IMG/VR virus record: IMGVR_UViG_3300046665_000400
Location: 1-39,710 of that record
DNA from: a virus
Length of the DNA: 39,710 nt
Strand: one strand, 5' to 3'
The notes under the pieces are model-generated. The model was given only the letters and a program-made list of their open reading frames with translations. It was not told the origin of the DNA and searched no databases. A program made the translations under genes and the position numbers. Numbering within the stretch: position 1 is the first letter of the stretch; each line of letters opens with the position of its first letter. Below are positions 1 to 39,710 of the stretch, piece after piece.

Positions 1-446
1 TCAGAAATATCCATTTTTTCACTAATTTCTCGGTAAGTCATGCCGTCTAGTTGAGACATCAAAAACACTTGAGCTGTTCGGGTAGGGAGTTTTTCTAAAA
101 TTAAATGAACCTGATACAAGGTTTCTTGAATATAAACTTCATGTTCGGCAGAGGGGTAATATTCTTCTGGAAGATGTTGTAGGGCATCGAGATAGAGATT
201 TTCAATATGTTGACGACGCCAATGGTCAATAATGACATGCTTGGCGATCCCCATTAGCCATGCTTGCGGCTCTTTAATTTGTTTAAAACTATATTCACTT
301 TTTAAAGCACGATAAAACACTTCCTGACTCAGGTCTTCAGATTGATGATGATGCTGAAGTTTATGTTTAAACCATGACAAGAGCGTGGTTTGCTGAGAAC
401 GGTAAATTTGGCTAAACCATACTTGTTTATCTACATTCAGGTTCAT
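1..446 (-). CDS. FecI-like ECF RNA polymerase sigma factor (C-terminal part outside window)
   Basis: The 148 visible residues start MNLNVDKQVWFSQIYRSQQ. They contain an ECF sigma region 2 (QSEDLSQEVFYRALK, then WLMGIAKHVIIDHWRR) and the beginning of region 4 (LPTRTAQVFLMSQLDGMTYREI), where the window cuts the gene. Sigma factors of the FecI group direct RNA polymerase to iron-siderophore uptake genes, usually with a FecR anti-sigma factor encoded next door; that neighbour would lie outside the window. The ATG at 446 is the first start giving a full region 2, although no strong ribosome binding site is visible. The gene normally would be driven by a Fur-controlled promoter, and a fitting one is found 37 kb away at 37803-37831, on the other side of the prophage. 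The family call is secure; the exact member is not. Confidence 0.88.
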   Translation of the reverse strand, partial: MNLNVDKQVWFSQIYRSQQTTLLSWFKHKLQHHHQSEDLSQEVFYRALKSEYSFKQIKEPQAWLMGIAKHVIIDHWRRQHIENLYLDALQHLPEEYYPSAEHEVYIQETLYQVHLILEKLPTRTAQVFLMSQLDGMTYREISEKMDIS

Positions 447-496
447 AGCAGAGGAGCCCACAAATTGGTAATGAGTAGCACAATTAAACAAACATT

Positions 497-502
497 TAAG
501 AT
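497..502. repeat. Target-site duplication, left copy (TAAGAT)
   Basis: TAAGAT directly precedes the TG at 503-504 and is repeated exactly at 37789-37794 directly after the terminal CA. A 6-bp duplication differs from the 5 bp made by Mu but fits a Tn552-like DDE transposase, to which BcepMu-type transposases are related. Confidence 0.72.
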
Positions 503-544
503 TGATACCTAATAATATAAATATATAAGAGTGATGAGATAATT
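503..544. other. Prophage left end with putative transposase-binding motifs
   Basis: The end begins TGATACC. GAGATAATT lies at 536-544, 33 nt from the terminus, the same offset as in the right end. A weaker copy (AATATAAAT, 514-522) lies at offset 11, where the right end has GAGATAAAT. Two sites about 22 bp apart would sit on the same DNA face. The binding role is inferred. Confidence 0.6.
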
Positions 545-545
545 A

Positions 546-580
546 TGGGATTTTGTGGGATAAGATGGGACTGAGTGGGA
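546..580. repeat. Four TGGGA repeats at exact 10-bp spacing
   Basis: TGGGA occurs at 546, 556, 566 and 576 with unrelated bases between. The period equals about one DNA helical turn, so all four lie on one face of the duplex. The array sits immediately inside the left-end transposase motif and has no counterpart at the right end. The function is unknown; a binding array for transposase, repressor or a host bending protein is possible. Confidence 0.75.
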
Positions 581-615
581 TGAGATTTGAAAAGATTTTT
601 CATCCAGTGAAATAG

Positions 616-643
616 AAAAAGCGGGCTTGGGAGTCCGCTTTTT
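616..643. terminator. Bidirectional intrinsic terminator at end of early operon
   Basis: AAAAAGCGG and CCGCTTTTT form a 9-bp stem around a 10-nt loop, giving a U-run in either direction. It overlaps the stop codon of the Mor-like gene and would stop leftward early transcription before the prophage end and the host sigma gene. Confidence 0.8.
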
Positions 644-1091
644 ATTCGAATAAATCCAGATTCTGGTCTAAATGGAATTTAAGCTTTTCTTCGCCATTTA
701 CGATACTGCGGATTGTTCTGATAGTCACGCCAAATTTACGGGCTATCTTAGAGCGACTTTCTTTTTTTGCAGCAAGTTCACGTATCGTTCTATTACGCAT
801 AGCAATCGTGATTGTGGTTGCCATAGGCACTTCTATTGAGTTATTCCCTAAATGCTCTGAGAGCAGTTGTAGCTTTGAATAACCGATAATCTGTGAAAGC
901 TCATGATGAATGCCTAAGGCGTGCTTGTGGGGTACAAAAACTAGGATGCCGCCATAGCTCTCAATAAGACTCAAAGCTGGTTTTATGCCGATAAGCTTCG
1001 CCACAAATGCAAAGTTTTTTGGCATAAGTGCAATGAGTTCTTCATCAGAAAATAATTGTTGTGCATCAGTGATGTGAGGACGATAAACCAT
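642..1091 (-). CDS. Mor-family transcription activator
   Basis: This 149-residue protein resembles Mor/C activators of Mu-like phages, DNA-binding dimers that switch on middle or late promoters. Residues about 33-80 carry the typical segment with IGIKPALSLIESYGG and VFVPHKH. Residues about 98-135 hold the C-terminal helix-turn-helix (MRNRTIRELAAKKESRSKIARKFG, shown in part, then VTIRTIRSIV). The start has GGAG five bases upstream. It is the last gene of the leftward early operon, as mor is late in Mu's early region, and is separated from the upstream GemA gene by a terminator-like hairpin. It is probably the activator of the rightward late genes, since no second activator (C-like) is visible. 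That role is inferred from family and position. Confidence 0.82.
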   Translation of the reverse strand: MVYRPHITDAQQLFSDEELIALMPKNFAFVAKLIGIKPALSLIESYGGILVFVPHKHALGIHHELSQIIGYSKLQLLSEHLGNNSIEVPMATTITIAMRNRTIRELAAKKESRSKIARKFGVTIRTIRSIVNGEEKLKFHLDQNLDLFE

Positions 1092-1173
1092 AATTGCTCC
1101 CGCTGTTATCCCATGTTAAGATTTAGCAGTCTTATGATTTATCTCCTCTTGCTTTCGTCGGTGGGTGGAATTT

Positions 1174-1203
1174 AAAACCTCAGTGTTGGCGCACTGGGGT
1201 TTT
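1174..1203 (-). terminator. Terminator-like hairpin between GemA and Mor genes
   Basis: A 12-bp stem with one G-T pair (AAAACCTCAGTG / CACTGGGGTTTT, loop TTGGCG) is followed by a short U-run in the leftward direction. It could attenuate early transcription before the activator gene. It is symmetrical and may act in both directions. Confidence 0.6.
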
Positions 1204-1210
1204 TACTTTC

Positions 1211-1648
1211 TTATTGTTCTGTTCTTTCAATGCCGCAACGTTTGCACCATTGTCGTAAGTGAGTAATGATCATGTCTGCGTGATGGCTGCTCATAAATTG
1301 CAGAGCGCTCACGCCGACTTTATTCTCTACAAATTTTGCTAAAGCTTTTTCACTACTGTTTTTGACTACACCAGCTTCGTGAAGCTTTAACCACAAATGA
1401 CGAATTAATTTACTTTGTGCGTCATCCGCTAAATTTTTAACGCCTGATTTATTTTTAGATTCAACTTCAAAGCCAAGTTGTTTGAAGCGATCCAGCACAG
1501 CTTCAAACTGCGCTAGGTTCAAATCTTTTGAACTGGTTTTACCAGTAGTGCTGGTAAGAATGTCACGGTAAAGTTCATCATCTAGACCAAGTTTGGTTTT
1601 GCCTACATGAATGAGCTTGATCAAGTTAGCTTTCTTATTGAATTTCAT
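1211..1648 (-). CDS. GemA-like regulatory protein (Mu gp16 family, DUF1018)
   Basis: The 145-residue product matches the GemA/gp16 family of Mu-like phages. Near the N-terminus it has LIKLIHVGKTKLGLDDELYR and TGKTSSKDLNLAQFEAVLDR, and further on LIRHLWLKLHEAGVVKNSSE and the terminal IITHLRQWCKRCGI segment. In Mu, GemA modulates host gene expression and DNA topology, and gem precedes mor, the same order as here. The ATG at 1648 is chosen over an upstream in-frame start at 1723 because GGAG lies seven bases before it and the family begins with this methionine. It overlaps the upstream gene by 14 nt, indicating translational coupling in the early operon. Confidence 0.87.
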   Translation of the reverse strand: MKFNKKANLIKLIHVGKTKLGLDDELYRDILTSTTGKTSSKDLNLAQFEAVLDRFKQLGFEVESKNKSGVKNLADDAQSKLIRHLWLKLHEAGVVKNSSEKALAKFVENKVGVSALQFMSSHHADMIITHLRQWCKRCGIERTEQ

Positions 1649-1838
1649 TGACTGGCTCCAAGCTTTTACTTTCGGGGTCAATATTAAGAGATTCGCAAAA
1701 TTTAACGGATTGAGTACGTCCAAATCTAAATAAACGATTCACTACAACCCAATTTCTAGAATCTTGAAATTCATCAAAATTAATACGAGCAGAATAAAAT
1801 GCATCTCTAACCATACCTTTATAATTAAAGTTCTCCAT
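1635..1838 (-). CDS. Small hypothetical early protein (67 aa)
   Basis: Starts MENFNYKGMVRDAFYSAR, with GGAG nine bases upstream of the ATG, and ends overlapping the GemA-like gene by 14 nt. The sequence is rich in aromatic and basic residues (RNWVVVNRLFRFGRTQSVKF) without a motif I recognise. It sits in a tightly packed leftward operon whose neighbours are also small, so it is probably expressed early after induction. Function unknown. Confidence 0.68.
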   Translation of the reverse strand: MENFNYKGMVRDAFYSARINFDEFQDSRNWVVVNRLFRFGRTQSVKFCESLNIDPESKSLEPVNEIQ

Positions 1839-1839
1839 C

Positions 1840-2043
1840 TTAGAACACTCCCTTAGAAGCGTCGTAAAGGCTAATCAAGGCAAGTAATGCAAGAGCAAGA
1901 AAAGACCCAGCTTTACAAATATTTGAACGACGTTCAAAAACTGTTAGACCTGTATTTTTTCGTGCTTTCCATGCAAGTTTTGCTTCGTTAAAACAATTGT
2001 AGAAACCAATAATAAGGACGAGTAACAACGCAATTATTAGCAT
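1840..2043 (-). CDS. Small two-TM hydrophobic protein (67 aa)
   Basis: Residues 2-16 (LIIALLLVLIIGFYN) and about 46-62 (GSFLALALLALISLY) are hydrophobic enough to cross the membrane. A charged middle (KLAWKARKNTGLTVFERRSN) lies between them. AGGAG precedes the ATG by eight bases. It follows the preceding gene with a 7-nt overlap and stops one base before the next start. Small early membrane proteins in phages often affect superinfection or host membrane enzymes, but nothing here identifies a specific role. Confidence 0.68.
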   Translation of the reverse strand: MLIIALLLVLIIGFYNCFNEAKLAWKARKNTGLTVFERRSNICKAGSFLALALLALISLYDASKGVF

Positions 2044-2324
2044 TGTGGTTTCTCCTTTGGAATTTCAAATGAAAATACAAGTCTCCATATTTGATTAACC
2101 GCGCCACACATAGCTTTTGCATCAGGTCCTTCATAACCAAATGAATTAATAAATGTTCCAAAATCAGGTGTATAAAAACCTTCCTTTTTGCACCATTCAA
2201 AATATTCATTTGCAACTTGAATAGACCTTTTTTGAAAAGCTTCAGTTGCCTTTTTATGGGCTACCTCAGCACGACGCTCTAAGATTGTTTTTGCTTCTCC
2301 ATCTGTTAGTCTCATTGTTTTCAT
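2037..2324 (-). CDS. Hypothetical early protein (95 aa)
   Basis: A soluble, charged 95-residue product. The N-terminal half is predicted helical (LTDGEAKTILERRAEVAHKK), followed by an aromatic, acidic segment (EYFEWCKKEGFYTPDFGTF) and a hydrophobic C-terminal stretch. GGGAG lies before the ATG, and its start overlaps the stop of a 22-codon ORF in an ATGA arrangement. No family recognised. Confidence 0.65.
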   Translation of the reverse strand: MKTMRLTDGEAKTILERRAEVAHKKATEAFQKRSIQVANEYFEWCKKEGFYTPDFGTFINSFGYEGPDAKAMCGAVNQIWRLVFSFEIPKEKPQC

Positions 2325-2389
2325 GATACTTCTCCCAAACTTTCCACAACTTCAGGTGGTAACTTTTCTAAATCTTCAACTTTAATCAT
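2321..2389 (-). CDS. Possible 22-aa translationally coupled ORF
   Basis: ATG at 2389 overlaps the stop of the 49-aa gene (ATGA), and its own stop overlaps the start of the 95-aa gene (ATGA). It encodes MIKVEDLEKLPPEVVESLGE followed by VS. The GGGAG used by the next gene lies inside it. It may be a real micro-protein or only a bridge that carries ribosomes to the next gene. Confidence 0.4.
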   Translation of the reverse strand: MIKVEDLEKLPPEVVESLGEVS

Positions 2390-2535
2390 TGATGCTCACC
2401 GTATTTTTTTGCCCCACATTCACACTGATACAAACCTTGAAAGCTAATACGTACACTGCGACCATTAATTGATTGACGCTGTACGTTTTTAATGTGATTC
2501 CATTTATGTCGATTGCCTAAAGTGCATTTTTTCAT
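2386..2535 (-). CDS. Small Cys-containing protein (49 aa)
   Basis: Encodes MKKCTLGNRHKWNHIKNVQR, ending in a YQCECGAKKYGEHQ tail. Its cysteines (one near the N-terminus, a C-x-C pair near the end) and histidines suggest a small metal-binding fold, possibly a zinc ribbon with unusual spacing. AGGAG lies ten bases before the ATG. It is coupled to the 22-codon ORF downstream. Function unknown. Confidence 0.62.
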   Translation of the reverse strand: MKKCTLGNRHKWNHIKNVQRQSINGRSVRISFQGLYQCECGAKKYGEHQ

Positions 2536-2590
2536 TTAGATGTTTCTCCTTATCGCTGCTCATCAGTACTGGATCACGACATCCAGCAGA

Positions 2591-2612
2591 CACAGGCACG
2601 AATGCCTGTGTT
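2591..2612. other. Perfect 9-bp hairpin between early genes
   Basis: ACACAGGCA and TGCCTGTGT pair around a 4-nt loop, just after the stop of the 94-aa gene. There is no good U-run leftward, so an mRNA-stability or processing element is more likely than a terminator. Confidence 0.55.
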
Positions 2613-2616
2613 TCGC

Positions 2617-2901
2617 TTAAGCTTCTAAATCATCAAGATCAATAGGATTTACAGGGCGGTCTAGACTTAAAGGGAATTTGCCAAATAAGCTGATTGCAGT
2701 TGAAATACCAGCTTTAAAAGCATGGCTCTGCTCATCATTTAATTTTTTCTCGGCATCTCCAGAAGCCAAAACAACATTGCCTTCAGAATTTGCAATGTCA
2801 TTTAAAGTTTCCATACGTTGTTCAAACCAAAAAATCGTGTCTTCAACAAGTTTGGCAACATCCAAATCGGCAAATGCTGTCTGGTCTTGTGTGTTACTCA
2901 T
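2617..2901 (-). CDS. Hypothetical acidic early protein (94 aa)
   Basis: Starts MSNTQDQTAFADLDVAKLVE and ends in a very acidic tail (NPIDLDDLEA). The middle is helical with IFWFEQRMETLNDIANSEGN. AAGGA lies upstream of the ATG at normal spacing. It is followed leftward by a 9-bp hairpin. I recognise no family; the acidity and small size are compatible with a protein-binding or DNA-mimic role, but this is only a guess. Confidence 0.65.
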   Translation of the reverse strand: MSNTQDQTAFADLDVAKLVEDTIFWFEQRMETLNDIANSEGNVVLASGDAEKKLNDEQSHAFKAGISTAISLFGKFPLSLDRPVNPIDLDDLEA

Positions 2902-2927
2902 ATTTAAAATTCCTTATGGTTAGTTAT

Positions 2928-3107
2928 TTAGGCTTGAAGTGTATTCAAGGCCAAATCAATCGCTTTTTGCTGAACTGTATCTCTTGCAATTCGCTGATTT
3001 GAACTATTCAACACGTGGTACTCGAAATAACCACAAAGGTTGAACTTCCGAACAACTCTTAGACCCTTCTTTTCAAGAACATCTAAGTGGTTTACTTTTG
3101 TTGCCAT
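2928..3107 (-). CDS. Small hypothetical protein (59 aa)
   Basis: Encodes MATKVNHLDVLEKKGLRVVR and continues through NLCGYFEYHVLNSSNQRIAR to a helical end (QQKAIDLALNTLQA). The alternation suggests a small alpha-beta fold. The ribosome binding site is weak, but the ORF fills the gap between two well-supported genes with 10-26 nt spacing and has normal codon use. Function unknown. Confidence 0.58.
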   Translation of the reverse strand: MATKVNHLDVLEKKGLRVVRKFNLCGYFEYHVLNSSNQRIARDTVQQKAIDLALNTLQA

Positions 3108-3117
3108 AGCCCATCTC

Positions 3118-3402
3118 TTAAAAGGTTGTTGGACGTGCTACTGCACGTGTTAAAGCCATAAGTCCTTGTTGTAGGTTTCTTTTTGCAATACTTGACCAGT
3201 AATTCGGTTCTGTATCCCATAGGTGTTGTTGCAGTTCTGCATTGCCTTCTAATGCATCTTTAGCTAATCCCAATAAGAAGTAATCAACCTTTCCAATAAG
3301 TTCTTTTAGAGCTTGGCCCTGAGATTTGATTTCATTCATTAAGTCAATTTCTTCTTGAGATAGATCACGATAACCAGTGATCTTGCGGTGTTGGTTATCC
3401 AT
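3118..3402 (-). CDS. Acb2/Tad1-like protein, probable anti-CBASS cyclic-nucleotide sponge
   Basis: The 94-residue product begins [20 protein letters not shown] and ends [19 protein letters not shown], the signature of the Acb2/Tad1 hairpin family found in many phages. Characterised Acb2 proteins form hexamers that bind cyclic di- and trinucleotides and so block CBASS effectors; Tad1 relatives also act on Thoeris signals. Tyr11 and Lys26, which I recall as nucleotide-contacting residues in Acb2 of a Pseudomonas B3-like phage, are present at the same numbers. A perfect AAGGAGG lies six bases before the ATG at 3402; an upstream in-frame start at 3474 is rejected because it lies inside the HU gene. 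It overlaps the HU gene by 8 nt in the early operon, so it would be made soon after induction or infection. The family call is strong; the ligand is inferred. Confidence 0.85.
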
Positions 3403-3670
3403 TAACCGCCTCCTTAAGTGCCTTTCCTGCCTTGAATGAAGGTGCTTTTGCCGCAGCGATTTGAATCTCTTCACCCGTTTTAGGGTTGCGGCCAGTACGC
3501 GCAGCGCGTTCCTTTACGGTAAAAGTTCCGAAACCAATTAATGCAACGTCTTCACCAGCGGCAAGTGCTTTAGTGACGCCACTTTCAAGGGCATTAAGAG
3601 CAGCTGTAGCTTGTGCTTGAGTAAGAGAAGCTGTAGAAGCGATATGTTTGATAAGTTCTGACTTGTTCAT
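3395..3670 (-). CDS. HU-family nucleoid/DNA-bending protein
   Basis: A full-length 91-residue HU protein. It starts [20 protein letters not shown] and contains the conserved [18 protein letters not shown] turn and beta arm ([13 protein letters not shown]), then the C-terminal helix ([15 protein letters not shown]). HU binds and bends DNA without sequence specificity, and Mu transpososome assembly needs HU. A phage-borne copy between the transposition genes and the anti-defence gene could supply it in cis or assist packaging of the genome. AGGA lies ten bases upstream of the ATG. Confidence 0.95.
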
Positions 3671-3687
3671 GTTTTAAAGATCCTGTT

Positions 3688-4305
3688 TTAAGAAATAGAT
3701 GCGATGTCTAGAGATAGCGGTAAGTAACCACCAGTTGCATCATCGCGGGTGTAAAAACGTAAGTAGGCTTTGCTGCCAATAATGTTGATGCTGTCTGAAA
3801 TGGCTTGCATTGCTTGCTTCCATTTCGGGTGGTTGATTTCAATACGTTTTAAGCCAAGTACTTTTGTGGTGCTGATGTCTCCTTTTTTGTCTACGTTGAA
3901 TGCGTTATTAATGATGACTTTGATTTCGTCACGGCTGCCTTCAGTCCACTCTTCAAGGCATTCGTCAATAAGCTGTTTGGCAGCTTGTAAACGTTCATCA
4001 AAACTGATGTTTTCGGCGATATTGCGTTGGATTTTTAAACGTCCGTCATAGGTCATGAGCGTTACGTTGCCTTTATTGCCACCAACTTTTGCACCATATT
4101 GGTCGGTAGAAATTTGGATAAAACTGGCAATGTCAGCAAAGCCTTCAACCTTGAACTCTTTTAAAAGGTCATGGATTTCCTTCGCTTTCTCATGAAGTTT
4201 GCGAACTGTTTGATCACGCAATTTGTCAATTTCTTTGACATTGGCTTCAGGCACTAATGCACCTGAAGCGTTTTCCCAATAACCTTCTGGAATAGGCTGA
4301 GTCAT
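3688..4305 (-). CDS. DUF3164 family phage protein
   Basis: A 205-residue protein with the DUF3164 pattern common in the early region of Mu-like phages. It has the N-terminal IPEGYWENASGALVPEANVK, a helical region to about residue 60, then DQYGAKVGGNKGNVTLMTYD and the basic RLKIQRNIAENISFDERLQ. The C-terminal part includes KRIEINHPKWKQAMQAI and a final YLRFYTRDDATGGYLPL. The family has no firmly assigned function; its position beside transposition genes suggests a role in replication by transposition. AAGGAG precedes the start by seven bases, and the ATGA overlap with the upstream gene shows coupling. Confidence 0.85.
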   Translation of the reverse strand: MTQPIPEGYWENASGALVPEANVKEIDKLRDQTVRKLHEKAKEIHDLLKEFKVEGFADIASFIQISTDQYGAKVGGNKGNVTLMTYDGRLKIQRNIAENISFDERLQAAKQLIDECLEEWTEGSRDEIKVIINNAFNVDKKGDISTTKVLGLKRIEINHPKWKQAMQAISDSINIIGSKAYLRFYTRDDATGGYLPLSLDIASIS

Positions 4306-5006
4306 GGTGTTGCTCCTTGTTCTGATTCAATTTCCGCAGCCTTGAGGCGTTGGTAACATTGTTCTAGAGATTCTTCTGGTAGCTTGTTCTGAGCGACATG
4401 CGCCATAAGTTGTTCTTTAGGGATGTTCTTCAGCCCACGCTCAGGTTGCTTCTCATTCATATGGACAAAGCCCATCATTTCGGTAACGCTTGTATTTGGG
4501 CGTGTGAATTTTTGACGGTCATGTTCAGCCTGATCAGCTGCACGTTCAGCATCTGTTTTGGCTTTTTGAGCTTCGATTGCTGCTGAACCAAAACCATGTC
4601 TTGGTCGAGCATCTTGCACTGGTGCGTATTCAGGTTTATATGAACCAATTACTTCATATAAATAGCCGTGGTTTTTTAACGGCAACTGCAATTTGCCTTG
4701 GTCGCGACGCTCAAGTGTTGTGTTAATTGCCCAAACCCAAGCCGCTGGCGGTGCTGGATAATTCACACGGTTGCGACTGATCTGCTTAGCAAGAATGTCT
4801 GGAGCAATTTCATTCAATAACTTTGCTGTACGTTCAAAAGTCAGGTCGCGGTTTTCTGATCTGAACATTGCCAAATATTTGATTAATGGCTTTGCCAATT
4901 CACCAGTCATATTTAGGGATGCAACGAATGCCTGACTTGCATCGCTATGACCAAGCAGAGCATCTAAGCTGCAAGTTGCGCCACATGCAGGGCATCTAGT
5001 TTTCAT
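4302..5006 (-). CDS. Early phage protein with N-terminal CxxC zinc-binding motif
   Basis: The 234-residue product begins MKTRCPACGATCSLDALLGH. It has two or three cysteines in a probable zinc ribbon (CPAC, then TC), followed by a helical region with LIKYLAMFRSENRDLTFERT and LLNEIAPDILAKQI. I have seen this overall pattern in other temperate phages without an assigned function. The middle (AWVWAINTTLERRDQGKLQL) suggests a DNA-replication-associated protein, but no catalytic motif is present. The C-terminal third is charged and probably coiled coil. The start at 5006 is preferred over 5075 because GGAGG lies before it and it begins the conserved domain; it overlaps the previous gene by 11 nt. 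Confidence 0.72.
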   Translation of the reverse strand: MKTRCPACGATCSLDALLGHSDASQAFVASLNMTGELAKPLIKYLAMFRSENRDLTFERTAKLLNEIAPDILAKQISRNRVNYPAPPAAWVWAINTTLERRDQGKLQLPLKNHGYLYEVIGSYKPEYAPVQDARPRHGFGSAAIEAQKAKTDAERAADQAEHDRQKFTRPNTSVTEMMGFVHMNEKQPERGLKNIPKEQLMAHVAQNKLPEESLEQCYQRLKAAEIESEQGATP

Positions 5007-5190
5007 TTGATGCAGCCTCCAGCATTGCTTTATATGTTCCAATCGGGCCACATGCTGTTTCTTCAAATTTTGCATGGGCTGCTTCGATCATTTTTTCTGT
5101 TGGTTGTTTAGGCACAAGCACATAATTACCACTGACCAATTTGTCGATATCCTTGGTAAATTGAGCGCGTTTATTATTTACATTGGACAT
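4996..5190 (-). CDS. Small hypothetical early protein (64 aa)
   Basis: Starts MSNVNNKRAQFTKDIDKLVS and includes VPKQPTEKMIEAAHAKFEE, a segment shared by many small phage proteins of unknown function. AGGTGG lies just upstream of the ATG. It overlaps both the 32-aa membrane ORF upstream and the zinc-ribbon gene downstream. Function unknown. Confidence 0.68.
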   Translation of the reverse strand: MSNVNNKRAQFTKDIDKLVSGNYVLVPKQPTEKMIEAAHAKFEETACGPIGTYKAMLEAASNEN

Positions 5191-5276
5191 GTCACCACCT
5201 CGCTAATACGTGCCCATACTGCTGCTACAGCAAGAACGGTCATGATTAAAGAACCACTAATAATTTCTAGAGTCAT
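5178..5276 (-). CDS. 32-aa single-TM peptide
   Basis: Encodes MTLEIISGSLIMTVLAVAAV followed by WARISEVVTCPM. One hydrophobic segment (about residues 4-21) is flanked by few charges. GGAG lies six bases before the ATG, one of the better ribosome binding sites of this operon. It is one of three tiny membrane ORFs clustered here. Confidence 0.55.
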   Translation of the reverse strand: MTLEIISGSLIMTVLAVAAVWARISEVVTCPM

Positions 5277-5278
5277 AG

Positions 5279-5491
5279 CTATCTCCGAAAGTGTTTAGAG
5301 TCGCTTTCAACTGCCGTTTGACAGTCGATGCAAAGCTTCACGTTGCCTAATGCACGACGACGTTCGGGAATTTCATTTCCACAGTTCATGCATTCATGTT
5401 CACTTTCACCATCAAATGTTTGGCGGTTTGAAAGTGCCTGTTGAATACGTTCTTCAGCAATTCCTTCTGCTACATCTACTGGATCAGCCAT
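5279..5491 (-). CDS. TraR/DksA-type C4 zinc-finger protein
   Basis: A 70-residue protein with the TraR/DksA C-terminal zinc finger: CMNCGNEIPERRRALGNVKL followed by CIDC, giving a C-x2-C...C-x2-C set. TraR-like proteins bind the secondary channel of RNA polymerase and mimic DksA plus ppGpp, shifting transcription from host to phage or plasmid promoters. The N-terminal helix (VDVAEGIAEERIQQALSNRQ) has the expected short coiled form with acidic residues. GGAGG lies five bases before the ATG. The family is certain; the promoter targets cannot be seen. Confidence 0.88.
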   Translation of the reverse strand: MADPVDVAEGIAEERIQQALSNRQTFDGESEHECMNCGNEIPERRRALGNVKLCIDCQTAVESDSKHFRR

Positions 5492-5492
5492 C

Positions 5493-5588
5493 TCAGCCTC
5501 CGAAAATTTTACTTAATGCGTTAAAACCAGCGCACGCAACGACCATGAACGTGATGCAGATCATGCCAATGACGTATTCCTTATCCAT
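5493..5588 (-). CDS. 31-aa single-TM peptide
   Basis: Encodes MDKEYVIGMICITFMVVACA followed by GFNALSKIFGG. One hydrophobic segment spans residues 6-20. AGGAGG lies five bases upstream of the ATG, a near-perfect ribosome binding site for such a short ORF. It overlaps the stop of the 32-aa ORF upstream. Function unknown. Confidence 0.55.
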   Translation of the reverse strand: MDKEYVIGMICITFMVVACAGFNALSKIFGG

Positions 5589-5679
5589 TGCAACCTCCTA
5601 ATACAGCCATCACCACAACAACCCCCAAGGCCCAGAGCGAAAAGCTCACAGTGAGTACGTTTCTTAAATTAAAATTCAT
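5581..5679 (-). CDS. 32-aa TM peptide with lipobox-like end
   Basis: Encodes MNFNLRNVLTVSFSLWALGV followed by VVVMAVLGGCNG. The hydrophobic stretch ends in LGGC, which resembles a lipobox, but only two residues follow the cysteine, so lipidation would leave almost no mature protein. GGGGG lies upstream, overlapping the end of the B gene. Confidence 0.5.
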   Translation of the reverse strand: MNFNLRNVLTVSFSLWALGVVVVMAVLGGCNG

Positions 5680-5682
5680 GGC

Positions 5683-6954
5683 TTAAACCCCCATCACGAT
5701 GTCGCGGGTAATAACGTCCTCGCCAATTTCGGCGGCAAGGTTCATTGAACTGGTAATTAAGTTGCCAATGGCTAATGGATATAAAAGTGAGCGTGTGGTT
5801 TTGCCGTCAGGGCTGCTTTGAGTCAGGCGGTCTGCAATAGCCTGAATACCGTCTTCAGTAATGATTGAATCCAGCTTTTTATCGATGCTTTTAATACGAT
5901 GTTGGAGGTAGTCTACTAATGAGGAATTGGTTAAAGGCTCAAGTGTTACGCTCTCACAGCGCTGTACAACTTCACGCACCGCTGGGTTACGCTCACTTAA
6001 CTTGTTTGAAAGTTCAGGCTGACCAATTAAGACAATTCCGATTAGTTTTTTGTAGCCATCTTCTAATTCAAAGAAACGCTTCAATTGTTTAAGTGTGGCA
6101 ATTGGAGTGCTGTGACCTTCTTCAATCACTAATAAATGGCTATAACCAGCCTCACTTGAATTTTTTAAAATCGTATGAACTTGGCGAAAACGAGCCTCGG
6201 CGGACATACGGGGCTTTTCTTGTCCTGCACTCACTGTATTAATAATCGCTTCAGCAATATGGCTTGATTTAAGAGTTTTACCTTTGATGTCATTATCTTC
6301 AGTTGCAATGACATAGGGTTCGATAACCAAAATTGGTAATTTTTCACGACGAATACGGTCTAAAAGGTCACGACGTAAAGTCGATTTACCCGAACCAGAT
6401 TCACCAGAGATTGCAATAAAACCGCCATGTTTTGCTGTTTGATATAAAGCTTGACGCACATAGTTAATGTCATTATTCAAGAACAATTCTTCAACTGCGC
6501 GAATCTCTGTAGTAAAAGGGTTGTCAAACAAGCCAAACAGTTTTTTAGCTTGTGGTGTCAATGACTGCTTTGCGAGTAACATGGCTTGTTCGTCCTCATT
6601 TAAAAGTGAATTAATTTGTTTTTTCCCGTGTCTTTTAACTAATGCGTTATAGACATGGTCTAGTTCTCTGTCAGATGCTTTGCCTGAGCGAAGCATCTCT
6701 ACAAGTGTTTTGCGCTCTGGCTTTTCGAGCATTTCATTAAAAGCTTCATCAATATCCGCTTCGCTGACATTGCTCTTGATCAGGAACTCTTTAAAACGAA
6801 CTTTCACAACATCAACATTCTTCTTAGGCCACCGTAAGTAGTTGGTAATAATGTTGATTGATGCAGTACTTAACCCCACGTAACGAGCTAATTCAGCTTG
6901 TGAAATTCCATTGTCTAAAATGAGATCCTTTAGTTTTGAGCATTCTTTTTTCAT
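5683..6954 (-). CDS. Transposition protein B, AAA+ ATPase with N-terminal HTH
   Basis: A 423-residue MuB-like protein. Residues about 10-40 form a Xre-like helix-turn-helix (GISQAELARYVGLSTASINI). The AAA+ domain follows, with Walker A GESGSGKST at 184-192, Walker B LLVIEE at 274-279 and a sensor segment GIVLIGQPEL near 306-315. MuB-type ATPases coat target DNA, deliver it to the transposase and give target immunity. It lies just downstream of the transposase gene in the same operon, with AAGGAG five bases before the start. The N-terminal HTH plus AAA layout is that of Mu B and its relatives. Confidence 0.93.
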   Translation of the reverse strand: MKKECSKLKDLILDNGISQAELARYVGLSTASINIITNYLRWPKKNVDVVKVRFKEFLIKSNVSEADIDEAFNEMLEKPERKTLVEMLRSGKASDRELDHVYNALVKRHGKKQINSLLNEDEQAMLLAKQSLTPQAKKLFGLFDNPFTTEIRAVEELFLNNDINYVRQALYQTAKHGGFIAISGESGSGKSTLRRDLLDRIRREKLPILVIEPYVIATEDNDIKGKTLKSSHIAEAIINTVSAGQEKPRMSAEARFRQVHTILKNSSEAGYSHLLVIEEGHSTPIATLKQLKRFFELEDGYKKLIGIVLIGQPELSNKLSERNPAVREVVQRCESVTLEPLTNSSLVDYLQHRIKSIDKKLDSIITEDGIQAIADRLTQSSPDGKTTRSLLYPLAIGNLITSSMNLAAEIGEDVITRDIVMGV

Positions 6955-6963
6955 GGTTGCTCC

Positions 6964-8715
6964 TTAACCAACAACACGGAGTTGTGGTCGTTGTTGTGGA
7001 AGTTCTTGTTCAGCCTTGATTGCTTCAGCAATTTCGCGTACTGCATCGGCAGGGACTAAACCATCTGGATAAGATTTTTTGAGGGCTTTGTAGTGATCTG
7101 TGGTCCACAGGTCACCGATTAAGCCTCGGATTTCTTTTGCTGCTTCTACTGTTGAAATAGGTGCAGATTCACGACGTTGTTTTGGTGTGGTGACTTGCTC
7201 ACCAGCACGTTTGATGTAGGTCGGAACTTCAACCGCTGTAACGTCTGCCATGGCATTAAGCTGACCGTCATACGCTGGTTTTTTCTTGGCAATTGCTTTG
7301 TCAACTTGCTCCAGCGTGTCAGCGCCATAAGCGTTCTTGAGAATACGTTTGCGGTTTTCGTCGATTTTGCTTTGTGGCATTGATTTGATTTCTTCACCAA
7401 TAACAGCTGCATCATTTCCGAAACCAACCCAATCAACTTGCAACGGTTCACATGTGAAAATGACTTCATTGCCATGCTGATCTTTGGTCAACACATCGAT
7501 GCATGGCGCACGGTATGGATTGACAACAATCTGCAATTTAGCTTTCGGATAAACCCCATCAACATGACGAACGTCATAATCCTGCGAGCCATAGCCTTGA
7601 ATGGCATGACTAACCGTAAGGTTGCCTTTAACTGTTTTTTCAACTGGTACTGTACTGATAAGTTCTCGACATAATTCCATTGGTGGAGCAATGCGTAATT
7701 GCTCTGGTTTAATGGTTTGCCAAACAGCATTGCGGCTGCGCTTAGTACGGCTATGAATTTTGGTTTCATTCCAGTACATGCGCCAATCTGTGGCTTTTGT
7801 ATTTAGCTCTTGTATGTTGTTGATCTGCATGAAGCGCAGACGGCCTTCAAATTGTGTTTCAACAATATTTTGAGCGTTTTCAACTTGACCTTTTGCTTGT
7901 GAATTACCAGTTGCATGGGCCATAAACATTACATCTAGGCGTTCAAGTAAGTTCCTGAACAATCCGCTGGTGTTAGCACAACCTTTATCTGTGTAAAGGA
8001 TGTTTGGAACACCGTGCATAGGTTCTTGAGCAGAGCGTTTTTGAATACCGTTTAAGAAAATCTCAATTAAGTTTTCAGAGCTTTCACTGCCATATACATA
8101 CTCAACATAGATTGAGCCTGAATAGTGGTCGGTCATGACATAGCGAATCACACGATCATTTTCGATTTTCTTCACATTTGCTGGTTTGTTCTTGTAGAAC
8201 TTTTTCTCATCCATGACTTGCATACCACCGCGTGGGAGGTAGAACAAAACACAGATAGAAGCATCGACTTGCCAAACATGGTTCGGGTGTAGCGATTTTT
8301 GCTGTGTGTGAGCTGATGGTGTAGCTAGTTGTTTCGGATGGCACATGTTTTGTTTCATGATGCGTGAAACAGTTGCTGCTGATACTTTTGGTGCTTTACC
8401 GTCTGCAATTAGCATTTCCAGTGCTGTTGTCACTGGTAAAGTTTTTTTGCCATTGGCACGTGTTGCCACATGCACCATGCCGCCAATCATTTCAGCCACA
8501 TCAGTTGGCACAACAGTTTTACCTTTATCAGAGCGCTGTTTGCGTTCCGATTTAAAACCTACTTTTTCTAGTTCACGGTAAAGTTGCGGTTTGCTCAGGC
8601 TTAAAAATTCACAAGCAGTTTTAACAATCGCAGCTTTCCCACCAAACTCGGCAGCGGCAAGTTTGGCTGCAATCTCACGCAAGTAATCTTGTTTTGCTAA
8701 GTTTGGATTTGTCAT
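6964..8715 (-). CDS. DDE transposase A (Mu-type integrase core)
   Basis: A 583-residue transposase. N-terminal helix-turn-helix segments (about residues 25-125) should bind the prophage ends. The RNase H-like catalytic core then shows Asp151 (WQVDAS), Asp243 (YTDKG) and Glu279 (AKGQVEN), a D-D-35-E triad. A beta-barrel region follows around 370-430 (GYGSQDYDVRHVDG, KLQIVVNPYRA), and a basic C-terminal region ends the protein and may contact protein B. It is slightly shorter than Mu A (663 aa) and arranged like BcepMu-type enzymes. GGAG lies eight bases before the ATG. It would perform strand transfer for integration and replicative transposition; all three catalytic residues are present. Confidence 0.95.
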   Translation of the reverse strand: MTNPNLAKQDYLREIAAKLAAAEFGGKAAIVKTACEFLSLSKPQLYRELEKVGFKSERKQRSDKGKTVVPTDVAEMIGGMVHVATRANGKKTLPVTTALEMLIADGKAPKVSAATVSRIMKQNMCHPKQLATPSAHTQQKSLHPNHVWQVDASICVLFYLPRGGMQVMDEKKFYKNKPANVKKIENDRVIRYVMTDHYSGSIYVEYVYGSESSENLIEIFLNGIQKRSAQEPMHGVPNILYTDKGCANTSGLFRNLLERLDVMFMAHATGNSQAKGQVENAQNIVETQFEGRLRFMQINNIQELNTKATDWRMYWNETKIHSRTKRSRNAVWQTIKPEQLRIAPPMELCRELISTVPVEKTVKGNLTVSHAIQGYGSQDYDVRHVDGVYPKAKLQIVVNPYRAPCIDVLTKDQHGNEVIFTCEPLQVDWVGFGNDAAVIGEEIKSMPQSKIDENRKRILKNAYGADTLEQVDKAIAKKKPAYDGQLNAMADVTAVEVPTYIKRAGEQVTTPKQRRESAPISTVEAAKEIRGLIGDLWTTDHYKALKKSYPDGLVPADAVREIAEAIKAEQELPQQRPQLRVVG

Positions 8716-8717
8716 GA

Positions 8718-9605
8718 TTACTGCTCCACGTTTGTTGCATCAAATGCAGCAGAGTCTTGATCAGCAGGTAACCACGCAGGGTTCACCATGGTTTCAAAAT
8801 CAATTTGAATTCCTAGTTCAACGCTAGTTTGTGCAATCTGTTGAAATGCACTAACAACAAGGGCTTCAAGTTGCTCTTGAATGTTGTAAAGGCCATGTTC
8901 ATTGATGGTGTCTAAGATTGAGTTAACTGTATTTTTAAAACGTACAGTATCGTTGTGCATGGTGAGGCAAGCGGTGGTTGTTTCCTCTAAAGCTTTAGCG
9001 GCAATGAGTTGCTCTTCAGATTCAGCGCGTTTTTTGATTTGAACTGGACTCTGGAGCTTTGTTAGTTTTGCATCGAGATCATTAATCTTTTGATCTTTCT
9101 TCTGTAGAAGTAAGTCACCAGCCTCTTTATCTGCTTTGGCATCACGGAGTGCTTTTTTAAGCTCACGTACTGACATGGTTTCAATTGTGTCTAGTGAAAC
9201 CTCTCCGACACTGCCACCTTCATTAATTGTTTGAATGTCATCATCATCCAACACAACCAGCTCTAAAAGTTTTGATTGGCTTTTAACAGTTTTCAAAACG
9301 GGAGACGTTTCCTGTTTTGCAAATTTAAGAGTTGCGCTCATTAACTTGCGAGCAAGGCTTGGGTCGAAACCCAATAACTCAACACGATTTGTAAATTCAC
9401 CATGTGGCGTTTGTTCTTTAAGAAGAAGTAGGTGTGTTCCTAATTCAAATAAGTCTTCAATAGTACGTTTCTGATAAAAACGAATACCGTCTTCTAATGC
9501 ACCAATGCTTAAATCGCCGCTGTAACCCAATTGAATTGCTAGGGCTGCTACAGATTTTGTGTGTTGCTGTATTAAGTCGACTTCTGTTGTTACTTCATTA
9601 CTCAT
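8718..9605 (-). CDS. DUF3102-like early protein with coiled coil
   Basis: A 295-residue protein. Residues about 10-110 resemble DUF3102 and related phage proteins (LGTHLLLLKEQTPHGEFTNR, then LGFDPSLARKLMSATLKFAK). A predicted coiled coil follows (about 145-200, LKKALRDAKADKEAGDLLLQ), then a helical C-terminal domain. Such proteins are common in phage early regions and some are linked to DNA binding or chromosome-partition-like roles; no enzyme motif is visible. It ends two bases before the transposase start, so the two are co-translated. AAGGG precedes its ATG. Confidence 0.72.
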   Translation of the reverse strand: MSNEVTTEVDLIQQHTKSVAALAIQLGYSGDLSIGALEDGIRFYQKRTIEDLFELGTHLLLLKEQTPHGEFTNRVELLGFDPSLARKLMSATLKFAKQETSPVLKTVKSQSKLLELVVLDDDDIQTINEGGSVGEVSLDTIETMSVRELKKALRDAKADKEAGDLLLQKKDQKINDLDAKLTKLQSPVQIKKRAESEEQLIAAKALEETTTACLTMHNDTVRFKNTVNSILDTINEHGLYNIQEQLEALVVSAFQQIAQTSVELGIQIDFETMVNPAWLPADQDSAAFDATNVEQ

Positions 9606-9617
9606 AACGAACCCTTA

Positions 9618-9914
9618 TTAAAACTGTGTGTTAAGACGTTGGTTGTATTCATTAATTCGTGCTTGAACACGGTCATATTCTTCTTTACACGCAGTTGCAA
9701 ATTTGACCGCCTTCATGCTTGGAGCATAGTTGCCGTTGTCTCGTTTTTCTGCCCAGCCACCCGCTTCAAGCGTTTGTAGCGCACGAGTGATAAACACAGG
9801 TGTTTCTTTTAAGCTTTCAGAAAGTTGCTTGTTGCTAACGCCAGCGATGTAGTGGCCGCGTAATGCAAACAAGACACTCAAAACTTTTGTTGCTGATTTA
9901 TTTGGTGAACTCAT
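9618..9914 (-). CDS. Winged-helix DNA-binding protein (98 aa)
   Basis: The product starts MSSPNKSATKVLSVLFALRG. It has a MarR/IclR-like winged helix: VSNKQLSESLKETPVFITRA (recognition helix), LQTLEAGGWAEKRDNGNYAP (wing), then a C-terminal helix. It probably binds DNA, perhaps as an early regulator. The ATG at 9914 is chosen because GGAG lies six bases upstream and the domain starts here; an upstream in-frame start at 9998 would run through the preceding gene. It overlaps that gene by 17 nt. Confidence 0.75.
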   Translation of the reverse strand: MSSPNKSATKVLSVLFALRGHYIAGVSNKQLSESLKETPVFITRALQTLEAGGWAEKRDNGNYAPSMKAVKFATACKEEYDRVQARINEYNQRLNTQF

Positions 9915-10065
9915 GCCCAGCTCCCTGAGTAAACTTGATTGACAGTAGTTGCTGTTTAAGCTCTTCGTTGTCTTGTTCTGCGAAGAACCATTGGACATAT
10001 CCGAAAGTCGTTACAAAAATGATTAGGTAACGAAATGCAATACTTCCTAATTGTTTTTGTCGCAT
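9898..10065 (-). CDS. Small single-TM protein (55 aa)
   Basis: Starts MRQKQLGSIAFRYLIIFVTT, with one transmembrane segment (about residues 8-27), followed by a charged helical tail (AEQDNEELKQQLLSIKF). Basic residues before the segment suggest an N-in orientation. GGGG lies upstream of ATG 10065; the longer version would start at a TTG. It is the second gene of the early operon. Function unknown. Confidence 0.65.
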   Translation of the reverse strand: MRQKQLGSIAFRYLIIFVTTFGYVQWFFAEQDNEELKQQLLSIKFTQGAGHEFTK

Positions 10066-10076
10066 CTCTTTCCCCT

Positions 10077-10101
10077 TGTGCAAAAATGTGCGAATATGTG
10101 C
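10077..10101. repeat. Three TGTGC repeats at exact 10-bp spacing
   Basis: TGTGC starts at 10077, 10087 and 10097, each followed by an A-rich tail. The array lies between the first two early genes and directly abuts an operator-like site. It may be a protein-binding cluster or a transposition enhancer; this is inference. Confidence 0.65.
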
Positions 10102-10103
10102 AA

Positions 10104-10121
10104 AGTAACTAAACAGTGACT
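10104..10121. promoter_or_regulatory. Operator-like site (imperfect copy)
   Basis: AGTAACTAAACAGTGACT matches the perfect operator at 10373-10390 fully in the left arm and at 6 of 8 positions in the right arm. It overlaps the 3' end of the gp16-like gene. Confidence 0.55.
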
Positions 10122-10315
10122 TTTTGTTTAGGTTCTGATTTTAGGCCGAGGGCAACGGCAATCTTATGGGCACGTCCAAAGTTTCCTTTAGATTGACCGT
10201 TGAGTACTTTGTAAACTTCTTGTGGGGTGAAACCTTTACTTTCAGCCCATGATGAAACAGGAATGCCTTGTTGGATAAATTCCTGTTTAACTTCTTCGGT
10301 AGTTTTTAGGTGCAT
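10109..10315 (-). CDS. BcepMu gp16-family small DNA-binding protein (Ner/Cro-like position)
   Basis: A 68-residue protein with MHLKTTEEVKQEFIQQGIPV, followed by the helix-turn-helix WAESKGFTPQEVYKVLNG, then QSKGNFGRAHKIAVALGLK. This is the pattern of the BcepMu gp16 phage-associated family. As first gene of the early operon and divergent from the repressor gene, it occupies the place of Ner in Mu and Cro in lambda, so it probably damps repressor or early transcription. The operator between the two genes and a second one overlapping this gene's end are candidate binding sites. AGGG lies nine bases before the ATG. Confidence 0.85.
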   Translation of the reverse strand: MHLKTTEEVKQEFIQQGIPVSSWAESKGFTPQEVYKVLNGQSKGNFGRAHKIAVALGLKSEPKQKVTV

Positions 10316-10367
10316 ATTTAGTTTCCCTTGTGTGGCTAAAGTTGCATTAAGTAGAACTTATAGCACC

Positions 10368-10396
10368 ACATTAGTAACTATTTAGTTACTTGTCAA
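10368..10396 (-). promoter_or_regulatory. Leftward early promoter with operator in its spacer
   Basis: Reading leftward, -35 TTGACA (10396-10391) and -10 TAATGT (10373-10368) are 17 bp apart. The spacer is filled by a perfect palindrome, AGTAACTA-TT-TAGTTACT (10373-10390). Repressor bound there would block the early promoter directly. The gp16-like start is 53 nt downstream of the -10. Confidence 0.82.
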
Positions 10397-10415
10397 TATT
10401 ATTGGAGTGTTTTTT

Positions 10416-11063
10416 GTGACTATTGGAGCAAGACTTAAAGAAGAGCGTGAGCGACTGGGTTATACACAACCAGTTTTTGCTGAATTAGCAGGCACTACCA
10501 AGAAAAGTCAGATAGATTACGAGAAAGATTTAACGCAGCCTAAAGCTGGTTATTTAGCTGCAATTGCAGAAGTTGGTGCAGATATTGGCTATATTGTGAC
10601 GGGCAAAAAAGCAAATGAGTCACAAAATAGTGACTTTGCTTATGAGTTCGCTTTAGTAAATGTTTACGATGTGGCTGTTTCTGCTGGTGACGGTACGGCT
10701 TGTTTTGGTACAACTGAACCTGTTAGTCGTTTAGCATTTCGGAAAGACTGGCTATCAAGACATGGTCTGTATGCTAAAGATTTAGCTATCGTCTATGCAA
10801 AGGGCGATTCGATGGAACCGACTATTCATGACAAAGAGCCTTTATTGGTTAATACACTGGATAAAGAGCTAACCGATGGCTTTATTTATGTTGTGAGAAA
10901 CCAAGAGAATTTCTGGGTTAAACGTGTGCAACGGCAGTTTAATGAATTGTTATTGTTGTCAGATAATGAAAAATATCTACCGATGAAACTTGATTTAAAT
11001 GAATCAACAGATGTTGAAATTGTTGGTAGATGGATACCACCAAGTCGCGGGACTTTTTATTGA
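10416..11063 (+). CDS. Phage repressor, HTH plus S24 (LexA-like) peptidase domain
   Basis: A 215-residue CI-like repressor. Residues 3-62 are a Xre helix-turn-helix (GARLKEERERLGYTQPVFAE, then TTKKSQIDYEK). A linker contains the likely self-cleavage site SAGDG (Ala90-Gly91). The S24 domain carries Ser132 (KGDSMEPTI) and Lys169 (NFWVKRVQ) as the catalytic pair. It should hold the early promoter off in the lysogen and be inactivated by RecA-stimulated self-cleavage after DNA damage. The GTG at 10416 has GGAG eight bases upstream; an alternative GTG at 10407 overlaps that site and is less likely. An operator-like sequence lies inside the gene at 10618. This SOS-type repressor differs from Mu's c protein, which lacks an S24 domain. 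Confidence 0.92.
   Translation: MTIGARLKEERERLGYTQPVFAELAGTTKKSQIDYEKDLTQPKAGYLAAIAEVGADIGYIVTGKKANESQNSDFAYEFALVNVYDVAVSAGDGTACFGTTEPVSRLAFRKDWLSRHGLYAKDLAIVYAKGDSMEPTIHDKEPLLVNTLDKELTDGFIYVVRNQENFWVKRVQRQFNELLLLSDNEKYLPMKLDLNESTDVEIVGRWIPPSRGTFY
10618..10635. promoter_or_regulatory. Operator-like site inside repressor gene
   Basis: AGTCACAAAATAGTGACT has matching outer 6-bp arms (AGTCAC/GTGACT) and resembles the perfect operator. It may allow autoregulation by repressor binding inside its own gene, or arise by chance. Confidence 0.42.
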
Positions 11064-11064
11064 T

Positions 11065-11619
11065 ATGAAAAAGTTAATTAGTGTTGTTGGAATATTATTA
11101 TTGGCTGGTTGCTCTACGCAAAAACAACCGCAGTCAGAACCTCCTTATGTGAAACAAAACTATAGTGAATCTGATCCTGCTGCAAAGTTGAGTGTTTCTC
11201 AATTTGCTGATGTGGTTAAAAGTATTTATCCTGCCTACCAAATCACTCATTCAAATGATAGTGGTGAAGTAAAGTTCTTGCCTAATGATGTCAAAGCAGA
11301 TACTAAATTTGTGCCGAATAATAATTGGTACAGTATTAAAATTATCAAAGAACCAAAAACTGAAAATTGGAAAGGTCTTGTTGTAGAAGTTTTCAATAAA
11401 GGCTCATTTGAGGAGTCAAAGACTGTGGCTGCAAAAGACTGTCAAAAGATTTTTGGAAGTATTGATAACCGAGTTCCTACTGTTCTTTATGACCTCGAAA
11501 ATCAGTTAAATCGAGGTACAAAAACTTCAATCTCAGACCATCAGTATGGATATACTTTTCAATTAGATGCAAGCCATTACAATGAAGGTTATCCTGTATC
11601 TTGTATGGTAAGTATTTAG
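11065..11619 (+). CDS. Lipoprotein, candidate lysogenic-conversion gene
   Basis: A 184-residue protein beginning MKKLISVVGILLLAGCSTQK, a type II signal peptide with lipobox LAGC and lipidated Cys16. The mature part has SVSQFADVVKSIYPAYQI and a beta-rich C-terminal half with two further cysteines; I recognise no family. It starts two bases after the repressor stop and would share its transcript, so it is expected to be expressed in the lysogen. Prophage lipoproteins in this place often change the cell envelope, for example in superinfection exclusion, but the role here is unknown. The start at 11065 is fixed by the signal peptide; the ribosome binding site is weak, consistent with coupling to the repressor. 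Confidence 0.82.
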   Translation: MKKLISVVGILLLAGCSTQKQPQSEPPYVKQNYSESDPAAKLSVSQFADVVKSIYPAYQITHSNDSGEVKFLPNDVKADTKFVPNNNWYSIKIIKEPKTENWKGLVVEVFNKGSFEESKTVAAKDCQKIFGSIDNRVPTVLYDLENQLNRGTKTSISDHQYGYTFQLDASHYNEGYPVSCMVSI

Positions 11620-11630
11620 AATCATAAACT

Positions 11631-11653
11631 GAGCGGAAGCATTTCCGCCTGAT
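11631..11653 (+). repeat. GCGGAAG hairpin repeat, copy 1
   Basis: GCGGAA-GCAT-TTCCGC followed by CTGAT and a run of A. It is one of five near-identical hairpins in the late arm; this copy follows the lipoprotein stop. Confidence 0.8.
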
Positions 11654-11680
11654 AAAAAAATAGTTCAGATAGCAACATAG

Positions 11681-11705
11681 CCTCATCATTTGATGAGGTT
11701 TTTTT
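11681..11705 (+). terminator. Terminator-like hairpin whose 3' arm is the SD of the lysozyme gene
   Basis: CCTCATCA-TT-TGATGAGG is followed by seven T and then directly by the ATG at 11706. It looks like an intrinsic terminator for the repressor-lipoprotein transcript. GAGG in the 3' arm is also the only Shine-Dalgarno candidate for the lysozyme gene, so folding would hide it. Confidence 0.75.
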
Positions 11706-12206
11706 ATGTCTATCACTTTTGATGAAGTGTTTGAACGGACTATCGGTCATGAAGGTGGCTATGTAAATAATCCTAAAGACCCTGGGGGCGAAACAATCTG
11801 GGGAATCACAATAGCAACAGCGCGAGCTAATGGATATACAGGTGCTATGCGCTATCTGAAGCGTGATCAAGCAAAAGAGATTTACCGCAAAGCATATTGG
11901 CAGCGAGCAAAATGTGCACAATACAATTCTGCAATTGGTTTTCAAATGTTTGATGCTGCGGTTAATCACGGTATTGGAAATGCTATCCGTATTTTGCAGC
12001 GAGCAGTTGGCGTTGCGGATGATGGTGTAGTTGGCGAAATGACTCTAGGGGCAATTAATAAAAAATCGCTCGATGATGTGTTGGTTTTATTCAATGCCGA
12101 GCGCCTTGAGTTTTATGCCAAACTAAAAACATTCCCAGAATTTGGCCGTGGTTGGACTCGTCGAGTTGCCAGTAATCTACGTTATGCAGCTGGAGACACA
12201 CCATGA
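11706..12206 (+). CDS. Endolysin, glycoside hydrolase family 108 muramidase
   Basis: A 166-residue lysozyme with the family signature HEGGYVNNPKDPGGETIWGI at residues 15-34; the catalytic Glu is Glu16. A C-terminal peptidoglycan-binding-like helix region follows (AAVNHGIGNAIRILQRAVGV, DDGVVGEMTLGAI). It cleaves the glycan backbone of peptidoglycan at lysis. No signal peptide is present, so release depends on the adjacent holin. It is the first gene of the rightward late region, and its ribosome binding site is inside the hairpin just upstream. It overlaps the holin gene by 4 nt (ATGA). Confidence 0.93.
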   Translation: MSITFDEVFERTIGHEGGYVNNPKDPGGETIWGITIATARANGYTGAMRYLKRDQAKEIYRKAYWQRAKCAQYNSAIGFQMFDAAVNHGIGNAIRILQRAVGVADDGVVGEMTLGAINKKSLDDVLVLFNAERLEFYAKLKTFPEFGRGWTRRVASNLRYAAGDTP

Positions 12207-12583
12207 ATAAAAAATATAGTGTTTCTCCTCAAGAGCTTTCTCGTCGTTTACGACAACAAAAGAAAGAACTTTTAGCCAACAATCCAAAGAAAATTATTGA
12301 ACCTCAATATATTCAAGGCGTTCATGGTTCTACCATACAGTTCGGAGTCTTAGTCCATAATTGGCGTAATGGCTGGAAATGGTTCAGTAATTTAGCCTTT
12401 GCTGGCATCGTTGCAATTCAAACTTTTTATGACACCTTGCCACCAGAGTTAATTGAATCGCTGCCAACTGATGCGCGGTCAAAAATTACAATTACTTTAG
12501 CTGTTTTGGGGTTGATTGGTCGCCTTATTAATCAAACCAAACCAAAGCCTTTACCACCAGTAAAGGAGAATGCCGATGTTTGA
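12203..12583 (+). CDS. Holin-like membrane protein (DUF7940-type)
   Basis: A 126-residue protein with a basic, soluble N-terminus (to about residue 50, SRRLRQQKKELL). Two hydrophobic segments follow, around 62-78 (NLAFAGIVAIQTFY) and 95-111 (ITITLAVLGLIGRLI). The LVHNWRNGWKWFSNLAFAG motif is typical of phage holins of this class. It would form membrane lesions that let the endolysin through. It is coupled to the endolysin gene by ATGA. Confidence 0.82.
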   Translation: MNKKYSVSPQELSRRLRQQKKELLANNPKKIIEPQYIQGVHGSTIQFGVLVHNWRNGWKWFSNLAFAGIVAIQTFYDTLPPELIESLPTDARSKITITLAVLGLIGRLINQTKPKPLPPVKENADV

Positions 12584-12857
12584 TTTTTTAAAACTTGGCT
12601 TTGCTGAAGTGCAATGGATTGTCGTGACAGCATTGGGAATTTATGCATGGATTATCCAGAAACATAGTGCTTCTGCCAAAGAAATGCTCGACCTACATTT
12701 GCGTGTGGTTGAGCTAGAAAATGCGATTAAAGATATGCCTTCTAAAGTTGATATTGCTCAGCTTCAAGGTCAGCTAAATATGTTGAATAAACAGCTTGAT
12801 ACCGTTCAAGGCGGTGTTAAGCGCATTGAAGATTATTTGTTGACGAATAATAAGTGA
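12576..12857 (+). CDS. DUF2730 family protein (Mu gp25-like)
   Basis: A 93-residue protein with one N-terminal transmembrane segment (about residues 10-27, VQWIVVTALGIYAWIIQ), then a coiled-coil tail (LDLHLRVVELENAIKD and on). It lies between the holin and the gp26-like gene, as in other Mu-like phages; a spanin-like or lysis-accessory role is possible but unproven. The ATG at 12576 has GGAG at the right distance; the ATG six bases earlier is too close to it. Confidence 0.75.
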   Translation: MFDFLKLGFAEVQWIVVTALGIYAWIIQKHSASAKEMLDLHLRVVELENAIKDMPSKVDIAQLQGQLNMLNKQLDTVQGGVKRIEDYLLTNNK

Positions 12858-12863
12858 GGTCGT

Positions 12864-13157
12864 ATGAGTTTTGAAGCCCATCTTAAAGAAGAAATGCGAC
12901 TTGTCATCCTTCGATTGCTTAATGAATTGCCAAGTTATCGCGGTAATAGCTCCACTTTACATGGTGGCCTTAATCATTGGGGTTTAAGTTTCAGCCGTGA
13001 TCAGGTCAAAACTGAACTGTACTGGTTAAAAGAACAAGGCTGCATTGATATTGAAATGGATAACCCTGCTGTATTGGTTGTAAAACTAACTGAGCGTGGT
13101 CAAGACGTGGTTGAAAGTCGAGCACGTATTCATGGCATCAAACGACCATCAGCATAG
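12864..13157 (+). CDS. Mu gp26-like (VpaChn25_0724-type) winged-helix phage protein
   Basis: A 97-residue protein: MSFEAHLKEEMRLVILRLLN, then LHGGLNHWGLSFSRDQVKTE, LYWLKEQGCIDIEMDN and VVKLTERGQDVVE. The helix-turn-helix plus wing pattern matches the conserved small protein found before the gp27/gp28 genes in Mu-like phages. It may take part in packaging initiation or regulation. GAGG lies just before the ATG. Confidence 0.8.
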   Translation: MSFEAHLKEEMRLVILRLLNELPSYRGNSSTLHGGLNHWGLSFSRDQVKTELYWLKEQGCIDIEMDNPAVLVVKLTERGQDVVESRARIHGIKRPSA

Positions 13158-13164
13158 GTGAAAT

Positions 13165-13731
13165 ATGTCAAAGTCTTTTATGCATAAATTGTCGGATGAG
13201 CAGCGCGCATTTGTAGAGAAATTGCTGCGTGAAGATCGACTGACATTGAATGAAATGCTCGATGAGATTCGTGCTGAATTCCCAGCCGACTCTATTCCAA
13301 GCCGTTCGGCTCTTGGTCGTGAGAAAAAAAACTGGGCTGAAGAAGCCAAAGCTATGCGTGAATTTGCAGCTGCCTCTGAGGTGCTGGTCAAAGAGTTTGG
13401 TGAAGACCCTGACGACAAAGGCGGCATGTTATTGGCTCAAGCTGTACAGGCCATTGTGACCAAGAAAGCACTGGATGAGCTAACCAATACAGGTGATGAC
13501 CCAGAAAAGCCAAAAATGGATATTGATGCAGTTGGTGCTTTAGCTCGTGCCGCCCGTGCAGCAATGATGACCAAAGAAAAAGCAATGGACAATCGAGAGG
13601 AAATCCGTCGTCAAGCGCGTGAGGAATTACTAAAAGAACAAGATGAAAACCTCAAAAAAGCCGCTGCATCTCAAGGCATGGGTGAAGAGCAACTTCAATT
13701 TTGGCGTGAAAAAGTATTGGGTATTAAATGA
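13165..13731 (+). CDS. DUF3486 protein (Mu gp27-like), probable terminase small subunit
   Basis: A 188-residue protein with an N-terminal helix-turn-helix region (LSDEQRAFVEKLLREDRLTL, then IPSRSALGREKKNW) and long helices with many Ala, Glu and Lys after residue 45. DUF3486 proteins directly precede the large terminase in Mu-like phages and are thought to be the small subunit that recognises the phage end for headful packaging. Its stop overlaps the large terminase start (ATGA). Confidence 0.88.
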   Translation: MSKSFMHKLSDEQRAFVEKLLREDRLTLNEMLDEIRAEFPADSIPSRSALGREKKNWAEEAKAMREFAAASEVLVKEFGEDPDDKGGMLLAQAVQAIVTKKALDELTNTGDDPEKPKMDIDAVGALARAARAAMMTKEKAMDNREEIRRQAREELLKEQDENLKKAAASQGMGEEQLQFWREKVLGIK

Positions 13732-15368
13732 TGAACACTCCAAAACCTCGGCAAGATACTGTTCGTGTCATTGAATGGGATGAACTTCCAGAACGTGCGC
13801 GTAATATTCCAAACAATTTAAATCCATTTGAAGAAGGTGTTTTAATGAAGCACCAGATTGAATGGCTCAAAATTAGAACGGATATTAAAGTCTGCCCTAA
13901 AGGTCGTCGAACAGGTATTACTTTTGCCGAAAGTTTTGATGCCGTATTAACAGCTGCTGCAAGTAAAGAAGCTGGTGGCATGAGTGTTTACTATATTGGT
14001 GATACCAAAGAAAAAGGTCTTGAGTTTATTGGTTATTGTGCCAAGTTTTCACGTGTCATTGCTGAAGCCCAAGGCCAAGGTATTTCTCAAATTGAAGAGT
14101 TTCTTTTTGAAGACCAAAACGATAAAGGTGAAACACGCCAGATCACGGCTTACCGTGTCCGTTACTCCAGTGGTTTTCAAATTGTTGCATTATCTAGCCG
14201 ACCTGAAAACATCCGTGGTCTACAGGGTAAAGTAATTATTGATGAGGCTGCATTCCATTCGAATGTTCAGGGCGTAATTGAGGCTGCTACGGCTTTGCTT
14301 ATTTGGGGTGGTCGTATTGCTATTATTAGTTCTCATAATGGTAAAAACAACGCATTCAACCAGTTCGTAAAAGATATTGAAGCTGGTGTGTTTGGCGAAG
14401 ATGCCAAATCCCTAGTCGTAACTTTTGACGATGCGGTTGAAAATGGTTTGTATGAGCGTGTTTGCTTCATGCAAGGTAAAGAGCCTACGGTTGAAGGTAA
14501 GCAAAAATGGTACACCAAAATCCGTAAAGCATACGGTAGCCGCAAGGCAGCCATGCGAGAAGAACTAGACGCAATCCCTCGTGATGGTTCATCAGTATGT
14601 TTACCTACTTTGTGGGTAGAACGTGCGATGACTGAAGTCAGAACTGTACTACGTCTACAATTGGGTGATGATTTTACAGAGCTAACACCCGATGAGCGTG
14701 ACGCCTATATTGATGATTGGATTCAGCGCTATTTAGAACCTGAATTGCAAAAGCTTGATAAGACTAAGCAGCATTGCGCTGGGCAAGACTATGCACGTCA
14801 CCGCGACTTTAGTTTTATTTTACCGTTCTATATTGCCCAAGATTTACGTCGGATTGCACCTTTTGTCATTGAGATGCACAAAGTACCTTCTCGGTTACAG
14901 CAAAAAATCTTGTGGTACATGTTGGATCGACTACCACGTTTTGGTGGTATCGCTATGGATGCTACAGGTAACGGTGAAACCATTGCAGAAAATACCGCTG
15001 AAAAATATGGTGCGCATATGGTGCATCAAATCAAATTAAGCCGAGCTTGGTATGGCTTATGGACACCTAAACTGGTCACCGCTTTTGAAGAAGATATGAT
15101 TGATTTACCTATAGATGCTGATTTAAAAAATGACTGCTCTGCGATTGAGGAAGTGGACGGCATTTACATGGTTTCAAAAGCGCGCGCTAAGGATATTAAA
15201 GACCCTGAGCTGTATCGACATGGTGATGGTGCTGTGGCGATGATTCTAGGGTGGTTTGCTAGTTTGCACTTAGCAACAGCAATTGAATTTACTCCACTCC
15301 CTTCAAAAGAGGAAATGGAGTTAAGCGATGATTATGATGATTGGGCTGGTGCAATTAGTTGGTTCTAG
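13728..15368 (+). CDS. terL: Terminase large subunit (Mu gp28-like)
   Basis: A 546-residue packaging motor. The ATPase half has a Walker A-like CPKGRRTGITFA near residues 56-67 and Walker B VIIDEAAF at 169-176, with an SSHNGKNN coupling segment after it. The nuclease half has acidic residues in CAGQDYARHRDFS and GGIAMDATGNGE. It packages phage DNA with flanking host DNA by headful cutting. The last 14 bp overlap the 3' end of a gene on the opposite strand. Confidence 0.95.
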   Translation: MMNTPKPRQDTVRVIEWDELPERARNIPNNLNPFEEGVLMKHQIEWLKIRTDIKVCPKGRRTGITFAESFDAVLTAAASKEAGGMSVYYIGDTKEKGLEFIGYCAKFSRVIAEAQGQGISQIEEFLFEDQNDKGETRQITAYRVRYSSGFQIVALSSRPENIRGLQGKVIIDEAAFHSNVQGVIEAATALLIWGGRIAIISSHNGKNNAFNQFVKDIEAGVFGEDAKSLVVTFDDAVENGLYERVCFMQGKEPTVEGKQKWYTKIRKAYGSRKAAMREELDAIPRDGSSVCLPTLWVERAMTEVRTVLRLQLGDDFTELTPDERDAYIDDWIQRYLEPELQKLDKTKQHCAGQDYARHRDFSFILPFYIAQDLRRIAPFVIEMHKVPSRLQQKILWYMLDRLPRFGGIAMDATGNGETIAENTAEKYGAHMVHQIKLSRAWYGLWTPKLVTAFEEDMIDLPIDADLKNDCSAIEEVDGIYMVSKARAKDIKDPELYRHGDGAVAMILGWFASLHLATAIEFTPLPSKEEMELSDDYDDWAGAISWF

Positions 15369-16125
15369 TCATACCTAAATCTTCAATAGATACATTGTGT
15401 GAACCCTGTACAAAATCACACTGTAAAAAGAATGTATGCTTGTATTTTCGGCCATATATATTTTCTAAATCTAAATAAATGGACCTTTCAAATGGTACAT
15501 TTGACTTGTATTTGCTTACTTCTTCTTCGGTAAAATGAGGATTTAATGTGCGATTAGAATTTTTAGCTAAAATCGAAGGTGGCAATAATGGTCCAGCCCC
15601 AAGATCAAAAACCACATTTTTGGCATCATGGTCACTTTTATTTTCAAAGATAATCGTAAACGTAAAAGTTTGTTTGCCAAAACCATCACCAGATACCTGA
15701 ATCCCTCCACGAACGGAAATAAAAGGAGTAGCTGCATTATGTCGTTCTTCCAGCTCTGTCTTCTGCAACTCACTCATCAGTTTCTGTTGGTCAACTGACT
15801 CTTTCATTTCAGCAACTTGCAATTGTAATGCTTCAGTACTTGCTCTTAATTCTTCACTTTGAATCCTAATTGATTCATTGTTTTGCTTATATCCCAATAT
15901 TAAGAATAGAAAAGCCAGTGGTGCAAAAGCACCTGCTAGAAAGTCACCTAATTCATTTGAAGGGAGCAATACATTTTCACCCTCACTTAAGCAAAATATT
16001 ACGGTGTATAAAATAATAAAAGACAAATATAAAAAAACTACCCAAAAGACCCATGTCTTATAGATAGGTATTTGGGGCGGTGCTTGGTTTGGCGTTGGCG
16101 TTGGCGTTGGCGTTGAATTTTGCAC
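15355..16125 (-). CDS. Two-TM coiled-coil membrane protein on opposite strand (moron)
   Basis: A 256-residue protein on the strand opposite the late operon. A Pro-Thr repeat (PTPTPTP, residues 6-12) precedes TM1 (about 25-46) and TM2 (about 59-79, GDFLAGAFAPLAFLFLILGY). A coiled coil follows (about 83-128, IRIQSEELRASTEALQLQ), then a beta-rich soluble domain (133-250). The GDFLAG...PL segment followed by a coiled coil resembles membrane proteins of the putative phage abortive infection (putAbiC-like) type, but the similarity is only by eye. The GTG start has AGGGGGA upstream, and a possible promoter (TTGAAT-18-TGATAA) lies before it, so it could be expressed in the lysogen independently of late genes. 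A superinfection-exclusion role is inferred. Confidence 0.75.
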   Translation of the reverse strand: MQNSTPTPTPTPNQAPPQIPIYKTWVFWVVFLYLSFIILYTVIFCLSEGENVLLPSNELGDFLAGAFAPLAFLFLILGYKQNNESIRIQSEELRASTEALQLQVAEMKESVDQQKLMSELQKTELEERHNAATPFISVRGGIQVSGDGFGKQTFTFTIIFENKSDHDAKNVVFDLGAGPLLPPSILAKNSNRTLNPHFTEEEVSKYKSNVPFERSIYLDLENIYGRKYKHTFFLQCDFVQGSHNVSIEDLGMTRTN

Positions 16126-16143
16126 GGAAAGACTTCCCCCTGT

Positions 16144-16173
16144 TTATCAAGTTTTAATTTTTTAATAATTCAA
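16144..16173 (-). promoter_or_regulatory. Possible promoter of the oppositely oriented membrane protein gene
   Basis: Leftward -35 TTGAAT (16173-16168) and -10 TGATAA (16149-16144) are separated by 18 bp, about 20 nt before the GTG start. The region is very A+T-rich, so chance matches are likely. Confidence 0.4.
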
Positions 16174-16179
16174 AACGAG

Positions 16180-16299
16180 GTGACGAAACTTGTTGGAGCA
16201 AGAGTCGCCCCCTTTGGTAAAAGTGCTACCGCAGGCTTAGCCTCGTTACTGTGCACACAGTTATTGCAGGCTATCAAAAATGAAAAAGTTTTGCAGTAG
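16180..16299 (+). CDS. Possible 39-aa ORF before the methyltransferase
   Basis: A GTG-started frame encodes MTKLVGARVAPFGKSATAGL and then ASLLCTQLLQAIKNEKVLQ. It ends nine bases before the methyltransferase ATG and contains part of that gene's ribosome binding region. There is no clear Shine-Dalgarno for it. It may be a small real gene or the end of a lost one. Confidence 0.3.
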   Translation: MTKLVGARVAPFGKSATAGLASLLCTQLLQAIKNEKVLQ

Positions 16300-16307
16300 G
16301 TGAAATA

Positions 16308-17075
16308 ATGAAAACTAAGCCAATTGTTCCTTGGATGGGTGGTAAGCGTCGTCTGGTGTCGCAACTGATTGAAAAAATGCCAGAACACCAATGTTATGTA
16401 GAGTTGTTTGCTGGTGGTGCAGCATTGTTCTTTATGCGTGAAGAACAGTCCAAAGTTGAAGTTATTAATGATTTAAATGGTGAACTGGTGAACTTGTATC
16501 GAGTAGTTCAACATCACCTTGAAGAGTTCGTCCGTCAATTTAAATGGGCGCTGGTCAGTCGCCAAATGTTTGAATGGCTTAAATCTGCCAGTGTTGAAAT
16601 GATGACTGATATTCAACGTGCGGCTCGTTTTTATTATTTACAGCACACAGCATTTGGAGCCAAGGTGTCTAGTCAGAGCTTTGGTATAGCAACAACAGCC
16701 CGACCAGTCAATTTACTCCGCATAGAAGAACAATTGAGTGAAGCGCATTTGCGTCTCTCTGGAGTGACAGTTGAGCATTTAACTTGGGATGCTTGTTTGC
16801 TGAAGTATGACCGTCCTCATAGTTTTATGTATGCTGATCCACCGTACTGGAAGTTGGCTGGCTATGGTGTTGGTTTTGGTCTTGATCAATATGAAAAGAT
16901 GGCTGAGCTAATGAAGACCTGTAAAAGTAAAGTCATGCTCTCAATAAATGATCATGAAGACATGCGTGCCACATTTGAGGGATTGAATATTGCGACTACC
17001 AAAATTAAATATTCAGTGGGCAATTCTGCTTCAGGTCGTGATGAAAAACAGGAACTCATCATCACCAATTACTGA
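16308..17075 (+). CDS. D12-class DNA adenine N6-methyltransferase (Dam-like)
   Basis: A 255-residue enzyme with the D12 class motifs: WMGGKRRL (9-16, SAM binding), ELFAGGAALFF (32-42), INDLNGELVNLY (53-64) and the catalytic DPPY at 177-180. It transfers a methyl group from SAM to adenine N6. No partner endonuclease is nearby, so it is an orphan modification enzyme, probably protecting phage DNA from host restriction or changing regulation. Its placement between terminase and portal is unusual for Mu-like phages and suggests a cargo gene. AGGTG lies five bases before the ATG. The target sequence cannot be read from the protein. Confidence 0.93.
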   Translation: MKTKPIVPWMGGKRRLVSQLIEKMPEHQCYVELFAGGAALFFMREEQSKVEVINDLNGELVNLYRVVQHHLEEFVRQFKWALVSRQMFEWLKSASVEMMTDIQRAARFYYLQHTAFGAKVSSQSFGIATTARPVNLLRIEEQLSEAHLRLSGVTVEHLTWDACLLKYDRPHSFMYADPPYWKLAGYGVGFGLDQYEKMAELMKTCKSKVMLSINDHEDMRATFEGLNIATTKIKYSVGNSASGRDEKQELIITNY

Positions 17076-17083
17076 AGCATGGT

Positions 17084-17111
17084 GTTTATAGATTTATAAA
17101 TCTTTATAAAC
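17084..17111. other. A+T-rich near-palindrome after methyltransferase gene
   Basis: GTTTATA and TATAAAC flank a perfect 12-bp palindrome GATTTATAAATC. It would form a long A+T hairpin in the mRNA. The 17076-17244 gap otherwise holds only the GCGGAAG hairpin copy 2. Confidence 0.5.
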
Positions 17112-17199
17112 GCTCTTTACGGCATTTATTTTGTATTTTGCTGCAATGATCTGTAAAACAGAATAAGTCGCTTAAATCGCAAATGAGCGCATGAAATTG

Positions 17200-17217
17200 G
17201 GCGGAAGCATTTCCGCC
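17200..17217 (+). repeat. GCGGAAG hairpin repeat, copy 2
   Basis: GGCGGAA-GCAT-TTCCGCC forms a 7-bp stem and is followed by TGATTTT. It lies 27 bases before the portal ORF. Confidence 0.8.
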
Positions 17218-17244
17218 TGATTTTAAAGCTTTCAAAATTCCACA

Positions 17245-18858
17245 ATGGTGCAGAATCCTCAAACTGTATTTGCATCTATCATGGCTAAAAAAGACCGTTC
17301 CCCAAAAAAACAAGATCGTACTGCACTCGAAACAAATCAGACCGCTGAAATTGCTTGGCTGACTAATCAGGCCCAAGAACATCCTGTGGTTGGAATGACT
17401 CCACAGCAAATGTACCGCTTACTCACTGATGCAGAACAAGGCAACTTGCAAGCGCAAGCTGACCTATTTGCTGATATGGAAGAGCGTGATGGTCATATCT
17501 TCAGTGAGATGGATAAGCGCAAGAAAGGCATTAACGGTCTTGACTGGGGTGTTAAGCCTCCAAAAAATGCATCTGAGCAAGAAAAGAAAATAGCTGAAGA
17601 GGTTCGGGAATGGATTGAGGACATTCAAGATTTTGAGATGTTTTTGTTTGATGCGATGGATGCTGTTGGTCATGGCTACAGCTGTCAAGAAATCGAATGG
17701 CATCAAGTTGGCAATTTGTGGCTACCGAAAAGCTTTGAGCATCAGCTGGCGCGCAATTTCATGACGCCATTCGATAAACCAAATGAGCTGCGCCTCAATG
17801 ATGGTTCTCCAGAGGGTGCAGAGTTTTGGGACTTCGGTTGGTTTATCCATCGTCATAAAGCAAAATCGGGATACATTGCCCGATCAGGTTTGCACCGAAT
17901 TTTGTGCTGGCCGTTTATCTTTAAGAATTATGGCATTCGTGACGTGATGCAGTTCCTTGAAGTGTATGGTCTGCCTATTCGCCTTGGTAAATATCCTTCA
18001 GGGGCAACCGATCAGGAAAAGATGACTTTGCTGCGTGCAGTTATGTCGATTGGTCGTAATGCTGGAGGCATTATTCCAAATGGAATGACCCTAGAGTTTG
18101 AATCGGCAGCTGATGGTGACACCAAGAATCACATGTCACTCATTGATTGGTGTGAAAAAACAGCTTCAAAAATTATTGTGGGTGGAACCTTATTAAGTCA
18201 GGCTGATGGTAAAACCAGTACCAATGCTCAATCTAATACCCATGAACTCCAGTTTGAAAAAATTATTAAGTCTGATGCTAAGCAACTGGCACGGTCATTA
18301 ACGGATTACCTTGTCAGCGCTCTAATGCGGTTGAACTATCCAAATATTCAACCTGACCGTTATCCAAGCTTTTTCTTTGATACTTCTGATACTGAAGACA
18401 TGCAAGTCTTTGGTGAATCACTTGAAAAATTGGTACGTGTTGGCATGAGAATCCCTGTGTCATGGCCTCATGAAAGACTTGGTATTCCACAGCCTGCCGA
18501 TGACAAAGAACCAATCCTAACAATTCAAAATGGGCCTGTGTCTAATTTAGCAATGAATACATACCAGCCTCAGTTATTGGGTGGCATTATTGCTGCCAAT
18601 TCAGCACAGCTCCCTATTGAAGAACAAGCATTGCAACTGTTGCTGAAGGATCAAACCAATATTGCCCAAGACACGGTTGAGTCGTGGACCAAGCAGCTAT
18701 TGTCAAAAATTCAGTCAGGCAATGAAGAAGAGATACTTGCTCTTTTGCAGGATGCCTATCCAGCCGATGACGAACCAGCATTACAGGAAAAACTGACACG
18801 CCTGATATTTGCCAGTGAAGTGTTAGGCCGTCTGAGTGTTCAAGCGGAGCAAAGCTAA
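17245..18858 (+). CDS. Portal protein (DUF935, Mu gp29-like)
   Basis: A 537-residue portal with typical features: TPQQMYRLLTDAEQGNLQAQ, DLFADMEERDGHIFSEMDKR, the RSGLHRILCWPFIFKNYGIR segment, and a C-terminal helical region rich in Gln and Leu. Twelve copies form the ring through which DNA enters and leaves the head. The start is uncertain: the ATG at 17245 and the ATG at 17281 (MAKKDRSPKK) both lack a clear Shine-Dalgarno. Translation may be affected by the hairpin 27 bases upstream. The gene overlaps the next by one base (ATG in TAATG). Confidence 0.93.
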   Translation: MVQNPQTVFASIMAKKDRSPKKQDRTALETNQTAEIAWLTNQAQEHPVVGMTPQQMYRLLTDAEQGNLQAQADLFADMEERDGHIFSEMDKRKKGINGLDWGVKPPKNASEQEKKIAEEVREWIEDIQDFEMFLFDAMDAVGHGYSCQEIEWHQVGNLWLPKSFEHQLARNFMTPFDKPNELRLNDGSPEGAEFWDFGWFIHRHKAKSGYIARSGLHRILCWPFIFKNYGIRDVMQFLEVYGLPIRLGKYPSGATDQEKMTLLRAVMSIGRNAGGIIPNGMTLEFESAADGDTKNHMSLIDWCEKTASKIIVGGTLLSQADGKTSTNAQSNTHELQFEKIIKSDAKQLARSLTDYLVSALMRLNYPNIQPDRYPSFFFDTSDTEDMQVFGESLEKLVRVGMRIPVSWPHERLGIPQPADDKEPILTIQNGPVSNLAMNTYQPQLLGGIIAANSAQLPIEEQALQLLLKDQTNIAQDTVESWTKQLLSKIQSGNEEEILALLQDAYPADDEPALQEKLTRLIFASEVLGRLSVQAEQS

Positions 18859-20117
18859 TGCCTACTGCTCAACGACCAGAATTGAATGCTTTGTTTACAT
18901 TGCCACCTGAAGATGCCATTTCCTATTTAGAAAAGAAAGGCTTCAAGATTGGCTGGGACTGGCATGAAACACTAGATAATGCACATAGCAAGGCGTTTAC
19001 TGTTGCAAAAGTTGCCCGTATGGATTTGCTTCAGGATATCCGTCAGTCATTAATCACAGCAATGCAGCAAGGTCAGTCGCTTGAGCAATGGAAAGCCAGT
19101 ATCACCCCAACACTTCAAGACAAAGGTTGGTGGGGAAAGAAAATAGTTGTTAATCCTGAAGGTCGTGAACAGGAAGTCCAGCTTGGCAGCCCACGTCGAT
19201 TGCGCACGATTTACCACACAAATATGCAATCGGCTTTTGCTGCTGGACGTTATAAAGCCATGCTTGCAGGTGCAGAAACTCGTCCATATTGGGAATGGCG
19301 TCATATCTCAATTAATAATCCTCGCAAACAACATGTGGCCTTGAATGGAAAGATTTTTAGTTATGACGACCCATTTTGGTTGGTAGCCTATCCACCGTCA
19401 GAATGGGGTTGCAACTGCCGTATTATTGCCCGATCCAGACGTGAGGTTGAAGGCAAAGAAATATTAACTGGTGAAGGCCATGCCAGCACTATTACTCAAA
19501 AAGTCGGTGTTGATCGTAATACTGGCGCTGATGTGATTGCAAAACGGACTCAATTCAATATCCCAACCAAAGACAGCAATTTGACGTTTACACCAGCTGC
19601 TGGCTTCAATGGATCGCCAGCCACCAGTTACTTGATTGATAATGTTATGGCACAACGAGCAACAGATTTAATGGGTATGTCTAAAGGCTTGAAGCAAACT
19701 CAGGAATTATTGACTACACCAACACGAGCAAAAATCCACGAAAAATTTATTCAAAATGCTTTGCGTCTAGCTGAGCCAAAAAATGAAATATCTGTCATTG
19801 GTTCCCTTCAAGCCAAAGAAGTTCAGATACTTATGCGCCAAAATGTTCCATTAGAATCTAAACTTTTATTCTTAAGCGATGCGCTTATTGTCCATAAGGA
19901 ATATTCAGGTATAGCGGTTAGTCGATTAATGGCCTTGCCTCAATTACTTACTGAAGCTAAACAAGTGTATTGGGATGCAAAAGAAGAACTATTGTTTTAT
20001 GTCCTTGAAAAAGATGTTGTTCAGTTTTCATTAAATAAACCAAATGGCTCTTTTGTCGTCTCTCAGGTGGTCCGTAAAAAAGACTGGCAATCTGAAGGTC
20101 TGGAGTTGATTCAATGA
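18858..20117 (+). CDS. MuF head morphogenesis protein with C-terminal extension
   Basis: A 419-residue protein. The first 280 residues match the Mu gpF (gp30) minor head family, including RTIYHTNMQSAFAAGRYKAM, WEWRHISINNPRKQHVALNG and the PPSEWGCNCRIIARSRREV cysteine motif. The last 130 or so residues (from about 290) form a separate domain with IGSLQAKEVQILMRQNVPLE, then LMALPQLLTEAKQVYWDAKE and LLFYVLEKD. This resembles the nuclease-fold (barnase/EndoU/colicin-like, PBECR) domains often fused to MuF proteins. MuF is a few-copy head protein near the portal and may be injected. The toxin-like reading of the C-terminus is inference; no immunity gene is evident nearby. Confidence 0.88.
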   Translation: MPTAQRPELNALFTLPPEDAISYLEKKGFKIGWDWHETLDNAHSKAFTVAKVARMDLLQDIRQSLITAMQQGQSLEQWKASITPTLQDKGWWGKKIVVNPEGREQEVQLGSPRRLRTIYHTNMQSAFAAGRYKAMLAGAETRPYWEWRHISINNPRKQHVALNGKIFSYDDPFWLVAYPPSEWGCNCRIIARSRREVEGKEILTGEGHASTITQKVGVDRNTGADVIAKRTQFNIPTKDSNLTFTPAAGFNGSPATSYLIDNVMAQRATDLMGMSKGLKQTQELLTTPTRAKIHEKFIQNALRLAEPKNEISVIGSLQAKEVQILMRQNVPLESKLLFLSDALIVHKEYSGIAVSRLMALPQLLTEAKQVYWDAKEELLFYVLEKDVVQFSLNKPNGSFVVSQVVRKKDWQSEGLELIQ

Positions 20118-20590
20118 CTATAGAGCTTGGTGATAGAGAATTAAGGACTCGTCTCACTCGCGTTGCTGAAGCAATGCTTGATACATCACCTTTGGGGCAT
20201 TCAATTGCCAATAGCTTTTTGACTGTTACCGAGGACAACTTTGATTCGGAAGGTCGTCCAGCATGGGCTGGTTTAAGCCCAGTCACCTTGGCCCGTCGTA
20301 AGTCAGGGAAAATGCTATTTCAATCTGGTCAGTTGCGTCGCAGTATTACTACACGTGTTTCAGACAATGAAGTCGAGATTGGGACAAATGACCCCAAAGC
20401 GCCAACACAGCACTTTGGGGCTAAGCAAGGTCAATATGGTAAGTCTTCAAGAAATGGGCCGCTTCCATGGGGAAATATTCCTGCCAGACCATTTTTACCA
20501 ATGGATAGTACTGGCAATTTACAGCATGAAGCTGAGCTTGCCGTTTTTGACGATGTAGACCATTACTGGCATCAATTATTTAATTTCTAA
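20114..20590 (+). CDS. Virion morphogenesis protein (Mu gpG-like)
   Basis: A 158-residue gpG family protein with DTSPLGHSIANSFLTVTEDN, FDSEGRPAWAGLSPVTLARR and SGKMLFQSGQLRRSITTRVS, then a terminal RPFLPMDSTGNLQHEA. In Mu, G is needed for head-tail joining or tail completion. It starts with a 4-nt overlap with the MuF gene and ends just before hairpin copy 3. Confidence 0.92.
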   Translation: MTIELGDRELRTRLTRVAEAMLDTSPLGHSIANSFLTVTEDNFDSEGRPAWAGLSPVTLARRKSGKMLFQSGQLRRSITTRVSDNEVEIGTNDPKAPTQHFGAKQGQYGKSSRNGPLPWGNIPARPFLPMDSTGNLQHEAELAVFDDVDHYWHQLFNF

Positions 20591-20595
20591 AACTG

Positions 20596-20613
20596 GGCGG
20601 AAGTGTTTCCGCC
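20596..20613 (+). repeat. GCGGAAG hairpin repeat, copy 3
   Basis: GGCGGAA-GTGT-TTCCGCC followed by TGATC and six T, placed six bases after the gpG-like stop. Here the T-run makes an intrinsic terminator role plausible. Confidence 0.8.
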
Positions 20614-20643
20614 TGATCTTTTTTCTCCCCACATTCTAATCTC

Positions 20644-20671
20644 ATAACATCATTTAAAAAGTTGATGTTAT
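20644..20671 (+). promoter_or_regulatory. Hairpin covering the protease start codon
   Basis: ATAACATCA and TGATGTTAT pair perfectly around a 10-nt loop. The last AT is the start of the protease ATG (20670). No good Shine-Dalgarno lies outside the stem, so the hairpin could control translation initiation. Confidence 0.55.
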
Positions 20672-21746
20672 GACCGATTCAATTCTTGTAGCTCAATGCT
20701 CATTCGATTTAACCGTACCGTCCGATCAAGCGGAATATTTGGTATTGGTTCCTGAAGGTGTTTTCCAAGGCCGTGATGGACGTCCTACAGATGCGCCTCA
20801 TTGGGTCCTTACACCAGAGCGTGGTCGTGAAATCGTTGCTGCTTTGAATCAACACAAGGTTGATATGGTCATCGACTACGAACACGCCACATTAAAAAGC
20901 CAGAGTACAGGTGAGCCTGCACCAGCTGCTGGCTGGTTGAAGTCTGCAAACTTCAGGTATATCGATGGAGTTGGAATATGTAGCACTAAATTTGAATGGC
21001 TCGATAAAGCAAAAGCCTTTATTGAGTCGGGTGAATACAAATATTTATCGCCTGTATTTTTCTACAACAAACAAGGCGAAATCCTAGCATTAATCAATGT
21101 CGCTTTAACAAACAACCCTGCATTAGACCAGTTGCCCGAAGCCAAGCTTGCTGCGGCAGCTCAGCAATTTTTTGCCCAAAACAATGATGAGGATTCAACA
21201 ATGAATGAGTTTCTAAAGCTCATGCTTAAAAAACTGGGGCTGGCTGAAACCGCTTCAGAACAAGAAGTGTTGGCAGCTGCCAATAGTGTTTTCACTAAAC
21301 TTGATGGTGCTTTTGGTACTTCAACTGCTAATGATCAGACTTTATTGGCTGCTATCGATAAAGCCATTGAAGTCAAAGCGGCAGCAAACAGTCAGGCTGT
21401 TGTTGATCCGACCAAGTTTGTACCAATCGCTGTATACCAAGAAGCTGTTGCAAAAGCTGTTACTGCTGAAGCCGCTCAAAATACAAAAGAGATTGATGAC
21501 CTCATCCTTGCAGCTTGTAGTGATGGGCGTTTAACAGGTGATGTAACCATTAAATACTACAAAGAGCTGGCTAAAACTAATCCTGATGTTGCCAAAGCAC
21601 AAATTGAAGGATTACCAATAATTGCAGCTTTAACCCAAAAGCAAACCACTACTCACCAACATAACCAGCCTAACCAAAAGCAGGTTTCAGATGAAACTCT
21701 GGCTGTCGGTAATTTGATGGGTGTTGAATGGAACGAGGCTAAATAA
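20670..21746 (+). CDS. Prohead protease with C-terminal scaffold (Mu gpI/gpZ-like)
   Basis: A 358-residue protein. The N-terminal protease domain has VIDYEHAT with His72, and YKYLSPVFF with Ser127, the expected His-Ser pair of the Mu I peptidase family. The C-terminal half (from about 178) is helical and Ala-rich, the scaffold region. Protease cleaves the scaffold and itself during head maturation. A nested in-frame start at 21201 can give the scaffold alone. The start codon lies at the edge of a perfect 9-bp hairpin. Confidence 0.92.
   Translation: MTDSILVAQCSFDLTVPSDQAEYLVLVPEGVFQGRDGRPTDAPHWVLTPERGREIVAALNQHKVDMVIDYEHATLKSQSTGEPAPAAGWLKSANFRYIDGVGICSTKFEWLDKAKAFIESGEYKYLSPVFFYNKQGEILALINVALTNNPALDQLPEAKLAAAAQQFFAQNNDEDSTMNEFLKLMLKKLGLAETASEQEVLAAANSVFTKLDGAFGTSTANDQTLLAAIDKAIEVKAAANSQAVVDPTKFVPIAVYQEAVAKAVTAEAAQNTKEIDDLILAACSDGRLTGDVTIKYYKELAKTNPDVAKAQIEGLPIIAALTQKQTTTHQHNQPNQKQVSDETLAVGNLMGVEWNEAK
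21201..21746 (+). CDS. Nested scaffold protein (gpZ-like internal start)
   Basis: In-frame ATG within the protease gene preceded by GAGG at eight bases; product starts MNEFLKLMLKKLGLAETASE (181 aa). In Mu the scaffold Z is made from an internal start in the I gene, so the same device is expected here. The evidence is the ribosome binding site and the family precedent. Confidence 0.7.
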   Translation: MNEFLKLMLKKLGLAETASEQEVLAAANSVFTKLDGAFGTSTANDQTLLAAIDKAIEVKAAANSQAVVDPTKFVPIAVYQEAVAKAVTAEAAQNTKEIDDLILAACSDGRLTGDVTIKYYKELAKTNPDVAKAQIEGLPIIAALTQKQTTTHQHNQPNQKQVSDETLAVGNLMGVEWNEAK

Positions 21747-21748
21747 TC

Positions 21749-22159
21749 ATGGGCAGTATTTTAACTCAAGAAGAACGTCAAACAGAGCGTCGTGAAGTCG
21801 GTTTGATTCATGTGCCAGTTAAAGCTGGTGCAACGGTGGTGGCTGGTTTTATTGCTGTTGTTGATGCCACAGGCTATGCAGTAACAGCAACTGGTGCAAC
21901 GGGTCTGACTTACTTAGGTCGCTATGAAGACAGCGTTGATAACACAGATGGTGGCAATGGTGATGTTTACGTTTTAGTGCGTACTCACGATGCCTTCCTG
22001 TTTGCTAACAGTGCGACTGATCCTGTGACTCAGGCATCGTTTGGTAAGCCTTGTTATATCGAAAATAATGAAACGGTTGCCGAAACAGATGCTGGTGGAA
22101 CCTTGTCAGTAGCTGGTCGTGTAGTTGGTGTTGATGAAAATGGAGTGTGGATCGAATGA
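21749..22159 (+). CDS. Head decoration-like protein (Mu gp33 position)
   Basis: A 136-residue beta-rich protein: MGSILTQEERQTERREVGLI, then HVPVKAGATVVAGFIAVVDA and a C-terminal SVAGRVVGVDENGVWIE. The composition and place between scaffold and major capsid fit a capsid-associated or decoration protein. It overlaps the major capsid gene by 4 nt (ATGA). Confidence 0.72.
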   Translation: MGSILTQEERQTERREVGLIHVPVKAGATVVAGFIAVVDATGYAVTATGATGLTYLGRYEDSVDNTDGGNGDVYVLVRTHDAFLFANSATDPVTQASFGKPCYIENNETVAETDAGGTLSVAGRVVGVDENGVWIE

Positions 22160-23064
22160 TTGTTAATGGCGCGAATTTAAATGCGATTTTCTTAAATCTT
22201 AGTAAGGTATTTAACCAGACCTTCACTGAAGTTGAGGTTGAATACCCATCTATTGCAATGGTTGTTCCAAGCAATGGTGCGTATGTGGATTATCGCTGGT
22301 TAGCTAATTTTCCTCAGATGAAGGAATGGATCGGTAAAAAACATATTACCAAGCTTGCTGAATATGACTATGTCATTCGTAACAAAGACTATGCGGCAAC
22401 AATTGAAGTGCGTCGTAACGACATTGAAGATGACCAAATGGGAATTTACAAGCCACAAGCTGAGTCTGCTGCATGGTCTGCAAAACAGCATCCAGATGAA
22501 TTGGTTTTTGAGGCAGTAAATAAAGCTTTTACGGCTAAATGTTATGACGGTCAACCGATGATTTCAGGAAGTCATAAAGTTGGCAAATTGACCTTTAGCA
22601 ATAAAGGAACCAAGAAACTTTCGATTGCTTCATTAGCAGCAGCTCAAGCCTCATATGGTGTAGCACGCACTACTATGATGAAATTCAAAGACGAATCAGG
22701 CCGTCCTTTGAATGTTAAGCCGAACGTATTGCTTGTGCCTCCAGCACAGGAAGATGTAGCCAATGCCTTGATGACTGTTGACCGCTTGGAAGATGGTAAA
22801 CCAAACCCTTACAAGGGTACGGCAAAGGTACAAGTGTCAACACGTTTAACTGATGACGATGCATGGTTCTTGTTGGACAACACAAAACCTGTAAAACCTT
22901 TTGTATATCAGGTGCGTAAAAAACCAGTATTTGTTTCACAAACCAATATGGATTCTCCATCTGTATTTATGGAAGGTGTTTTCTTCTTTGGTGCTGAAGC
23001 GCGTGGTGCTGCGGGTTATGGCTTCTGGCAAACCATTTACGGCTCAACTGGTAAGGAGGCGTAA
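22156..23064 (+). CDS. Major capsid protein (Mu gpT-like)
   Basis: A 302-residue protein: MIVNGANLNAIFLNLSKVFN, then VPSNGAYVDYRWLANFPQMK, VIRNKDYAATIEVRRNDIED and, later, RPLNVKPNVLLVPPAQEDVA. These are hallmarks of Mu gpT-type major head proteins (HK97-like fold). The ATG at 22156 is preferred over a GTG nine bases earlier because the family starts here and it is coupled to the upstream stop. Confidence 0.94.
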   Translation: MIVNGANLNAIFLNLSKVFNQTFTEVEVEYPSIAMVVPSNGAYVDYRWLANFPQMKEWIGKKHITKLAEYDYVIRNKDYAATIEVRRNDIEDDQMGIYKPQAESAAWSAKQHPDELVFEAVNKAFTAKCYDGQPMISGSHKVGKLTFSNKGTKKLSIASLAAAQASYGVARTTMMKFKDESGRPLNVKPNVLLVPPAQEDVANALMTVDRLEDGKPNPYKGTAKVQVSTRLTDDDAWFLLDNTKPVKPFVYQVRKKPVFVSQTNMDSPSVFMEGVFFFGAEARGAAGYGFWQTIYGSTGKEA

Positions 23065-23067
23065 GCC

Positions 23068-23496
23068 ATGTATGCAACGGCAGACGCGATGATTGAAAAG
23101 TTCGGTGAGCGTGAACTAATTCAGCTCACTGATAATGAAGCTCCATATCAGGATGTCATTAATTACGACAAACTGAATAAGGCTTTACAGCACGCTAACT
23201 CTCAAATTGAGGGCTATCTTGTTAGTCGCTATAAGCTGCCGTTGCAAACAGTTCCACCATTTTTAGAATCCATTGCATGTGACATGGCTCGTTACCATGC
23301 CTGTATTGGAGCATTTTCTGAGAATGATCCTATCCGTACACGTTATGACGATGCGATAAAAACCCTAAAGGAAATCGCAAAAGGTAACGTCAGTCTTGGT
23401 AACGCTCCAGCTGGAGAGTCCGAGCCTGTTAAAACGTCCTCTAACAACGTGATGTTTCAGGTCGGACGCAATGATTTCGGAGGTCGTGGATGGTAG
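23068..23496 (+). CDS. DUF1320 protein (Mu gp36-like)
   Basis: A 142-residue protein: MYATADAMIEKFGERELIQL, then ALQHANSQIEGYLVSRYKLP and IACDMARYHACIGAF. DUF1320 members act as head-completion or connector adaptors between portal and tail. AGGAGG precedes the start. It overlaps the next gene by 7 nt. Confidence 0.9.
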   Translation: MYATADAMIEKFGERELIQLTDNEAPYQDVINYDKLNKALQHANSQIEGYLVSRYKLPLQTVPPFLESIACDMARYHACIGAFSENDPIRTRYDDAIKTLKEIAKGNVSLGNAPAGESEPVKTSSNNVMFQVGRNDFGGRGW

Positions 23497-24104
23497 AAAA
23501 TCTTGATCTCGGAATTGTTGTGCAAGGCATGAAAGATGTCATGGCAAAACAGCTTGAAACTAAGGTGTGGCCGTGGATTCGGGAAATCAAAACCTATGGT
23601 GGTGAATTCGATGATGAAACTTTAGCTTTTATCGATACATTCCCTGCAATCTGGGTGACTTTCCAAGGATCAGGTGCACCTCGCAAACTTAGTGAAAACA
23701 AAACTGTTTATCCCGTTAATTTAGTTGTTTTGGTTGGTGCTCGTTCAGTCCGTAACGAAGAAGCTCAACGCTTAGGCGGTGGTCGTGACATCGGAACTTT
23801 TAAGATGTTAAGCCTCGTTCAAAACTTGCTTATTGGCAATGATTTATCAAGTGTCAAAGTAAAAGGTTTAGCCCCATTAGGGTTGGGCCGTACCAGAACA
23901 ATTTTTAATACAACAACACGCAAACAGTCTGTGAGCGTGCTTTCTCAAGAATTTCATACCCAATACACCATCACGGCTTCAGATAGAGACCGTGAAGAAG
24001 CTGAGACTGTTGAAGATCTGCTGGGTATTCAAGTCGATTATTACTTTCAACCGAACGACGGCATTGTTGATGCATCGGATCGTGTTGAGTTTCAGGAAAA
24101 ATAA
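23490..24104 (+). CDS. DUF1834 protein (Mu gp37-like)
   Basis: A 204-residue protein: MVENLDLGIVVQGMKDVMAK, then FPAIWVTFQGSGAPRKLSEN and ITASDRDREEAETVEDLLGI. DUF1834 proteins are tail-terminator-like and lie just before the sheath gene in Mu-like phages, as here. Start chosen at the family N-terminus with GGAGG upstream inside the previous gene. Confidence 0.9.
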   Translation: MVENLDLGIVVQGMKDVMAKQLETKVWPWIREIKTYGGEFDDETLAFIDTFPAIWVTFQGSGAPRKLSENKTVYPVNLVVLVGARSVRNEEAQRLGGGRDIGTFKMLSLVQNLLIGNDLSSVKVKGLAPLGLGRTRTIFNTTTRKQSVSVLSQEFHTQYTITASDRDREEAETVEDLLGIQVDYYFQPNDGIVDASDRVEFQEK

Positions 24105-24107
24105 GCT

Positions 24108-24458
24108 ATGTCTATTTCTGCAAATATTAAAGTTCCAGACGTATACACCAGCGTCAATATCAATACTCAGCGTACAGGTTTGCCCCTTAATGATCAGCGA
24201 GTTTTGTTTGTGACGCTGGATGTTTTGTCAGAACAATTTACGCCTGTCGATATTTATGACAAGGCCGATGCTGATACCAAATTCGGTGCTAACTCACAAG
24301 CTGGGCGAATGATCACTGCTGCTGTTAAAACAAATCGTACTGTCAGTGTGCAAGCTGTAGCTCTTGCTGCTGAAAATGTTCAAACACAGTCCGCTATTCA
24401 GACCGAAAGTGGTAGTGCGCTTTTAACTGAAGGTGGCGCTTTGATTGAACCGGAGTAA
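24108..24458 (+). CDS. Tail sheath N-terminal fragment (split sheath, part 1)
   Basis: A 116-residue protein. Residues 1-90 look like the beginning of a Mu gpL-type sheath (KVPDVYTSVNINTQRTGLPL, NDQRVLFVT, FGANSQAGRMITAAVKTNRT, VSVQAVAL). The last 25 residues switch to a beta-hairpin-like repeat (TESGSALLTEGGALIEPE) more typical of fibre or collar proteins. A whole sheath is about 400-500 residues; the missing part resembles the separate gene at 27488-28297. The stop is TAA, followed in the same frame by GTT and then the ATG of the next gene. AGGA lies upstream of the start. Whether this fragment is functional cannot be told from sequence. Confidence 0.75.
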   Translation: MSISANIKVPDVYTSVNINTQRTGLPLNDQRVLFVTLDVLSEQFTPVDIYDKADADTKFGANSQAGRMITAAVKTNRTVSVQAVALAAENVQTQSAIQTESGSALLTEGGALIEPE

Positions 24459-24461
24459 GTT

Positions 24462-26693
24462 ATGGCTCAACAGACAATTGTAATTGAAGTTCCTGGTACT
24501 CCGATTAGTCAACTTGAACCAACTTCAAGTGTATCACCAGAAGATGTATTGCCAGTTGTACAGGGTAAAGAAACCAGAAAAGCACCTTTAGAACAAGTCG
24601 CTGATATGGTTAAAGCTGGCTTGGGTTCAGCGGCATCAAAGGATGCTAGTGAGTTTGCTACGCCCAGCGCAGTGACTTCTGTAGCACAAGAAAGTCAACA
24701 ACGTGACGATGCACAGAATGAAAGAATTGACGATGTTGAATTCAAGATCACACTTGCTCAGTCTGGTGTAGAGGCATCTTTTGATAGTTATGCAGCTATG
24801 CTTGCATACACTCCATCGAAGGCGAATGTCTCCGTCCGTGTAAATAATGATCCCGACAATACAAAAGTTGGGACATATACGTGGACTGGTAGTGAATATA
24901 AAAAAGGATTTGATCTTGCTCAGTATCTTTTAAACATTGTTAATGCACTAGCAACTGTTAAGCCTCAGCACTTAGCCAATGCCACAGATTTTAATTTAAT
25001 TGTTAATGCTGGCAATTATTTTATTTCATCTCAGCCTGATGCACAGACGATGTTGAATCTGCCAGCGGCTTATCAGCTTTCAGGTTCTTTAATCAATGTG
25101 CCGATGTCGGACACTGTGCAAAATGGCGTCTTACGTTATGCATATCAGATTTATAGAACTGGTCTAGGTACTGCAATTGAGCGTTATTGCATAAATTATG
25201 TATGGCGTGATTGGTCTGTTGTTGCTGATAGAAAAAGCATGTCAGATTTACAAGGACTTGCGCTAACTACATCAAGCCTTGAAGCACGTCATCACTACAA
25301 GCTAGTTCTTCAGTATCTTGGAAAGCATCTTGCTGAGTATCTTCCACTCGGTGGGACTCGTTTTCCACTCTATGTGGATAAGAATCTTGGAACTGTTCTT
25401 GAAGTAGATGTAACTACTGGGGAAATTATTGGTAATTTTTCATCAAACACTTCAACTCAAAAAGTTAAATCAATTGGTGAAAAACTGCCAGAACATTTAA
25501 TTATTGCGCCTTACAAAGTTGACCACTTCTTGTTCTACGGCCAATCGTTATCTGTTGGTGCTACAGCAACAACTATACTTTCAAATGCTCAACCTCTGCA
25601 CAACCTGACATTTGATACAGGCACTCGTATGCAAGGCCTTGTTGCGACTGCAACAAAATCTTTAATTGAAGAATATTTTGCTGGTCAAGCTGCTCCAGAT
25701 GGCGGAACTAACCGTGGTGAAACGGTTTGTTCTGGAGCTGCCAATATGTCAGCTTTGCTTGCCTATCAGGAAAACTCTATTGATCCAGAAGAATTTCCTA
25801 TTTTTGCAAGTACAGCAGGTAAAGGTGGTACAGCAATTGCAAACCTTAAAAAAGGTACTCAATGGTATAACGATGTCTTTTTGCTTCATCTAAATAAAGC
25901 AAAAGAGCTTATTGGCACGGAATATGGTGTGAGTTGTATTGGTTGGTTGCAAGGTGAACAAGATGCCGCTGCTACAACTTCTTACGCAAGTTATTTGAGC
26001 CAGTTCCTACAGCTTCGTCAGGATATGGAGGCTGATGTTCAATTAATATCAGGGAAAAATCAGCCTGTTCATTTGTTAACGTATCAGATGAGCTACCGAG
26101 CACTTGGGCCACGTGATGTCATCACTAGAGCACTCTATGATGCAACCAATCTTGATGAAAAAATTCATCTAGTCACTCCAACTTATCTTTTTCCACATAA
26201 CCCATCAGATCAAGTTCATTTGACCTCTATAGGCTACAAATGGATTTCGGCATATTTTGGACGTGCTCGGAAAGAGCTTCTTTGGGATAGGATTTTCCCA
26301 CGTTCGCTCAAAGTATTGTCAGCTACTTATTCTGGTAAAAAAATTACGGTCAAGTTCAAAGTGCCAACTAGTCCACTTGTTCTTGATATAGCTAATTTGG
26401 CAATGACAACTGATTACGGTTTCAGAGTTACAGATGGAGCGAACACACTAGCAATAGACACAATTAATGCGTATGAGGATACAGTAGTTATTAATCTACT
26501 GAATACTCCCTCATCGGATGTATATGTACGTTATGCCTATGATTATCTGGGTTCAGGTCTTACGATTTTGAATGGTGCATCAGGAAATTTACGTGATAGT
26601 ACAGATGAACCAGTTGTAATTGCTGGTGAAACCAAGCCGATGTTCTATGTGGCCCCACATTTTGAGCTAAAAGCTATCAAGGAGGCAATCTAA
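24462..26693 (+). CDS. Tail-fibre protein with SGNH esterase domain
   Basis: A 743-residue protein. The N-terminal 100 residues are a virion-anchoring type segment (PISQLEPTSSVSPEDVLPVV, then QGKETRKAPLEQVADMV) and a coiled part (QQRDDAQNERIDDVEFK). A middle region (about 110-340) with DSYAAMLAYTPSKANVSVRV and TYTWTGSEYKK fits a fibre shaft. The C-terminal esterase starts near 352: FYGQSLSVG with nucleophile Ser362, GWLQGEQD at 494-501, and DQVHLTSIGY with Asp583/His586. A beta-sandwich tail follows. It probably removes acetyl groups from capsule or surface sugars during adsorption. GGAG lies six bases before the ATG. It is inserted between the two sheath pieces. Confidence 0.85.
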   Translation: MAQQTIVIEVPGTPISQLEPTSSVSPEDVLPVVQGKETRKAPLEQVADMVKAGLGSAASKDASEFATPSAVTSVAQESQQRDDAQNERIDDVEFKITLAQSGVEASFDSYAAMLAYTPSKANVSVRVNNDPDNTKVGTYTWTGSEYKKGFDLAQYLLNIVNALATVKPQHLANATDFNLIVNAGNYFISSQPDAQTMLNLPAAYQLSGSLINVPMSDTVQNGVLRYAYQIYRTGLGTAIERYCINYVWRDWSVVADRKSMSDLQGLALTTSSLEARHHYKLVLQYLGKHLAEYLPLGGTRFPLYVDKNLGTVLEVDVTTGEIIGNFSSNTSTQKVKSIGEKLPEHLIIAPYKVDHFLFYGQSLSVGATATTILSNAQPLHNLTFDTGTRMQGLVATATKSLIEEYFAGQAAPDGGTNRGETVCSGAANMSALLAYQENSIDPEEFPIFASTAGKGGTAIANLKKGTQWYNDVFLLHLNKAKELIGTEYGVSCIGWLQGEQDAAATTSYASYLSQFLQLRQDMEADVQLISGKNQPVHLLTYQMSYRALGPRDVITRALYDATNLDEKIHLVTPTYLFPHNPSDQVHLTSIGYKWISAYFGRARKELLWDRIFPRSLKVLSATYSGKKITVKFKVPTSPLVLDIANLAMTTDYGFRVTDGANTLAIDTINAYEDTVVINLLNTPSSDVYVRYAYDYLGSGLTILNGASGNLRDSTDEPVVIAGETKPMFYVAPHFELKAIKEAI

Positions 26694-27472
26694 TGTTAAT
26701 CCATGTTCTTCCTGTAGCAGTCGCAAATACTATGCGTCAGCTTAATGCAATAGACGTAGAACGATATGACTCAGTAGCAAATAGCTTGTTTGCTCGATGG
26801 GATTTTCGTGCAAGCACTGTACCATCTACTGGAAATTTCACAGTTCTAAATGCTCAAAACAAGCCATATAAAAAACTAATTCCTGTTGATAGTAATTATT
26901 TAACTTATCAACCTGATGGCTTGCTTGTGCAGGGTTTTGCATCTCGTGGTGTGCGAAGCCCATTATTTAATCGGGATTTACCACTTGGTTATACGTTGTG
27001 CTGCTTAGCTACTATTGTGGGGGTGCGCGACAATAAGATTTTGATGGTCATGGGTGATCAATCAGACTCAGAGCAGTCAACAAGTCGTACTGGTGCCTCA
27101 ATTTTCATTTCTGGAGCAACTGACAATAATGTCTTTGTCGGGATTGGAGGAGCATCATCTAGTGCAACATTCTTCCCAGTTCAATTAAGCGTACCCATAT
27201 TCTTTTGTTTGACCGTTGAGAATCTGCCAAATGCAGTCAATGTGCGTGGTTATGTTAAAGCTACAGGTTTAGATCACCAAATTCCAATGTCTGCACCTAG
27301 GCCGCTTAATGATAACCCGCGCTCTCAGATCGGCCTTGGTAGCGTTGACTACTTATCAACCAGCACATCTCAAAATCTGAAATATTCAGAATTTTCAATT
27401 TTCACGAAACCCTTAACTGCTGAAGAAGTTGAAGCCGAATATCAAGCAGTCAAAGTACGTCACTCTTTATAA
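26693..27472 (+). CDS. Putative lectin-like (LamG-type) tail protein
   Basis: A 259-residue, beta-rich protein: ANSLFARWDFRASTVPSTGN, then a run of beta strands and a closing YSEFSIFTKPLTAEEVEAEY, which resembles the end of LamG/concanavalin-like domains (ALSAEEIxxxY). I infer a carbohydrate-binding role next to the esterase. AAGGAGG lies seven bases before the ATG, and it overlaps the esterase gene by one base. Together the two genes form a receptor-binding cassette inside the sheath locus. Weaker alternative: an assembly partner for the esterase fibre. Confidence 0.6.
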   Translation: MLIHVLPVAVANTMRQLNAIDVERYDSVANSLFARWDFRASTVPSTGNFTVLNAQNKPYKKLIPVDSNYLTYQPDGLLVQGFASRGVRSPLFNRDLPLGYTLCCLATIVGVRDNKILMVMGDQSDSEQSTSRTGASIFISGATDNNVFVGIGGASSSATFFPVQLSVPIFFCLTVENLPNAVNVRGYVKATGLDHQIPMSAPRPLNDNPRSQIGLGSVDYLSTSTSQNLKYSEFSIFTKPLTAEEVEAEYQAVKVRHSL

Positions 27473-27487
27473 TAGGTAATATTCACT

Positions 27488-28297
27488 ATGACTCTTCAAA
27501 ATACACTCGATACCATCGCCCCTCTAGGTCACACCATCATTGCCGTATCAGCACCTCCAGCAGCTGGAACTGATACAACTGCATGGATTGATCACTTAAC
27601 ATCGGTAAGTGATGCGATCAACCAAAAGCCAGCAATTTTGGTGGTTCCATTTACTGATATCGTTGCAGCTGAAACCTTTGCAGACCAAGCTCCAGTAAAA
27701 ACTTGTTACCGTGTGGTGGTGGTTTGCTATCACGGTGCAACAGGTCAAGAACCTGAAATTGCAGCAGCAATGGCCGCAGCTTTGGCAGACTCAAACGATC
27801 CAGCATTACCATTCAATGGTGTAAACCTTGAAGGTGTAACGCCTGTTTCAGATGAGTACAAACTGAAGTTTGAGCGTATCAATGCTGCTTTAAACAAAGG
27901 CGTGTGTATGATCGAAACTGGGGCTGACGGCAAACCTGAAATTGTTCGCGCAATTTCTACATTCCGTATTAATCCAGACTCAGGCGATGCAGATGACATC
28001 ATGCTTGATATTAATGGCGCTTTGGTTATCGATTACACCCGTAAAGTGATTCGTACAGCCTTGCTTAAAGAGCGTCGTCGAAAAAACACAGCAGCTGCGC
28101 GACGTAATGTACGCTCGGTTATGTTGGCTGAACTTCTTAAACTTGATCGTGCTGAAATCCTTGAAAACGTTGAGGATACAAAGGATCAGTTAACTGTCAT
28201 TCAGAACGAAAATAACAAAACTTGGGCTATCGGAAAAATCCCTGCACATTGGGTGCGAGGTATGCACGTAGTTGATGCCCAGTTAGACGTCTACTAA
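27488..28297 (+). CDS. Tail sheath C-terminal part (split sheath, part 2)
   Basis: A 269-residue protein that reads like the second half of a contractile tail sheath: DTIAPLGHTIIAVSAPPAAG, ILVVPFTDIVAAETFADQ, PFNGVNLEGVTPVSDEYKLK, RINAALNKGVCMIETGADGK and TFRINPDSGDADDIMLDING. The end (KIPAHWVRGMHVVDAQLDVY) is the typical sheath C-terminus. An in-frame TAG lies 15 bases before the ATG, so it cannot be part of a longer ORF. Together with the 116-aa fragment it gives 385 residues, about the size of a small sheath. It is followed by an intrinsic terminator. Ribosome binding site is weak (AGG at 11 bases). Confidence 0.85.
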   Translation: MTLQNTLDTIAPLGHTIIAVSAPPAAGTDTTAWIDHLTSVSDAINQKPAILVVPFTDIVAAETFADQAPVKTCYRVVVVCYHGATGQEPEIAAAMAAALADSNDPALPFNGVNLEGVTPVSDEYKLKFERINAALNKGVCMIETGADGKPEIVRAISTFRINPDSGDADDIMLDINGALVIDYTRKVIRTALLKERRRKNTAAARRNVRSVMLAELLKLDRAEILENVEDTKDQLTVIQNENNKTWAIGKIPAHWVRGMHVVDAQLDVY

Positions 28298-28309
28298 ACC
28301 AAACACTTT

Positions 28310-28337
28310 AAAAAAGGTCGCATTTGCGGCCTTTTTT
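28310..28337 (+). terminator. Intrinsic terminator after sheath part 2
   Basis: AAAAAAGGTCGC-ATTT-GCGGCCTTTTTT forms a 12-bp stem with one G-T pair and ends in a T-run. It is directly followed by hairpin copy 4. Confidence 0.85.
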
Positions 28338-28341
28338 ATTG

Positions 28342-28359
28342 GGCGGAAGTATTTCCGCC
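28342..28359 (+). repeat. GCGGAAG hairpin repeat, copy 4
   Basis: GGCGGAA-GTAT-TTCCGCC followed by TGATC, four bases after the intrinsic terminator and 58 bases before the tail tube gene. Confidence 0.8.
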
Positions 28360-28416
28360 TGATCTTATTTAAATAGTTATTTGACAATGAGTCATCGTTA
28401 AAAAGAGAGACACACA

Positions 28417-28794
28417 ATGTCTGAAGATGCAGTTGGCTCAATTGTGATGAGCTTTAATGGGTTGGATTACGATGTTTCGCGGCTTGGTACGAGTATTACG
28501 ACTGGGAACCGCCCAATCGCTACGATGAACCGTCAACAGCGTGTGAAATATAAATCGAAAGGTATTACGACTTATGAACTCACTGCTACTGTAGTCATTC
28601 CAGATGGAAAGGACACCGTGCAATGGCTTAAAGTGGATGATGCCCGAATTTCAATCGAATCCCCTTCAGGGAATTACCGTGAAACTTTCATTGACTGTAA
28701 TGTCACTTCTGTTGGTGCTACTTACGACTTAAATGGCGAAACAGTCCGTGAGCTTCAGTTGTTCTGCTTAGACTATATTGACGAAACATTGTAG
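28417..28794 (+). CDS. Tail tube protein (Mu gpM-like)
   Basis: A 125-residue protein: SIVMSFNGLDYDVSRLGTSI, then NRQQRVKYKSKGITTYELTA and a C-terminal ATYDLNGETVRELQLFCLDY. This is the pattern of Mu-type tail tube proteins, which polymerise inside the sheath. It lies downstream of the sheath as usual, but separated from it by a terminator and a repeat hairpin. Confidence 0.9.
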   Translation: MSEDAVGSIVMSFNGLDYDVSRLGTSITTGNRPIATMNRQQRVKYKSKGITTYELTATVVIPDGKDTVQWLKVDDARISIESPSGNYRETFIDCNVTSVGATYDLNGETVRELQLFCLDYIDETL

Positions 28795-28801
28795 GTAAAA
28801 A

Positions 28802-29113
28802 ATGGAAAAAATCTTTATTGAAGATGACTTACCTGTTGCGATTAACTTAGAACGCAATAAGAAAAAAATTAAGTGCACCAAGTTTATTATTTTCGATTTG
28901 ACAGCACTTGAATATGTTGAAGCTCAGTCGAAAATCACTGGACTGCAATATGTATCTATTTCTGATGTAGTTGCGATGGTTAAGTTAATTGATTCAAATG
29001 GCAATCAATATGAACCTACATATGATGAAATCGCACAAACATCAAAATTTAATTTAACCCATTTCTTCGATAAAAAGGCTGAACTTGAGGCAAAGGTGAA
29101 AGCCGCGAATTAA
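28802..29113 (+). CDS. Tail assembly chaperone (Mu gp41-like)
   Basis: A 103-residue protein: MEKIFIEDDLPVAINLERNK, then FIIFDLTALEYVEAQSKITG. It lies between tube and tape measure, where contractile-tail phages encode two chaperones linked by a -1 frameshift. The second frame opens at 29089, before this gene's stop at 29111-29113. Possible slip at the Lys codon in GCA-AAG-GTG. Confidence 0.78.
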   Translation: MEKIFIEDDLPVAINLERNKKKIKCTKFIIFDLTALEYVEAQSKITGLQYVSISDVVAMVKLIDSNGNQYEPTYDEIAQTSKFNLTHFFDKKAELEAKVKAAN

Positions 29114-29340
29114 TTGGACGTGTCCATTTAATTAAAGCTTTGATGGCTATTGGCATCCCTTATGTAGAGGCAATTAATTTGCCTCTACATATTGCATTAG
29201 CCTTTCTTAGCAATATGCGGCCTTCATCCTCTCAAATATCCAATAAGGAGCCTGAAGTACCCCCTCAAACATCAGCAAAAACGCATGCAAAAACTTATGT
29301 CTCAACAGTGCGTAAACACTCTAAGAAGTCACAGGAATAA
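29089..29340 (+). CDS. Frameshift extension of the tail chaperone (gp41-prime-like)
   Basis: An open frame at -1 relative to the chaperone gene runs from 29089 to 29340: GKGESRELIGRVHLIKALMA, then IGIPYVEAINLPLHIALAFL and a Lys/Thr-rich end. The first ATG in it (29140) has no ribosome binding site, which favours frameshifting over independent initiation. The fused chaperone would bind the tape measure protein that follows. Confidence 0.6.
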   Translation, partial: GKGESRELIGRVHLIKALMAIGIPYVEAINLPLHIALAFLSNMRPSSSQISNKEPEVPPQTSAKTHAKTYVSTVRKHSKKSQE

Positions 29341-29343
29341 GTT

Positions 29344-31464
29344 ATGAGCGGAAGTAATTCAACTGTCTCACTTACATTGCAGATTAAAGGCCAGCAAGCT
29401 TTTCAGGAAATGAATCGCTTCAATAATCAGCAAATCCGTGCCAATACTACAATCAATACACAGTGGACACAGATAAGTTCTGCTCAGGCTAAATTTGTGA
29501 ACGGTGTAAAAACTGGCACACAAGCCACTATAAATACGGCTCGTGTGGGTGATCAGTTATTGCGTACCAATCGTATGCTTGAGGGGGTTTTAAGACAGCA
29601 GTCTATTCAAACCAGAATTCAAAGCCAACTTTATAAGCAACAAGTCGGCTCAATTCAGCAAGTGGCAAACTGGGCAAGACAGGTTGAACAATCGAGCAAG
29701 CGTACACACCAGTCAACCCAACAAACAATGTCTTTATGGCAGAAAGGTACTGCTGTTGCTGGTGGTGCAATGGCTGGTGGCATGTACTTTTCCAATGCTC
29801 TCCAGAAGCCACGTGATTATGATCAACAGTTAACCTACATTGCTGCAACTGCTACAGGTGGTCAAGGTATGACACCAGAGGCGCGTCTGGCAGCGCGTGG
29901 TCAGTTAAATGAATATATTAAGGCGGCAGTTCGTGGTGGCGGTGGTACACGTGAAGATGCCGCTGAAGCTGCAAATGCATTAATTGCTTCAGGTAAATAT
30001 GAACTAAATAATGTAGCTCCTGCATTGAATACGGCTGTTAAAACAGCATTTGCAACAGGTGCAACAGCTACGGATGCAGCTACACTCACAACACGAATGC
30101 AGGACTTTGGTATCACTGATTTACAACGTGGTCATGATATTGCGGTTCGGGGTGGTCAACTAGGCAGCTTTGAATATAAAGACATGTCCAAATGGCTGGC
30201 GCAACAAATGGCTGCTGCCCGTGCTGTTGGCTACAGTGGTGAAAAAGGTTATGTTGAACTTGTTGCAATGAATCAAGTTGCCATGAAAACAGCTGGTAGT
30301 ACTGATGAAGCTGGTAATAATGTAGTCAACTTGCTTGCAAAACTATCAAGTCGTGAATTTAGTAAATCCATTAGTGATGCGGTAGTTGCACAGTCTGGTG
30401 ATCCTACCAAATCTGATGGTAAGAAAAAACCAAAACAGGTCTTTGACTGGAATAGTTATTCAATTCAACAGCGTGAGCAAGGCGTCTATGGTGTTGAGGC
30501 ATTTGTAAAATTATTAGAACGACAACTCGCTGGTAATGCCCAATATACAAAGCTTCAGGCGCAAGCTAAATCATCTAATTCAGCATCACGTACAGCTGCT
30601 TTGGAAGATATGAGTAATATTGCCATGGGTTCAGAAATTGGAGAAATCATCGCTGATAGACAAGCTCTTATGGCTGCTTTAAGTGTGGTCTATAACAAAG
30701 ACACTTTAAATGATTTAAGAAAGCAGCTACCTAATGCAGGCGGTACAGTTGCTTCAGATTATTCAATGGTTAGCCAGACAGAATGGGCAAAAGATCAAGC
30801 ATTAAATCAGGAAAAACTTTTTGCACAGTCTAAAGCCTATGATGCTGTGTCGGGTTCATTGGGTGATTTCAAAGAAACATTAATTAAAACTGCTTCAGAA
30901 AATGAAAATTTGGCTGGTGTTACCTATGGTGCAGCTGTAGCAGTTGGTGGACTTGCATTAGCAGCTGGTGCAGCAGCTTTTACCCTTCGTACTATGGGGG
31001 GTGGTAAAACTCCCGACTTGCCTACTGGTACAAGAGGTGGATTGGCTTCTAAAGCTACAAATGCCGCAAAGACAGCTGGTCTTGTTGGTGCTGGATACAT
31101 GGGCTTTGAATTGTTTAAACCTATTGATGATATGGGCTATAAGACAGTCAGTGATCTTCTTGCAAAGATTGGTATTGGCTCAGGTGGTGAGCGTCCAGAC
31201 TTTGTGCAACAAGCAATTGAACAAGGCAAAGCCCAACAAGCTTCAGCTGAAGAAAAAAGCAGTCAATTAATTGCTGAACAACAAAAGCAAAATCAATTGA
31301 GCCAAGAAATGATTAATAGGATTAATGCTTTAATTAATGTTACTGGGCAAAATAAGCCCATGGTGTTTAATGGCGGTGGTTCACTTCTTGATGCCATTTC
31401 TCACAATGCAGCAACTCAAGAAGCCAGACATGGTGCTCCGCCATTCTATCTTCAGAAAAGATAA
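29344..31464 (+). CDS. Tape measure protein (Mu gp42-like)
   Basis: A 706-residue tape measure: N-terminal SVSLTLQIKGQQAFQEMNRF-type start (here STVSLTLQIKGQQAFQEMN), long helical Gln-rich stretch, a central GTREDAAEAANALIASGKYE region, two or more hydrophobic segments (about residues 135-150 and 525-550, GAAVAVGGLALAAGAAAF) and a coiled coil near the end. Its length sets tail length, here near 100 nm by the usual 1.5 angstrom per residue. AGGA lies seven bases before the ATG. Confidence 0.93.
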   Translation: MSGSNSTVSLTLQIKGQQAFQEMNRFNNQQIRANTTINTQWTQISSAQAKFVNGVKTGTQATINTARVGDQLLRTNRMLEGVLRQQSIQTRIQSQLYKQQVGSIQQVANWARQVEQSSKRTHQSTQQTMSLWQKGTAVAGGAMAGGMYFSNALQKPRDYDQQLTYIAATATGGQGMTPEARLAARGQLNEYIKAAVRGGGGTREDAAEAANALIASGKYELNNVAPALNTAVKTAFATGATATDAATLTTRMQDFGITDLQRGHDIAVRGGQLGSFEYKDMSKWLAQQMAAARAVGYSGEKGYVELVAMNQVAMKTAGSTDEAGNNVVNLLAKLSSREFSKSISDAVVAQSGDPTKSDGKKKPKQVFDWNSYSIQQREQGVYGVEAFVKLLERQLAGNAQYTKLQAQAKSSNSASRTAALEDMSNIAMGSEIGEIIADRQALMAALSVVYNKDTLNDLRKQLPNAGGTVASDYSMVSQTEWAKDQALNQEKLFAQSKAYDAVSGSLGDFKETLIKTASENENLAGVTYGAAVAVGGLALAAGAAAFTLRTMGGGKTPDLPTGTRGGLASKATNAAKTAGLVGAGYMGFELFKPIDDMGYKTVSDLLAKIGIGSGGERPDFVQQAIEQGKAQQASAEEKSSQLIAEQQKQNQLSQEMINRINALINVTGQNKPMVFNGGGSLLDAISHNAATQEARHGAPPFYLQKR

Positions 31465-31480
31465 GCGGAAGCGTTTCCGC
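31465..31480 (+). repeat. GCGGAAG hairpin repeat, copy 5
   Basis: GCGGAA-GCGT-TTCCGC followed by CTTAT, starting directly after the tape measure stop. With the SD hairpin at 31513 it repeats the two-hairpin layout seen before the lysozyme gene. Confidence 0.8.
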
Positions 31481-31512
31481 CTTATATCAAAGCTAGACAT
31501 TTCACAGAATAG

Positions 31513-31535
31513 CCTCACAATAGTGAGGTTTTTTT
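31513..31535 (+). terminator. Terminator-like hairpin whose 3' arm is the SD of the gpN-like gene
   Basis: CCTCAC-AATA-GTGAGG followed by seven T and then the ATG at 31536. GAGG in the 3' arm is the only ribosome binding site for the next gene. The layout is the same as at 11681-11705. Confidence 0.7.
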
Positions 31536-32708
31536 ATGGGCTGGGATACTGATCTTCAAGACGCAAGCTTTCGTGGTGTTCATTTTGAATGCACGTCTGT
31601 GGACGATGGTATGTCTAAAACGCTTGCAATTAAACAAGCTCCATATTCAAACAAAGCATCAATTGAAGATATGGGTAACGAACCTCTTCGATATTCAGTT
31701 AATGCTATTTATTCCGGAACTGACTATAAACAATCGATGGATGCATTGGTTGCTGCACTCGAGGCCACTGGTGCTGGCGAATTAATTCATCCTATTCACG
31801 GTATTATGAATGTTCATGTGAACACATACCGCATTCAACATGATGCTAACAACGTTGATTACTGTGCTATTGCGATTGAATTTGTTGAAGGTGAACCTAA
31901 AGAAAAACCTCTTTTTGTTCCTGTTTCTACTCCTGCAACTATTGCACCAAGCAAGATTGTTGATACACCGACCAGCGCGTTAGAAAAGGCACTGGATAAG
32001 CTAAAACTCTCCGATAACAATAAACTATTTGAAACAGTCAATCGTATCCGCAATGGCCTAGAAACTGCCCGTAAATACATGGGTATTGTCAAAGAAGGCG
32101 TAGAGGATATTTTATCGCCTAAAGATTGGGCGGTTGGATTGGTCGATGACATCACTAAATTGGTCACTTTCGACACCAATATTTCTGCAATTTCGCAATG
32201 GCGTGATGTCACTAACCGTGTGAGACGTTTTGAAAAACTTTTTCAAGATGATGAGTTACCTGAATTACAACAGACATGGCGTGCCACTTATATCGCCAGC
32301 AATATTGCTGTTGCTCAGCAAGTCGTTAGTACCACACGTAAAGAAATGGCTGAAAACACCACAATAAGCTTCAATCCGTTGGAGCTTGCAGTGGTCCGTC
32401 AAAGCGTCCGTAAAGCACTACAGCAGGCTATTAATGAAGAACGAGAAGGTTCTTCTTTTGAAAATATAGCTCAGATTCAGGTCTATAAAGAAGCTGCTGA
32501 CCAGATCCACCTTCAGATTCAAGAGTTAATAGAAACACGTCCACCAATCACAAAAGTCCGTGTCCCAGTACCATGCACATTGCATTGGCTTGCTCATTAT
32601 TTGTATGAGGACATGACTCGTGCAGATGAAATCTTGCGTTTAAATCAGGATTTAATGAATCCAGCTGTCCTTCAGGTAGGTATGGAGATCACAGTCTATG
32701 CAAGATAA
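31536..32708 (+). CDS. DNA circularisation/tail protein (Mu gpN-like)
   Basis: A 390-residue protein of the Mu N family: MGWDTDLQDASFRGVHFECT, then LAIKQAPYSNKASIEDMGNE and a LysM-like C-terminal end (VPCTLHWLAHYLYEDMTRAD, ILRLNQDLMNPAVLQVG). It belongs to the tail baseplate hub region. Its ribosome binding site is in the hairpin upstream. It overlaps the next gene by 11 nt. Confidence 0.92.
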   Translation: MGWDTDLQDASFRGVHFECTSVDDGMSKTLAIKQAPYSNKASIEDMGNEPLRYSVNAIYSGTDYKQSMDALVAALEATGAGELIHPIHGIMNVHVNTYRIQHDANNVDYCAIAIEFVEGEPKEKPLFVPVSTPATIAPSKIVDTPTSALEKALDKLKLSDNNKLFETVNRIRNGLETARKYMGIVKEGVEDILSPKDWAVGLVDDITKLVTFDTNISAISQWRDVTNRVRRFEKLFQDDELPELQQTWRATYIASNIAVAQQVVSTTRKEMAENTTISFNPLELAVVRQSVRKALQQAINEEREGSSFENIAQIQVYKEAADQIHLQIQELIETRPPITKVRVPVPCTLHWLAHYLYEDMTRADEILRLNQDLMNPAVLQVGMEITVYAR

Positions 32709-33753
32709 CCAAGGCAATGAAATCAAACTAGTGATCGGTGGCCATGAGATTTCAGGCTGGAATAACGCTGTTGTCGATAATCAGATTGATACTCCAGCCG
32801 AGAATTGGAGTCTGAATCTTTTTCACAAAAGCGGTCAACCATTACCACCAGATATTTCAGGTGGTAGTCCTGTTCAGCTTTATTTTGCGAATCAATTAAT
32901 TCTCACATCAATTGCAGACCGAGTGCAGGAAGGAATTAACCGTGATGGTTACGGCCTTGAGATATCTGGACGTGATCTTGTAGGTCAATTAATTGATTGC
33001 TCTGTGCCTATCTTTAATGGCCGTCAAATTACTCTTGAAGAGCTTATTGGCCGTTTTATTTTAAATGGTGACCTTGGTTCACTCTTCCACAACGTTTCTA
33101 TTCAAAATAATGCTTGGCTGAAGAACAAAGTATCAATAGAGCCTTCAGAATCCTTATGGGATGCGCTTATTAAAGCTGCACAGGTCACAGGCCAACACGT
33201 GTGGTTAGAGCCAGACGGCAAGTTGGTGGTTGGAGATCCATTCGCAAATCCTTATTACGTTAAAACATCTTTAAAACTGATTAAGCCTTTAAACAACGAT
33301 AACAACGTTTTAAGCCTGCAATACACCAACGACGTTTCTAATGTTTTTAGTGAAATCAAGGTGCTTAGTCAGGATGGTAACGGTCAGCACATTCTTTCAG
33401 AAACCACTGCAAAAACTCAGTACAGCTTTAATCGTCTGAAAATCGTCACTTTGAGTGATGTTGAGACCCAAGCTGAAGCTGATGCGGCCCTTGAGAAAAT
33501 TAAAAAAGACAATGATTTTGAAGCAAATACTTTAATTGCTGTTGTTCCTGATTGGCAGATTGACGGAAAGCTTTGGGCTACGGGCTGGTATGTAAACATT
33601 GAAACCAACGCTTTAAGCCGTGCCACAGCAAAATGGGCTGTGGTGGGCTGTACTTTTAATTTATCGCGTCAAGAAGGCAAAACCACCAAGCTGCTCCTAA
33701 AGCGCCAAGGCGACTGGGCAAATCCTTTAATTTTAAAGGAGAAAAACAAATGA
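32698..33753 (+). CDS. Baseplate hub protein (Mu gpP-like)
   Basis: A 351-residue protein with IKLVIGGHEISGWNNAVVDN, GYGLEISGRDLVGQLIDCSV and WLEPDGKLVVGDPFANPYYV, matching Mu gpP (gp44), the gp27-like baseplate hub. It ends with an ATGA overlap with the spike gene. Confidence 0.93.
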   Translation: MQDNQGNEIKLVIGGHEISGWNNAVVDNQIDTPAENWSLNLFHKSGQPLPPDISGGSPVQLYFANQLILTSIADRVQEGINRDGYGLEISGRDLVGQLIDCSVPIFNGRQITLEELIGRFILNGDLGSLFHNVSIQNNAWLKNKVSIEPSESLWDALIKAAQVTGQHVWLEPDGKLVVGDPFANPYYVKTSLKLIKPLNNDNNVLSLQYTNDVSNVFSEIKVLSQDGNGQHILSETTAKTQYSFNRLKIVTLSDVETQAEADAALEKIKKDNDFEANTLIAVVPDWQIDGKLWATGWYVNIETNALSRATAKWAVVGCTFNLSRQEGKTTKLLLKRQGDWANPLILKEKNK

Positions 33754-34229
33754 TTCAGATGGTGCAACGCCAAATTAACAAAGCTTTAGGCCAAATCAGA
33801 CAGTCATTTCAAGGCATTGTGGCGCGCGGTGGATCAAAAGTACTTCAGTTGACAGGCTTATCTGAAGAAACCCTTCAGGAAGTCGAATTATTTCAACAAG
33901 TCGGTCTTAGCTCTTATATACCTGAAGGCTCACGTGTTGTGGTGCTACCGCTTCAAGGAAAAACTTCACGTTCAATTGTCATTGCAACTACGGGTGGCCC
34001 TGTAGTTATCAATGTTTCTGAAGGTGAAACCTGTCTTTACGACCAATTCGGTCATTCAATCTGGCTCAAAAAAGACGGCATCAAAATGAAAGGAAATGTT
34101 GATGTAGATGGCTATATCAAAGCCACAGAAGACATTTCGGATAAAACAGGATCAATGCAAGAAATGCGTGATGCCTATAACCCTCATACACATGGCAATA
34201 GCCCACCACCATCAGAACCTATGGAGTAG
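33750..34229 (+). CDS. Central spike, baseplate assembly protein V (Mu gp45-like)
   Basis: A 159-residue spike protein: an N-terminal helix, an OB-like domain (SYIPEGSRVVVLPLQGKTSR), a beta-helix part (GHSIWLKKDGIKMKGNVDVD) and a C-terminal tip NPHTHGNSPPP. His146 and His148 form the H-x-H that binds iron in the trimeric tip of P2 and Mu spikes. It punctures the outer membrane on sheath contraction. AAGGAG lies eight bases before the ATG. Confidence 0.94.
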   Translation: MIQMVQRQINKALGQIRQSFQGIVARGGSKVLQLTGLSEETLQEVELFQQVGLSSYIPEGSRVVVLPLQGKTSRSIVIATTGGPVVINVSEGETCLYDQFGHSIWLKKDGIKMKGNVDVDGYIKATEDISDKTGSMQEMRDAYNPHTHGNSPPPSEPME

Positions 34230-34231
34230 TT

Positions 34232-34594
34232 ATGGGAACTATTAATTTAGAAACAAAAGATTATGTACTACTCAGCCTTGATGAGGCTTTTAAAGATGAT
34301 GTGGTACAGGCTGTTTGTCAGCGTTTAAACATCCATCGTCACAAGTACTGGAAGGATAAAAATATAGGGAGCCGTTCCTACACGCTACGTCGTTCAAAGG
34401 ATGTGCCACGTATTGTCCAGTTAGAGCAGCAATATGCTGAAGAAGCTTTAGCTGACTTAGTGCCAGATCGTCTTGCTTCAGTAGTAGTAAAGGCCACTCA
34501 AACGATGCAAAGCCAAGTTGATTTGCTTATTGAAGTAACAAAGCTAACTGGTGAAAAGCAAACAATTCCATATTTTGTGGCTGTAGGTGGTTGA
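34232..34594 (+). CDS. Baseplate protein, GP46 family
   Basis: A 120-residue Mu gp46-type (gp25/GpW-like) wedge protein: DYVLLSLDEAFKDDVVQAVC, then GSRSYTLRRSKDVPRIVQLE and TKLTGEKQTIPYFVAVGG. It follows the spike gene by two bases and precedes the gp47-like gene, as in Mu. Confidence 0.92.
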   Translation: MGTINLETKDYVLLSLDEAFKDDVVQAVCQRLNIHRHKYWKDKNIGSRSYTLRRSKDVPRIVQLEQQYAEEALADLVPDRLASVVVKATQTMQSQVDLLIEVTKLTGEKQTIPYFVAVGG

Positions 34595-34595
34595 T

Positions 34596-35642
34596 ATGGC
34601 GTTTTCAATAAAAAGTTTTTCTCAGCTTCGTCAGGATATTGTTCAGGAAATCAGAAACAAGACTGGTTTAACGATTAATGATGATTCCGATGCAGCAATC
34701 CGTGCAGATGGTACCGCCTCAGTAGTAGAAGGTTTGTACCATCATCAAATCTATATTCAAAAACAGATGTTCGTTGCTACAGCTGATGAACCTTTCCTTT
34801 ATTTACATGCTGTACGTCTGGAATGTCCACGCAACGGTGGCTCTAAAGCAACAGGACGTGTCAAAGCCATTTCAAATACTGCTGTAACTATTCCAGCTGG
34901 TACAAAACTTACAGATGGTAAAGGTCGCTATTGGCTCACCTTGTATAAAGAGCAGCTGAGTGCAAATAAAACTAGAGAAATTCAAGTCATTGCTGAACAG
35001 GCTGGCGTGAGCTGGAACTTTGACGGTCAACAGTTGTTATGGGTTAGCCCTTTAGCTGGTGTCGCAGCTCAGGTCGACGTTTTTGAAATGTCGGGTGGCA
35101 TAGATGTTGAGGAAGTTGAAGCTTGGCGTCAACGCATGCAGGCAAAGGAAGCGCTTGGGTTAATACGTGATCGTGAAGCTGATCTAGAGCGAATTATTAA
35201 AGATGTATCAGGCGTTGCAGATGTTTTTATTTTTCCCAAACGTCGTGGCCTTGGATCATTAGATGTTGCAGTTACAGCAGCTGGTAATCCGCCTAACTCA
35301 CCAAGTACTGCTTTATTAGCTGCGGTTCAGGCAGCTTTAGAAGAATATTCAGGTTTCTGGGCAGATGTAAGAGCTTACGCACCAATCAAAGAATATATAA
35401 ACCTTAGTGTTCTGGTGACAGGCTCTATTGGGCTGGAAGTTGTGGAACAAGTTGTACGTGAATATGTTGGGCAATTAAAACCAGCTGAACCTTTTGTAAT
35501 AACAACTCTAATCAGCCGTATTAAAGAGTTAGTGGGCGTGACTGATGTACAGATCACGCCTAATGCCAATCAAGCGCCAACAAATACCAACCTTATTACT
35601 GGTTGGCTTCGTATTGGTAATTTGACGGTGGATTACGCATGA
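34596..35642 (+). CDS. Baseplate J-like protein (Mu gp47-like)
   Basis: A 348-residue baseplate wedge protein: FSIKSFSQLRQDIVQEIRNK, DEPFLYLHAVRLECPRNGGS, AISNTAVTIPAGTKLTDGKG and WRQRMQAKEALGLIRDREAD. It matches the baseplate J family. The ATG at 34596 has AGGTGG five bases upstream; a GTG nine bases earlier is less likely. ATGA overlap with the next gene. Confidence 0.93.
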   Translation: MAFSIKSFSQLRQDIVQEIRNKTGLTINDDSDAAIRADGTASVVEGLYHHQIYIQKQMFVATADEPFLYLHAVRLECPRNGGSKATGRVKAISNTAVTIPAGTKLTDGKGRYWLTLYKEQLSANKTREIQVIAEQAGVSWNFDGQQLLWVSPLAGVAAQVDVFEMSGGIDVEEVEAWRQRMQAKEALGLIRDREADLERIIKDVSGVADVFIFPKRRGLGSLDVAVTAAGNPPNSPSTALLAAVQAALEEYSGFWADVRAYAPIKEYINLSVLVTGSIGLEVVEQVVREYVGQLKPAEPFVITTLISRIKELVGVTDVQITPNANQAPTNTNLITGWLRIGNLTVDYA

Positions 35643-36175
35643 CATTTGATCAAACTGTTGAGCTATATGCTTCAGTACTTCGGCAATTATTACCTGTTGG
35701 CGGTTATGACAATGCACAAGACACTGTTATCGCAATAGATATCTATACTCATGCAAAAGTACTGGCTCAAGCAGATTTGGACGCAAAACGATTGCTTTCA
35801 TTTATAGAAGGTATTCCTGTTGAGCTACTGGATGAATACGAGCAGTCGTTAGGTCTACCACTCAAATGCACAGTAAATGGCTCAAAAACTATTGAAGAAA
35901 GATTACAGATCATTCAATGGGTTCAAAAAACTAAAAATGTCCTTAATCGGACTTATCTGGAAGAACTTTTAGCACTTTTTGGTGTGGAGTTGATTGATTT
36001 AGTACGGTACACGCCAATGCAATGCACTACATCATGTACGTCTCCAGTCAACACCGAAAGTCTACGTTTTAAAGTCAAACTCATCTTAAAAGCGCCAGTT
36101 AAAGCTGACATGGGCTGCATTATTGAAAACTATTTACCAGCTTATTTGCGGTATGACATCGAGGAAAAAGTATGA
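35639..36175 (+). CDS. DUF2313 tail protein (Mu gp48-like)
   Basis: A 178-residue protein of the Mu gp48/YmfQ family: VELYASVLRQLLPVGGYDNA, then LLDEYEQSLGLPLKCTVNGS and YLEELLALFGVELIDLV. It links the baseplate to tail fibres. The ATGA overlap with the fibre gene indicates coupling. Confidence 0.9.
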   Translation: MTFDQTVELYASVLRQLLPVGGYDNAQDTVIAIDIYTHAKVLAQADLDAKRLLSFIEGIPVELLDEYEQSLGLPLKCTVNGSKTIEERLQIIQWVQKTKNVLNRTYLEELLALFGVELIDLVRYTPMQCTTSCTSPVNTESLRFKVKLILKAPVKADMGCIIENYLPAYLRYDIEEKV

Positions 36176-37710
36176 AACGAATTGATAGCGTAAACGCACG
36201 TCCAGACGTAAATGGAGCTGGTAAAGCTGGCTTTCATGACAATTCAGATTTAAGTGGACAAGATGCAACTTATCTCACGCCAGATTTTCTCAATACCACA
36301 CAAGAAGAATTGGCAAATCTACTTGAGCTTAGAGGTATTACTTTAGATCCAGAGAATCGTCGTCAACTGTTTGATGCTTTAGCAGGTAAAGATGATTTAG
36401 ATGCTGTGATGGATATCATTCAATCTATAATTGATAACGAACGTAATGCGCGTATTAAAGCAGATCAAGATCACTTAGATACGTTAAATCCACACCCCCA
36501 ATATGTAATGAGAAAGGATTTTCGACTTCTATATAGGACTCTAACACCTGAGACCACTGTAAACCCGAAGATTTATACGGATGATCCGCAGAATTGGCAG
36601 ATTAAACATACAGTAGAAAATATTAGTGCTCATATCATGCCGAATGGTGTTGTTAAACAGACTATTAAAGTTCGCACTGTCTACGGTGACTATAACGCTC
36701 AAGTCTATTTACCTATAGGCTTATCTAATATTTTAAACGTCTCCGCACTCTATCAAGGTCAAAGAGAAAATAATAATGCTGAAGACGATTCAGCCATTCG
36801 TTTATTAGATATCTATAATGAGGTAGTTCCACTGGAAGATGGCTTACGGGAATGCAGAACGGTCATCAATTTCCGTTTTGACTATGTCAGTGCTAACACC
36901 CCTGGTCAAAGAGAACGTTTTGCGTATTTAGAAATTACAGGTTTTGGGGCTTCAAATACTGATCTTGAGAACTTAAATAACTACCCATATCCGTATTACA
37001 GCAATCAGAATGATTTAGATGGTCAAGTTGTTTATATTGATCAAAATCTTTCTAGTGTAAGCCTACTGGAGCTATTCACTCAGACTTATGGAGCACCAAC
37101 AGCAGCAACGAGAGCTATTTTTGTTATTGCTTCAGGTGTGACGTTGGTTGCCGTTACTTCAGGCAATTGGTTAGCTGGTTCAAGCCGTCAAATCATTAAC
37201 TATGGTCATATATATGGTACTGGCGGTTCTGGCGGCTATTATGATGACGATACAGCTATGGTCGGTGATGGCGGTACAGCAATCATTGCTCAGAATGCTA
37301 GTAGCTTTATTGATGTACGCAATTATGGCCTAATTGCAGGCGGTGGTGGCGGTGGCGCAGCTGGTACATCAGAATATACAATTGGTGCTCAACAGTATTA
37401 TGCTGTTGGCGCAGGCGGTGGTGGTGTTCCACTCGGCACTGGTGGCAGTAATATCAATCAAACCGCACCTGAAGGCAAAACACTTGAGAACATTGCTGGT
37501 ACGAATGCAACGCTATCTGTTGTGGGTAGTGGTGCAGATGGAACAGGCTTAGCAGCTGGCGATGGTGGAAACGTTGGTGAGAATGGTAAAGCTAGTGAAT
37601 CAACTCTTGGAAATGGTGTTGCTGGTTTAGCTGGGTTTATTTACCAAGGTAATGTTACGATCACAAATATTGGAGGTGGACAGGTGAAAGGTAGAACACC
37701 TTCTAATTGA
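36172..37710 (+). CDS. Tail fibre with glycine-rich receptor-binding end
   Basis: A 512-residue fibre. The N-terminus (MKRIDSVNARPDVNGAGKAG, then FLNTTQEELANLLELRGITL) attaches to the baseplate. NPHPQYVMRKDF near 106-117 is the usual fibre linker motif. The region 120-370 is beta-rich. From about residue 345 the protein is Gly-rich with repeated GGG stretches (GTGGSGGYY, AGGGGGGAAG, AGGGGVPLGTGGS), similar in style to polyglycine adhesin tips of some phages. It is the last gene before the right end; there is no separate fibre-assembly chaperone after it, and no invertible segment or invertase is seen. Confidence 0.88.
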   Translation: MKRIDSVNARPDVNGAGKAGFHDNSDLSGQDATYLTPDFLNTTQEELANLLELRGITLDPENRRQLFDALAGKDDLDAVMDIIQSIIDNERNARIKADQDHLDTLNPHPQYVMRKDFRLLYRTLTPETTVNPKIYTDDPQNWQIKHTVENISAHIMPNGVVKQTIKVRTVYGDYNAQVYLPIGLSNILNVSALYQGQRENNNAEDDSAIRLLDIYNEVVPLEDGLRECRTVINFRFDYVSANTPGQRERFAYLEITGFGASNTDLENLNNYPYPYYSNQNDLDGQVVYIDQNLSSVSLLELFTQTYGAPTAATRAIFVIASGVTLVAVTSGNWLAGSSRQIINYGHIYGTGGSGGYYDDDTAMVGDGGTAIIAQNASSFIDVRNYGLIAGGGGGGAAGTSEYTIGAQQYYAVGAGGGGVPLGTGGSNINQTAPEGKTLENIAGTNATLSVVGSGADGTGLAAGDGGNVGENGKASESTLGNGVAGLAGFIYQGNVTITNIGGGQVKGRTPSN

Positions 37711-37746
37711 AATAATTTTGCATAATGTGCAACGAGATGATGAGGC

Positions 37747-37788
37747 AATTATCTCAAAAAAAAGCCGAATTTATCTCGTCGCGCATCA
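37747..37788. other. Prophage right end with putative transposase-binding motifs
   Basis: Read inward from the terminus (TGATGCGCG on the minus strand), GAGATAAAT lies at offset 11 and GAGATAATT at offset 33, 22 bp apart. The second motif and its offset match the left end exactly. The end stops in CA at 37787-37788. Confidence 0.65.
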
Positions 37789-37794
37789 TAAGAT
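37789..37794. repeat. Target-site duplication, right copy (TAAGAT)
   Basis: Exact repeat of 497-502, directly after the terminal CA of the prophage. Confidence 0.72.
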
Positions 37795-37802
37795 ATTCTT
37801 AA

Positions 37803-37831
37803 ATAGTAATGATAATTATTATTAATATCAA
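37803..37831 (-). promoter_or_regulatory. Fur-box promoter of the host sigma gene, now cut off by the prophage
   Basis: Leftward -35 TTGATA (37831-37826) and -10 TACTAT (37808-37803) are 17 bp apart. A 19-bp Fur box at 37811-37829 matches the GATAATGATAATCATTATC consensus at 15 of 19 positions and overlaps the spacer and -35. It points into the prophage right end. The rest of the 319-base gap 37789-38107 holds no gene I can support; a 13-codon ORF with a good ribosome binding site (38089-38130) overlaps the EAL start. Confidence 0.78.
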
Positions 37832-38107
37832 TCATTGAAACGATATATTCTAAAAATGGTAATGTTCTAATTTTTCACTATTTAAAGCCTGTACCTTAGT
37901 CGCTGAGGCATGTATCGTTAGGGAATACTACTTTAAAATTATAGGGTGATTGAAAAAGTAACATCATTCAATTAAACAACTGGACTGTACCACCACAATT
38001 AAAACAACACTGATCTCAAGTCGAATCATATAAAGAACAAGGGAATAAAACATGAAGTTTTATTGGTGAATATTGAAAAGGAAAATCAATGATCAAGATG
38101 GGGGTCT

Positions 38108-39487
38108 ATGAAGAAATATTTTACGGTTGATTTATTTATGATAGCTTCGTCTTACTTTAAAAAACGTCAGAAAAATTACCGCGCTGTAAAGGATCAGCAG
38201 CTTACAATCGCAGCAAAAGCGAATATCTTTATTTGCATTATTTTTTGCTTGTTTTGGACCATATATTTCGCATTTTCTCAAATGTGGTTGATTGTTGGTA
38301 TGGACATCTTTTTTACACTGATCTCCATATTTAGTCTTTTTCTCATTTATATAAACCGTGTTTCAGCGGGCATTCTTTTATCTCAAGTCGTTTTGCTTGT
38401 TTTTCCAGTCATTTTCTGCTTATTTTTTGATGTAGCTACAAATGACCGTCCGCAGGTTGCTCAATTGTTTTTACCTGCTGGGGCGATATTGGGGTATTTA
38501 AATTACCGTAGAAATCCAAGCTTTTTACAAATCGTTTTAATTCTATTGTCGATTGGGTGCTTTATATTTTTTAGTGGCAGCTCTTTTAATCTTGATAGTG
38601 CTATACCTTTGCCCGAAGATATTCGTGACCATGGTGGATGGATTGCAACTTGTGTCGCTACGCTCATGATTTGTATTTCAATTTACACCATGCAATTAGA
38701 GATACAAACAGAAAACACCATGGTGCAAGACCTACGTTTAGCACTGGCAAAAGAACAATTTGAGCTTTTTTATCAACCGCAAATCAATGCTTCTGAAACA
38801 CTAATTGGCGCAGAAGCTTTATTACGATGGCAACATCCTGTTTTAGGTTATGTTCCCACAAAAGATTTTATTCCCGCGGCTGAAACTTTTGGGTTAATGC
38901 CAGAGATTGGGGAGTGGGTATTGGCTCAAGCCTGCAAAGTTTTAAAAGATTGGAGTAAAAAAGACGAGACCAAAGATCTTACGCTTTCAATCAATATTAG
39001 TGCTGATCACTTCATGCAACCAGACTTTGAGCAGAGTGTGATCGGGCTGATTCAGCAGTATGAGATAAATCCATCTCGACTCATATTAGAAATCACTGAA
39101 AATATTGCTTTAACGAATTGTGTAAGCATGATTGAAAAAATGCATTTCTTGTCTAAAAATGGAATTCAGCTTTCTCTTGATGATTTTGGTACAGGTTATT
39201 CATCTTTAAGCTATTTACAGAAGATGCCCATTAGACAAATCAAGATTGATCGTAGCTTTGTACAAGCAGCTTTGGATGATAAACGTAGTAATAAATTAGT
39301 CACTGGTATTATTAAAATTGGACTAGATTTGAACCTACAAGTGTTAGTAGAAGGAATTGAAACTGCTGAACAGTTTAGCGCTTTTAAAAACAATGGCTGC
39401 ACGGAGTTTCAAGGCTATTTATGGGGATGCCCGATGCCTTTAAAAGATTTTCTTAAACAAGTACCACATCTGAATAGTTCGGATTAG
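38108..39487 (+). CDS. EAL-domain cyclic-di-GMP phosphodiesterase, membrane-bound
   Basis: A 459-residue host protein. The N-terminal 195 residues hold about five transmembrane segments (for example 38-57, 62-81, 87-107). The EAL domain follows from about 207: EALLRW at 236-241, NIS at 296-298, EITEN near 328, DDFGTGYSSLSYLQ at 358-371, KIDRSF at 379-384, VEGIE near 414-418 and QGYLWG near 435. All metal-binding and catalytic signature residues are present, so hydrolysis of c-di-GMP to pGpG is expected. No GGDEF domain is present. GGGGG lies just before the ATG. Confidence 0.93.
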   Translation: MKKYFTVDLFMIASSYFKKRQKNYRAVKDQQLTIAAKANIFICIIFCLFWTIYFAFSQMWLIVGMDIFFTLISIFSLFLIYINRVSAGILLSQVVLLVFPVIFCLFFDVATNDRPQVAQLFLPAGAILGYLNYRRNPSFLQIVLILLSIGCFIFFSGSSFNLDSAIPLPEDIRDHGGWIATCVATLMICISIYTMQLEIQTENTMVQDLRLALAKEQFELFYQPQINASETLIGAEALLRWQHPVLGYVPTKDFIPAAETFGLMPEIGEWVLAQACKVLKDWSKKDETKDLTLSINISADHFMQPDFEQSVIGLIQQYEINPSRLILEITENIALTNCVSMIEKMHFLSKNGIQLSLDDFGTGYSSLSYLQKMPIRQIKIDRSFVQAALDDKRSNKLVTGIIKIGLDLNLQVLVEGIETAEQFSAFKNNGCTEFQGYLWGCPMPLKDFLKQVPHLNSSD

Positions 39488-39536
39488 TTTTTGATTTAAT
39501 TGGATTTTATTCTTATTTTTATGAGTTTTTAAAATA

Positions 39537-39564
39537 AAAAAAGAGAGCTTGAGCTCTCTTTTTT
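39537..39564. terminator. Bidirectional terminator between EAL and DoxX-like genes
   Basis: AAAAAAGAGAGCT and AGCTCTCTTTTTT pair around a 2-nt loop, with a U-run in both directions between two convergent genes. Confidence 0.88.
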
Positions 39565-39634
39565 CTTAACTTTGTTATGTTTGTTTATTGCGTTTAGCTC
39601 AATGCTTCTTAAATTAGCTGATAATTTAAGGATC

Positions 39635-39710
39635 TTACTTTTTATCCAAAGAGATAGTTCCAGGACCAGTGAACGCTAATAAAATGAATCCCCCAATAAT
39701 GCTTATATTC
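39635..39710 (-). CDS. DoxX-like membrane protein, C-terminal end only
   Basis: The 24 visible residues, NISIIGGFILLAFTGPGTIS followed by LDKK and a stop, match the C-terminus of DoxX family membrane proteins (typically ...GPGxxSLD). The rest of the gene lies outside the window. Confidence 0.62.
   Translation of the reverse strand, partial: NISIIGGFILLAFTGPGTISLDKK

Follow-up and report, generated by a model that had tools for sequence, protein, structure and literature searches.

A tail sheath gene split at a conserved point around an exchangeable fibre cassette in Mu-like phages of Acinetobacter and relatives

Results

Organization of the sheath locus

The window, by which we mean the whole stretch of DNA analysed here (39,710 nucleotides of the viral record IMGVR_UViG_3300046665_000400), carries a Mu-like late operon in which four open reading frames of 116, 743, 259 and 269 aa lie between the gp37 gene (23490-24104) and the tail tube gene (Table 1). 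Mu-type phages such as SuMu have a single sheath gene between gp37 and the tail tube. The Mu-type gene order of gp36, gp37, sheath and tube is kept, with a cassette sitting inside the sheath position. All four frames were found where a first-pass annotation, made without database searches, had placed them, and its claim that an in-frame TAG rules out one continuous frame also held: since this codon closes the C-half frame, which is open only from 27476, no reading frame can run from the first part of the sheath to the second.

Two details of the flanking genes may be recorded here. The product of 23490-24104 is named 'portal protein' in PHROG 490 but matches Pfam Phage_Mu_Gp37 (E 3.6e-32), and the PHROG name is probably mistaken. 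Downstream, about 120 bases between the sheath C half and the tail tube gene (28298-28416) contain no gene and two hairpins, one of them listed as terminator-like (28338-28363); a gap of about 120-130 bases is kept at this place in most relatives.

Table 1. Positions of the sheath parts, the cassette and related features in the window
Feature	Position	Strand	Basis
Sheath N half, 116 aa: N-terminal arm and first part of sheath core	24108..24458	+	PHROG 5292, PHROG 165, Mu gpL alignment, dN/dS
C-terminal tail of N half, residues 90-116, ...TESGSALLTEGGALIEPE; candidate fibre-docking peptide (inferred)	24375..24455	+	Presence in class D only, dN/dS 0.29
Cassette fibre F, 743 aa, SASA/SGNH esterase domain	24462..26693	+	PF03629, PHROG 4201 tail fiber
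Conserved anchor module of F, ~150 aa	24462..24917	+	Directly after N piece in 44/44 class D loci
Second cassette gene, 259 aa, function not established	26693..27472	+	PHROG 4390
In-frame TAG closing the C-half frame upstream	27473..27475	+	Sequence
Sheath C half, 269 aa	27488..28297	+	PHROG 165 213-491; Mu sheath 310-490; ATG in 71/71; dN/dS 0.08
Tail tube protein, next operon gene	28417..28794	+	PHROG 185
Second fibre, Mu position at end of tail operon	36172..37710	+	PHROG tail fibre matches, N-terminal and C-terminal

Sheath identity of the two halves

The 116-aa protein matches PHROG 5292 'tail sheath' (8e-48) and also, at positions 7-108, PHROG 165, a 493-aa sheath whose positions 213-491 are matched by the 269-aa protein (2e-51). 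The latter has a further match to Pfam Phage_sheath_1/1C, but below the curated cut-off. When aligned with the solved Mu sheath (9khy), the N family covers gpL residues 8-94 and the C part residues 310-490. The two genes thus encode the N-terminal and C-terminal parts of one Mu-type sheath, as the first-pass annotation had proposed for both. A regular Mu-type sheath is a single polypeptide, which the window, with its in-frame TAG and four separate frames, does not encode; its sheath is a split variant of the Mu type rather than a regular member. The N family is already catalogued as PHROG 5292. No type VI secretion system (T6SS) family was present among the Pfam matches of the window proteins at E up to 1, and there was no TssB match for the N half.

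The extra domain of the SuMu sheath starts where the N pieces end, and the split falls at the site where Mu-type sheaths carry this extra outer domain. An AlphaFold model of the intact sheath of a relative (locus L083), of moderate confidence (pLDDT 72), has the Mu sheath as its best structural match. Its first 28 residues are not reliably modelled, and its N part comprises strands at 31-36 and 79-84 and helices at 51-58 and 63-73.

Conservation of the split among relatives

Searches of viral and genome collections yielded 80 distinct loci with both sheath parts, 71 of which are split at the same point; because so many break at one place, the split is real and conserved and cannot be put down to chance or decay. 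The other nine loci (class A) encode one intact sheath of 355-365 aa, equal to N plus C. The two parts are fused exactly at the split point in these intact relatives: in the 355-aa sheath of L083, residue 88 of the N part directly precedes residue 3 of the C part. In no class A locus was the C part alone seen as an intact sheath; it was always N plus C in one chain.

In a scan of 176 Acinetobacter genomes the sheath occurred in 20, as 6 intact and 17 split loci, and both halves were present in 17/17 of the latter. No match was obtained in 368 other genomes sampled from the class, while a family-wide scan gave, outside the genus set, three more split loci and one intact Mu-type sheath of 488 aa. 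The loci with a single half were all truncated by contig or locus ends, and every untruncated split locus has both halves. The split sheath is common to a group of Mu-like phages of Acinetobacter and relatives.

The first-pass reading of a split sheath would have failed had the 116-aa protein lacked a sheath N-terminal fold, or had the complete sheath of relatives equalled the 269-aa protein alone. Both possibilities were tested and neither was borne out, the intact relatives being N plus C. The same split was found in other Acinetobacter Mu-like prophages, where that annotation had proposed to look for it, and is shared by dozens of phages; two prophages of this type (L164 and L166) reside in the genome of Acinetobacter pittii ATCC 19004. 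Its location at the extra-domain site, the sister forms with an apparent frameshift and the fibre at the Mu position go beyond what the annotation had noticed.

Four states of the slot

The slot between the two parts was found in four states. Class A, with the intact sheath, has a linker of 0 to about 16 residues. In class B the N half is fused in frame to an extra domain and followed by a separate C half; examples are L092 (217 aa) and, outside the genus set, L239 and L241 (open frames of 271 and 257 aa). In class C (26 loci: L034, L036, L044, L094, L120, L128, L161 and 19 others) the N half measures 86-111 aa and the extra domain is reached by an apparent -1 frameshift. Class D (44 loci), to which the window belongs, has an N half ending in a 'TESG...LIEP' tail, followed by a fibre gene with an anchor of about 150 aa.

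All class C loci carry the heptamer G_GGA_AAG in frame, 2-14 codons before the N-half stop, and the -1 frame then stays open for 64-630 residues; some of these extensions are BspA-type LRR or DUF285 domains. The heptamer occurs exactly once per N piece in 26/26 class C loci, in 0/53 N parts of classes A and D (the window-type N piece included) and at 0/20,784 codon positions in the C halves. Outside the genus set, L240 has it too, immediately ahead of the stop. This heptamer is reported to be highly shift-prone in E. coli (PMC5009743). Its placement is shown by the sequences; its actual use is inferred, and the -1 frameshift on the class C sheath gene is an apparent one. In 19 of the 26 loci a start codon lies two codons upstream in the -1 frame and could serve as an internal start instead, while seven loci have no start codon upstream in that frame. 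No consistent or shared hairpin follows the heptamer, as judged against shuffles (mean z -0.6).

Three loci outside the genus set merit a separate word. The N piece of L239 (G619:C1:1016500-1020500, reverse strand) keeps GGGAAAG despite its in-frame extra domain, and a -1 slip there would reach a stop two codons later and give a short N half; the frames may have been swapped with both products still possible, although this rests on one case. In L241 (G674:C15) an (SDG)n repeat, likely a flexible spacer, joins the in-frame extra domain to the N half. L240 (G646:C35) has, besides its -1 extension, a frame between the halves that resembles a glycosyltransferase by eye only.

The window-type cassette

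The TESG...LIEP tail is present in class D N pieces and absent from classes A, B and C. The gene that follows the N piece begins with the same module of about 150 aa in 44/44 class D loci (weakly, at 30-36% identity, in four of them), so that N tail and F anchor co-occur throughout the class. With the anchor alone as query, 38 full-length matches were obtained, each of them beside an N piece, and the anchor was absent from the collection of isolated phages searched.

The first-pass annotation had described the genes between the halves as an SGNH-esterase fibre gene and a lectin-like gene. The former description held: F has a SASA/SGNH esterase domain (PF03629, E 1.3e-6, above the cut-off) and matches the tail fiber family PHROG 4201. 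The latter is unsupported, as the 259-aa protein has no Pfam match, a poor structural model (pLDDT 31) and a match only to PHROG 4390, of unknown function. This gene was matched in two other loci and is optional, many class D loci being without it.

Beyond its anchor, F was matched in only three other loci, and esterases of the SASA and GDSL types, as well as a BNR_4 domain, are found among class D fibre ends. With the window, L003 has 99% of its C half and 95% of its N half in common, yet the end of its fibre is unrelated; in L026 the fibre end is 92% shared, but its C half is only 74% alike. Fibre cassettes have been exchanged between loci, the anchor being conserved and the receptor-binding end swapped. 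F is a separate protein, because it starts independently and its frame relative to that of N takes all three values across class D loci; this variation excludes read-through of the N stop, or a frameshift, from N into F. The annotation's point that the fibre position departs from that of Mu held in part: the cassette does lie in the sheath locus, but the phage retains a second fibre at the Mu position as well.

Selection, translation signals and evolutionary history

In class D, summed dN/dS was lowest in the C half (0.08), followed by the N core (0.15) and the N tail (0.29), showing both sheath halves to be under purifying selection; the N-core value in intact class A (0.19) is similar to that in split class D. 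Divergence of N and C is correlated in class D (r = 0.80). The ATG of the C half is conserved in 71/71 split loci, with an SD-like motif before it in 63 of the 71.

In a tree of the C half, class A forms one clade and class D requires at least three changes among class C forms; the N tree, which rests on few columns, implies just as many class changes. When a near outgroup is included in the tree, class A falls among the split forms. AU tests reject neither a history in which class A is original nor one in which it is re-fused (p 0.54 and 0.28), and the intact class A sheath may be a product of re-fusion, which these tests do not settle.

Discussion

A proposed two-chain sheath with an outward N-chain end

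The first-pass annotation had left three options: a sheath working as two polypeptides, a C-terminal part that suffices alone, and an N-terminal piece that now serves the fibre. The first is best supported. Each sheath subunit would be built from two chains: N would contribute the N-terminal arm together with some of the core beta sheet, and C the remainder. With no peptide bond linking them, the two would associate in the manner of TssB and TssC in the T6SS. The split, its position, its conservation and the selection on both halves are shown by sequence; the pairing is inferred. We consider a protomer that is an N:C heterodimer quite likely, with good support from sequence and no protein or virion data. 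A chain break of this kind is compatible with a working sheath because the core of the T6SS sheath is itself made of TssB plus TssC.

Since the break sits at the site of the extra outer domain, the C-terminus of the N chain would be expected to point outward from the tail, where this free end may display adsorption modules. Extra sheath domains have been suggested to help adhesion (Evseev et al. 2022, PMC9230969). In phages of the window type, the conserved short tail most likely docks the anchor of the adjoining fibre; the sheath would then bear fibres whose ends can be exchanged (an SGNH esterase in the window), over and above the Mu-position fibre. Sister phages would extend this N-chain end directly with an extra domain, fused in frame or added by a -1 frameshift in some of the chains. 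The outward end and the docking are both inferred without protein data. Taken as a whole, this model is one we lean towards by a modest margin, docking of the fibre being its weakest step. The option that the N piece serves the fibre is probably partly true by way of the conserved tail, besides a role in the sheath.

A bolder reading is that the two-chain sheath is convergent with TssB/TssC and that its freed outer end is a plug-in socket taking in-frame domains, -1 frameshift domains or whole exchangeable fibres; we find the case for it no stronger than the case against. If it is true, receptors are bound all along the sheath, and the binding modules can be replaced while contraction is left unaffected.

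Alternative explanations

The closest rival accepts a two-chain sheath but views the slot as merely a tolerated insertion or recombination site, with a fibre that binds the baseplate or neck and has no link to the sheath. This remains possible: F is a separate protein with its own start, in all three frames relative to N, its cassettes are freely exchanged, and myophage fibres as a rule attach to the baseplate. Against it stand the joint presence of F anchor and N tail in 44/44 loci with the anchor found nowhere else, the covalent attachment of extra domains to the same N-chain end in classes B and C (by inferred frameshift use in the latter), and the separate Mu-position fibre that already serves the usual place. 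That the C half alone makes the sheath, leaving the N fragment only a fibre adaptor, agrees with the added conserved tail of the N half and its place beside the fibre, but is unlikely. The N half is kept in classes B and C, which lack that fibre, and in 17/17 split loci of the genus scan; intact relatives need N and C in one chain; selection on the N core is alike in split class D and intact class A; and the N arm and strands belong to the sheath core in known structures (PMC5807055, PMC9230969). Together these contradict the option of a self-sufficient C-terminal part.

Broken genes with foreign genes inside them are common in prophages, and the locus could be read as a sheath gene recently interrupted by an insertion in a decaying prophage. 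This explanation is refuted by conservation and all but excluded: the break is common to 71 loci, dN/dS is well under 1 in both halves, the start codon of the C half is conserved, and the tree has depth with several class changes. RNA splicing, or translational bypassing of the cassette, might instead yield a mature product in which the halves form one chain, and the existence of intact relatives implies that a joined chain would be functional. We think this very improbable, however, as the inserts differ entirely between relatives, the C half has its own conserved ATG, and no intron family is found in the region, where an Rfam search gave nothing above threshold (one sub-threshold sRNA match lies downstream).

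Implications

The two-chain model with an outward N end remains our preferred reading, and it suggests that adhesins may be displayed laterally on the tails of these phages. For Acinetobacter phages, the locus is a candidate case of adsorption at the side of the tail, and it adds a new site at which receptor-binding modules are exchanged. The natural series from intact to split sheaths, broken just where the outer domain is otherwise carried, illustrates a route to a two-chain sheath and makes the pairing of two core halves directly testable. Automatic annotation may list the halves in Acinetobacter phages as separate short sheath genes.

Comparison with known systems

Phage sheaths surveyed structurally are single chains (PMC9230969), and to our knowledge there is no two-chain sheath other than that of the T6SS. 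No split or frameshifted phage sheath was described in the open-access literature searched; subscription papers and preprints were not covered, and this is weak evidence of novelty. The nearest relatives are the Mu-type gpL sheaths of Mu (PDB 9khy/9ki1), SuMu and Mannheimia 3927AP2, which have homologous N and C cores and the same operon position between gp37 and the tail tube, but form one chain with an extra domain between the parts and no genes inside. More generally, an N-terminal and a C-terminal part make up the sheath core, and extra domains are placed away from the tube (Evseev et al. 2022, PMC9230969). The multi-domain phage sheaths of types 2 and 3 likewise carry outer domains between N and C cores; unlike the window sheath they are single-chain, with no split gene or fibre gene in the slot in the relevant sections of that survey.

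Frameshift-added surface domains are known on coat and tail tube proteins of phages T3, A2 and SPP1 (gp17.1) (PMC5009743, PMC8718954). As would be the case in class C, where frameshift use is inferred, a -1 site near the 3' end adds a domain to a fraction of a structural protein. The shifted protein in those phages is a coat or tail tube protein, whereas in class C it would be half of a sheath, and the window has a separate fibre instead.

The T6SS sheath (VipA/VipB, or TssB/TssC) offers the closest parallel for two chains. TssB gives the N arm and two core-sheet strands and TssC the rest, in a 1:1 two-chain protomer (PMC5807055), and the small N chain of the phage may be viewed in the same way, its pairing being inferred. 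T6SS sheath genes as described there have no receptor-binding cassette between them, unlike those of the window. Separate N and C genes that always occur together, as in a TssB/TssC-type system, are what the 17/17 split loci of the 176 genomes contain. The two breaks possibly fall at the same position of the fold, which we read from the published description without structural superposition. By analogy, and with 1:1 co-assembly inferred, the phage N/C pair would resemble TssB/TssC in the way it works without being a member of that family.
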